This document shows positions 1 to 36,126 of a stretch of DNA of 36,126 nt, one piece after another. This DNA is from a virus: positions 1 through 36,126 of IMG/VR virus record IMGVR_UViG_3300017987_000207, one strand, 5' to 3'. Position 1 is the first letter of the stretch, and every line of letters starts with the position of its first letter. A program made the translations under genes and the position numbers. The notes beneath the pieces are model-generated. The model saw only the letters and a list, made by a program, of their open reading frames with translations. It had not been told where the DNA came from and ran no database searches.

Positions 1-10
1 CACCCACGAG

Positions 11-35
11 AAACCGGGCCGAAAGGACCCGTTTT
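11..35 (-). terminator. Possible intrinsic terminator at the left end
   Basis: In the leftward RNA the arms AAACGGGTC and GGCCCGGTTT can pair (about nine pairs, one bulged G, one G-U wobble) around a short loop. It lies five bases past the stop of the last leftward gene. The U-run is short and partly inside the stem, so the terminator would be weak. Confidence 0.35.
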
Positions 36-39
36 CCCC

Positions 40-486
40 TCACCCGGTCGCGGCCAGGGACACGAGCTCGCCGAGGCGCGGCCGCTGGCCGTCCTCGAAT
101 GTGAATAGGTCGCGGCCCACGAGCTCGGCGATCACGACGTCGCGCGCGAACTCCTCGGCCAGTCGGAACACGACGACGGGGACGGCGAGCGTCTCCGCGA
201 GATCGTTCTCCGATTGCGCGGCGATCCACGTCGCCACGCGGAGCGAGAGCTCGCTCCCGTGTGTGTACCCATGACGACCGACGGGGAGCTCGAGGAGAGC
301 TCGGCCCTCGTCGGCCAGGAGGAGCGCCTTCCGTCGGTAGGTGTCGCCGCCATGCGGCGCGCTCTCGGCCATCGCCTCGAGGGCACGGCAGAGTCGGGCG
401 ATCAGGTAGACGGCGTGCTCGAGCTCGGTCGCGGCGACCCACCCTCGGCGGACCTCCTCGACCTCGATCGGCGTCGGAACGCTCAC
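40..486 (-). CDS. Hypothetical protein, 148 aa
   Basis: No family recognised. The product looks mainly helical, rich in Ala, Leu, Glu and Arg, with no membrane segment, signal peptide or cysteine motif. I chose the GTG at 486 because a GGAGGTG ribosome site lies just upstream and overlaps the stop of the preceding gene at 491. The longer open frame upstream is Arg/Ser-rich and looks like a shadow of that gene. It is the last leftward gene before the window edge, is probably co-transcribed with the gpZ-like gene, and is followed by a terminator-like hairpin. Confidence 0.6.
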   Translation of the reverse strand: MSVPTPIEVEEVRRGWVAATELEHAVYLIARLCRALEAMAESAPHGGDTYRRKALLLADEGRALLELPVGRHGYTHGSELSLRVATWIAAQSENDLAETLAVPVVVFRLAEEFARDVVIAELVGRDLFTFEDGQRPRLGELVSLAATG

Positions 487-490
487 TCGA

Positions 491-1126
491 TCACCTCCGC
501 GTGGCGAGCGCTTTCGCGAACGCCTTCCCGAATTCCTTTGGGTACACCTTCCGGGCCGTGGCCTCGGCCGTCTCGACGAACCGCCATCGCTCCTCGACCC
601 GCAGCGTGCGGGGCGTGAGGTGATACAGGAGGCGAATCGGACGGCGCCGCTTGCCGACGCGCTCATAGATTCCGAGGTCGCCGCCGTGGCCGAGCGGCGC
701 GACGAACGTCCGTTTCCGGTCGAGGACCGCGGCGGGCTGGTTCCGTTTCGTGATCCGCCCCGATTTCCCCCGCTTGACCTGCCGGGGGATCGCGATCATG
801 CGTTTTCGAGGCCGCTTGAGGCCGCCGGTTTCCTGGCGGGCCAGCGTATCGGCGAACCCCCGACGAGACGCGCCGCCCGGAGCTCGCCAGAAAACGGCGG
901 ACTGCGGGCGGCGTTTCGTCGCGGCCTGGATCCGGACGCCGCGCTCGAGGTAGGTGTTCCGAACCTCGAACCGTGACGGGATCTCGGCCTTTTCGGCTCG
1001 CTGCGCCTCCTGCGCGGTGCGCGTGAGCGCGAGGGCCTGCGCGAATGGGAGTTGCGAGCGGCGGAGCCGATCCATTCCGAGGAGCGCGCTCGAATTCTCG
1101 AGGTCGATCGTCGCGGAAAGCGTCAC
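491..1126 (-). CDS. Minor tail protein, gpZ-like (tail completion)
   Basis: A basic protein of 211 aa whose layout resembles the lambda gpZ / tail-completion family. The N-terminal helix has LPFAQALALTRTAQEAQ (about 27-43), then EIPSRFEVRNTYLERGVRI, a long Arg/Lys-rich middle, and a C-terminal stretch ending in YPKEFGKAFAKALA. Lambda gpZ has a similar Ala/Arg start, basic core and PKELG...AL end. Family members help finish the tail or its joint to the head. Here the gene is away from the tail block at the window's left end, which makes sense if the map is circular and it precedes the terminase. The GTG start at 1126 has only a G-rich, weak ribosome site. Function is inferred from family resemblance. 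Confidence 0.55.
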   Translation of the reverse strand: MTLSATIDLENSSALLGMDRLRRSQLPFAQALALTRTAQEAQRAEKAEIPSRFEVRNTYLERGVRIQAATKRRPQSAVFWRAPGGASRRGFADTLARQETGGLKRPRKRMIAIPRQVKRGKSGRITKRNQPAAVLDRKRTFVAPLGHGGDLGIYERVGKRRRPIRLLYHLTPRTLRVEERWRFVETAEATARKVYPKEFGKAFAKALATRR

Positions 1127-1236
1127 CGGACCGACCCCCGCGCGCGCGTCTCTCAGGATGGGGCGATCCTGGGGGTTCTATCCGGAGCTCGCAACCCCTT
1201 TGCGCGTGTTGGTGCTATTGCGCGATTAGACGGCCC

Positions 1237-1491
1237 TCAGCGCCTCGAGAGCCGAGCGCGGACGTGGTCCTCGGGAGTGTCCGGAGCGAAATCGCCGGCG
1301 TCAGGGAAGCGCCCCGGGTTCGCCTCGAGGAACGCGTCGACGACGTCCGAGTCGAGTCGATACGTCGGCCGGAGCCGGCCGGTCCCCACGTTCACGGCGG
1401 GGAGTCTCCCCGATTCGATCAGTCGGCGAACGTGCGACGGGCTCCGCCCGATTCGCTTCGCCACGGTCGCCACGTCCAGCGGTCGGCCCAT
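1237..1491 (-). CDS. Excisionase/MerR-type helix-turn-helix protein
   Basis: Small DNA-binding protein of 84 aa. The N-terminus reads LDVATVAKRIGRSPSHVRRLIESGRLPA, then a beta-wing-like GRLRPTYRLDSDVVDAFLE, the typical layout of the helix-turn-helix 'excisionase/MerR-like' domain (PF12728 type). The ATG at 1491 has a GGGAGGGGTGAG site overlapping the stop of the upstream zinc-ribbon gene, which fixes the start. The roughly 110 bp after it (1127-1236) contains no gene and may carry a promoter for the two leftmost genes; I could not identify one. The role is probably regulatory. With no integrase in the window, a true excisionase function is unsupported. Confidence 0.75.
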   Translation of the reverse strand: MGRPLDVATVAKRIGRSPSHVRRLIESGRLPAVNVGTGRLRPTYRLDSDVVDAFLEANPGRFPDAGDFAPDTPEDHVRARLSRR

Positions 1492-1495
1492 TCTC

Positions 1496-2062
1496 TCACC
1501 CCTCCCGGTCAAGCTGCCCCCGGCGATAGAGCTCCGTCTCGAGCCAGTCTCGAGCGTGCTCGACGGCCCGCCGGACGTCCTTCCGCGCCCACGGGCGCCC
1601 CTTGAAATTGATTCGCGTCGCGTCCTCGGCGACGGCGTCGAGCGTCTTCGATCCCGCGCAGAGCCATGCGACGTAGACCTCGGCGAACCCGTCCTCGAGC
1701 TCGTCGGTCTGCTCGAGCTTCCCCACGAGCGCGGCGAGATCGCCGGAGCGGAGGAGCGCCGCGGGTGGACGCCCGCCCTTCGTGCCGGGATGCGACTCAC
1801 CGGCCAGGACGAACGCCTCGGTCCACAGCCACGGCGCCCCACACTTCCGACACTTCGCGACGAGCTCGCCGCCCTTCCCGAACGCCGTCGTCGGGTTCGG
1901 CTTGAGGCCGTCCCTCGAGCGCTTCGCGCGGCATTTCTTCGCCGCGCACCGATCGGCGTAGGCCCGAAACGTCCCCCCGATCTCGAGCGTTTTCGCGGAC
2001 GACGCGCCCTCGTGCGCGCGCTGGTATGCGAGAACGACGTCGTCCGGATGGCCGAACCCCAC
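1496..2062 (-). CDS. Zinc-ribbon-like protein, unknown function
   Basis: Product of 188 aa. Four cysteines at about residues 39, 44, 71 and 74 (CAAKKC and CRKC) could bind one zinc. They flank a basic segment, suggesting nucleic-acid or protein contact. The second half is helical, with a run (about 105-180) that could form a helix-turn-helix, but I do not recognise a family. The GTG start at 2062 overlaps the lipoprotein stop as TAGTG and has a GGGAGG site. Longer frames upstream are low-complexity Arg/Gly and are shadows of the lipoprotein gene. Its place between replication and tail/terminase genes would suit a late regulator, but this is a guess. Confidence 0.6.
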   Translation of the reverse strand: MGFGHPDDVVLAYQRAHEGASSAKTLEIGGTFRAYADRCAAKKCRAKRSRDGLKPNPTTAFGKGGELVAKCRKCGAPWLWTEAFVLAGESHPGTKGGRPPAALLRSGDLAALVGKLEQTDELEDGFAEVYVAWLCAGSKTLDAVAEDATRINFKGRPWARKDVRRAVEHARDWLETELYRRGQLDREG

Positions 2063-2313
2063 TAGCCGCAAACCTCCCGGAGCTCGAGCTCGCACGCGTC
2101 CCCGTCCTCGAGCTCGACGGCCTCGACCCGGATCAGGACCGGCGCCACGGGCGCCCCGTTCGGCGCCAGGACCGGCCGGCCAGGAGCCGACGGCCTCGAG
2201 CTCGAGCTCGAGTCGCATCCCGCCAGGAGGACGGCGAGCGCCAGGACGACGCCGAGGACGGCGCACGCCAGGAGGGCGGCCGCTCCGCCGGCCGGGTGTC
2301 GATCGTTCGTCAT
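2062..2313 (-). CDS. Small phage lipoprotein
   Basis: An 83-aa product with an n-region (MTNDRHPAGG), a hydrophobic stretch (about 11-30) and the lipobox LLAGC with the lipidated Cys at 33, so it should be a signal-peptidase-II-processed lipoprotein. A DSSSSS run follows the Cys, then Pro/Val/Glu-rich sequence. The ATG at 2313 overlaps the stop of the replication gene as ATGA, with AGGGGA upstream. It is not next to an endolysin, and a separate o-spanin exists at 15753-15974, so a superinfection-exclusion or envelope role is as likely as lysis. The Ser run is encoded by alternating TCG AGC, one of the many CTCGAG/GAGCTC-like runs here. Confidence 0.7.
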   Translation of the reverse strand: MTNDRHPAGGAAALLACAVLGVVLALAVLLAGCDSSSSSRPSAPGRPVLAPNGAPVAPVLIRVEAVELEDGDACELELREVCG

Positions 2314-3155
2314 GCGTTCCCCTGTCTCGCGGCCTTTCGCCGCTTCGCTGCGATCGAGCTCGTCGCCGCGCGGACCTTCGCCGCGCTCGGCGCGAACCCG
2401 CGCTCGTTCTCGTTCTCCGCGGCCGCGGCGTCGAGGCCGGCCCGGAAGTCGATCGGGTGGAACTCGCGCGTCGCTTTGAAGTAGGCCCGAAGCTGCGCCT
2501 CGTCGGCCACCCGTCCGAACCCGAGGAACCAATGGGCGAGCGCCTCGAATCGAGGCCGGACGGCCGCGATCCGCTCGTCGGTCACGCCCTGGCCGCGGCC
2601 CCACTCGAGAGCCCTCTCGACCTCTTTCTCCGCCTGCCGGCGCCTCGCGTCAGCGGGGCCGACCGAACGAGCTCCCCTCAGAGCCGAAGGCGAACCGGGC
2701 GGGACCCTCTCCCCTCCCGGTTCCGGTTCCGGTTCTAAGAAGGGGTCGCCCGGTGGTCGCTTGCCGGTCGCTGCCCGGTCGTTCGGGGGGTCGTTCGCCC
2801 CACCGAAAGCGACCGGAATCGTTGCGCTTTGGGGGTCGTTCGGGGGGTCGCTCGCCGGTCGCCCGGGGGTCGCTCGGTGGTCACCGGAAACGACCCTTTT
2901 CGGCCTCGTGCCGGTCTGAAATCCCCCCATATCGTGCGAGTAGAGCTCGCCGCGGTGCTCGTCATACTGCGCCAGGAGGCGCCGGACCGTGACCCGGTTT
3001 TTCCCCCACTTCCGAGCGTAGGCGTGGACGGAGAGCCGGCCGCCCTTCCACTCGTCGAGGTCGACCTCGAGGAGCGCGGCGACCTTCCATCGCTGCGCGG
3101 GATCGTTCACGAACTCGAGGAATAGGTCCGTCGAGATTCGTCTATGTCCTGCCAT
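2310..3155 (-). CDS. Phage replication-initiator-like protein
   Basis: Product of 281 aa. Residues 1-75 form a helical, probable winged-helix DNA-binding domain (ALLEVDLDEWKGGRLSVHAY...KNRVTVRRLLAQYDEH). Residues about 85-165 are a Pro/Asp/Arg-rich unstructured linker. Residues about 170-265 are a helical domain with ALAHWFLGFGRVADEAQLRAYF, reminiscent of DnaD-like/lambda-O-like C-terminal domains that contact the helicase or its loader. The linker DNA carries a regular GGTCG repeat array (2744-2883), the same arrangement as lambda O, whose coding sequence contains ori. No helicase or loader gene is visible, so host replication proteins would be recruited. The gene overlaps HNH by 14 bp and the lipoprotein by 4 bp. 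Family assignment rests on layout, not a clear motif. Confidence 0.55.
   Translation of the reverse strand: MAGHRRISTDLFLEFVNDPAQRWKVAALLEVDLDEWKGGRLSVHAYARKWGKNRVTVRRLLAQYDEHRGELYSHDMGGFQTGTRPKRVVSGDHRATPGRPASDPPNDPQSATIPVAFGGANDPPNDRAATGKRPPGDPFLEPEPEPGGERVPPGSPSALRGARSVGPADARRRQAEKEVERALEWGRGQGVTDERIAAVRPRFEALAHWFLGFGRVADEAQLRAYFKATREFHPIDFRAGLDAAAAENENERGFAPSAAKVRAATSSIAAKRRKAARQGNA
2744..2883 (+). repeat. Iteron-like GGTCG array, candidate replication origin
   Basis: The pentamer GGTCG starts at 2744, 2755, 2766, 2777, 2789, then 2834, 2846, 2857 and 2868, with GGTCA at 2879. Spacings are 11, 11, 11, 12, a 45-base gap, then 12, 11, 11, 11: two mirror-image half arrays, one copy per helical turn. 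The gap contains an inverted copy, CGACC, at 2810-2814. The unit is roughly GGTCGYTCGSS. Eleven bases is not a whole number of codons, so the pattern is not a protein repeat. The location inside a replication-initiator-like gene suggests an origin. Confidence 0.6.
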
Positions 3156-3693
3156 CGTTCCCCCCCAATCGGCCGCCGAGGCCGCCGTTCAATCTCTCCG
3201 CGCGCTCGGCCAGATTGCACGGGCCGCACGCGGTCTGTAGGTCGCTGTCCGGGACGTCCTCCTCGGGGATCTCCGGATAGCGGACGTGATGGACCTCGAG
3301 GAGCTCGAGCTCCGTCTCGCCGCACCCCTGGCACGTCCACGAGTCGCGCTCGAGGACGCGGGTCCGCTGCGCCTGGAACGCGCTCGAGCTCCGTTTCCGA
3401 GCTCGTCGACGCTGGAGCGAGCTCGGCCGCGGGGCCTCGAGAACCTTCGGGCGAGCGTTCTCGATCTCGCTCGGGTGGAGGTCGATCGGGAGCGCGTCGC
3501 CATCGTAGGCGCGGCCGTGTTTCCGTCCGCAGCGCTGGCATTGCCAACGGTAGACGACCGGCCGAGCTCGAGAGCCGGTCCGGAAGCGCCGGACCTCGAG
3601 CTCGAGCGCGGTCGCGCTCACGGGTTCGCCGGCGGCCAGGGCGGAGAGGTCGTCACGGCCGAGGCCGACACATTCGCATTCGATCGCCCCCAC
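3142..3693 (-). CDS. HNH endonuclease
   Basis: Product of 183 aa. The N-terminal half has a Cys pair C52/C55 (CQRC); an Arg/Ser-rich linker follows. The C-terminal HNH fold has Zn pairs CQGC (121/124) and CGPC (156/159), the catalytic-region EVHHVRY (His 135/136) and N160. This is the common Cys-x2-Cys...HH...Cys-x2-Cys-Asn version. HNH proteins cut or nick DNA; in phages they act in packaging, recombination or as homing enzymes. It sits inside the leftward early operon immediately upstream of the replication gene (14-bp overlap), not beside the terminase, although on a circular map it lies upstream of the terminase. GTG start at 3693. Confidence 0.85.
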   Translation of the reverse strand: MGAIECECVGLGRDDLSALAAGEPVSATALELEVRRFRTGSRARPVVYRWQCQRCGRKHGRAYDGDALPIDLHPSEIENARPKVLEAPRPSSLQRRRARKRSSSAFQAQRTRVLERDSWTCQGCGETELELLEVHHVRYPEIPEEDVPDSDLQTACGPCNLAERAERLNGGLGGRLGGNDGRT

Positions 3694-3694
3694 G

Positions 3695-4240
3695 TTAGGC
3701 CGCGCCCTGGAGCCGCTTCACCTCTTCGGCGAACGAGAACTCGCGACCTAGCATCGACTGGAGCGAGACGCGGTCGGCCGAGAACTTCCACGCGCGGCCG
3801 TTCCATGTGTCGACCCACTTCGGGACGAGCTTCGCTTTCGGTTGCTCGACGACCTGCACACCGAACGGCGTTAGGCGCCACATCCCGACGCCGGGCTCGC
3901 GCGGATCGCGCTCGGTCGTCTCGCGCGTGATGACGCGGAGGTGTTGCAGATTAGACCAGTCGCGACCGAGGCTCGTCGCCATGCCGCCCCGGATAACCTC
4001 CTCCTCGACGTGGATCCACGGGAACGGGTTCCATTGCTTCCGCCGCTGTCGCGTGATCGCGTACATAGCGACGAGGACCTCGCCCCACCCTCGAGACGGG
4101 CGGCGCCTAGCGACCTGAATTTTCCGCCGGCACAGTGGGCAGTCGATCGGGACGCGGTCGTTCATTTTCCCGCGCGCCCACTCGGTCGCGTAGGCGAGCG
4201 AGTCGTCGGGCTTCGGGGGTCGCATCGGCGGCGAGCTCAT
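3695..4240 (-). CDS. Putative winged-helix phage protein
   Basis: Product of 181 aa. A short Pro-rich start is followed by DCPLCRRK (Cys 34/37; only one pair, so zinc binding would need a partner). A segment from about 53 to 130 (GWGEVLVAMYAITRQ...EVIRGGMATSLGRDWSNLQHL...GMWRLTPFG) has the helix-helix-helix-strand feel of a winged helix. No named family recognised. The ATG at 4240 overlaps the repressor stop as ATGA, so it is probably translated with the repressor and could be a second early regulator. The longer upstream frame is an Arg-rich shadow. Confidence 0.55.
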   Translation of the reverse strand: MSSPPMRPPKPDDSLAYATEWARGKMNDRVPIDCPLCRRKIQVARRRPSRGWGEVLVAMYAITRQRRKQWNPFPWIHVEEEVIRGGMATSLGRDWSNLQHLRVITRETTERDPREPGVGMWRLTPFGVQVVEQPKAKLVPKWVDTWNGRAWKFSADRVSLQSMLGREFSFAEEVKRLQGAA

Positions 4241-4458
4241 GCGGCGGGCGCCTCCTCTCCGTGGAATAGGATCGCGTCGGCGTCGATCTCGCCGCCGGTC
4301 GCGCGAACGAGCCGGCGAGTGAGGTCCGCGCCGGGCTGCTCGAGCCCTTTCAACACGGCCGAGAGGTGGGAGGGCGACACGTCGCACGCGTCCGCGAGCC
4401 ATCGCTGCGAGCGCTCGTTCTCGAGGAGCCAGAGTTTCAGAGGGTGAATTTTCGCCAT
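4237..4458 (-). CDS. Cro/CI-type HTH transcription regulator
   Basis: A 73-aa, single-domain helix-turn-helix protein: PLKLWLLENERSQRWLADACDVSPSHLSAVLKG matches the lambda-repressor-like HTH, with a short helical C-terminus. It has no CI-type cleavage/dimerisation domain, so it is Cro-like in size. I took the ATG at 4458; almost no ribosome site precedes it and a candidate promoter ends immediately upstream, so the mRNA may be leaderless, as lambda cI is from PRM. It heads the leftward early operon and faces the rightward operon at 4582, the classical place for a phage switch. It could maintain lysogeny or only time early expression. Confidence 0.8.
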   Translation of the reverse strand: MAKIHPLKLWLLENERSQRWLADACDVSPSHLSAVLKGLEQPGADLTRRLVRATGGEIDADAILFHGEEAPAA

Positions 4459-4581
4459 CCGGGACCGATACCGGACCGCCCCCCATCCGGTCAAGCGGAA
4501 TTTTTGCGGCCCTGGCGACGGTTTCCCCTTGCGAGTTGCCGGTTCCTGCGATTCGGTATCCCCGAACGAGGAGGGGAACCC
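4459..4581. promoter_or_regulatory. Divergent early control region
   Basis: This spacer separates the leftward repressor from the rightward operon. On the minus strand TTGACC (4494-4489) and TATCGG (4470-4465) are 18 bp apart and would start transcription at about the repressor ATG. A near-operator motif GATACCGGA lies at 4467-4475, and a perfect inverted repeat TTCGG-N5-CCGAA lies at 4552-4566; its minus strand contains GATACCGAA, sharing GATACCGRA with the first site. One site overlaps the leftward -10; the other lies just upstream of the GTG at 4582. A rightward promoter is not clear (TTGCGA at 4529 has a poor -10). Confidence 0.45.
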
Positions 4582-4959
4582 GTGAACGCGTCACCGACTG
4601 ATAGCCATTGCTCCGACTGCCGAAAGCGTCTCGAGACGCCCTCGGCCGATGCCGAGCCGCTTTGCTCCGACTGTCTCGAGCTCGAGCTCGACGAGGCCCG
4701 CGAGCTCGCTCGCGAGGAGGCGTTCCGGACGATCGTCCGACCGGCGGGCTATGTCCCGCCGCAGCGCTTCGGCCAGGGCGAGAGCGAGATCCCGAGCCGC
4801 GCGATCGTTCAAGCGCTCCACGTTTCGGAGGTCCGCGACGCCGACGTCGCGCGCTTCCGTCGAACCATTGGCGGAGCGGCGACGATCGTCCTCTCCGTCG
4901 TGACTGCGCTCGCGTGGCTCGGGGTTTGGGTCCTCGGCGTCGTCGCGGCGCGAATGTGA
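4582..4959 (+). CDS. Zinc-ribbon protein with C-terminal membrane anchor
   Basis: A 125-aa product with two CSDC pairs (Cys 10/13 and 28/31) forming a probable four-Cys zinc ribbon. A charged helical stretch (about 33-95) follows, then one transmembrane helix at about 98-121 (TIVLSVVTALAWLGVWVLGV) and a short cytoplasmic end. It would be a tail-anchored inner-membrane protein with the ribbon in the cytoplasm. GTG start at 4582 behind GAGGAGGGG. It is the first gene of the rightward operon and is likely under the repressor at 4237-4458. Family unknown; an early membrane-located host-takeover or exclusion role is possible but unproven. Confidence 0.65.
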   Translation: MNASPTDSHCSDCRKRLETPSADAEPLCSDCLELELDEARELAREEAFRTIVRPAGYVPPQRFGQGESEIPSRAIVQALHVSEVRDADVARFRRTIGGAATIVLSVVTALAWLGVWVLGVVAARM

Positions 4960-4973
4960 GAGGACCCGGAACA

Positions 4974-5396
4974 ATGGACGAACGGAGAGCGAGCCTCGGG
5001 CTCGTCGACCTAACACTCGAGAGCGTCTCGAACGGAGCGCTCGAGGGACGGTTTCAGGAATTGCTAGGCGAGGTCGTCGGCATCATGGAAACGGCCGACG
5101 CCTACGTCTCCGCCGCCGATGGAACTCGGACGATGCGGATCACGGCCGAGATCGAGATCCGTCACCGGCCCGCGATCGGCGGCGACCCCGAGTCGGTCGT
5201 GATCGTGTCGGGCGCCGAGCTCAAGCGACCGAAGCGCCACAAGGCGGCGCAGGCGGCACACCTCGAGGACGGCGCGCTCGTCGTGCTCAAGCGTGAGCCC
5301 GAACAGGTAGACGCATTCCCCGGCCAGGGCGCGGGCGGCATCGTGACGCCCTTCGCTGCGGCCTCGAACGGCGAGGAGACTCCCAGCCATGAGTGA
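4974..5396 (+). CDS. Hypothetical phage protein upstream of DUF2303
   Basis: Product of 140 aa with three parts: an N-terminal helical region (LVDLTLESVSNGALEGRFQELLGEVVGI), a central beta-rich part with TMRITAEIEIRHRP, and a C-terminal ALVVLKREPEQVDAF. The alternating basic/hydrophobic strand followed by 'LVVLKREPEQ' recalls small proteins often encoded just before DUF2303 genes in proteobacterial phages and prophages. I offer that as recollection, not proof. The ATG at 4974 follows GAGGACCCGGA, and the stop overlaps the next start by 8 bp. Confidence 0.6.
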   Translation: MDERRASLGLVDLTLESVSNGALEGRFQELLGEVVGIMETADAYVSAADGTRTMRITAEIEIRHRPAIGGDPESVVIVSGAELKRPKRHKAAQAAHLEDGALVVLKREPEQVDAFPGQGAGGIVTPFAAASNGEETPSHE

Positions 5397-6357
5397 CGAA
5401 ACGGAACCAACCCCGATCCCCGGCGCGATGATTGTCGCCGCCGACTCCCACGACCCGAACCCGGTCCTCGTTTGCGAGGACGCGCCCGACGGCGACGGCG
5501 TCGTCGCGCTCGTCCGAACCGGCGAGCATGAATGGACGACCGAGCGCCACGTCGGCCCGCGCGAGCTCGCGCACCGCCACACGTTCGCGACGCTCCGCTC
5601 GTTCGTTCGCTGGCTTCGACGATGGAGCCAGTATCCGGAGCGCGCGAGCGTCCTCGCACTCCTCCCGGAGAACCTCGAGCAAGTCGTGAACCGCTCCGCC
5701 GAGATCGCCGCGCGGCCCGACCCTCGTCGGCTCGAGGGCGACCGCGTGACGTGTTTCGTCCCGCTCGATCCGACGTTTCGGGCGTGGACGCACCTCGCGC
5801 TCGCCGGCCGGATCCCGCAGCGAAAGCTATTCGCGTTCCTGCGAGCCTACGGCCACGCGCTCGCGAGGCCCGAGGCGGCGAGTCACCTCCTCGGCGCCCT
5901 GGCGACGGTCCGCGTCTCCGCGAACGCGTCCCTCGAGTGCGAGCTCGCCCCGAACGGCCTCGTCCGCGTGACCGGCCAGGGCGGCGACGTCGCCCTGACG
6001 ACGGACCTCCCGAGCGAGCTCGAGCTCGAGATCCCGGTCTATGTCGGCGTCTCCTACGCCGGCGAGGATCACCCGGAGGACGTCCACGGACAGGAGGCGA
6101 CCTATTCGGTCCGGGTCCTCCTCGACGTCGAGGCCGATCCGCGCGAGGGCCTGACGGTCGCCGTCTCGTTCCCCGAGCTCGAGACGACGCTCTCGAGGGC
6201 GGCGGACGATCTCGCGGCGTTCGTCGAGTCCGAGCTCGGGTGGCCGTTCCTCGTCGGCGTCGGATGCGAGACGACGTCGGCCGTCGCGGTCGGCCAGGGC
6301 GCCCGACCGAGCGACCCGGGCTCGTGGGGCGGAGTGCCCGACCCGGGCGACGACTGA
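5389..6357 (+). CDS. DUF2303 (YfdQ-like) phage protein
   Basis: Product of 322 aa matching the DUF2303 layout: SFVRWLRRWSQYPERASVLA (about 65-85), a WTHLALAGRIPQRKLFAFLR block, then ALARPEAASHLLGALATVRVSANASLE, and a C-terminal beta-rich half with LEIPVYVGVSYAGE and a curved-sheet pattern. DUF2303 proteins (YfdQ in E. coli prophage CPS-53) are common in early regions of temperate phages; their biochemical role is not known to me. The ATG at 5389 overlaps the upstream gene. It is co-transcribed with the 140-aa gene, and a strong hairpin follows in the spacer. Confidence 0.75.
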   Translation: MSDETEPTPIPGAMIVAADSHDPNPVLVCEDAPDGDGVVALVRTGEHEWTTERHVGPRELAHRHTFATLRSFVRWLRRWSQYPERASVLALLPENLEQVVNRSAEIAARPDPRRLEGDRVTCFVPLDPTFRAWTHLALAGRIPQRKLFAFLRAYGHALARPEAASHLLGALATVRVSANASLECELAPNGLVRVTGQGGDVALTTDLPSELELEIPVYVGVSYAGEDHPEDVHGQEATYSVRVLLDVEADPREGLTVAVSFPELETTLSRAADDLAAFVESELGWPFLVGVGCETTSAVAVGQGARPSDPGSWGGVPDPGDD

Positions 6358-6367
6358 TTTCCCTGGG

Positions 6368-6440
6368 GCTCCGGACGGTCCGGAGCTCCACACCCGAGCG
6401 GGGGGCGGCGGTTTTCGGGACGCGTGCCGCCGGCCCCCGC
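6368..6440 (+). terminator. Two strong hairpins between DUF2303 and the next gene
   Basis: The first hairpin pairs GCTCCGGA (6368-6375) with TCCGGAGC (6379-6386). The second pairs GCGGGGG-G-CGGCGG (6398-6411) with CCGCCG-G-CCCCCGC (6427-6440): 13 pairs and one G-G mismatch around a loop starting TTTTCGGG. Neither has a U-tract, so this may be an attenuator or RNA-processing structure rather than a simple terminator. Confidence 0.4.
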
Positions 6441-6462
6441 TCAATCGGAGGACCTCGAGCCA

Positions 6463-7431
6463 ATGGCTGCCCATGACCCCGACCGCGACGTCGCGAAGCG
6501 GAAAGCGAACCTCTCCCGACTCCCCCCTCGAGCGCTCGCCGCGATGGCGCGCGTTCTCGAGTATGACGGCGATCGGCACTACGCCGAGGGCGATTGGCTG
6601 GGCGGCGACTCCCGCCGGCACGTCGACGCCGCGCTCCGACACCTCCTCGAGCTCGTCGCCGGGCGGGATTTCGATCCCTCGAGCCGCGAGCTCGTCCTCG
6701 CGCACGTCGCGACCCGCGCCGCGATGGCCCTCGAGCTCGAGCTCGTGAACCTCGAAGACGGGAGCGACCTCGCGCCCTGGCGGATCTATTCGCCGGACGC
6801 CGCGCCCCTGGCCGACTCGGTCGTGTGCCTCGAGCGGGATGCGATCCCGCCCCGCGATCTCGGTCCGGACCTCTCGGCGCGCGTCGCGTCGGTCCTCTCT
6901 CACGACGCCGCCGGCCTCGAGCCCGATCGGCCCCGATCAGACGGCGCGCGAGCTCCGGTCCCCACGAACTCGCCGGGAGCTCTCCCGAGCCCTCCCGGTC
7001 TGCCGACGATGCCCGACCGTCTCGAGTGGCCGATCCGGAGCGAGGACGGGCGGCCGATCATGCCGGAGCCCCACGAGTGGAAAGCGCTCCCGCCGAACCA
7101 TCGCGTCGCGTCGCTGCGCGCGCTCTCGAGCGCCCATCGGACGGCGGGGGGCTGGGCGGCGGACGAGGTTTCCCTGACGCTGGCGCGCGCCCTCGAGACG
7201 CTCGCGGATCTCTCCGAGGAGGTCGCGACGTTGCAGGGCGCGGTCGCCGAGCTTGAGGCCCCGTGTCCGTCGTGGAACAACGTCGGATGCCTCGCCTATC
7301 GGTGCGAGCTCCGCGGGGGTCACGGGGGGCCGCACGTCTTCACGGTTCCGATCGAGGTCGACGACGAGCTCGAGGACGACGACGGCCAGGAGGACGGCGA
7401 CGTCGAGATCGGTCCTCGGGTGCCGGCGTGA
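6463..7431 (+). CDS. dATP/dGTP diphosphohydrolase-like (MazG-type) protein
   Basis: Product of 322 aa. Residues about 15-95 (LPPRALAAMARVLEYDGDRHY...GDWLGGDSRRHVDAALRHLLEL...LAHVATRAAMALELEL) match the N-terminal domain of phage dATP/dGTP diphosphohydrolases (PF18909/MazZ type), where the RH..AA.RH helix and the following acidic/His helix bind metal and the triphosphate. A Pro-rich linker follows, then a helical stretch (about 215-270), a Cys/His patch (CPSWNNVGC...CELRGGHGGPH) and a very acidic tail. Such enzymes trim purine dNTP pools; in Z-DNA phages MazZ works with PurZ, but no PurZ is present. The ATG at 6463 follows GGAGG. The long C-terminus is unusual, and catalytic competence is uncertain. 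Confidence 0.6.
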   Translation: MAAHDPDRDVAKRKANLSRLPPRALAAMARVLEYDGDRHYAEGDWLGGDSRRHVDAALRHLLELVAGRDFDPSSRELVLAHVATRAAMALELELVNLEDGSDLAPWRIYSPDAAPLADSVVCLERDAIPPRDLGPDLSARVASVLSHDAAGLEPDRPRSDGARAPVPTNSPGALPSPPGLPTMPDRLEWPIRSEDGRPIMPEPHEWKALPPNHRVASLRALSSAHRTAGGWAADEVSLTLARALETLADLSEEVATLQGAVAELEAPCPSWNNVGCLAYRCELRGGHGGPHVFTVPIEVDDELEDDDGQEDGDVEIGPRVPA

Positions 7432-7664
7432 ACGAGGGCGAGGCGCGGCCCTGCCGAGCGTGCGGGATGCCGATCGAATTCCGGGAGGGACCCGACGGAC
7501 GGGTGATCCCTCTCCAACGCGTCCGGACGGTCTACGCCATGACCGCCCCCCTGTTCGGGGGCGTCGTGCGGCGACTCGAGGACGATCCGAACGACGAGGC
7601 GAGGTTCGTCTCGCATTTCGAGACGTGCCCGCACGCCGGGCACTTCTCCAAGGGGAAGCAATGA
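7428..7664 (+). CDS. Small zinc-finger-like protein
   Basis: A 78-aa product with CRAC near the N-terminus (about residues 9-12) and CPHAGHF near the C-terminus, which together could make a Cys/His zinc site. Between them lies a beta-hairpin-like stretch (MPIEFREGPDGRVIPLQRVRTVY). Family not recognised, but such 'CxxCG-x-P-I...' proteins are common in phage early regions. The GTG at 7428 overlaps the preceding stop (GTGA), so translation is coupled. Confidence 0.6.
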   Translation: MNEGEARPCRACGMPIEFREGPDGRVIPLQRVRTVYAMTAPLFGGVVRRLEDDPNDEARFVSHFETCPHAGHFSKGKQ

Positions 7665-8101
7665 GCGACGAAACCCACGACGACCCGACCGCGGCGGATT
7701 TTTCCGCGTTCGTGCGCGAATGCCTCGAGGAGCTCGCGACGAGCGGCCTCGATCCGGACGAGATCGACGCCGAGCTCCGGCGCCGCTGCGAGGAGCGGTT
7801 CCCGGGATACGAGGCCGTCCGCCTCCCGGCGCCGGAGGTCGTGAACGAGCTTCTACAGGCGGCCGTCGAGGCGATCCTGAGACTCGCGACGCCCATTATC
7901 GACGAGCTCGGCGGCGAGCTCGCGATCGTCGCCCGCGCGCCGGTCCCGAACGGGCCTCACGCGATCCGGATGGGGACGAACCTCCCCCTCGAGGACCTCG
8001 TGAACGTGTTTGTCGTCGGAGCCGCGCGGATCGTCACGGGCGAGGCCCGAATGTGGGGACCCGGGCTCGACGGAGCGCCCGACGGGACGGTGATCCAATG
8101 A
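7661..8101 (+). CDS. Hypothetical protein, 146 aa
   Basis: No family recognised. It has an acidic N-terminus (MSDETHDDPTAADF), a helical first half with EIDAELRRRCEERFPGYEA, then helices around 60-90 and a strand-rich end. There is no membrane segment and no obvious active site. The ATG at 7661 overlaps the previous stop as ATGA, with AAGGGGAAG as ribosome site. It is part of a chain of seven rightward genes (6463-9777) in which each start overlaps the previous stop. Confidence 0.65.
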   Translation: MSDETHDDPTAADFSAFVRECLEELATSGLDPDEIDAELRRRCEERFPGYEAVRLPAPEVVNELLQAAVEAILRLATPIIDELGGELAIVARAPVPNGPHAIRMGTNLPLEDLVNVFVVGAARIVTGEARMWGPGLDGAPDGTVIQ

Positions 8102-8457
8102 GTCGCGCGAAGCGCCGGAAGGCGACGAACCCGATCCGGAAGGCGGAGGCGCCGGTCGTGGCGGCCGCTCGCGAGCTCGCGAACCGGGCGGCGACCCGGA
8201 ACTCGAGCCTCGAGCTCGTCGCGCTCACGCACCCGGACACGGGCGAGGTCGGTTCGGTCCTCGTCCTGGCCGTGGGGCTCGAGCGCGTGCGGGCCGTGTC
8301 TCGAGCTCTCCCGGCGATCCAACGCGGAGACGTCCCGAGCCCCTCGAGCTCGAGCTTGCGCGCCCCTGGCCTCCTGTGGGGCCTCGTCGTGCCGATCTCG
8401 TCGGCCCTGGCCGGAGTCGCGGCGACGCTCGCGTTCCTGGCGGGGGCGATCCAATGA
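8098..8457 (+). CDS. Membrane-anchored member of a tandem paralog pair
   Basis: A 119-aa protein. A basic N-terminus (MSRAKRRKATNP) and a helix lead to LELVALTHPDTGEVGSVLVLAVG (about 38-60), then a Ser-rich linker and a transmembrane helix (about 91-117). The core aligns with the next gene (VGFVTLEDPTTNEAGAVLVLAAG), sharing the pattern V-L-x-x-P-x-T-x-E-x-G-x-V-L-V-L-A-x-G, so the two arose by duplication. This copy alone has the membrane anchor. ATG at 8098 overlaps the preceding stop. Function unknown. Confidence 0.65.
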   Translation: MSRAKRRKATNPIRKAEAPVVAAARELANRAATRNSSLELVALTHPDTGEVGSVLVLAVGLERVRAVSRALPAIQRGDVPSPSSSSLRAPGLLWGLVVPISSALAGVAATLAFLAGAIQ

Positions 8458-8744
8458 GCGGGAAGCGCGCGAAGCGCGAGCGCCAGGAGCGGAGCGCCGA
8501 GGACGTCGTCCTCGAGGCCGCTCGAGCCCTCGTCCGATCCCTCCTCGACTCCGGTCGGCCGGTGGGATTCGTGACGCTCGAGGATCCCACCACGAACGAG
8601 GCCGGCGCGGTCCTCGTCCTGGCGGCGGGTCCGGAATACGTCGAGCCGGCCGTCCGGTTCGTCCACGGGCTCGGAAACTACACATCGACGAACGCGGACG
8701 AGCTCCGAGCTCGGGGAATCATGCCGCCGGAGGGGAAATCGTGA
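8454..8744 (+). CDS. Soluble member of a tandem paralog pair
   Basis: A 96-aa paralog of the preceding gene, with a basic start (MSGKRAKRERQERS), a helix (EDVVLEAARALVRSLLDSG), the two-strand core FVTLEDPTTNEAGAVLVLA, and a short helical end. It lacks the C-terminal membrane helix. The pair could form a heteromer that tethers this copy to the membrane; that is inference. ATG at 8454 in an ATGA overlap. Confidence 0.65.
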   Translation: MSGKRAKRERQERSAEDVVLEAARALVRSLLDSGRPVGFVTLEDPTTNEAGAVLVLAAGPEYVEPAVRFVHGLGNYTSTNADELRARGIMPPEGKS

Positions 8745-9142
8745 CGGACGAACAACGGAAAGCGGCGGAGAGTCTCGCGACGGGGAAAGCGCTCTCGGCG
8801 TGGTCGGGCTGGGACGAGCTCATGGAGTTTTCGCAGAGCCTTCTCGCCCTGGCGGTCGACACGACCGCGGACGAGCTCGCGAGGTTTCTCGTCGAGTCGG
8901 AGCCGGAGGACCTCGCGCTCGCCCTGGCGGTCGGCGGGGCGATCGAGTGGGGCCAGCGGGAGGCGTTCGGCGTGCTCCTGGCGGCGAGGACGGAGCTCGC
9001 GAAAGCGGACGCGGCCGACGATATGCTCGCCGCGATCGGCCTCGAGACGCCGGCGGTCGCGGCGGAACTTCGCGCGGCGGTTGCCTGCGAGATCCACGAG
9101 CTCGAGCTCGCGGCCGTCCCGGATCCCGAGGCCGAGTCGTGA
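8741..9142 (+). CDS. Hypothetical all-helical protein, 133 aa
   Basis: An acidic, Ala/Leu/Glu-rich product that should be entirely helical. Blocks such as ALAVDTTADELARFLVESEPEDLALALAVGG look like repeated helical hairpins. No motif or family recognised. GTG start at 8741, translationally coupled to both neighbours. The absence of membrane segments and abundance of acidic residues would also fit a small inhibitor or DNA-mimic, but nothing in the sequence proves this. Confidence 0.6.
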   Translation: MTDEQRKAAESLATGKALSAWSGWDELMEFSQSLLALAVDTTADELARFLVESEPEDLALALAVGGAIEWGQREAFGVLLAARTELAKADAADDMLAAIGLETPAVAAELRAAVACEIHELELAAVPDPEAES

Positions 9143-9777
9143 GCCGGGTCGGAATGCTTTCGATTGCGACCCGGTTCGCGGAGGCCGTCGAGGAGGGCCG
9201 GAAGCGGACGACGCTCCGGCTCCCGAGAGCGGACGGGGCCGAGATCCGCGTCGGCGAGACGGTCGCCCTCTACTGCGGCCCATATCGCGCCGGAGGACGC
9301 CGCAGGCTCGGCCGTGTGACGATCGAGCGGGTCGAGCGTCTCCGCGTCGCCCGTCACGGCCTCGAGCGTCTCGAGCCGACTCCGGCCGGTCCCCGGTGGC
9401 TACGCTGCCCGCTCGAGGTTTCGACGTCCATCGCTCGCGAGGACGGGTTCGAGTCGTTCGGCGAGCTCGCGCTCTACTTCGCCGAGGCCGCGTCGCTCCC
9501 GTGCGTCGTGAACCTCTACGGGTGGGGCGAGCTCGACACGTCGCCGGAGTGGCCGCGCCTCGTCCGCGAGCTCCACGGGTGGCGGGTCCGGACGGTCCGG
9601 TTCCTGGCGAACACCGGCGGGGTCGAGTGGCCGAAGGGGACCGAGGGGCGGATCGAACACGCCCCGGGCCGGAAGCGGCTCCGGATCCGCGCGAGCGACG
9701 GGTCGACGATGACCGGAGTCCGCCTCGAGGATCTCGAGCCGATCGGACCCGACGAGCGCGGCGAGGGGAGCTCGTGA
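9139..9777 (+). CDS. ASCH-domain protein
   Basis: Product of 212 aa with the ASCH/PUA-like layout. Near the start MLSIATRFAEAVEEGRKRTTLR matches the 'x-F-x-x-A-I-x-x-G-x-K-x-x-T-x-R' signature. GETVALYCGPYRAGGRRRLGRVTIERVERLRV is the central barrel, and DGFESFGELALYFAE with VVNLYGWG closes the fold. The C-terminal part (about 155-205) reads like a small SH3/KOW barrel (WPKGTEGRIEH...VRLEDLEPI). ASCH domains bind or act on RNA or modified nucleosides, including N4-acetylcytidine hydrolysis. The gene ends the rightward operon facing the DpdA-like gene. GTG start at 9139 overlaps the previous stop. Confidence 0.75.
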   Translation: MSRVGMLSIATRFAEAVEEGRKRTTLRLPRADGAEIRVGETVALYCGPYRAGGRRRLGRVTIERVERLRVARHGLERLEPTPAGPRWLRCPLEVSTSIAREDGFESFGELALYFAEAASLPCVVNLYGWGELDTSPEWPRLVRELHGWRVRTVRFLANTGGVEWPKGTEGRIEHAPGRKRLRIRASDGSTMTGVRLEDLEPIGPDERGEGSS

Positions 9778-9796
9778 ACGTCGTCCCTCCGGCGGG

Positions 9797-10717
9797 CTAG
9801 CCCCACCCGTGCGACACGAGATCGACCGCCCCGGGCCGCTCGACCCGGAACCGCCGCTCGACGGCCTCGAGGGCGGTCGCGAGCTCGAGAGCGGAGAACC
9901 GGCGGAGGAACGTCCGAGCCTGCCCCCGCACGCCCTCGAGGAGCTCCTCGAGCTCGTCGTCGGCGCCCTGGCCGGCGTAGGAGAGGCACGCGAGCCGGGC
10001 GAGCTCCTCGTCGCCGAGGCCGCACGTCAGGAGGTACGCGTCGCCGGCGCCGATCGTGTGCGCGGCGGTCGCGTTCCGGGAGCGGAGCCCCTTGTATTCG
10101 GCGATCCACGTCGTCGAGTCGGTCGTCGAGAGCCGGCCGTGTCCGAGCTCGCGGGCGTAGCGCGTCATGCCGAACCCGTGGACCTCGACGCCGGCGCGCT
10201 CCGTCACGTCGAGAGCTCGCTCGAGCCACTCGGTCGGGGCGAGGCCGTCGCCCTGGTCGCGGCCGATCGTCCGGCCGTCCCGGGCGAACCCGAGGCCGAC
10301 GCGCGGGAAGCGCGCGACGTAGTGCTCGAGGACCTCGATCGGCTCGCGGCCGTGATAGACGGGGATCACGTCGACGCCGGCCTCGAGGAGCCGGGCCGTA
10401 TTGCGCCACGTCCGCGCGAGGTCGCCCCCAATGTCGTCGAGCGTGACGATCGTCCCGAAGAGGTGCCCGAACTCCTGGCAGAAACGGACATAGTCCTCGA
10501 GCTCCACCCGGAAGCCAGGGCGGACGAACTCGGAGAACGCTCCCGAGTCGAGGATCGCGTCGGGGTAGAGGCCGGCCTCGAGGCGGGGGCGGAGCTCGCG
10601 CTCCCAGACTCCGGGCCGCTCGAGGACGTCCGCGAACGTGACGAGGACGGGGAGCCCTTCGGTCGCCGCGGCGAGGGTGGCGGAATTGACGCCGGCGAAG
10701 TGGAATCGAGTCGTCAT
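9797..10717 (-). CDS. DpdA-like DNA transglycosylase (TGT fold)
   Basis: Product of 306 aa with the motif series of phage/bacterial DpdA proteins, relatives of tRNA-guanine transglycosylase: DSGAFSEF (57-64, TGT-like nucleophile/general-base Asp region), TIVTLDDIGGD (89-99), DVIPVYHG (116-123), GLGFARDG, HGFGMT (180-185) and TTDSTTW (198-204, second catalytic-type Asp). DpdA exchanges guanine in DNA for a 7-deazaguanine such as preQ0, protecting phage DNA from restriction. None of the preQ0 genes (folE, queD, queE, queC) lies here, so host precursor would be needed. ATG at 10717 with TAGGGGGG site. Family fold is clear to me; DNA rather than RNA as substrate is inference. Confidence 0.75.
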   Translation of the reverse strand: MTTRFHFAGVNSATLAAATEGLPVLVTFADVLERPGVWERELRPRLEAGLYPDAILDSGAFSEFVRPGFRVELEDYVRFCQEFGHLFGTIVTLDDIGGDLARTWRNTARLLEAGVDVIPVYHGREPIEVLEHYVARFPRVGLGFARDGRTIGRDQGDGLAPTEWLERALDVTERAGVEVHGFGMTRYARELGHGRLSTTDSTTWIAEYKGLRSRNATAAHTIGAGDAYLLTCGLGDEELARLACLSYAGQGADDELEELLEGVRGQARTFLRRFSALELATALEAVERRFRVERPGAVDLVSHGWG

Positions 10718-10726
10718 GGCGCCCCC

Positions 10727-11227
10727 CTACCGGCTCTCGAACCGGCCGCCGCAACCGCGGTGCGAGTAGACCCGGCCGGACGGGAGAGCGCGAGCTCGCC
10801 AGAGCTCGAGGCCGCAGCGCTCGCACGTCGCGACGATCCGTCGGGCGCGTCGCTGCCGCTCCGGGATCCCGATCCGCTTCGACTGCTCGCGGGTCGCGGT
10901 GGCCTTGCCCGTGCCGCCGAGGCGGCGAGCCAGGGCGGCCCACTTCCGGCCGTGGCCGTCGTTCCACTCGCCGACGTGCGCGAGCTCATGGGCGAACGTG
11001 TCGAGGAGCTCCTCGGCGTCGGCCATCACGGCCGAGTGGAGCTCGATCGAGAACCGGAGCGTCCGCTCGTCCCGGTTGAGGATCCGGCGGGCTCGGCCGA
11101 ACGTGCGGCGGAGTCGGGGGTTCTCGTAGACGGGGATCCCGGCGAGGATCCCGTCGACGGCGTCGACGTTCGCGCCGACGCGGCGGGCGATCTCGAGGGC
11201 GTTTCCGAGGTAGCGAAGGTGGGACAT
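10727..11227 (-). CDS. SprT-like zinc metalloprotease
   Basis: Product of 166 aa. The active site HELAH (80-84) is followed by the third ligand in GHGRKW (His 92), exactly as in SprT/Spartan proteases. A C-terminal zinc ribbon with CERC and RGC follows (about 134-160). Spartan-type proteases digest DNA-protein crosslinks; phage SprT proteins may clear proteins from phage DNA, but their role is poorly known. I took the ATG at 11227 with GGAG upstream; an ATG 45 bases farther upstream is possible. It lies directly upstream of the DpdA-like gene in one leftward transcript, and its leader carries a strong hairpin (11246-11267). Confidence 0.8.
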   Translation of the reverse strand: MSHLRYLGNALEIARRVGANVDAVDGILAGIPVYENPRLRRTFGRARRILNRDERTLRFSIELHSAVMADAEELLDTFAHELAHVGEWNDGHGRKWAALARRLGGTGKATATREQSKRIGIPERQRRARRIVATCERCGLELWRARALPSGRVYSHRGCGGRFESR

Positions 11228-11393
11228 GTTGGCGGGCTCCGTTTCGGGGTCGCTTCGTTGCGACCCCTTCACTGTGGCACAACGTATCGGAAGCCGTCAA
11301 CGGAACTTGAGGTTCGTCCTGCTACAGAAAACGAACCCCCGACCCGATTCGTTGCGGTACAGTGTGCCACGGGGGACGAGGAGGCCCCTACCC
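11228..11393. promoter_or_regulatory. Divergent control region with paired operator-like sites
   Basis: Between the SprT and RHH genes the octamer TGTGCCAC occurs once on each strand, each facing its gene: plus 11363-11370, minus 11281-11274. Extended to 15-mers, GGTACAGTGTGCCAC and GATACGTTGTGCCAC match at 12 positions. TGTGGCACA at 11273-11281 is also a perfect small palindrome. A leftward -35-like TTGACG (11300-11295) has a weak CACAGT 18 bp away. The SprT leader forms the hairpin GGGGTCGC (11246-11253) / GCGACCCC (11260-11267). The likely ligand is the adjacent RHH protein. Confidence 0.5.
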
Positions 11394-11579
11394 ATGACGA
11401 CGACGAAACGACCCCGAGGCGGCCAGCCGAAAGGCGAGCTCGCCAGGACCGAGACGATCCGAACGCGGTTCACGGCCGCGGAACGGGCACGAATTGAGGC
11501 GGCGGCCGACGCGCGAGGCGAGGGGCTCTCCGAATTCGTGCGGGGCGCGCTCCTGCGCGCGGCGAGGCGGGCGAAGTGA
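11394..11579 (+). CDS. Ribbon-helix-helix (CopG/MobC-like) regulator
   Basis: A 61-aa protein. A basic N-terminal tail (MTTTKRPRGGQPKGELAR) precedes TIRTRFTAAERARIEAAADARGEGLSEFVRGALLRAARR, the standard ribbon-helix-helix form with strand, helix, turn at Gly and second helix starting LSEFVR. Such dimers bind short palindromes and usually repress their own promoter. The paired TGTGCCAC sites in the spacer are its likely operators, so it could control both its own operon and the divergent SprT-DpdA genes. Similar domains occur in MobC relaxosome proteins, but no relaxase is present. ATG at 11394 after GAGGAGG. Confidence 0.8.
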   Translation: MTTTKRPRGGQPKGELARTETIRTRFTAAERARIEAAADARGEGLSEFVRGALLRAARRAK

Positions 11580-11911
11580 GCGGCCCGGTCCCCGGGTTCG
11601 AGCTCACGACGGAGAACCTCCTCGGACCGTTCCTCGGGAACCTCGAGGACGACCGCGTCGTTCTCCTGGCCGACGGGCGGATCGCGGCGGAGACGGAGCT
11701 CGTCGAGGAGCTCCTCGACCGTCGGGGGCTCCGTCACTGGCGGGTCGAGGAGCCAGGAGAGCCGGGCGCGTGGCGCCGGGTGCTCGAGTGCCGGATATGC
11801 GGCGAGCTCGAGCTCGAGGAGGACGACGTCGGGAACGCGACCTATCGCTGCGATCCCGCGAAACACGGGCCGCACTATGAGCGGCTCGAACGGAGAGGGC
11901 TCGAACGATGA
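11576..11911 (+). CDS. Small zinc-ribbon protein, 111 aa
   Basis: The N-terminal two thirds is alpha/beta and acidic (LTTENLLGPFLGNLEDDRVVLLADG). The C-terminal part has CRIC and a later Cys (RCDPAKHGPHY), with His residues that could complete a zinc site. No family recognised. GTG at 11576 overlaps the RHH stop, so the two are co-translated. Because the RHH gene is autoregulatory in type, this gene is likely under the same switch. Confidence 0.6.
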   Translation: MSGPVPGFELTTENLLGPFLGNLEDDRVVLLADGRIAAETELVEELLDRRGLRHWRVEEPGEPGAWRRVLECRICGELELEEDDVGNATYRCDPAKHGPHYERLERRGLER

Positions 11912-12189
11912 CGAACGAAACACTCGACTCGATCGCGGGGGCGGTCGTCGCCCTGGCGGCGGTCGCACTCTGCGAGGGCGCGGCCCGCGTGCTCGGCCTG
12001 CCCGTGTGGCCCTTCTACGCGGTCGCCCTGTGGCGGGTCGCGAAGGTTTGGAGCGAGAGCGTCCGAGCTCGAGCGGAGCTCGCGGCGATCCGCGCGTCGC
12101 TCTATGCGGCCGTCGACGAGGCCGCGGCGGGGAACCTCGCGGCGGCGCGCGATCTCGCCGTCGACGCGGAGGTCCTCCGCGATGCGTAG
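11908..12189 (+). CDS. Small two-helix membrane protein
   Basis: A 93-aa protein with two hydrophobic stretches, about 8-24 (IAGAVVALAAVALCEGA) and about 27-46 (RVLGLPVWPFYAVALWRVAK), followed by an Ala/Arg/Glu-rich helical cytoplasmic tail. It looks like an inner-membrane hairpin protein. It is far from the lysis genes, so holin is unlikely; superinfection exclusion or a moron function is possible. ATG at 11908 in an ATGA overlap with the previous gene. Confidence 0.6.
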   Translation: MTNETLDSIAGAVVALAAVALCEGAARVLGLPVWPFYAVALWRVAKVWSESVRARAELAAIRASLYAAVDEAAAGNLAAARDLAVDAEVLRDA

Positions 12190-12589
12190 GCGAGTCGTGA
12201 TCGCGAGCGGCGGCCAGTGGCGGCACCGACTCCGGCTCGTCCGGGAGGCCGGCGCCCTCGTCGCGGGACACACCGACCGGCGGGCGATCGTTCGCCTCGA
12301 GGAGCCGCTCGTCGACCTCGAGCTCGTTCGCGTGCTCGATCACATCGACGCCGGACACCTCTCGGGTCCGTTCGAGGGCTTCGCGCTTTGGGGCGACGAT
12401 CACCTACACGACGCCGACTCGAGGCGGCTCGTCCACGAGCTCGAGGCGCGCGAGCTCGAGCCGATCGACGTCCCGACCGACGAGGAGCTCGCCCGGTCTA
12501 TGGCCGGACGGGGATCGCTCGAGGTCCTCGTCGGCGGCCCGCTACGAGAGCGAGCCCCACGAGGCCGGCGGCCAGGAGCGCCCCGCTAG
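12182..12589 (+). CDS. Hypothetical protein, 135 aa
   Basis: Family not recognised. It has a basic N-terminus (MRRRVVIASGGQWRHRLRLVREAG), then a beta-rich run, IVRLEEPLVDLELVRV, and an acidic/His-rich centre with GDDHLHDADSRRLVHEL. The C-terminal 30 residues (ERAPRGRRPGAPR) are low-complexity and lie over the 3' end of the convergent gene at 12498-12914, so the true functional end may be earlier. ATG at 12182 overlaps the preceding stop. Confidence 0.55.
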   Translation: MRRRVVIASGGQWRHRLRLVREAGALVAGHTDRRAIVRLEEPLVDLELVRVLDHIDAGHLSGPFEGFALWGDDHLHDADSRRLVHELEARELEPIDVPTDEELARSMAGRGSLEVLVGGPLRERAPRGRRPGAPR

Positions 12590-12914
12590 GGGCCTCCGGC
12601 GCGGGAACGCATCCGGGCGAGCTCGAGAGCTCGACCGACGCGCTCGTCTCGTCCTGGCGGGCGGTGCGGCCAGTGGCGAGGGAACAGTGGCCCCACGCGA
12701 ACCCCTCGAGGTCCGCGCCGGGTTCGGGGACGATCACGCCGGGCTCGAGGACGAGCTCGAGGCGGTCGCCGGCCTCCCACGAGCTCGGGAGCTCGAGGTC
12801 GACCTGCCAGCCTAGCTGGCGGAGGATCACGCGCTCCGGAGGCGGCGGAGGACACTCGGAGAGCGCCGCGGCGAGCTCGGCGAGGGTTCCGGGGGCGGGA
12901 GCGTCGTCGGGCAT
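12498..12914 (-). CDS. Membrane-anchored protein with PEP-CTERM-like tail
   Basis: A 138-aa protein. A Pro/Ala-rich start without signal peptide is followed by a beta-rich middle (VILRQLGWQVDLELPSSWEAG). The C-terminus is CVPAPEAPSG at about 102-111, then GALLAAGLVGLALVAG and an RRR cluster. This Pro-Glu-Pro-like motif, hydrophobic helix and Arg cluster resembles PEP-CTERM/MYXO-CTERM surface-sorting signals, though nine residues follow the RRR. It could instead be a simple tail anchor. It is the last gene of the late operon, next to adhesin-like genes, and its end overlaps the convergent gene by 92 bp. ATG at 12914, one base after the upstream stop. Confidence 0.55.
   Translation of the reverse strand: MPDDAPAPGTLAELAAALSECPPPPPERVILRQLGWQVDLELPSSWEAGDRLELVLEPGVIVPEPGADLEGFAWGHCSLATGRTARQDETSASVELSSSPGCVPAPEAPSGALLAAGLVGLALVAGRRRGPRAIPVRP
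12575..12597. terminator. Hairpin at the convergent junction
   Basis: GGAG (12575-12578) and CCCC (12581-12584) can pair with GGGG (12589-12592) and CTCC (12594-12597) around a GCTA loop, with outer GCCGG/CCGGC able to extend it. It covers the stop codon of the rightward gene and could end transcription from both sides. No U-tract is present. Confidence 0.35.
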
Positions 12915-12915
12915 C

Positions 12916-13482
12916 CTAGGCGCCCCCTGGCGCCCGCACGACGACGTCGAACGAGGAGAACCCGACTCGGGAGCCCTCGACGGCCGTCACCTCGACGCGG
13001 AGCTCGTGATCGCGCTTCACGCCGGCGTGATCGTGGGGTTTCTCGCCGACGTAGCCCCACGAGTCGAGCGACGTCGTCGACGGCGTCCCGAAGAGGGCGA
13101 GGGCGATCGTCGGGCCGACCTTGACGGAGACGGCGGCGCCCTTCCGGGCGGCGGACGTCAGCCCCGCGTCGAGGTCGATCGTCCCGGCGCGGGTGTCGAC
13201 CGCGTCGACCGTGCGCTCGTCGACGGTCCGGTCGTCGAGCTCGATCCGGACGACGTCGCCGACCTCGATCCGCCGAGCGCTCGCGACCGAGATCACGGTT
13301 TGCCCGCCGGCCTCGTCGGCGTCGAGGGCCGTGTCCTTCGATCGGTCGAGGAGGATCGCCGTCACGGTCGCGGCGCCGAGGACGACGTTCGGCACGACGC
13401 CGACGTCGAGCGGCGCCCATAGATAGATCGCGTCGTCGCGGTGCAGCCCCCACTCGATCGGGTCGGTTTCGCAATCGCTCAC
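12916..13482 (-). CDS. Fibre-associated beta-rich protein, possible frameshift extension
   Basis: A 188-aa product starting at GTG 13482 (overlapping the upstream stop as GTGA). It is dominated by beta strands (VGVVPNVVLGAATVTAIL, QTVISVASARRIEVGDVVRIEL, ALALFGTPSTTSLDSWGYVG), typical of phage surface or fibre proteins. The same frame stays open well upstream with codon use like its neighbours, and a perfect slippery heptamer lies nine bases before the GTG. It may therefore also be made as a -1 frameshift extension of the Ig-domain protein, giving a 583-aa fusion. Alternatively AAAGGG is simply its ribosome site. Confidence 0.6.
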   Translation of the reverse strand: MSDCETDPIEWGLHRDDAIYLWAPLDVGVVPNVVLGAATVTAILLDRSKDTALDADEAGGQTVISVASARRIEVGDVVRIELDDRTVDERTVDAVDTRAGTIDLDAGLTSAARKGAAVSVKVGPTIALALFGTPSTTSLDSWGYVGEKPHDHAGVKRDHELRVEVTAVEGSRVGFSSFDVVVRAPGGA

Positions 13483-14666
13483 GTCGGAGAGCCCTTTCCG
13501 TCGACGGCCGAGCTCGAGCTCGTCGTCGCCCTGGCCGCCGGCTCCGAGCTCGAGCTCGAGGCCGTGGCCGTGGTAGTCGTCGGCCGCATTCGGACGGCCG
13601 GAATCGTCAGCGCTTCGTCGCCGAGCTCGTCGCCGAGCCCCTCGACGGCGGGGAACGAGCTCGTCCGCATTCGGACGCGCGAGCGCGGGACGATCTCGAG
13701 CGTGATCTCGTCCGTCGTCTCGAGGCCGCCGGAGTCGGTGATCGACGCCGTGATCGTGTGCGTCCCCTCCTCGAGCGCGAGCTCGAGAGTCGCGCCCGAC
13801 CCGAGACTCCCGGAGAGGTCGGAAACCCACTCGACCGAGGCCGATAGGTCCCCGTCCTCCGGGTCGGACGCGACCGCCGAGAGCGTCACGGCCTCGACCG
13901 CGGGGAGTTGCGCCCCGTCCGCGGGAGAGGTGATCGAGACGCTAGGCGCGAGGTTAGGGTCCTCGAATTCGATCTCGAGGAGAGGGCGGTTCGATTCGGT
14001 CGTTTGGTCGACCGTTCGGAGCCCTTGGAGTTGCCCGGTCCCGACACGGTTCGGCGAGCCGGTCCACGCGAGGAGAATCGAGAGCGCGGTCCCGCTGCCC
14101 GTCACGTCCCGGTCGGCCTGCACCGTATCGTCGAGAAACGCTTGAATCAGCGAAACGAGGCCGGGGAGGTCCTCGTCGACCGCGAGCGAGCCGTCGCCCT
14201 GGGAGAAGAACACACCCGAGCCGTAGATCCCCTGGGTCGTGTCGACGTAGCCGGCGACGGGCTCGTGCCATCGCGCCATATCGACATAACGGTTCGGTGC
14301 GAATCGCTGCTCGACCGGGTGGGGGATCGAGCTTTGTAGCGGGTAGTTCGAGGTCGCCCACCCGTCGCCGCCGGCGTTCCATAGGCCATCTCGAGCCATC
14401 GGCCCCATTCGGAGAATCTGCGACGTGTTGGAATTCGCGGAGCCGTGGCGCAGCGTGACGCGCACGCCCTGGATCGTGACGCCGGCCGGGACCTCGATCT
14501 CGAAATGCGCGAGGAACTGGCGGGGGTTCGTGAACTGCCCCGATTTCGTGTCGAACCCGCTCCCGTACTGTCCGAGCGTGCCGGAGAACGAGCTCGCGGT
14601 CGATTGCGCTGTATTGAATCCCTGCCCGACGTAGTCGGTTCGCGGACGCGCGGAGACGATCGGCAC
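13479..14666 (-). CDS. Ig/PKD-domain fibre or adhesin protein
   Basis: Product of 395 aa. Residues 1-235 are a Ser/Gly/Asn/aromatic-rich beta region typical of virion surface proteins (GFNTAQSTASSFSGTLGQYG, FLAHFEIEVPAGVTIQGVRV). Residues about 241-326 form an Ig/PKD-like sandwich (PSVSITSPADGAQLPAVEAV, then SDPEDGD and TITASITDSGGLETTDEITL) as found in adhesins and phage tail or head decorations. A Thr/Ser-rich tail (about 340-395) follows. GTG at 14666 after a GGGGG stretch. It lies downstream of the lysis cassette in the late operon. Likely a host-recognition or decoration protein; attachment site in the virion is unknown. Confidence 0.65.
   Translation of the reverse strand: MPIVSARPRTDYVGQGFNTAQSTASSFSGTLGQYGSGFDTKSGQFTNPRQFLAHFEIEVPAGVTIQGVRVTLRHGSANSNTSQILRMGPMARDGLWNAGGDGWATSNYPLQSSIPHPVEQRFAPNRYVDMARWHEPVAGYVDTTQGIYGSGVFFSQGDGSLAVDEDLPGLVSLIQAFLDDTVQADRDVTGSGTALSILLAWTGSPNRVGTGQLQGLRTVDQTTESNRPLLEIEFEDPNLAPSVSITSPADGAQLPAVEAVTLSAVASDPEDGDLSASVEWVSDLSGSLGSGATLELALEEGTHTITASITDSGGLETTDEITLEIVPRSRVRMRTSSFPAVEGLGDELGDEALTIPAVRMRPTTTTATASSSSSEPAARATTSSSSAVDGKGSPT
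13491..13497 (-). promoter_or_regulatory. A_AAG_GGC slippery heptamer (-1 frameshift candidate)
   Basis: On the minus strand the Ig-domain gene reads GGA AAG GGC TCT CCG ACG TGA. A_AAG_GGC fits the X_XXY_YYZ rule, so both tRNAs can re-pair in the -1 frame (AAA GGG). That frame is exactly the one of the downstream gene and continues 191 codons. The zero-frame stop comes three codons later. The same AAAGGG is also placed to serve as the ribosome site for the GTG at 13482. Confidence 0.45.
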
Positions 14667-14675
14667 GCGCGCCCC

Positions 14676-15452
14676 CTATCGACGGAGCTCGGGAGGACGT
14701 CCCGGCAGCGGCGGCCGCGGTCGAGCTCGCTCGCGGAGCCGGATCGGACGCGGGGCGTCGCCCTCGCGACGGAAGTTAATCGACCGGACGCGCGTCGGGA
14801 CGTCGCCGTCGGCGACCTCCTCGTCGGCCACGAGAGCGACGCGATCCCAGAGCTCGCGCATCACCTCGCCATGCTCGAGGCCGTAGGACGTCGAGCGAGT
14901 CGTCGGGAAATCGAGCTCGACGACGCGGAGCTCGCGGCCGTCCTCGAGCGGGATCGGATTCGCGAGGAACCACTCCGCCGCGAGCCCCCACGCTCGAGGC
15001 GCCGGGCCAGGGCGCCGGAGCCGGACGCCCATCACGGGAACCAAGCGGATCGCGAGGCGTTCGGCCGTGTCCTCGAGGACCTCGACGTTCTGGAAAATCG
15101 CGCCGCCGGTCACGGCGCCCCGAGCGCCTCGAGTGCCGACGAGCCGGAGGATCGGACGCCGCGGGTCCTGGCACACGGCATCGACGGCGGCGAGGCCGGT
15201 CGCCTCGAATTCCTCGAGCGTGCCGCCGGGATTGTCCTCGAGCCAGAGCTCGAGGCGCGCGGCGATTTCGGCCTGCGTCTCCGGGTCCTGGCCGCACCAT
15301 TCGCGCGTCCCGGTCGCCCTGGCCCACTCCATCACCGTTACCTGTAGGACGTCGAGAGCGGCGCCCCATCGGGACGGGAGGACGTCCCGAGCGTCTCGCC
15401 AGTAGGCGAGGCCCGGGACGTCGAACGGGAGAACGCGGGGGAGCTCGGGCAC
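14676..15452 (-). CDS. Hypothetical late protein, 258 aa
   Basis: No family recognised. It has an N-terminal helical region with WRDARDVLPSRWGAALDVLQ, a middle region rich in Glu/Leu (ARLELWLEDNPGGTLEEFEA), and a beta-rich second half (AIFQNVEVLEDTAERLAIRL, ELRVVELDFPTTRSTSYGLE). The C-terminus is Arg/Pro-rich and disordered. Between the small membrane protein at 15454 and the Ig-domain protein, it is most likely a virion or fibre-assembly protein. GTG start at 15452 follows the upstream stop by one base. Confidence 0.6.
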   Translation of the reverse strand: MPELPRVLPFDVPGLAYWRDARDVLPSRWGAALDVLQVTVMEWARATGTREWCGQDPETQAEIAARLELWLEDNPGGTLEEFEATGLAAVDAVCQDPRRPILRLVGTRGARGAVTGGAIFQNVEVLEDTAERLAIRLVPVMGVRLRRPGPAPRAWGLAAEWFLANPIPLEDGRELRVVELDFPTTRSTSYGLEHGEVMRELWDRVALVADEEVADGDVPTRVRSINFRREGDAPRPIRLRERARPRPPLPGRPPELRR

Positions 15453-15453
15453 G

Positions 15454-15750
15454 TCAGAGCGCCAGGGCGAACGCGAGGCCGGCCAGGGCGCCGCCGAGTG
15501 TGATCGCGAGCCAGTCGACGAGCGCGTCGCCCCATGACTCGATCGGCCACCCGTCGACGAGCTCGCGAGCTCCGCCGAGCCAGAAAGCGGCCGCCGCGCC
15601 GCCCGCGACCTCCCAGAATGGGAACCCCCACGCCGAGAACCCGAGAACGATCGCGACCGGCGGAGCTCCGAGGCCGGCGAGGTGCAGAAATTGCTCGAGG
15701 ACCTGCTGCCCCGGGCTCTCCGTCCATCGCTCTTTCAGTGTGCGAGCCAT
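15454..15750 (-). CDS. Small multi-helix membrane protein (lysis region)
   Basis: A 98-aa protein with three probable membrane helices, about 27-42 (LGAPPVAIVLGFSAWG), about 44-62 (WEVAGGAAAAFWLGGARE) and about 78-98 (DWLAITLGGALAGLAFALAL). The loop ARELVDGWPIESWGDALVDW resembles the 'RE..D..P..SWGD...D' signature of small phage membrane proteins found near lysis genes. It may be an accessory holin or antiholin. It directly follows the o-spanin and precedes the fibre genes. ATG at 15750. Confidence 0.6.
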   Translation of the reverse strand: MARTLKERWTESPGQQVLEQFLHLAGLGAPPVAIVLGFSAWGFPFWEVAGGAAAAFWLGGARELVDGWPIESWGDALVDWLAITLGGALAGLAFALAL

Positions 15751-15752
15751 CG

Positions 15753-15974
15753 CTATTCACTCCATCCGGCCGCGCGGAACACGTCGGCGACCCATCGCTC
15801 GGCCCCGGGATAGTCGTCGGCGAACGTCTCGCCCTCGAGCTCGAGGAGAGCCTCGTCGGACGGTTCCGGGATCTCGCAGCTATTGACGACGACGGGCGCG
15901 GGCTTCGCGCATCCGGCGAGCGGCGTCGCGAAGCTGAGAGCGGCCAGGAACGGGGCGACGATGCCGAGCCTCAC
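15753..15974 (-). CDS. Outer-membrane spanin (Rz1-like lipoprotein)
   Basis: A 73-aa lipoprotein. The signal helix VRLGIVAPFLAALSFATPLAGC ends in the lipobox PLAGC, then a short, Glu/Asp-rich periplasmic part (ALLELEGETFADDYPGAERW). It begins inside the inner-membrane spanin gene in another frame (95-bp overlap) and runs past its end, the usual Rz/Rz1 overlapping design. It would sit in the outer membrane and join the i-spanin to fuse the membranes at lysis. The GTG at 15974 is the nearest start before the signal helix; its ribosome site is close and weak. Confidence 0.75.
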   Translation of the reverse strand: MRLGIVAPFLAALSFATPLAGCAKPAPVVVNSCEIPEPSDEALLELEGETFADDYPGAERWVADVFRAAGWSE

Positions 15975-16116
15975 GCTCCGCCGCGACCTCGAGCGCCGCG
16001 TCGCGGTCCTCGAGTTTCGCCTCGGCGGCGATTCCCGTCCGTCCGTCGTTCCTCCGGACGAAACCGAACACGAGCGCCAGGACGAGCGCGACACCTCCGG
16101 CGACGAGCTCCCACAC
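15880..16116 (-). CDS. Inner-membrane spanin (Rz-like)
   Basis: A 78-aa protein: one N-terminal membrane helix at about 3-20 (ELVAGGVALVLALVFGFV), then RRNDG and a charged coiled-coil-like helix (EAKLEDRDAALEVAAEREARHR) ending in a very basic tail. This type II topology with a periplasmic coiled coil is that of i-spanins. GTG at 16116 is two bases after the holin-like stop. Its partner is the overlapping o-spanin. The pair implies a host with an outer membrane. Confidence 0.75.
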   Translation of the reverse strand: MWELVAGGVALVLALVFGFVRRNDGRTGIAAEAKLEDRDAALEVAAEREARHRRPVPGRSQLRDAARRMREARARRRQ

Positions 16117-16117
16117 G

Positions 16118-16474
16118 TCACGACCGCCCCGCGTCGTCGTCGTCGATGCCGATCGGGAGGAGGGGCGTAGCCGCCGTGTTCCTGGCCGGATCGTTTCGAG
16201 CGGCGCCGAAATTGCCCGCAATCGCGTTGAGGATCGCGGCGACGGCGGGCGGCATCTTGTCGTCGGGAACGACGGCCATCACATAGGCGAGGATCGCGAC
16301 GACGAGCGCGGGAAGCGCGACGAGCCAGGGCGGCCCGTTGCTCGTGAGAGCCTCGAGGACGCCGCCGTCCTGCGCGAACGCGGTCGCGGGGGACCACGTC
16401 AGGAGGACGAACGCCGAGACGGCCAGGAGAAGAACCGCGGCGATCTGCCGGCGGGTCGGGAGTCGAAAGGTCAT
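16118..16474 (-). CDS. Holin-like membrane protein
   Basis: A 118-aa protein with an N-terminal hydrophobic helix (about 10-28) ending in ATAFAQ, which could be a cleavable signal peptide or a release-type anchor. A second helix runs at about 49-69 (PWLVALPALVVAILAYVMAVV), with a weakly hydrophobic stretch at 76-88 and a polar DDDDAGRS end. Position between endolysin and spanins and the small two-helix size suit a holin. ATG at 16474 has a good GAGGTGA site. No specific holin family recognised. Confidence 0.65.
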   Translation of the reverse strand: MTFRLPTRRQIAAVLLLAVSAFVLLTWSPATAFAQDGGVLEALTSNGPPWLVALPALVVAILAYVMAVVPDDKMPPAVAAILNAIAGNFGAARNDPARNTAATPLLPIGIDDDDAGRS

Positions 16475-16478
16475 GGAG

Positions 16479-16952
16479 TCACCTCGCAAAGTGGACGCGT
16501 GATCGTTTGCCCCCGTCGTTCTCGGCGTGCCCGTGGTCGATGTGCCGGGCGTCTCCGAGGACGACGTCGTAACAGGATCCGAGCCGAGCTCGGAGATTCG
16601 AGGCCCACTCGAGGGCAATGTCGAGCGCGAGCTCGGGCGTCGGAGCGACGATCGAACCCGGGCGGTCGCCGATCTCGACGGGCCGAGCTCGAGAGTCGCC
16701 GACGATCCCGGTCCGCCAGTCGAGCGCGCGCCCCGCGTTGTGCCAGGAGAACCCGCGCGCCTCGTCGAACGGCCGCCACGTCGACGTGACGACGACGATC
16801 CCGTCGACCGTCTCGGGCTTCGTCATGGCGAGGGCCTCGAGGAGCTCGACGTTTCCGGGGATGGCGAACCACTCCCACGGCGTCGGGTGCTTGAACTCGA
16901 CGAGGCCGCCGAGGAGCTCGAGCGGGTGTCGATTGCCGACGAGAGCCGTCAT
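16479..16952 (-). CDS. M15-type peptidase endolysin
   Basis: Product of 157 aa. FSWHNAGRALDWR gives the H-x-x-G-x-A-x-D metal motif (His 71, Asp 78), and HIDHGH at 137-142 gives the later His ligands, as in D-Ala-D-Ala carboxypeptidase/L-Ala-D-Glu endopeptidase-like (M15, VanY/DUF882-type) enzymes that cut peptidoglycan stem peptides. There is no signal peptide, so export would depend on a holin. It is followed by holin-like and spanin genes: a complete Gram-negative lysis cassette. I used the ATG at 16952, overlapping the upstream stop; the longer frame is a basic shadow. Confidence 0.8.
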   Translation of the reverse strand: MTALVGNRHPLELLGGLVEFKHPTPWEWFAIPGNVELLEALAMTKPETVDGIVVVTSTWRPFDEARGFSWHNAGRALDWRTGIVGDSRARPVEIGDRPGSIVAPTPELALDIALEWASNLRARLGSCYDVVLGDARHIDHGHAENDGGKRSRVHFAR

Positions 16953-17347
16953 GGAATTATCCCCGTTTGAGACGCGGCGAAGTATCCGCCCCCGCCGATC
17001 GCCGCGACCTTGATCGCGAGATCCCACATTTTCGACGCGAGCGTCGCGAGTTGCCGGTCCTGGCGCCCGTCGCGTTTCTTCGCGTCCGCGAATCGCTCGT
17101 CGTCGTGGAGCGCGTGCGCGTGGAGCTCGTCGCCCTGGCCGTCGACCTTCACGCCTAGCGCCGTCACTTCAACCTCGACGGCGCCGAGCCTGTTCTCGAT
17201 CCGGAGCGTCGCGTCGCGACCCTCGCTCATGGATTGATCGACCTTCACGTCGAGCGCGACGAGCGTCGACGCGATCCCGGTCAATGTCCCCTCAAGGTTC
17301 CCGATCGCTCGCGCCGTGGCGAGGTCGTTCGCGTCTCCGTCCGACAA
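16949..17347 (-). CDS. Coiled-coil protein with C-terminal membrane helix
   Basis: A 132-aa product. The N-terminal 100 residues form a long, heptad-like helix (EGTLTGIASTLVALDVKVDQ, ENRLGAVEVEVTALGVKVDG), then WDLAIKVAAIGGGGYFAASQ as a weak membrane segment near the end. Such coiled-coil plus C-terminal anchor proteins occur beside phage endolysins and may be holin partners. The start is TTG at 17347, supported by AGGGGGCGG upstream; no ATG or GTG is better placed. The stop overlaps the endolysin start as ATGA. Confidence 0.6.
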   Translation of the reverse strand: MSDGDANDLATARAIGNLEGTLTGIASTLVALDVKVDQSMSEGRDATLRIENRLGAVEVEVTALGVKVDGQGDELHAHALHDDERFADAKKRDGRQDRQLATLASKMWDLAIKVAAIGGGGYFAASQTGIIP

Positions 17348-17362
17348 GTTCCGCCCCCTCGC

Positions 17363-18130
17363 CTACTGCTGCGCGCAAACGCCGATCGCGGCCCAATGGA
17401 TCCGGTAGGTCACGTTCGAGAGCGAGTGCTCGAAATCGTTCGTCGCCAGATTCGCTAGGTTGACCCCGAAGTTTGAGAATCCGCGCGTGTAGCCGAACGG
17501 GAACGCCGCCGCGTCGTTCCAATTGGCCTGGAGGAAAACGACGTCGTCGAGGTCGACCCACGGGATCGGGAAAACGGTCGCGTTGGCGCCGGTGTGATTC
17601 TGGCTCACCCGCTGCGAGATCCCCCATTGCAGGGTCAGGCGGTTCCCCGAGCTCGTCGGAAGCTGGAGCCATCGCGAGTAAAAGTCGGCGTCCACGGCGA
17701 TCGACGTGATTCCGGAAACGCTGCCGGAGCCGAGCCCGGTCGGGAACGCGTCCGTCAGGTTATGCGGCGTCATGGCGCGCGCGTTGTTCGTCAGGTTCGC
17801 GACCTCGCCCTCGGTCGCGACCTCAATATGACCCGCGAACGATTCGCTCGAGAGGTCGTCGGCGTGCGCGGCGACGTCGTTCGCGGAGACGAGGCCGGCG
17901 AGGAAGAGGATCCCCGCGGCTAGCTGGGAGTTGCTCGCCTTGTCGGCGGCGACGGAGTTAAGCGTCGCGACCGAATAGAGCTCCTCCTGCACGTTGTTGA
18001 GCCAGTCGGCCGTGACGATGGTCCCCTGATTCCCGAGGAGCGCGCTCGGGCGCCGAAAGAATCCCGGCGACACCGTCGAGAGGACGGCGGGCTGCGTCGG
18101 TTCGTTGCTCGGGTCGTCGATTCTTTCCAT
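17363..18130 (-). CDS. Tail fibre protein
   Basis: Product of 255 aa. The N-terminal motif SPGFFRRP...GTIVTADWLNNVQEEL is widespread at the start of short phage tail fibres (Mu/P2-type relatives). Residues about 50-150 have the loose Ala/Ser/Asn composition of a fibre shaft (ARAMTPHNLTDAF). The C-terminal domain (about 155-255: LTLQWGISQ, VFLQANW, NFGVNLANLATNDFEHSL, WAAIG) resembles the gp53-like receptor-binding C-terminal domain. It follows the gp48-like baseplate gene, where Mu places its fibre, and probably binds the host surface. ATG at 18130. Confidence 0.8.
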   Translation of the reverse strand: MERIDDPSNEPTQPAVLSTVSPGFFRRPSALLGNQGTIVTADWLNNVQEELYSVATLNSVAADKASNSQLAAGILFLAGLVSANDVAAHADDLSSESFAGHIEVATEGEVANLTNNARAMTPHNLTDAFPTGLGSGSVSGITSIAVDADFYSRWLQLPTSSGNRLTLQWGISQRVSQNHTGANATVFPIPWVDLDDVVFLQANWNDAAAFPFGYTRGFSNFGVNLANLATNDFEHSLSNVTYRIHWAAIGVCAQQ

Positions 18131-18143
18131 TCGATCCGATCTC

Positions 18144-18695
18144 CTAGGGGAGCGTGAGCCGGTAGTGAACGTGCGCGGGCTTCCGCGCGTCGAGGAGGCA
18201 CGTCAGGCGATCGTCGCCGAACGTCCCGAGCGAGTCGCCGGACCGTGACTCGCTCGCTCGAAAGTAGGTGATCGGGAGGGCCGCCCCGACGACCGTCACG
18301 TCGAAATAGTGCTCGTCCGGGTTCGCGAACCCGTCGGCGATCGTGATCTCGAACCCGATCGTCGCGGCCGCTTCGATCAGACTCGCCGACGTGAGGTCGC
18401 CCGCTCGAGTGTATTTCTCGACGACGGCCGCGCGCCGCTCCGCCGTCGACTCGGCGAGGTCGCCGCACTCGGGGAGGCCGAGGAGCCGCTCCCAATCTTC
18501 GAGGAACGTCGTCGTCACTCGAGGGTCGGCGTCCTCGACGACGAACTCGGCGAGTTGCTCGAGGCGGTCGATCGACCGGGCCGTGACGCGGAGAACCTTC
18601 GCGAGCTCGCTCTCGAAATCGGGCGTCAGCGCTTCGCCGGGCGGGAGGAGCGCCAGGAGCGAGGCGAGGATCGCGTCCTCGTTGTGATCCGACAC
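18144..18695 (-). CDS. Mu gp48/YmfQ-like baseplate-fibre adaptor
   Basis: Product of 183 aa. LLALLPPGEALTPDFESELAKVLRV, TFLEDWERLLGLPE, ERRAAVVEKYTRAGDLTSAS and GFEITIADGF follow the YmfQ/gp48 (DUF2313) series closely. This protein links the baseplate wedge to the tail fibre in Mu-type tails. A C-terminal beta part ends in AHVHYRLTLP. I used the GTG at 18695, just past the gp47 stop; the longer frame reads through gp47 sequence and looks like a shadow. Confidence 0.85.
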   Translation of the reverse strand: MSDHNEDAILASLLALLPPGEALTPDFESELAKVLRVTARSIDRLEQLAEFVVEDADPRVTTTFLEDWERLLGLPECGDLAESTAERRAAVVEKYTRAGDLTSASLIEAAATIGFEITIADGFANPDEHYFDVTVVGAALPITYFRASESRSGDSLGTFGDDRLTCLLDARKPAHVHYRLTLP

Positions 18696-18699
18696 TAGG

Positions 18700-19845
18700 C
18701 TAGGTCCATGTGATCGCGCCGCGGTAGTAGAGCGAGGCGGCGCCCGGGTTCGGGTTCGAGGCGGGGCTCGTGATCGAGACGTCGATCGAGCCGGCCGCGG
18801 CATTGATAGCGGCCTGGAGGAGCGAGAGCGGGACGTCGGCCGCCGGGACGTGATTGTCGATCAGGAAACCGTCGATCTCGTTCTCGATCGCCGAGACGAT
18901 CTCGGCCGCGGGCTCCGCGATCGAGAGGGTGAGATTCAGGGCGACGAGCGTCGGCGCGATGATCGTCCGCCTCGAGGAGAGCGGTTTTCGGGCGTCGACG
19001 TAGACGCGGGCGTTCGTGAGAGCCTGCGCGGTCGGCGTCGGGGGATTCGCGGAGGGGAATCCGCCGCCGTCGTCGACGGCGTAGACGGTCACGACGTTGT
19101 CGCCGGGCGTCGGCTCGAACACGAACGCGCGCGTCAGCGGATCGTCGTCGGTCGCGCTCTCGAGGACCCATCGCTCGTAGTCGGCGGCGGTTCCGCCCTG
19201 CGGCGGCGCCTGGATCCGGGCCAGGAGGAGCGCGCGGAGGGCGTCGTCGCTTTGCGCGTCGACCGCGCCGGCGATCCCCGTCGTGAGAACTTCCATAGTC
19301 GTCGGGACGTTCGCGATCGGCGAGACGAGCGAGACGCTCGCCCCGTCGGCGAGGTTCCCGTCGGCGCCGGGCTCGAGAGCTCGGACGGGGTACGCGTAGC
19401 CGGTCCCCGTCTCTCCGATCAGGGTCCAGTCGATCGGCTCGCCGGCGGTGGGCGTGATCGGAGAGCCGTCCGGGAGGTTCCCCGTCGCGATCCGCTCATA
19501 CTCGACGCCGTCCGCCCGGCGGAACACGGTCCCGTCGGGCACGAGGCCGATCGGGTCCGCCCCGCTGCCGCCGATCCACCCTTGAGCGAACGTCGCGCCG
19601 CCCCTCGAGAGCCCGAAGAGGCCGGCCCATCGGTCGAGCGCCGAGCTCGAGGCCGTATCGGGAAATAGATCGTCGGCGAGCGCCTGGAGGTAGCCGTAGG
19701 CTTCGTGAATCGCCCCGACCTGCGCCATTAGCAGGACCTCGAGGAGCCCTCGCTCGAGGCGCGCGTCGATCCCGCCGAGGATCGCGTCGGCATCGCCGCG
19801 AACCTGCTCGCGGAGGTCGCCGAGAGTCGGACGAACGATCGCCAT
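18700..19845 (-). CDS. Baseplate J-like protein (Mu gp47)
   Basis: Product of 381 aa, of typical size. The N-terminal ADAILGGIDARLERGLLEVL and YLQALADDLFPDTASSSALD, then RWAGLFGLSR, match the Mu gp47/P2 J family. The middle holds GTVFRRADGVEYERIATG and ADGNLADGASVSLVSPI, and the C-terminal half has the family's DDALRALLLARIQAPPQGGTAADYERW followed by VTVYAVDDGGG. It forms the baseplate wedge with gp46 and gp48. ATG at 19845, one base after the gp46 stop. Confidence 0.92.
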   Translation of the reverse strand: MAIVRPTLGDLREQVRGDADAILGGIDARLERGLLEVLLMAQVGAIHEAYGYLQALADDLFPDTASSSALDRWAGLFGLSRGGATFAQGWIGGSGADPIGLVPDGTVFRRADGVEYERIATGNLPDGSPITPTAGEPIDWTLIGETGTGYAYPVRALEPGADGNLADGASVSLVSPIANVPTTMEVLTTGIAGAVDAQSDDALRALLLARIQAPPQGGTAADYERWVLESATDDDPLTRAFVFEPTPGDNVVTVYAVDDGGGFPSANPPTPTAQALTNARVYVDARKPLSSRRTIIAPTLVALNLTLSIAEPAAEIVSAIENEIDGFLIDNHVPAADVPLSLLQAAINAAAGSIDVSITSPASNPNPGAASLYYRGAITWT

Positions 19846-19846
19846 C

Positions 19847-20326
19847 CTAGAACCCCTCCCATAGATACTGGAACCGCGTCGGCGTCTCGCCTTCGCGAAC
19901 GATCACGACCGAGAGCTCGAGGCATCCCCGCTCGGGGACGGCCGTCTCGATCTCGACGTCGGACGCGATCCGGTCGTCGATCAGCCATTGCAGCGCCTCG
20001 AGGGCGTAGTCGCGGGCGCGCTGGCGCGTCGCCGCTGTGAGTTTCTCGCGGCGGAGGAGCCAGAGCCGGGAGCCGAGCGAGCTCCCCGTCTCGAGGAACG
20101 TGTCGCCCCACCACCCGCCGAGGTCCTCGCCGAACGCGCCCTCGCCTTCCGGGAGCTCGTCGCCGTCCTGGGCGCGGGCGTTCGTGAATAGCGAGAGACG
20201 GATCGCCGTCTCGAGTCCTTCCGTCTCGGCGTAGCGCCCCGGTCCGCCGTTCGTGCCGGGAACGATCTCGAGATCGCCCGCGACCTCGATCCCGTCCATG
20301 CCTGCCGCGAGAACGAAATCGCTCAC
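19847..20326 (-). CDS. Mu gp46-like baseplate protein
   Basis: Product of 159 aa. ETAIRLSLFTNARAQDGDEL, GGWWGD and GSRLWLLRREKLTAATRQRA, then YALEALQWLIDDRIASDVEI, are the hallmark run of the phage GP46 family (functional counterpart of P2 gpW/T4 gp25). It is a lysozyme-like baseplate wedge component. ATG at 20326 overlaps the gp45 stop; the order gp45-gp46-gp47 is that of Mu. Confidence 0.93.
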   Translation of the reverse strand: MSDFVLAAGMDGIEVAGDLEIVPGTNGGPGRYAETEGLETAIRLSLFTNARAQDGDELPEGEGAFGEDLGGWWGDTFLETGSSLGSRLWLLRREKLTAATRQRARDYALEALQWLIDDRIASDVEIETAVPERGCLELSVVIVREGETPTRFQYLWEGF

Positions 20327-20931
20327 GCCGGAACCCCCGACACGCCGCCCGCCGCGTCGGTGCCGGCCGGGATCGTGTGTGTGTGGGTCGAGAAATTGAC
20401 CCCGTTAATCGTCACCGTCGCCCCCGTGATCGCGACCGTCCCCGTCGCAATGACCGTTACGTTCCCGCTCGCCAGGGCGACGACGTCCTCGGAGAGAATC
20501 GCGACCGTATCAGTCGCCGAGATTTCGACGTTCCCGGCGTCGGCGGCAACATCGACGGACGCGGCGGTTAGGCCGACCTCGTCGTTTACGTCGACGAACC
20601 GAAGGAACACGCGCGTCGCGTTGTAGAGCGCGACGTCGCCGGCGGCCAGGACCGGCCGGGTCGTTCGATCCTGCACGCCGATCGCGACGAGGTTTCCTCG
20701 GTCCGCGAGCTCGGCGATCCCGAGGCATTCCGAATCGGCCGGGATGGCCGCGGCCTGGACGGCGAGCCCGAAGGGTTCGAGGTGCCGGACGCCGGTCCGG
20801 AGCTCGCCGAGGAACCCCTCGAGCGTGAGCTCGACGACTCCCCCGCTCTCCTCCGCGGCGACGACGCGATAGCGGCCGGCCAGGAGGCGGAGCCGGGTCC
20901 AGAGTTTCCGAAGGTCCTCGACGCTCACCAT
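20323..20931 (-). CDS. Mu gp45-like baseplate spike protein
   Basis: Product of 202 aa. The N-terminal part (DLRKLWTRLRLLAGRYRVVA, GVRHLEPFGLAVQA, ADSECLGIAELADRGNLVAI) is the Mu gp45/P2 gpV OB-like domain. The C-terminal half is a run of short strands (AASVDVAADAGNVEISATDT, VALASGNVTVIATGTVAI) that would form the triple beta-helix needle. It ends with HTHTIPAG, matching the H-x-H iron-binding tip of gpV-type spikes. ATG at 20931 lies inside the end of the gpP gene; a GTG follows directly. The longer upstream frame is a shadow. Confidence 0.9.
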   Translation of the reverse strand: MVSVEDLRKLWTRLRLLAGRYRVVAAEESGGVVELTLEGFLGELRTGVRHLEPFGLAVQAAAIPADSECLGIAELADRGNLVAIGVQDRTTRPVLAAGDVALYNATRVFLRFVDVNDEVGLTAASVDVAADAGNVEISATDTVAILSEDVVALASGNVTVIATGTVAITGATVTINGVNFSTHTHTIPAGTDAAGGVSGVPA

Positions 20932-22004
20932 AGTTCCGGACCCGTCTCCGGCGGCTCCGGGACTGGTTCCGGCGTGAATGCGCCAGGGCGGACGAGCTCG
21001 ACCTGCGCGACGCGACCGCCCGCGCTCGAGGCTTGGAACTGCACGCCGGAGAGGAGCATATCGACCGGGCTCCCGTTCGCGTTTCCGATCCCGAGAACCT
21101 CGTCGAACACGGGAACGAGCTCGCCGGGTTGCCACACATGACCGCCGAGGGTCCATCCCTGGAGGCCGTAGGTCACACGGTACGCTCGAGCGGAGCGCCC
21201 CGACGCCTCGAACGCGACCCGCGTCTCGAGGTCCGACTGTCCGAGCGCGCTCTCCGAGAGGACGACGAGCGTCCGAGCTCGGCGGATCCCCGGATCGAAC
21301 GCCTCCGCCCGGAGAGTCTGCCCCGGGCCGGCCGTGTCCCACGCCGCGGCGCCGATCGCCTGCCCGTGGGCGATGTACCGGGAGAACCGACCCGACTCGC
21401 TCTCGCGGACGCTCGCCGAGAGAATATTCGCGCCTCGAGTGATCGAGACGGGGCTCCTCGAGCTCCCGGGTCGGTCGAAGTAGACCCCGTTTCCCCCATC
21501 GTCGCGCGGGAGGAGCCCTCGGAACCGGGCGAGCCGGTCGATCGCCGAGAACACGCTCTCGCCGGTCTGTAGGGCGAATTTCGAGATAGAACCGCCGGCC
21601 GGGTCCGAGAGGTCGGACCGGAAGCGGATCAGCGGATAGGGCTCGAGTAGCTGCCCGACGATCGTCGCGACCTTCGCGCCGGTCCATTCGCCCGGCTCGT
21701 GAATCGCGCTCGAGTCGATGAGATCGGCGACGATCGACCGGCCGCCGGCGGCGACGCGGTTCGAGCTCGCATCATAGAAGCGCTCGAGCTCCTCGATCGC
21801 CCCCGTCACGAGCTCCTGGCCGTCGAGGAGGATCCGGGCGACGTCGCCGCGCTGGATTGCGCGCGCGATCGGGTCGCCGGGCTCGATCTCGGCGAACTCG
21901 AACCGAAACGATCCCGCGAGCGCGTCGATCCGTCTCGAGACGGAGAGCGACGCCCACCCCTCGAGAAGCTGCCCACCGACGGCGATCTCGATTCGCTCGG
22001 TCAC
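20925..22004 (-). CDS. Mu gpP (gp44)-like baseplate hub
   Basis: Product of 359 aa. It starts ERIEIAVGGQLLEGWASLSV, then AGSFRFEF and RGDVARILLDGQELVTGAIE, the standard start of gpP/T4-gp27-like hub proteins. IVGQLLEPYPLIRFRSDLSD, QTGESVFSAIDRLARFRGLL and SESGRFSRYIAHGQ complete the family pattern, with YGLQGWTLGGHVWQPGELVP near the C-terminus. It forms the trimeric ring under the spike. ATG at 22004 overlaps gpN by 4 bp. The Pro/Glu-rich C-terminal tail is an extra. Confidence 0.92.
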   Translation of the reverse strand: MTERIEIAVGGQLLEGWASLSVSRRIDALAGSFRFEFAEIEPGDPIARAIQRGDVARILLDGQELVTGAIEELERFYDASSNRVAAGGRSIVADLIDSSAIHEPGEWTGAKVATIVGQLLEPYPLIRFRSDLSDPAGGSISKFALQTGESVFSAIDRLARFRGLLPRDDGGNGVYFDRPGSSRSPVSITRGANILSASVRESESGRFSRYIAHGQAIGAAAWDTAGPGQTLRAEAFDPGIRRARTLVVLSESALGQSDLETRVAFEASGRSARAYRVTYGLQGWTLGGHVWQPGELVPVFDEVLGIGNANGSPVDMLLSGVQFQASSAGGRVAQVELVRPGAFTPEPVPEPPETGPELW

Positions 22005-23224
22005 TCGGAGAGAACCTCGAGGACCGTCCCGAAGTCGACGCGGCCCGGGTTCCGAATGACGCCGCGGTTCCTCGAGACGATCTCGAGCTCGCGCCCGGCG
22101 TCCCCGTAGAGCCGTTGGGCCAGGGCGAGGACGGGCTCCGAATTCGAGAGCGTGAGAGAGACGCGAGCCGGGAGGCGGGCCGAGCGGGTGTCAATGTCCC
22201 GAATCATCGCGGCGCGCGTGGCGCGGAGCCGGGACACTTGATCGTCGGCGTTCGCATCGGAGGCGGCCTCGATTGCGGCCGCGAGCTCGGCCGCGAGCTC
22301 GTCGCGGATCTCGGCGGCCTGCGTCGAGCTCACGAACTCGATCCGCCTCGAGACGTTCGCCCTCTCGACGGCGGCGAGTCGCCGGATCACGCCGACGAGG
22401 GCGTCCTGATTTTCCTTTTGCAGTCGCCGGGCGACGGTCTGGTTCCCGGGATCGACGAGGGTCGCCCCGAACTCCGCGACCGAAGCGAGCGAGCGATACA
22501 CGGCCAGCGGAGCCAACGGGAGGGCCGCGATCGACTCGAACGTCCGCCGAATCTGCGCGACGCCGACGGCCGCGTCGACGATCGTCCCCGCGATCGTGTC
22601 CTCGAGGGTCTGGACCTGCCGGACGACGTCGTCGAGCTCGTCCGCGAGCTCGGTCACGGCCTGGAGCTCGTCGAGCGCCCCGCGGATCGCCGCGGCGGCC
22701 TCGTTCGCCACGGCGACGCCTGCGTCGATGGTCGCCTGCGCCTGGCCGCCGATCTCGAACGCGTCGGCGAACCATCCCTCGAGCGCGTCGAGGGCCTCTC
22801 CGACGAACGTCTCGACGCGCCCCCCGGTGTCCGGGCGGGCGTTCGGAATGGCCGGGTGTCCGGCCTCGACGGCGGAGAACTCGACTCGGTGATTCCGCGC
22901 CTCGCCGGCCGGCTCCGAGATCCGGAAATCGGTCACGGCGACGGCGATCGGCTCGAGGTGGGGGAGCGTGAGCTCGTGAGGCCCGGCGCGCTCGAGGAGC
23001 TTCCGGAGCCGGGAGGCCGCGAGATCGTGGTCCTCGCCGAGAACGATCGCCCGGACCGAAAACGTCCGCGCGGAGCGGCCGAGGTCTTCGGCGTAGGGCG
23101 TGTCGCGCCCGAAATACTGATGGACGTCGATCCGGCGACCGCCGGTCGAGGTCGCCTCGAGGATCGCGAGCTCGACGTCTCCGAGCCGCGCCTCGCGGCG
23201 TCGTGTTTCCCATCCCTCGGCCAT
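22001..23224 (-). CDS. Mu gpN (gp43)-like tail/DNA circularisation protein
   Basis: Product of 407 aa. The first 95 residues contain RRIDVHQYFGRDTPYAEDLG, RSARTFSVRAIVLGEDHDLA and PHELTLPHLEPIAV, the 'DNA circularisation protein N-terminus' domain of Mu gpN. The rest is a long Ala/Arg/Glu-rich helical part (ALDEL...LDDVVRQVQTLEDT) with a C-terminal module ending VSLTLSNSEPVLALAQRLYG, resembling a tail lysM-like or gpX-like end. The protein is needed for tail assembly between tape measure and hub. ATG at 23224. Confidence 0.88.
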   Translation of the reverse strand: MAEGWETRRREARLGDVELAILEATSTGGRRIDVHQYFGRDTPYAEDLGRSARTFSVRAIVLGEDHDLAASRLRKLLERAGPHELTLPHLEPIAVAVTDFRISEPAGEARNHRVEFSAVEAGHPAIPNARPDTGGRVETFVGEALDALEGWFADAFEIGGQAQATIDAGVAVANEAAAAIRGALDELQAVTELADELDDVVRQVQTLEDTIAGTIVDAAVGVAQIRRTFESIAALPLAPLAVYRSLASVAEFGATLVDPGNQTVARRLQKENQDALVGVIRRLAAVERANVSRRIEFVSSTQAAEIRDELAAELAAAIEAASDANADDQVSRLRATRAAMIRDIDTRSARLPARVSLTLSNSEPVLALAQRLYGDAGRELEIVSRNRGVIRNPGRVDFGTVLEVLSE

Positions 23225-23233
23225 CGGAGCCCC

Positions 23234-24655
23234 CTACGCCGGACCGAGAGCCTCGCCGCCGGCGAGGTCGAGCTCGAGGCCCGGGTCGGACGTTTCGGCC
23301 TGCACGACGCGAGCTCGGCGGTCGTCGAGCTCGATCGCGATCCGGCCTCCCACGTTGGCGGCGGTCTGCGAGACGGCCCCTTCGGACGCCAGGACGCCCC
23401 CGAGCGTTTCGCCGTAGAGCGCGACGGCCTTCTCCGCGATCGGTCCGAGGAACTCGCCGACGCGTGAGAGCGCGGGCGTTAGTTTGTTCACGAGCTCGAG
23501 GACGATCGAGATCCCGGAGCCGACGGCCTCGAGCGTGTTCGCCAGGAACCCGAACACGACGCCGACCGCCTTTCCGACCGTCTCCCAACCGCCCATCTTG
23601 TCGAATAGCTCGACGACGACCTCGGAGAGTCTCGAGAACGTGGCCGAGAGGTCGCCCGATCCCTGCGAGAGTCCGCGGACGCTGGCCCACCCCTTCGCGA
23701 ACCCGGCGGAAAGCTGGCCCCAAATAGCGCGGAGCCGCTCCATTGCGTTTCGGAGCCCCTCGCCGATCGCTTCGCGGTTCCGGTCGATCAGCCGTTGCAT
23801 TCGCTCGAACGCGGGAATCGCCCGATTCAGGAGGACGTCGTTCACAATGGGCGCGAGCGCCTGTCCGAGCGACCGCTGCACGTTGCCGAGCGCGATTTGA
23901 GCGTTCGAGATCGAACCGGCGAGCGTCTCCGCTTGCTCGGCCGCGGCCCCGAACGCGGGACCGCCCTCGCGCGTCATGCGGCGGAGAGCCGCGGCAAGCT
24001 GCCCGGCGGACACCTCGGACACCTTCGACGCCCCGGTGATCCGCATGATTTCGGCCGAGATCCCCGCTTCGCGGAGGACGTCCGCGGAGCCGAGGCCGGC
24101 CGAGAAAGCGCGTTGCAGGTTCTCGCCGATCTGCTCGACGGGCTTCCCGTAGGCGGCGGCGAGGTCGGACGCGATCGAGGTGAACTCCGCGACCCTGTCC
24201 GTGTTCCCCTTGAAAATGACGGCCATCGACGCGGCCGTGTTCCCGAGCTCCTCGAGCGAGAACGGCGTCCGCGTGGCGAGCCGGTCGACACCCTCGAGGA
24301 CCTCGCGGGCGCCCTCGAGGTTCCCCGTCAGGACCTTGAGGCGGACCCCGAGCGACTCATAGGCCGCGGCGGCCTGGAGTCCTCCCGAGGCGGCACGTCC
24401 GAGCGCGACCCCCAGCCCCACGGCGACGAACGCCGTCGCGGCGGCGGCGGCCTTGCCGAGTTTCTTCCCGAGCGAGAGGACGCCGCGGCCGAGCTTGTCG
24501 AGCTTCGCCTCTCGAGCGAGCGACGCGAGCGCGTTCCGAACCTTCCGGACGGGTCGCGTCATGCGTTCTATTCGGCGGTTCACGGCCCGGATAGGCGCGG
24601 CGGTCTTGTCGATCGCGTCAAGGACGAGCTTCAGTCGCTCCTCGCCTCTCGCCAT
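23234..24655 (-). CDS. Tail tape-measure protein
   Basis: Product of 473 aa. The basic N-terminus (VLDAIDKTAAPIRAVNRRIE) fits phage tape-measure/minor tail proteins. LRLKVLTGNLEGAREVLEGV-like sequence, TRTPFSLEELGNTAASMAVI and QIGENLQRAFSAG are typical of the 'TMP' domain of Mu-type phages. Hydrophobic segments lie at about 68-85 and 365-395. At about 0.15 nm per residue it predicts a short tail, near 70 nm. It is shorter than many tape measures. ATG at 24655, four bases after the frameshift-extension stop. Confidence 0.88.
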   Translation of the reverse strand: MARGEERLKLVLDAIDKTAAPIRAVNRRIERMTRPVRKVRNALASLAREAKLDKLGRGVLSLGKKLGKAAAAATAFVAVGLGVALGRAASGGLQAAAAYESLGVRLKVLTGNLEGAREVLEGVDRLATRTPFSLEELGNTAASMAVIFKGNTDRVAEFTSIASDLAAAYGKPVEQIGENLQRAFSAGLGSADVLREAGISAEIMRITGASKVSEVSAGQLAAALRRMTREGGPAFGAAAEQAETLAGSISNAQIALGNVQRSLGQALAPIVNDVLLNRAIPAFERMQRLIDRNREAIGEGLRNAMERLRAIWGQLSAGFAKGWASVRGLSQGSGDLSATFSRLSEVVVELFDKMGGWETVGKAVGVVFGFLANTLEAVGSGISIVLELVNKLTPALSRVGEFLGPIAEKAVALYGETLGGVLASEGAVSQTAANVGGRIAIELDDRRARVVQAETSDPGLELDLAGGEALGPA

Positions 24656-24658
24656 CGT

Positions 24659-24883
24659 TCACACCTCCGCGCCTCGAGCTCGAGCCTCGAGGACCCGTCG
24701 CGCCTGCCGCTCCCACCGTTGGAGATCCCGCAGCGTGAGCCGGTGGAGCTCACGCGGCGGCCACGAGTAGACGAGCGCCAGGGTCCCGAGGGCGTCCTCG
24801 AGCCAGGGCGGCGAGCTCCACTCGATCAGTCGAACCGGCCGGCGTCTCCGCCGGTCAATCGGCCTCGTCGAGCTCGCCGTCGC
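24659..24883 (-). CDS. gpE-like C-terminal extension of gp41 (made by frameshift)
   Basis: An open frame in the +1/-2 phase relative to gp41. It reads WSSPPWLEDALGTLALVYSW, then PPRELHRLTLRDLQRWERQA and RRVLEARARGAEV, with the 'W-P-P-x-E-L...L..W' signature of gpE/gp41'-type proteins in P2- and Mu-like phages. No ATG, GTG or TTG lies upstream of the conserved part, so it should be reached from gp41 by frameshift. A -2 slip after Gly codon 24884-24882 would give 112 + 74 = 186 aa. The product guides tape-measure folding together with gp41. Confidence 0.75.
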   Translation of the reverse strand, partial: ATASSTRPIDRRRRRPVRLIEWSSPPWLEDALGTLALVYSWPPRELHRLTLRDLQRWERQARRVLEARARGAEV

Positions 24884-25217
24884 CCTGGTCGTCGTCGTCG
24901 ATCTCGACGCCGGTCAAGTCGGCGACGATCTCGGTCGCCGCGTTGAAATCCGCGAACGCCATCGTCGCGAGCGAGCTCGTGTCGACGCCGGTGCAGTATT
25001 CGACCATGTAGGCCGTCGGGCTCGTCCACTTCCGGCCCTTCGCCTTGACGCCGGACGCGAGCGCGGCGTTATCGTCGCGCACGCGCTCGAGTCCGATCAT
25101 CATCCCGGCGTCGGGCTCGACGAACTCGAGGACCTCGAGGGATTCGCCGGCGTAGTGGATAGGCTTCCGGAGCTTGAGCGTCCGAACGATCTCGCGGGAG
25201 TCTCGATCGCCGGCCAC
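24855..25217 (-). CDS. Mu gp41-like tail assembly chaperone
   Basis: Product of 120 aa. VRTLKLRKPIHYAGESLEVL followed by EFVEPDAGMMIGLE is the start typical of the Mu gp41/P2 gpE-type tail assembly chaperones. SPTAYMVEYCTGVDTSSLAT and MAFADFNAATEIVADL complete it. The acidic C-terminus (EIDDDDQGDGELDEAD) contains the shift site. It lies between tube and tape measure as expected. GTG start at 25217 overlaps the tube stop (TAGTG). Confidence 0.88.
   Translation of the reverse strand: MAGDRDSREIVRTLKLRKPIHYAGESLEVLEFVEPDAGMMIGLERVRDDNAALASGVKAKGRKWTSPTAYMVEYCTGVDTSSLATMAFADFNAATEIVADLTGVEIDDDDQGDGELDEAD
24880..24885 (-). promoter_or_regulatory. GGGCGA candidate -2 frameshift site
   Basis: The minus strand reads CAG GGC GAC in the gp41 frame. 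As I recall, phage Mu uses GGGCGA for a -2 frameshift at the equivalent gene. The extension frame is blocked upstream by a TGA (in GACTTGACC near 24915), so the shift must fall between there and 24855. GGGCGA is common in this genome, so motif alone is weak evidence; the frame arithmetic is the stronger point. Confidence 0.55.
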
Positions 25218-25576
25218 TAGATTTCACGCCCCGACATGCCGACGAAACGGGCCGTAAACTCGCCCTCCTCGGTCGACGCCTCGAGCGCCCCGGTGAACGA
25301 CGCGCGCTCGAGGACGATCGTTTTCCCGTTCTCGAGTTGGAGCGTGATCGTCGTATCGACCACGCCCTGCAATGCCTCGAGGTCGACGTCCGCGGCGTCC
25401 ATCGACGCGAACTCGACGAACGGCGGCGCGGGAACGACCTTGAACCCGAGGACGCCGGTCTGCCCCATGACCTCCTCGCGCATCTTCCCGCCGAGCGAGT
25501 AGCTAACGGGTCCCTTGACCCGGATCACGTCGCCCCCCGACCGAAGCGAGACGACTCCATTCTGCGGCGCACCCAT
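25217..25576 (-). CDS. Tail tube protein (Mu gpM/gp40-like)
   Basis: Product of 119 aa. GDVIRVKGPVSYSLGGKMRE, EVMGQTGVLGFKV, ITLQLENGKTIVLERASFTG and EGEFTARFVGMSGREI fit the Mu tail tube family (PF10618). Length is right for the family. It polymerises inside the sheath around the tape measure. ATG at 25576 has an AGGAGGG ribosome site in the 29-bp spacer after the sheath gene. Confidence 0.92.
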   Translation of the reverse strand: MGAPQNGVVSLRSGGDVIRVKGPVSYSLGGKMREEVMGQTGVLGFKVVPAPPFVEFASMDAADVDLEALQGVVDTTITLQLENGKTIVLERASFTGALEASTEEGEFTARFVGMSGREI

Positions 25577-25605
25577 CGGCTAGCCCTCCTGTTCGTCCGA
25601 GCTCG

Positions 25606-27066
25606 CTAGAGCCGGAACTGCACGAGCGTCGCGCTCACGCGAAGCTGATTCACGAAATTGGGAGCGAGGACGACGTCGAGCCGGTTCGGATCCGATCCGT
25701 TGATCTCGAACGTCGAATTCGCGGCGAACCCGGGCGCGTCCTCGCAGAGTCCCGCGTCGACGAGCTCCTGATAGAACGCGACCGCCTCGGCCTTGTAGAC
25801 GGTCGGCGTCACGAGCGCGGAGCCGGGCGCGGGCGGCGTGCCCCCGTCGGCCGCGAGCTTGTGCCGCGGGAACCGCGTCGCCACCCGATCGGGCCATGCC
25901 TTCCGGAAGAACGAAAGCAGGAGGACGAGATTCACGTCGAGGAACGCGTCCGACGGCGCCCCGGCGTCGTTCTCTTGGTACATCGTAATCAGGCGTTCGA
26001 TTCGGGTCTTCCCGCTCCGGTCGTGCTTGACGGTCGAAATCCCGTCATGCAGGAGGAGGTCGCGCTCCGCGTCGGTAAAGCGGTCCTCCTCGGCGGGCGA
26101 GAACCCGGGGAGCTCGAGGGTCTGAAACGGCCGGCCAGGATCGGCCGAGCCGTAGCGAGCCACGAGCGCCGCGATCGACGTCGTCCGAAGGAACATCACG
26201 CCCGGGAACGGTTCGGCTCCGAGCGACACGAGGTAACGCGAATTGTAGGCGTCGCCGACGACGGCGAGGCCGCTCGCGGTCGTCGACGTGATACCGGAGA
26301 ACGCGAGCCCCGAATTCGCGACCGTCGCGTCGTCGCGCGCGGCGAGCTCGACGTCGAGCTCTCCGAGCGGGGCCACCGAGAGGCCGAAGCAATGCGCGAT
26401 GATGTCATATTGCGTCGAACCCATCGAAGCGAGAGCCGTCGCGAGCGTAGGCTGCCCGCCGCCCACCTGGGTAACGGCGACCGTCGCCGTGAGGCCGTTC
26501 GGGAGCCGCTCCCCTCGTAGGTGGCTGTGCCGGACGTCGATCTGCGCGCCCGACGCTCCGACGTGCTTCGCCGTGAGCGTGACGACCGCGAGCGCCGAGC
26601 TCGCCGTGACGAGGCTATTCGGATCGGCGTCGATGACGGCCTCGAGCGCGGCCGCGTTCGCGTTGTTGTCGTCGGTGGTCTGGACGACGTATCGGTCGCC
26701 GCCGATGTAGAACGCGACCGGACCGCCCGCCCCCGAACCGCCGAACGTGATCGTCACGGTATGCGAATCGCCGGCCGGATCCGCGACGAGGAGGAGATCG
26801 ACCTCGCTCCGCTGATTTACGGCGAACCACGCCTCCGCCATCCGAGCGGCGAACGACCCGGCGCCGGCGTACTCGATCGCCTCCTCGTAGGAGGTGATCC
26901 GGGTCGGCGTGTCGACCGCCAGGGTCCCGGCGGCGATTTTCTGCCCGAGGATCAGCCCCCGGAGCGGATAGGAGCCGACGCCGACCTCGGCGAGACTCGG
27001 GTCGATCTCGAGATAGGTTCCCGGGGTCCGAATGTCGGCCGGGATTTGTCCGAAGGAAACGGCCAT
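25606..27066 (-). CDS. Contractile tail sheath protein (Mu gpL-like)
   Basis: Product of 486 aa. The N-terminal FGQIPADIRTPGTYLEIDPS is the classical sheath opening, then RGLILGQKIAAGTLAVDTPT and ITSYEEAIEYAGAGSFAARM. The C-terminal part has SFFRKAWPDRVATRFPRHKL and KAEAVAFYQELVDAGLCED with a final strand VNQLRVSATLVQFRL that would complete the sheath handshake. It contracts during injection. ATG at 27066. Length matches Mu-type sheaths (about 490 aa). Confidence 0.95.
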   Translation of the reverse strand: MAVSFGQIPADIRTPGTYLEIDPSLAEVGVGSYPLRGLILGQKIAAGTLAVDTPTRITSYEEAIEYAGAGSFAARMAEAWFAVNQRSEVDLLLVADPAGDSHTVTITFGGSGAGGPVAFYIGGDRYVVQTTDDNNANAAALEAVIDADPNSLVTASSALAVVTLTAKHVGASGAQIDVRHSHLRGERLPNGLTATVAVTQVGGGQPTLATALASMGSTQYDIIAHCFGLSVAPLGELDVELAARDDATVANSGLAFSGITSTTASGLAVVGDAYNSRYLVSLGAEPFPGVMFLRTTSIAALVARYGSADPGRPFQTLELPGFSPAEEDRFTDAERDLLLHDGISTVKHDRSGKTRIERLITMYQENDAGAPSDAFLDVNLVLLLSFFRKAWPDRVATRFPRHKLAADGGTPPAPGSALVTPTVYKAEAVAFYQELVDAGLCEDAPGFAANSTFEINGSDPNRLDVVLAPNFVNQLRVSATLVQFRL

Positions 27067-27072
27067 CGCGGG

Positions 27073-27321
27073 CTACTCCTCGGCCGAGGCTTCGTCGGCC
27101 TCGTCCTCGTTCGTGCTCTCCGAGGCGACGCGCGCCTGCGCGCGCTCGTCGAGCGTTGCGGGTTCCGGGTCGAGCTCGAGCGTGATCGCCCCTCGCTGCG
27201 CCTGCCGGACCCAATGAGACGAGAACGCGACGCGCGCGCCCTCCTCCGGGATTCGTTGTTTCGTGAAGGGATCGCGGACGAGGTGTCCCTCGTTCGGCGT
27301 GATCCGAAGGAATCGAGGCAT
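27073..27321 (-). CDS. DUF2635 family protein (Mu gp38-like)
   Basis: An 82-aa product. MPRFLRITPNEGHLVRDPFT, then GARVAFSSHWVRQAQRGAIT, follows the DUF2635 pattern (P-x-x-G-x-x-V-x-D-P ... G-x-x-V-x-x-x-x-x-W-x-R). An acidic C-terminal tail (EDEADEASAEE) is added. In Mu this small gene also precedes the sheath. The role is unknown; it may aid sheath or neck assembly. ATG at 27321. Confidence 0.85.
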   Translation of the reverse strand: MPRFLRITPNEGHLVRDPFTKQRIPEEGARVAFSSHWVRQAQRGAITLELDPEPATLDERAQARVASESTNEDEADEASAEE

Positions 27322-27330
27322 AGGGTCCCC

Positions 27331-27897
27331 CTAGCTTTGCGGGATCGAGATCGAGTCGTCGGGATCGTCCGCCGCGGCGTCGCCGACGTCGTAACGGACC
27401 TCGTTCGTGTCGAAATCGTTCGGGTAGGCGTCGGCGAGCTCGCGGCCATACTCGAGCGCCCATCGGACGCGCGACGCGTAGGTTTTCAGGCTTCCGTCGA
27501 CGACGGCGACGATCTCGGTCCCCGAATAGCGGGCCTGTCGGACGTCGAGCGGAGCGAAGCGCGTCACCTCGAGGGCGTTCACGACGAGCTCGAGCGCGGC
27601 GGCCGCTTCGTCGGCCTCGTCCTCGAACGTCGTCGCGGCCTTGACCTTCGTCGCGTGGACGAACTCGATCACGAGCTCGGACGTGATCCGGTAGGTGCGC
27701 GGGCTCTCGAGGAGGAGTTCGTCGTCGGCCGTGTCGCCGGTGACGTAGACGAGGACGAGCGGGAGGTCCTCGTCGGTCGCGGGGAGTAGGCGCCCCGCTT
27801 GAATTCGGTTCGGGTCGTTCGAGACGAGCGCCAGGAGGGCGGCGTCGGCCTGGAGCGCGGCGACGACGAGGTCGCGGATCGCTTTCCGGGTGGGCAC
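27331..27897 (-). CDS. Tail completion/terminator-like protein (Mu gp37 position)
   Basis: Product of 188 aa. It begins with KAIRDLVVAALQADAALLAL and DPNRIQAGRLLPATDEDLPL, followed by VLVYVTGDTADDELLLESPR and YRITSELVIEFVHATK, the general look of phage tail terminator proteins that cap the tail tube. EDEADEAAAALELVVNAL forms the long helix and a strand-rich C-terminus follows. Position between head-joining genes and sheath agrees with Mu gp37. GTG start at 27897. Confidence 0.7.
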   Translation of the reverse strand: MPTRKAIRDLVVAALQADAALLALVSNDPNRIQAGRLLPATDEDLPLVLVYVTGDTADDELLLESPRTYRITSELVIEFVHATKVKAATTFEDEADEAAAALELVVNALEVTRFAPLDVRQARYSGTEIVAVVDGSLKTYASRVRWALEYGRELADAYPNDFDTNEVRYDVGDAAADDPDDSISIPQS

Positions 27898-27898
27898 G

Positions 27899-28222
27899 CT
27901 ATCGCCTCCCGAGCGCGAGGGCCGTAAATGCCCCGTCGTCCTCTCGGACGCGGTCGGTCACGACGTACTCGCCGCAATAGGGGCCGTCGAGGACGTCGAG
28001 CTCGTCCTCGACTCGGACGCCGAGCGTCTCCTCGGTTCGGACGAGCGCGGAGAGGTCCGGGATTCGGAACTCGAGCTCGCTCGCTTGACCGGCGAGCTCG
28101 GCCGAGGGCGCCTCGACGATCGCCGTCAGGCGGAGCTCGCCGATTCGTCTCGAGCGAATGCGGACCGCGCTCCCGAAGTCATTCAGGAGCGCGGCCCGAT
28201 CGCTGGGGGATTCGACGGGCAA
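27899..28222 (-). CDS. Head-tail joining protein-like
   Basis: Product of 107 aa. RAALLNDFGSAVRI at the start, then strand-rich sequence (ELRLTAIVEAPSAEL, LEFRIPDLSALVRTEETLGV, YVVTDRVREDDGAFTALALG), resembles small beta-barrel head-completion proteins (lambda FII/Mu gp35-36 position). The TTG at 28222 overlaps the upstream stop as TAGTTG; no other start precedes the conserved part. Family assignment is by position and fold impression. Confidence 0.6.
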   Translation of the reverse strand: MPVESPSDRAALLNDFGSAVRIRSRRIGELRLTAIVEAPSAELAGQASELEFRIPDLSALVRTEETLGVRVEDELDVLDGPYCGEYVVTDRVREDDGAFTALALGRR

Positions 28223-28513
28223 CTAGTCGCCGTCCGTCGCTTCGTCGGCCTTCTTCGCGACGGCCTTCTTCGCGGCCTTGCGCTTCGGCTCGTCGGAGCC
28301 GTCGCCCGTGAGCGGCGTTCCCTTCGCGGCCTTCTCGTCCGAGGGCGCGGGGGAAGCGAGTCCGCCGTCGCAGAGCTCGAGAGCCTCGCGCGTGCGGAGC
28401 TCGACGACGTCGTCGACCTCGTAGCGCTCGAGGCGGGGATTCATGTAGGCGCGGAGGCGCCGCGGGTGGTGGAGTCGAACCTTGAGCGACTCCGGAGCCT
28501 TTTCGTCGGGCAT
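28223..28513 (-). CDS. Small head-region protein with Lys/Ala tail
   Basis: Product of 96 aa. The first half, SLKVRLHHPRRLRAYMNPRL, then YEVDDVVELRTREALELCDG, is like small proteins found after the capsid gene in many phages. The second half is disordered and Lys/Ala-rich (KRKAAKKAVAKKADEA), likely to bind DNA or capsid. ATG at 28513. It follows the hairpin pair after the capsid gene. Possible head-completion or decoration function. Confidence 0.6.
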   Translation of the reverse strand: MPDEKAPESLKVRLHHPRRLRAYMNPRLERYEVDDVVELRTREALELCDGGLASPAPSDEKAAKGTPLTGDGSDEPKRKAAKKAVAKKADEATDGD

Positions 28514-28541
28514 CGGTCGTTTTCCTTTCGGGAGTCAGTGA

Positions 28542-28606
28542 GTCGGCCAGGGCGGCGGCGTGAACCGCCGCCCCGACCCACTCGAGAGGCCGGAGGGGAA
28601 TCCGGC
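28542..28606 (-). terminator. Hairpins downstream of the capsid gene
   Basis: GTCG...GGGCGGCGG (28542-28558) pairs with CCGCCGCCC...CGAC (28565-28577) around a six-base loop. A second stem pairs GCCGGA (28589-28594) with TCCGGC (28601-28606). Neither has a U-tract. They may attenuate transcription beyond the heavily expressed capsid gene or protect its mRNA 3' end. Confidence 0.4.
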
Positions 28607-28625
28607 AGCCATCACGAACCCGTGA

Positions 28626-30752
28626 CTACGTCGCCGGGTTCTCGTTCGCGACCGCGAACGCCGCGGCGTGCGCGAGCGCGACGTCGGCGTCCTGGAAACC
28701 GCGGAGGACGAGGCCGCCGCTGTCGCCGAGGGTCGTCTCGTCGGGCATGAGGTCGAGGACCCCCCACTCGCCGATATAGAGCCACGGGAAATGGCCGGCG
28801 ATGATCGGGTGATCGGAGCCGGCCCCGAGATCCTTCGGGAGCGCGTTCGTCACCTGGGCGGGGTAGCCGTTGAGCTCGCCCGCGTCGCGCGAACCCGTCC
28901 ACACGGGAACGCCGGCCCCGGCGTCACGGAATCGACCCTTGAGCCGTCCCCGCATCTCCGGAGTCGTGACGTAGCCGAGGCCGCCCGCGTCCGCGTTCGC
29001 GGCCGCGACGAGCGTCTCGAGCTCGATCGCCGACTGATACTCGGTCGTCCCGTTCGTGGGGACCCACGTCCCGGCACCAACGCCGGAGGCATTCAGGATG
29101 CCCTCGGGCTCCGCGCCCGTCCCCGAACCGGCGAGGCCGGCAATGTCGATCCCCTTCGCGATCGCCGTCGTGATCGACTGGCGGAGGAGGTTCTCGACGG
29201 CGGGGGTCGACTGGAGAAGCATCCGGCGAGTGACGTCGACGCGGCTCCGGAGCGTGTGCGGCTCCATCGACACGACGCCGAACTGCACGTTCGAGTCGCC
29301 GCTGCCCGCGTTCTCACCGACCCACCCGACGGTCGCGTCGGTGAGTTGCTTCGGGAAATCCACGTTCCCGACGAGTCCCGGGATCACGGTCGCCCCGAGG
29401 CGTCCGAGGACCGACGCGTTCCGCAGAATCTCGATGAAATTCTGCGACATGAGGTCGGTCGCGACGAGGCCGGCGCCGAACGTGTTCGGCGTGGCGTAGC
29501 CGGTGGCCGCACGCTGGGCGATCTCCTCGGCGGAGGGACCCCACGCGGACCGCGAGAGGACGTCCCACGGAACGAACACGCCGCGCGCGGAGCGTCCGAG
29601 GTTCTCGGCGACGGTCTTCGACGCCTCGAGCTCGAGGCAATTGTCGACCCGCTCGCCGAGCTTCCGCTCGAGGGCGAGGTTCACGGCCTTGCGGACCGAG
29701 AACTGCGACGTCTCACGCTCGGACATTCCGAGCTCGGTCGTGGGAGCCTCGAGGGGCTTCCCTTCCTTCGCGCGCTCGATTCGGAGCTCGCCGAGGAACG
29801 CGCTCACGGACTGGCCGCTGCGGACCGCTTCCGAGATCCGTTCGCGATCGACGCCGTAGTTCCCGCCGATCTCCTCGAGGTTCGTCACGCGCTCGCGCTC
29901 CTCGGCGCGGATCGTTTCCGCGTCGGGCGTGGCGGGCTGCGTCTCCGTCACCCGAACCTCGGGCGTCGGGGTCGGCGTCGCGCTGGGCGCGGGCGCCGGA
30001 GCGGGTTCGGCGATGCGAATAAATTCGACACCGTCGACGCGCTCCTCGTCGATCATCACCTCGGAACGCGAGGCTACATGGAGGGCTCGGACCTGCATCG
30101 GTTCCGGCTCCTTTCGTCGTGCGGTCGTGACGAGAGTCGTCTCGACCGTTTCGTCGACCGCCGCCGAGCGATGCGACCCGACCGTCGGGTCCGCCGGCAT
30201 ACTGGCGATCGTGATTTCGTAGAGCTCCCAATCGGTGACGCGCCACGACTCCCCGTCGTCGCCCGTCTCCGTGAGCTCCATCCGGTGAACGCGATAACCG
30301 AAACTCACCCCCTGGCGAATTCCGTCCTCGACGTCCTGACGCACGGCGGCCGCTGCGTCGGATCGGGAGAACCGGACCCGCGCCCTCGCGACTCGGTCCT
30401 CTCCGATCGAAACGGACATAACGCGACCCACGGTCGCGTCGCTCCAATGATTCTCGAGGAGAGGGCACACCCCCTGCTCGACTCGCTCGACGCGCGCGGC
30501 CTGCGGCGTGACGTCGAGGATCTCGGTCCCGAAATAGCGCTCGACCGGGAACTCGGACGCGAAAGCGAGATCGACCTCGAGGAACTCGCCCTCGGCGTCT
30601 TCGGTCCCGTCCTGGCGCACGCGGTAGACGCGCGAGAGGTCGATCGAGTGTCGAGGGACCTCTCGATAGAGCTTCGTCGTCGGGACTGTGGCCTGCCCCG
30701 TCTCGAGGAACGCCTCGAGCTCGTCTCGCGATAGAAAACGCGGGTGTTTCAT
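28626..30752 (-). CDS. Fused prohead protease and HK97-type major capsid protein
   Basis: Product of 708 aa. Residues about 55-195 are a U35-type prohead protease: LENHWSDATVGRV (His 102), GVSFGYRV (Ser 150) and the ITIASMPADPTVG end. A linker rich in Pro/Thr and a helical delta-like region follow. From about 340 the HK97-fold major capsid protein runs to the end (GVFVPWDVL, LGATVIPGLVGNVDFPKQLT, LLQSTPAVENLLRQSITTAI, GYPAQVTNALP). The fusion joins maturation protease and capsid in one chain. An internal ATG (M219, 30098) with AAAGGAG could supply a separate 490-aa capsid precursor. ATG at 30752 overlaps the portal stop. Confidence 0.92.
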   Translation of the reverse strand: MKHPRFLSRDELEAFLETGQATVPTTKLYREVPRHSIDLSRVYRVRQDGTEDAEGEFLEVDLAFASEFPVERYFGTEILDVTPQAARVERVEQGVCPLLENHWSDATVGRVMSVSIGEDRVARARVRFSRSDAAAAVRQDVEDGIRQGVSFGYRVHRMELTETGDDGESWRVTDWELYEITIASMPADPTVGSHRSAAVDETVETTLVTTARRKEPEPMQVRALHVASRSEVMIDEERVDGVEFIRIAEPAPAPAPSATPTPTPEVRVTETQPATPDAETIRAEERERVTNLEEIGGNYGVDRERISEAVRSGQSVSAFLGELRIERAKEGKPLEAPTTELGMSERETSQFSVRKAVNLALERKLGERVDNCLELEASKTVAENLGRSARGVFVPWDVLSRSAWGPSAEEIAQRAATGYATPNTFGAGLVATDLMSQNFIEILRNASVLGRLGATVIPGLVGNVDFPKQLTDATVGWVGENAGSGDSNVQFGVVSMEPHTLRSRVDVTRRMLLQSTPAVENLLRQSITTAIAKGIDIAGLAGSGTGAEPEGILNASGVGAGTWVPTNGTTEYQSAIELETLVAAANADAGGLGYVTTPEMRGRLKGRFRDAGAGVPVWTGSRDAGELNGYPAQVTNALPKDLGAGSDHPIIAGHFPWLYIGEWGVLDLMPDETTLGDSGGLVLRGFQDADVALAHAAAFAVANENPAT
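30096..30114 (-). promoter_or_regulatory. Internal ribosome site for a separate capsid product
   Basis: On the minus strand AAAGGAG (30114-30108) is nine bases from an in-frame ATG (30098), which begins MQVRALHVAS right after the protease domain. This is a near-perfect Shine-Dalgarno inside the fused gene. It would yield the 490-aa capsid precursor (28626-30098) in excess over the fused protease. Confidence 0.55.
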
Positions 30753-32347
30753 TCGTCCGTTTCTCCCTGGGGCTCCGGTTCGTCCGGCGGCGCCTCGACG
30801 GCGTCGATCGGGTGGGGGATCCCGAGCGCGGCGAACTTCTCTCGCTCTTTCGCCACCCGATCGAGGTGCTCGTCGAGCGTGCGGCCGGTCGTCTCCGCGA
30901 CGACGTCCTCGACGGTGCGCGTTGCGTTTCGCAGCGCGCGGTCGTCGCCCTTCGATTCCTTGTCGGGGTCGAGCCATCGCCACCCCCGAGCCTGCCAGCG
31001 GTGCGGGACGTAGAGGTCGAGCTTCCCGGGATCGAGCTTCACGGCGTCGAATAGGAGCGAGGTCGAGAGCCAATTCGGATAGATCCGATCGCGAAACCCG
31101 CAATCCTCGACGATCCACTGTCGGAGGTTCCGGTAGTGCGAACGATCGGCGAGCTCGTCCTGCCGGAGCGAGCCATACGAGACGCCCTCGAGGTCGCGAG
31201 CGAGCGAGTTATACGAGACGCCGAGGCCCGCAGCGATCGAGCGGAGTAGTGATTTCGTGAACGGCCCGAACGCCGTCGACGGGTGATCGGGGTCGTGCCC
31301 CTTGAACTCCCAGCCCTCCGGCAGAATCTCAATCGAGCCGGGCTCGACGGCCTCGAGGAACGCCTCGCCGTCCTTCGTGAGCGCTTCCCCGTTGTATTCC
31401 TCGCCGGGCGGCGCCTGGAGGAACCCCATTTTCGCCGCGCCCCATCGGGCGGCCGCCGCCTCGGCCTCGTGATAGCCGAGCAACTGATAGAGCCGCTGCC
31501 CGACCGTCGTCAGCCACGTTACGGCGCGAGTCTGTCCCGGTCGCATCGCTTCCGGCCGACGGCAAACGATCACGCGGTCGGCCGGCACGCGGCGACGCTC
31601 GACGTTGCGGCGGTTCCCCGGATAGAAGTAGTCGCCGGGCGGCTCCGTCAGGAACCAGAACGCGACCGGGCGCCGGTATCGGTTCATTTCGACGCCCATC
31701 CGGACGACGTTCCCGTTCGGGAGCTCCTCGTTATGCGTTTCGTCGACGAGGTCCGCCTCGAGGAGCTCGAGGGCGTATCCGAACTCGTTCCCCGCGGCCT
31801 CGCCGTAGACCTCGACGAGAAACACCTCGCCGTCGGTGCCGACGGACCGAATGATCCGCTTTTGCAGAGACGCGAGGCCGTAGCGGCCGCACACGGTCGT
31901 CTTTCCGGGCTTCGCCCATTCGGTGAAACCCTCGAGGATCCGACGCTCGGCCAGTGGCGCCCTGGCCGTCGAGCTCCTCGAGCTCCGCGGCTCCGGAACG
32001 GGACGGATCCCGAGCTCGCCGACGACGTTCTCGTCGAGCATTTGCCAGAGCCGCGCGATATAGGGGTCGTTCTCGGCGAGCTCGCGAGCTCGAGCGCGAA
32101 GCGTCGCCAGGGCGTAGCGGACCGTCCCGTCGGCGGTCGTCGTCATGCGCGACCACGTCGACGCGAGCCGGTCGGCCTCGCTCATATCGTAGACCCGTCG
32201 AGCGTTCCTCGAGATCCGGCGATGCGCGGCCAGGGCGGACGCCTCGGACCGCCGGGCGGGGACCGAGAGGAGCTCGGCCGCGTGGCGGTGCTGGAGGGTC
32301 GTCGCTGCGCGGTCGCTGCGAGCTCGGAGACGGGTCCACAAACTCAC
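30749..32347 (-). CDS. Portal protein (lambda gpB type)
   Basis: Product of 532 aa. LRARARELAENDPYIARLWQ and LDENVVGELGIRPV, RRILEGFTEWAKPGK, GYALELLEADLVDET, the FTKSLLRSIAAGLGVSYNSL run and YGSLRQDEL are the classical run of lambda-type portals (phage_portal_2). It forms the dodecameric vertex through which terminase pumps DNA. The C-terminus is Pro/Glu-rich. The GTG at 32347 overlaps the upstream stop (GTGA); the longer Arg-rich upstream frame is a shadow. Confidence 0.95.
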   Translation of the reverse strand: MSLWTRLRARSDRAATTLQHRHAAELLSVPARRSEASALAAHRRISRNARRVYDMSEADRLASTWSRMTTTADGTVRYALATLRARARELAENDPYIARLWQMLDENVVGELGIRPVPEPRSSRSSTARAPLAERRILEGFTEWAKPGKTTVCGRYGLASLQKRIIRSVGTDGEVFLVEVYGEAAGNEFGYALELLEADLVDETHNEELPNGNVVRMGVEMNRYRRPVAFWFLTEPPGDYFYPGNRRNVERRRVPADRVIVCRRPEAMRPGQTRAVTWLTTVGQRLYQLLGYHEAEAAAARWGAAKMGFLQAPPGEEYNGEALTKDGEAFLEAVEPGSIEILPEGWEFKGHDPDHPSTAFGPFTKSLLRSIAAGLGVSYNSLARDLEGVSYGSLRQDELADRSHYRNLRQWIVEDCGFRDRIYPNWLSTSLLFDAVKLDPGKLDLYVPHRWQARGWRWLDPDKESKGDDRALRNATRTVEDVVAETTGRTLDEHLDRVAKEREKFAALGIPHPIDAVEAPPDEPEPQGETDE

Positions 32348-32892
32348 GGCATACCTACGCGCACCGTCCGCGGTGCCTTTCGCTTGCCGAGCGCCTCGAG
32401 GGCGCGCTCGTTCTCGACCTGCCGGCGATAGCTCGAGAGGAGCGAGCGGAGCTCGGGGATCGGAATCCGCTCGATCGAGCGGCCGGCGATCGTGTACGAG
32501 AGGACGTTCGAGTCGGCGACGCCTTCGATCGCGGCCTCGAGGCGCGCGACCATTCGCTCGGCGTGCGTCGATTGATCGCCGAGCGCCGAGGCGTCCTCGA
32601 GGTTCGCTCGGATCGTGAGCCGACCGGAGTCGACGACGACGCGCTCGCCCTGGCCGACGTTCGTCGCGACGGCCTCCCAGCGATAGGCGCCGGCCTGCGT
32701 AAATTCCTCGAGGTCGAACGCGAGCTCGAACCCCGAACCGTCGACCGTTCCGTCGACGTCGACGTCCTCGGGGCCTCGGAAGTGATACGCGAGCGTCCAC
32801 CCGTCGCCCGGATCGTAGTCCGAGCTCGAGAACCGCCACGCGAACGACTCGCCCGCACCGATCACGACGGGGGGTCGGGTGTAGTCGCTCAT
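32344..32892 (-). CDS. Putative connector/gpW-like fusion protein
   Basis: Product of 182 aa with two parts. Residues 1-100 are beta-rich (FAWRFSSSDYDPGDGWTLAY, FDLEEFTQAGAYRWEAVATN, VVVDSGRLTIRAN). Residues about 105-180 are helical, with ERMVARLEAAIEGVADSNVL, SYTIAGRSIERIPIPELRSL and LSSYRRQVENERALEALGK, recalling the 'Y..GR......eL......y...' pattern of small gpW/DUF6148-type proteins that sit between terminase and portal. The fusion with the beta part is unusual. ATG at 32892 overlaps the previous stop. Confidence 0.6.
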   Translation of the reverse strand: MSDYTRPPVVIGAGESFAWRFSSSDYDPGDGWTLAYHFRGPEDVDVDGTVDGSGFELAFDLEEFTQAGAYRWEAVATNVGQGERVVVDSGRLTIRANLEDASALGDQSTHAERMVARLEAAIEGVADSNVLSYTIAGRSIERIPIPELRSLLSSYRRQVENERALEALGKRKAPRTVRVGMP

Positions 32893-33227
32893 GCGCGCGC
32901 CGGCCTGCCGACGATCAGATAGACGACGAGGAACCCGTCGAACGGACCGACGAACGCGGCGCGGACGTGCGTCCCCCACACTTCGGCGGGTGCGAATTCC
33001 TGCGAGTCGAGATTTCCGGGCGTGAGTAGATCGGCCGGCGTGACGGACCACGTCGTCCGGACCCACGTCGTCCCACCGTCGGGCGACACCTCGAGCCATG
33101 CGGTCCCGGTCGTCCCGCCACCGATGCCCTGCAACTGCACGCCGGCGGGCTGATTCGGATCGAGCTCGAACTCCGGCTCGCTTCCCTCGTCCGTGTGAAT
33201 TCCGAGGGGTAGGATTCCGGCGGCCAT
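32889..33227 (-). CDS. Beta-rich virion-like protein, paralog 1
   Basis: Product of 112 aa. A single beta-sandwich pattern with TAWLEVSPDGGTTWVR and VRAAFVGPFDGFLVVYLIVG. The following gene has the same scheme (TVTLEVSPNDGASWQP, AGATGPAVNVWFG), so they are tandem paralogs. The D-G-G-x-x-W turn resembles BNR/Asp-box hairpins. Small beta proteins between terminase and portal may decorate the capsid or neck. ATG at 33227, directly after the neighbour's stop. Confidence 0.65.
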   Translation of the reverse strand: MAAGILPLGIHTDEGSEPEFELDPNQPAGVQLQGIGGGTTGTAWLEVSPDGGTTWVRTTWSVTPADLLTPGNLDSQEFAPAEVWGTHVRAAFVGPFDGFLVVYLIVGRPARA

Positions 33228-33521
33228 CTACGGGTGAGCTCCGAACCACACGTTCACGGCCGGCCCCGTGGCGCCGGCGAGAACGAGGCGAGCGTGAGTC
33301 CCACCGAAGCGCCGAACGAACGCCAACGAGGTCGGCCAGTAGGCCGAGATCCCCGTCGCAACGGGTTGCCAGGACGCCCCATCGTTAGGGGAAACCTCGA
33401 GCGTCACGGTCGCCGCGCTCGCGCCGCGGTCGACTGCGACGTGCATCCCGAGGAGCCCCTCGGAGAGCGGGATCGGGTCGGTCGTGACGTTGCCCGTCTC
33501 GTCGATGATGACGTGTTGCAC
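33228..33521 (-). CDS. Beta-rich virion-like protein, paralog 2
   Basis: Product of 97 aa. VQHVIIDETGNVTTDPIPLS, then LGMHVAVDRGASAATVTLEV and SPNDGASWQPVATG, ends with ARLVLAGATGPAVNVWFGAH. It pairs with paralog 1 in strand order. GTG at 33521 has a consensus AGGAGG seven bases upstream, the best ribosome site in this part of the window, so high expression is likely: a decoration-type protein is a reasonable guess. The long upstream frame is a terminase shadow. Confidence 0.65.
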   Translation of the reverse strand: MQHVIIDETGNVTTDPIPLSEGLLGMHVAVDRGASAATVTLEVSPNDGASWQPVATGISAYWPTSLAFVRRFGGTHARLVLAGATGPAVNVWFGAHP

Positions 33522-33532
33522 CGTTCGGCCTC

Positions 33533-35668
33533 CTATCGACGCCGGCCTCGAGGCCCGCGTCCGTTTCTTCGTCGCCGAGCTCGGAGCGCGGCGGTTTCCA
33601 TCTTGTCGGCGAGCGACGGACCCTCGTCCGCCGGCGGCGGGGGAGCGTCCTCGAGCTCGGGCGCGTCCTCGAGCTCGTCGTCGTCCTGGCCGTCGTCGTC
33701 CTCGAGCTCGAGCTCCTCGGCCTCGAGCTCCGCCAGGGCGGCGCGGGCGTCCTCCGCGGCTCGAGCGAGGTTCGCCTCGAGGCGGTCGAAATTGGGATTC
33801 AGGCTCGCCAGGGCGGCCGACGCGTAGACGCGAACGTCGAGGGCCTCGTTCCTCGGGTGAACGAGCTTGAATCGCCGCGCCTGCCGGACGCCGCGGACGT
33901 AGCGCGCGGGCTCCGGAACCTCGGCCGTGAGTTGCGCGAAATATTCCTCGTCGTACTCGGACCGCCGCGGGAAGTGGCAATAGCCGGGCTTGTCGGGATC
34001 CTTCACGTTGAGCCGGTGGAGGAGGGCGGCCTTCCCCGAGTCGACTCCCAGAATGTGAACGGCCACGCGGCCGACGTTCTTTCGCGAGGACCTCGAGGCA
34101 CGTTTCGGCCAGAGCGGCCGGCCCTCGCCCTCTTTGCCTTTGATCGCGTAGACCCGGCGACGCTGGCGCCGCTTCGCGAAGCGATAGACCTCGTCGGTGT
34201 GATGGCCGCCGGAGTCGACGCACGTCGCGGCGATCCCGATCGGAGCTCCGTCCTCGCGAACGAACCGTTTCCCGAGGATCTCGTCGAGCCGACGATCGGC
34301 CTCGGGATCCTGGGGGTCGAAATCGAGGAGGTCCGCCGGGTCCCCGTGGACGACGTGATACTCGAGGCTCCACGAGTGGCCCCGCTTGCCCCACCCGACG
34401 ACCTCGACCTCGACGCGGTCGCCCTGGACGTCGACGCCGGCCGTCACGACGAGGACGTCGTCGGGAACCTTCGGGCCGTAGTCCTCGCGGCGAGCGACGA
34501 GCTCGTCGAGCTCGAGATCGAGCGTCACGTCCCGCCAGAGCTCGGCGAGACGGGTGTTTATGAAAACCTTGAGGGCTTCGGGGTTTCCCTGCGCCTGGAG
34601 CCACTCGAGCACGAGGTCGCGAATTGAGAGCCACGGCGAATAGAGCGCCGAGAGGTGGAACCCTGCAATCGAGCGAACCTCGGGACGCTCTTTTCGCCAG
34701 AATCCGACGCCGACCGCTTCGTGTCGCTCTGTATCGTCCCATTCCGCGCCGCAATGCTCGCAAACGTAGGCGGCCGCGGCGGCCGCGCTCTCGTCGTCGA
34801 GCTCCGCGGGCCAATGGACATTCTTCCACGCGAGGACCTGCGGCTCGTCGCAATGCTGGCACGGAACCCAATAGCGCCGCTTGTCGGAGCGCTCCCAGAG
34901 CTCCCAGATTCGAGACTCGCCCTCGTTCCCCGGGCTCGAGATCCATCCCCGGATCCGATTCCAGAAATTCGAGGTCCGTTTCGAGGCGAGGCCGATCGGA
35001 TCGCCTTCGGTGCCGGCCGAGAGCGGCCAGCGGTCGACCTCGTCGCCGAGGACCGCGCGGCGAGGCCGGCCTGCGAGTCCGCCCGGCGCGTTCGCGCCCG
35101 CGATGGCAAGCTGCCCGCCCGGGAATTGCTTCTCGAGGATCTCCTGCCCGGTCTTTTTCGATTTCGGGTCGCCGATCAGTCGGCGCAGCGCCGGCGAGTC
35201 CCGGAGCATCGGAACGAGCCGGAGTTTCGACCATGCGCGCGCGAGCTCGAGCGTAGGCTGCACGAATAGGATCGGGCACGGGTCGCGGTGGATCAGGTAT
35301 CCGAGGACGTTGTTCAGCGCCTCGGTTTTCCCAAGCTGCGAGCCGAACACGCCGACGACGTCCTCGACCTGGGGGTCGCCGAAAGCGTCTTGGAACTCGA
35401 CGAGGTAGGGCGTCCGGGCGTTCGTCCATCGGCCGGGCTCGCTCGAGCCCTCGCTCGAGAGGTGACGCTCGGCGTCGGCCCACTCGGAAACGGTCTGCGG
35501 CGGCGGCGGTCTAAGCGCTCGAGCTCGAGCTCTCTCGAGAGCCTCCTCCGCCGCCCTTCTCGCGTGCTTGCTCGCTTGCTCGCGCCGCGAATCCCACGCC
35601 GTCGGCGAGCTCGTCGAGGACCTCTCGGACCTCCGCGTCGATGATTGCTTGCGCGCGGGTCGCGTCAC
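33533..35668 (-). CDS. terL: Terminase large subunit (lambda GpA family)
   Basis: Product of up to 711 aa. ATPase: Walker A GSQLGKT (109-115) and Walker B VLGDE (206-210). A zinc ribbon CQHC...CEHC (270/273, 303/306) follows. Nuclease: GVDVQGD (Asp 413) and CVDSGGHHTDEVY (Asp 485). The C-terminus is a long acidic Glu/Leu/Asp stretch. It cuts and pumps the DNA into the prohead, probably at cos as in lambda. The GTG at 35668 is the only canonical start before the ATPase domain; it would overlap the small subunit by 158 bp and has no ribosome site. The first 55 residues look non-homologous, so the true start is uncertain. Confidence 0.93.
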   Translation of the reverse strand: MTRPARKQSSTRRSERSSTSSPTAWDSRREQASKHARRAAEEALERARARALRPPPPQTVSEWADAERHLSSEGSSEPGRWTNARTPYLVEFQDAFGDPQVEDVVGVFGSQLGKTEALNNVLGYLIHRDPCPILFVQPTLELARAWSKLRLVPMLRDSPALRRLIGDPKSKKTGQEILEKQFPGGQLAIAGANAPGGLAGRPRRAVLGDEVDRWPLSAGTEGDPIGLASKRTSNFWNRIRGWISSPGNEGESRIWELWERSDKRRYWVPCQHCDEPQVLAWKNVHWPAELDDESAAAAAAYVCEHCGAEWDDTERHEAVGVGFWRKERPEVRSIAGFHLSALYSPWLSIRDLVLEWLQAQGNPEALKVFINTRLAELWRDVTLDLELDELVARREDYGPKVPDDVLVVTAGVDVQGDRVEVEVVGWGKRGHSWSLEYHVVHGDPADLLDFDPQDPEADRRLDEILGKRFVREDGAPIGIAATCVDSGGHHTDEVYRFAKRRQRRRVYAIKGKEGEGRPLWPKRASRSSRKNVGRVAVHILGVDSGKAALLHRLNVKDPDKPGYCHFPRRSEYDEEYFAQLTAEVPEPARYVRGVRQARRFKLVHPRNEALDVRVYASAALASLNPNFDRLEANLARAAEDARAALAELEAEELELEDDDGQDDDELEDAPELEDAPPPPADEGPSLADKMETAALRARRRRNGRGPRGRRR

Positions 35669-36062
35669 GGGTCGCCACCACTCGCGGCGCGACCTTCGTC
35701 GCGACGCCGAGAATCTTCGAGCGAACGGTCGAATAGTCTCGCTCGACGAGCTCCGAGACGATCGCGACCTCGACGAGCTCGCCGCGACGCTTCCCGACCT
35801 CGAGCCGCGCGAGCTCGGCCTCGGCGATCATCTTCTCCGTTCGAGCCTCCTCGAACGAGATCAGCGGAGCCGGCGCCTCCTCCGGCGCGGCCTCGGCGAT
35901 TCGCCACTCGATCACGGCCCGCGAATTGAACCGATTCCCGCGGCCGCCCTTCGGAGGCGGCTCGGCGGGACACCCCCGTTTGACCCATTGGTCGACCGTA
36001 GTCAGGGCGACCCCATGCTGTCGAGCGAGCTCCGCCCGCGTGAGCGTCTTCCCCTTCGCCAT
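35511..36062 (-). CDS. Terminase small subunit (Nu1-like)
   Basis: Product of 183 aa. Residues 1-50 are a winged-helix/HTH, KTLTRAELARQHGVALTTVD then QWVKRGCPAEPPPKGGRGNR, as in lambda Nu1. Residues about 70-150 form the helical oligomerisation part (EEARTEKMIAEAELARLEVG, ERDYSTVRSKILGVATKVAP), and the end is Gly/Ser-rich. It recognises the packaging site and recruits the large subunit. ATG at 36062. The end overlaps the large-subunit frame, including a SSSSS/RARAR stretch read from one GAGCTCGAGCTC run. First gene of the leftward late operon. Confidence 0.88.
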   Translation of the reverse strand: MAKGKTLTRAELARQHGVALTTVDQWVKRGCPAEPPPKGGRGNRFNSRAVIEWRIAEAAPEEAPAPLISFEEARTEKMIAEAELARLEVGKRRGELVEVAIVSELVERDYSTVRSKILGVATKVAPRVVATRDATRAQAIIDAEVREVLDELADGVGFAARASEQAREKGGGGGSRESSSSSA

Positions 36063-36102
36063 TCGTAGTAGTAGCCCCCCGTTCGAGCGGGGTGTGTCTA
36101 GG

Positions 36103-36122
36103 AAAACGCGGCGGCTCCGCGT
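36103..36122 (-). terminator. Intrinsic terminator upstream of the terminase genes
   Basis: On the minus strand ACGCGG and CCGCGT pair around AGCCG and are followed by TTTTCC. It would stop leftward transcripts entering from beyond the right end. A second, weaker stem CCCCG/CGGGG lies at 36077-36092. A promoter for the late operon should be near here, but none is clear. Confidence 0.5.
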
Positions 36123-36126
36123 CACC

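Follow-up and report, generated by a model that had tools for sequence, protein, structure and literature searches.

A two-arm array of phased 11-bp direct repeats inside a candidate initiator gene as a probable lambda-O-type phage replication origin

A helically phased array of ten short sites very probably constitutes the initiator-binding part of an intragenic, lambda-O-type replication origin in the virus record analysed here (the window; the whole record, 36,126 bases, G+C about 70%), where it occupies the linker-coding stretch of the phage's own candidate initiator gene. Most likely this origin is a variant that is rich in GC, has ten iterons and relies on an orphan initiator. The origin reading is strengthened by many lambda-O-like genes in which such arrays have the same location, and by two annotated putative origins. 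The layout is already known from a few laboratory phages, and the present searches found it to be common among related replication genes in many unstudied phages.

A word search of the 36,126-nt window found nine of the array sites to be GGTCG on the plus strand and the tenth, one base off, to be GGTCA. The array spans positions 2744-2883, in steps of 11, 11, 11, 12, 45, 12, 11, 11 and 11. The first-pass annotation had given the same steps, leaving the GGTCA at the last site unmentioned, and had correctly noted an inverted CGACC in the middle of the array, which lies in the gap at 2810-2814; another is found at 2891-2895. The array and the gene that contains it are made up as follows.

2744-2793, plus strand: arm A, five GGTCG (2744, 2755, 2766, 2777 and 2789), in steps of 11, 11, 11 and 12
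2794-2833, no strand: gap between the arms, 45 bp site to site, with the inverted CGACC and a weak hairpin
2834-2883, plus strand: arm B, GGTCG at 2834, 2846, 2857 and 2868 and GGTCA at 2879, in steps of 12, 11, 11 and 11
2310-3155, minus strand: ORF P0001, 281 aa, candidate replication initiator; GC3 0.82, like the neighbouring genes
2946-3029, minus strand: candidate DNA-binding helix-turn-helix of P0001, aa 43-70 (helices 43-52 and 54-70), predicted
2310-2678, minus strand: helical C-terminal domain of P0001, aa 160-281, with a pLDDT of about 74-86 at residues 171-220

The array therefore sits inside P0001, between the predicted helix-turn-helix and the helical C-terminal part. Every one of the ten sites faces in one direction; the mirror symmetry described in the first-pass annotation therefore holds for the list of spacings, which is palindromic, and not for the sites themselves. 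The array is a two-arm direct-repeat array, and 'mirror' is a misnomer. The hairpin in the gap, with a DNA folding energy of -9.4 kcal/mol (z -1.6), is not significant. A further motif, CCGGAA/TTCCGG, occurs at 2718-2735, 2812-2821 and 2883-2892, that is, next to the array at either outer end, with tandem copies at one of them, and once in the central gap. It is possibly a second element of the origin.

With 334 occurrences against 313 expected, the word GGTCG is not itself enriched in the window. Among all 5-mers in the 36 kb, it alone forms chains of four sites at a pitch of 11 and of five and four sites at a pitch of 11 or 12; the next-best 5-mers form chains of three. We then held the P0001 protein fixed and generated 5,000 usage-weighted and 5,000 within-gene synonymous recodings, counting the CGACC sites that have another CGACC at +11 or +12. 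The seven paired sites observed were matched by 0 of 5,000 recodings under each null model (means 0.9 and 1.4, maximum 6). The self-match at lag 11, 0.66, was reached by 25 and 40 of the 5,000 recodings and is weaker evidence. Because the core word was picked after the array had been seen, these tests within the window are partly post hoc, which the comparative evidence below is not. The array is real and goes beyond codon need. Selection on the amino-acid sequence of the linker alone, an account that the Pro/Asp-rich and compositionally simple character of this linker would suit, is extremely improbable: the 11-bp pitch shifts the reading frame with every copy, so protein-level repeats do not explain the array, as the first-pass annotation had argued, and the loss of the array on synonymous recoding contradicts this account.

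We scanned viral contigs for four GGTCG at an 11-bp pitch and obtained at least 119 stretches. Among the 126 arrays listed (the window's included), 43 are in ORFs that match a single O-like winged-helix profile, built in the present analysis. All 43 of these listed arrays have GGTCG on the non-coding strand, and in all but two of the ORFs concerned the array falls at codon 106-137. About ten further listed arrays lie in other initiator-like ORFs; L123 scores above the Pfam cut-off for DUF1376, and L017, L090 and L128 match DUF1376 below that cut-off. The rest of the listed arrays, some of which are plain tandem repeats, occur where the context is unrelated or unclear, so that the GGTCG word pattern is not by itself diagnostic. 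The 11, 11, 11, 12 pattern of arm A recurs in L019, L023, L043, L048, L063, L075, L086, L106 and L110. The consensus of the GGTCG-bearing family members is TGGTCGYTYGYT, and the window unit GGTCGYTCG fits its nine-letter stretch GGTCGYTYG. GGTCGYTYG is found at six of nine array sites in the window versus 8 of the 325 GGTCG elsewhere in the genome, a comparison whose P value is optimistic because the copies in an array are not independent. A T precedes GGTCG in 96% of cases in the GGTCG-bearing family members, but in only 2 of the 10 window units.

Several of the listed contigs carry arrays of other kinds. L040, L079 and L095 each have two GGTCG arrays on opposite strands outside any ORF of at least 90 aa, a truly inverted arrangement; in L040 and L079 the starts of the two arrays are 94 bp apart. 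Two separate 11-bp GGTCG arrays are present in each of L053 and L057 (493 and 427 bp apart), one in an initiator-like ORF at about codon 120-130 and the other at or before the 5' end of that ORF. Near-perfect 11-bp tandem repeats of GGTCGGGCGGC occur outside O-like genes in L034, L035, L091 and L102 and are likely to be minisatellites of another kind.

The reversed word GCTGG at an 11-bp pitch was tried as a negative control and rejected, half of its listed loci belonging to the same gene family. The control failed because the unit TTTGCTGGTCG contains GCTGG, and a protein-selected test replaced it. For this test, genes were picked by their lambda-O/P22-gp18-like winged-helix domain alone, with the linker excluded, which avoids selection for arrays; the peptide pattern used for fetching lay within the last residues of the domain, before the linker. 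A linker was counted when some 44-bp window in it matched itself at lag 11 by 70% or more. Lag-11 repeats were found in 27 of 49 non-redundant linkers, compared with 0.00 after codon shuffling, and other lags gave counts of 0-5 in the 49 linkers, except for lag 22, which gave 12. None of 1,112 other 240-bp segments of the same loci reached this score, as against 35 of 80 linkers (redundancy included). In a search of named phages, the winged-helix domain matched HK022 O, Sf6 gp43, the phage L gene-18 product and further proteins whose annotation is O or DnaD-like loader, with E values between 1e-33 and roughly 1e-5. In these sequences 11-bp iterons are usual just downstream of the winged-helix domain, and they are common in the O-like replication genes of many unstudied phages. 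That many lambda-O-like genes carry the same array type in the same position supports the earlier description of the window array as iterons in an initiator-like gene.

The pattern of conservation within the array bears on how the copies arose. Across the ten window units GGTC is conserved at 10/10 and the fifth base at 9/10, such that 49 of the 50 letters are those of GGTCG, and positions 6, 7, 8, 10 and 11 of the unit are variable. An 11-bp minisatellite in a disordered linker, with copies produced by slippage and without function, would account for the period, the GC-rich low-complexity setting and the partly duplicated blocks, and would have company in the perfect tandem GGTCG repeats of unrelated viral contexts. 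However, neutral decay should be even along the unit, and different O-like genes repeatedly have the same pitch at the same place. We consider a minisatellite origin quite improbable.

It is established that lambda O binds iterons within gene O (PMC7466680). As at lambda ori, the iterons of the window fall midway in the initiator gene, here a candidate one, and separate its DNA-binding part from its C-terminal part, a domain assignment that in the window comes from low-confidence models. Lambda ori has four repeats of about 20 bp and an adjacent AT-rich tract, whereas the window has ten sites at a pitch of 11-12 bp in a GC-rich genome. The O-gene arrays of HK022, Sf6, Salmonella phage L and Enterobacter phage CobraSix have steps of 11, 11, 44, 11 and 11, and thus two arms of 11-bp repeats within an initiator gene already have a precedent; the novelty that the first-pass annotation had seen in the two-arm spacing does not stand, and the repeats of phage L have been published (PMC8022706). 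These four phages are related, so the two-arm layout was probably inherited among them. The Sf6 annotation places a rep_origin at the array and calls it 'reminiscent of the phage lambda origin', and that of phage L has a putative ori there. Six imprecise 11-bp repeats have been described as the likely origin of phage L and contrasted with those of lambda and P22, which are about 20 bp long (PMC8022706). In the literature searched, which took in few subscription papers, 11-bp iterons of such kind are described for phage L only.

The window array resembles those of phage L, Sf6, HK022 and CobraSix in having direct 11-bp iterons grouped in two clusters with about four helical turns between them, and in lying inside the initiator gene (in the window, the candidate initiator gene) just after the DNA-binding domain, here a predicted one. 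It differs from them in its unit, CGACCNNCRNN (coding strand) as opposed to TGTCCAACGGA in the phage L type, in having 5+5 and not 3+3 sites, in the 12-bp step that flanks the gap on either side and in its GC-rich sequence. L and Sf6 have a clear AT-rich tract after the array, which the window does not, and the O protein is recognisable in the phage L group but P0001 is not. Single arms provide a second comparison. L048 and L023 have five GGTCG on the non-coding strand in steps of 11, 11, 11 and 12, identical to arm A, and the O-like gene of Pseudomonas phage KLEP17-4 has steps of 12, 11, 11, 11 and 11 with another core. Unlike the window, these examples have one arm only; their spacers are AT-richer, a T precedes GGTCG where that word is the core, and the O-like domain is recognisable.

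We used AlphaFold2 on the single sequence to model P0001, with low confidence (mean pLDDT 55). The predicted layout comprises helices at 9-70, a low-confidence stretch at 71-165 that includes the array-coded linker, and helices at 167-280. The helix-turn-helix comes from a model of the N-terminal 92 aa alone (mean pLDDT 63), and aa 44-64 align weakly, and not significantly, to the recognition region of the O-like profile. The C-terminal domain might recruit a helicase, although this is a guess; no match to the G39P helicase-loader family PF11417 was found in P0001 at E <= 10. P0001 had no match in Pfam, PHROG or PDB, no relatives in exact-peptide scans and tblastn of phages and plasmids, and no phmmer match among 16,728 ORFs of the fetched loci. 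Fold searches returned nothing, the models being too weak for such searches. Comparison with the O-like profile gave no significant match, with an hmmsearch E value of 0.043 in a one-protein database (0.3 bits) and an hhalign probability of 0.1%; a protein this diverged may escape detection. Searches with the neighbouring genes and the terminase found distant relatives only, none with a matching replication gene. Because P0001 has no placement by sequence in the O family, we file the origin as O-type-like and not as that of a proven member. P0001 is thus an orphan, and judged purely by the DNA pattern within its own gene it is likely to be an initiator.

The genes of the window include those for a GpA-type large and a Nu1-like small terminase, a portal, a head protein, baseplate proteins and a contractile sheath. 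In scans that covered part of the ORFs, neither a phage helicase nor a helicase loader was recognised. Other genes that bear on the setting of the array are the following.

3142-3693, leftward: HNH endonuclease gene, adjoining P0001
3695-4240, leftward: gene between the XRE/Cro-like and HNH genes
4237-4458, leftward: XRE/Cro-like gene, 1.4 kb upstream of the array
6424-7431, plus strand: dATP/dGTP diphosphohydrolase N-terminal domain
9797-10717, minus strand: queuine tRNA-ribosyltransferase-like gene (phrog_887, E 6e-27), which we take to be DpdA-like
10727-11272, minus strand: SprT-like gene

The tRNA-ribosyltransferase-like, SprT-like and diphosphohydrolase genes have possible roles in 7-deazaguanine DNA modification or in the nucleotide pool.

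Helically phased direct repeats are also used in partition and repression systems. The array could accordingly be an operator or centromere-like array, and not an origin, for another phage DNA-binding protein such as the XRE/Cro-like one, whose gene is close by. This is decidedly unlikely, because family scans of most window ORFs revealed no ParA/ParB-type gene, and because the array is within a gene and not at a promoter, in a position that matches annotated putative origins. Repeated sites are used in lambda cosB as well, and given the terminase genes of the window, the array might be a packaging site for a lambda-type terminase, akin to the cosB R sites. However, the terminase genes are about 3 kb from the array even on a circular map, the array is in an early-type gene, and phages with different gene orders have the same array type in their O-like genes, which together make a packaging site very unlikely.

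An origin of the O type directs attention to the DNA beside the iterons, where many O-like genes have an A-rich tract after the array. A stability scan of the flanks found no AT-rich tract 3' of the window array comparable to that of the relatives, and revealed no clear unwinding element. The two flanks are as follows.

2690-2743, minus strand: flank on the side of the AT-rich tract in O-like relatives; modest stability dip only, the best 30-bp window being among the genome's 3.8% least stable
2884-2960, no strand: another candidate for the unwinding element, on the side of the array nearer the initiator N terminus; contains the least stable DNA next to the array, with the best 30-bp window among the genome's 0.2% least stable (z 2.8)

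The cumulative GC-skew minimum that the first-pass annotation expected near the array is absent from there and lies near 7 kb, an observation of little weight given the mixed gene directions.

For the window, the sites, their helical phase and their place in the gene are established, as is the recurrence of such arrays in O-like genes. The putative steps of binding, cooperativity, opening and helicase loading can be modelled on lambda O. The helix-turn-helix of P0001 would bind each GGTCG, and monomers would stack head to tail along one face of the DNA, one site per turn, in two clusters. By straining or wrapping the DNA, the resulting complex would open a weak stretch in the flank, and the host replicative helicase would be brought in by the C-terminal part of P0001.

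It is possible, although we advance this tentatively and think it somewhat doubtful, that winged-helix initiators of distant phages (lambda-O-like, DUF1376/YdaU-like and orphans) share an 11-bp iteron family, TGGTNGYTYGYT, written in their own linkers, of which the window would have the ten-site, two-arm form. If such a shared origin code is true, the origins of uncharacterised phages with G+C contents of 28-72% would be readable from sequence. Origins are unmapped in most phages known from metagenomes only, and for these the result offers a testable rule, namely to search the early replication gene for a phased array of 11-bp pitch directly downstream of its winged helix. In the window, a DNA pattern inside the gene flags P0001, a protein without recognisable relatives, as a likely initiator.
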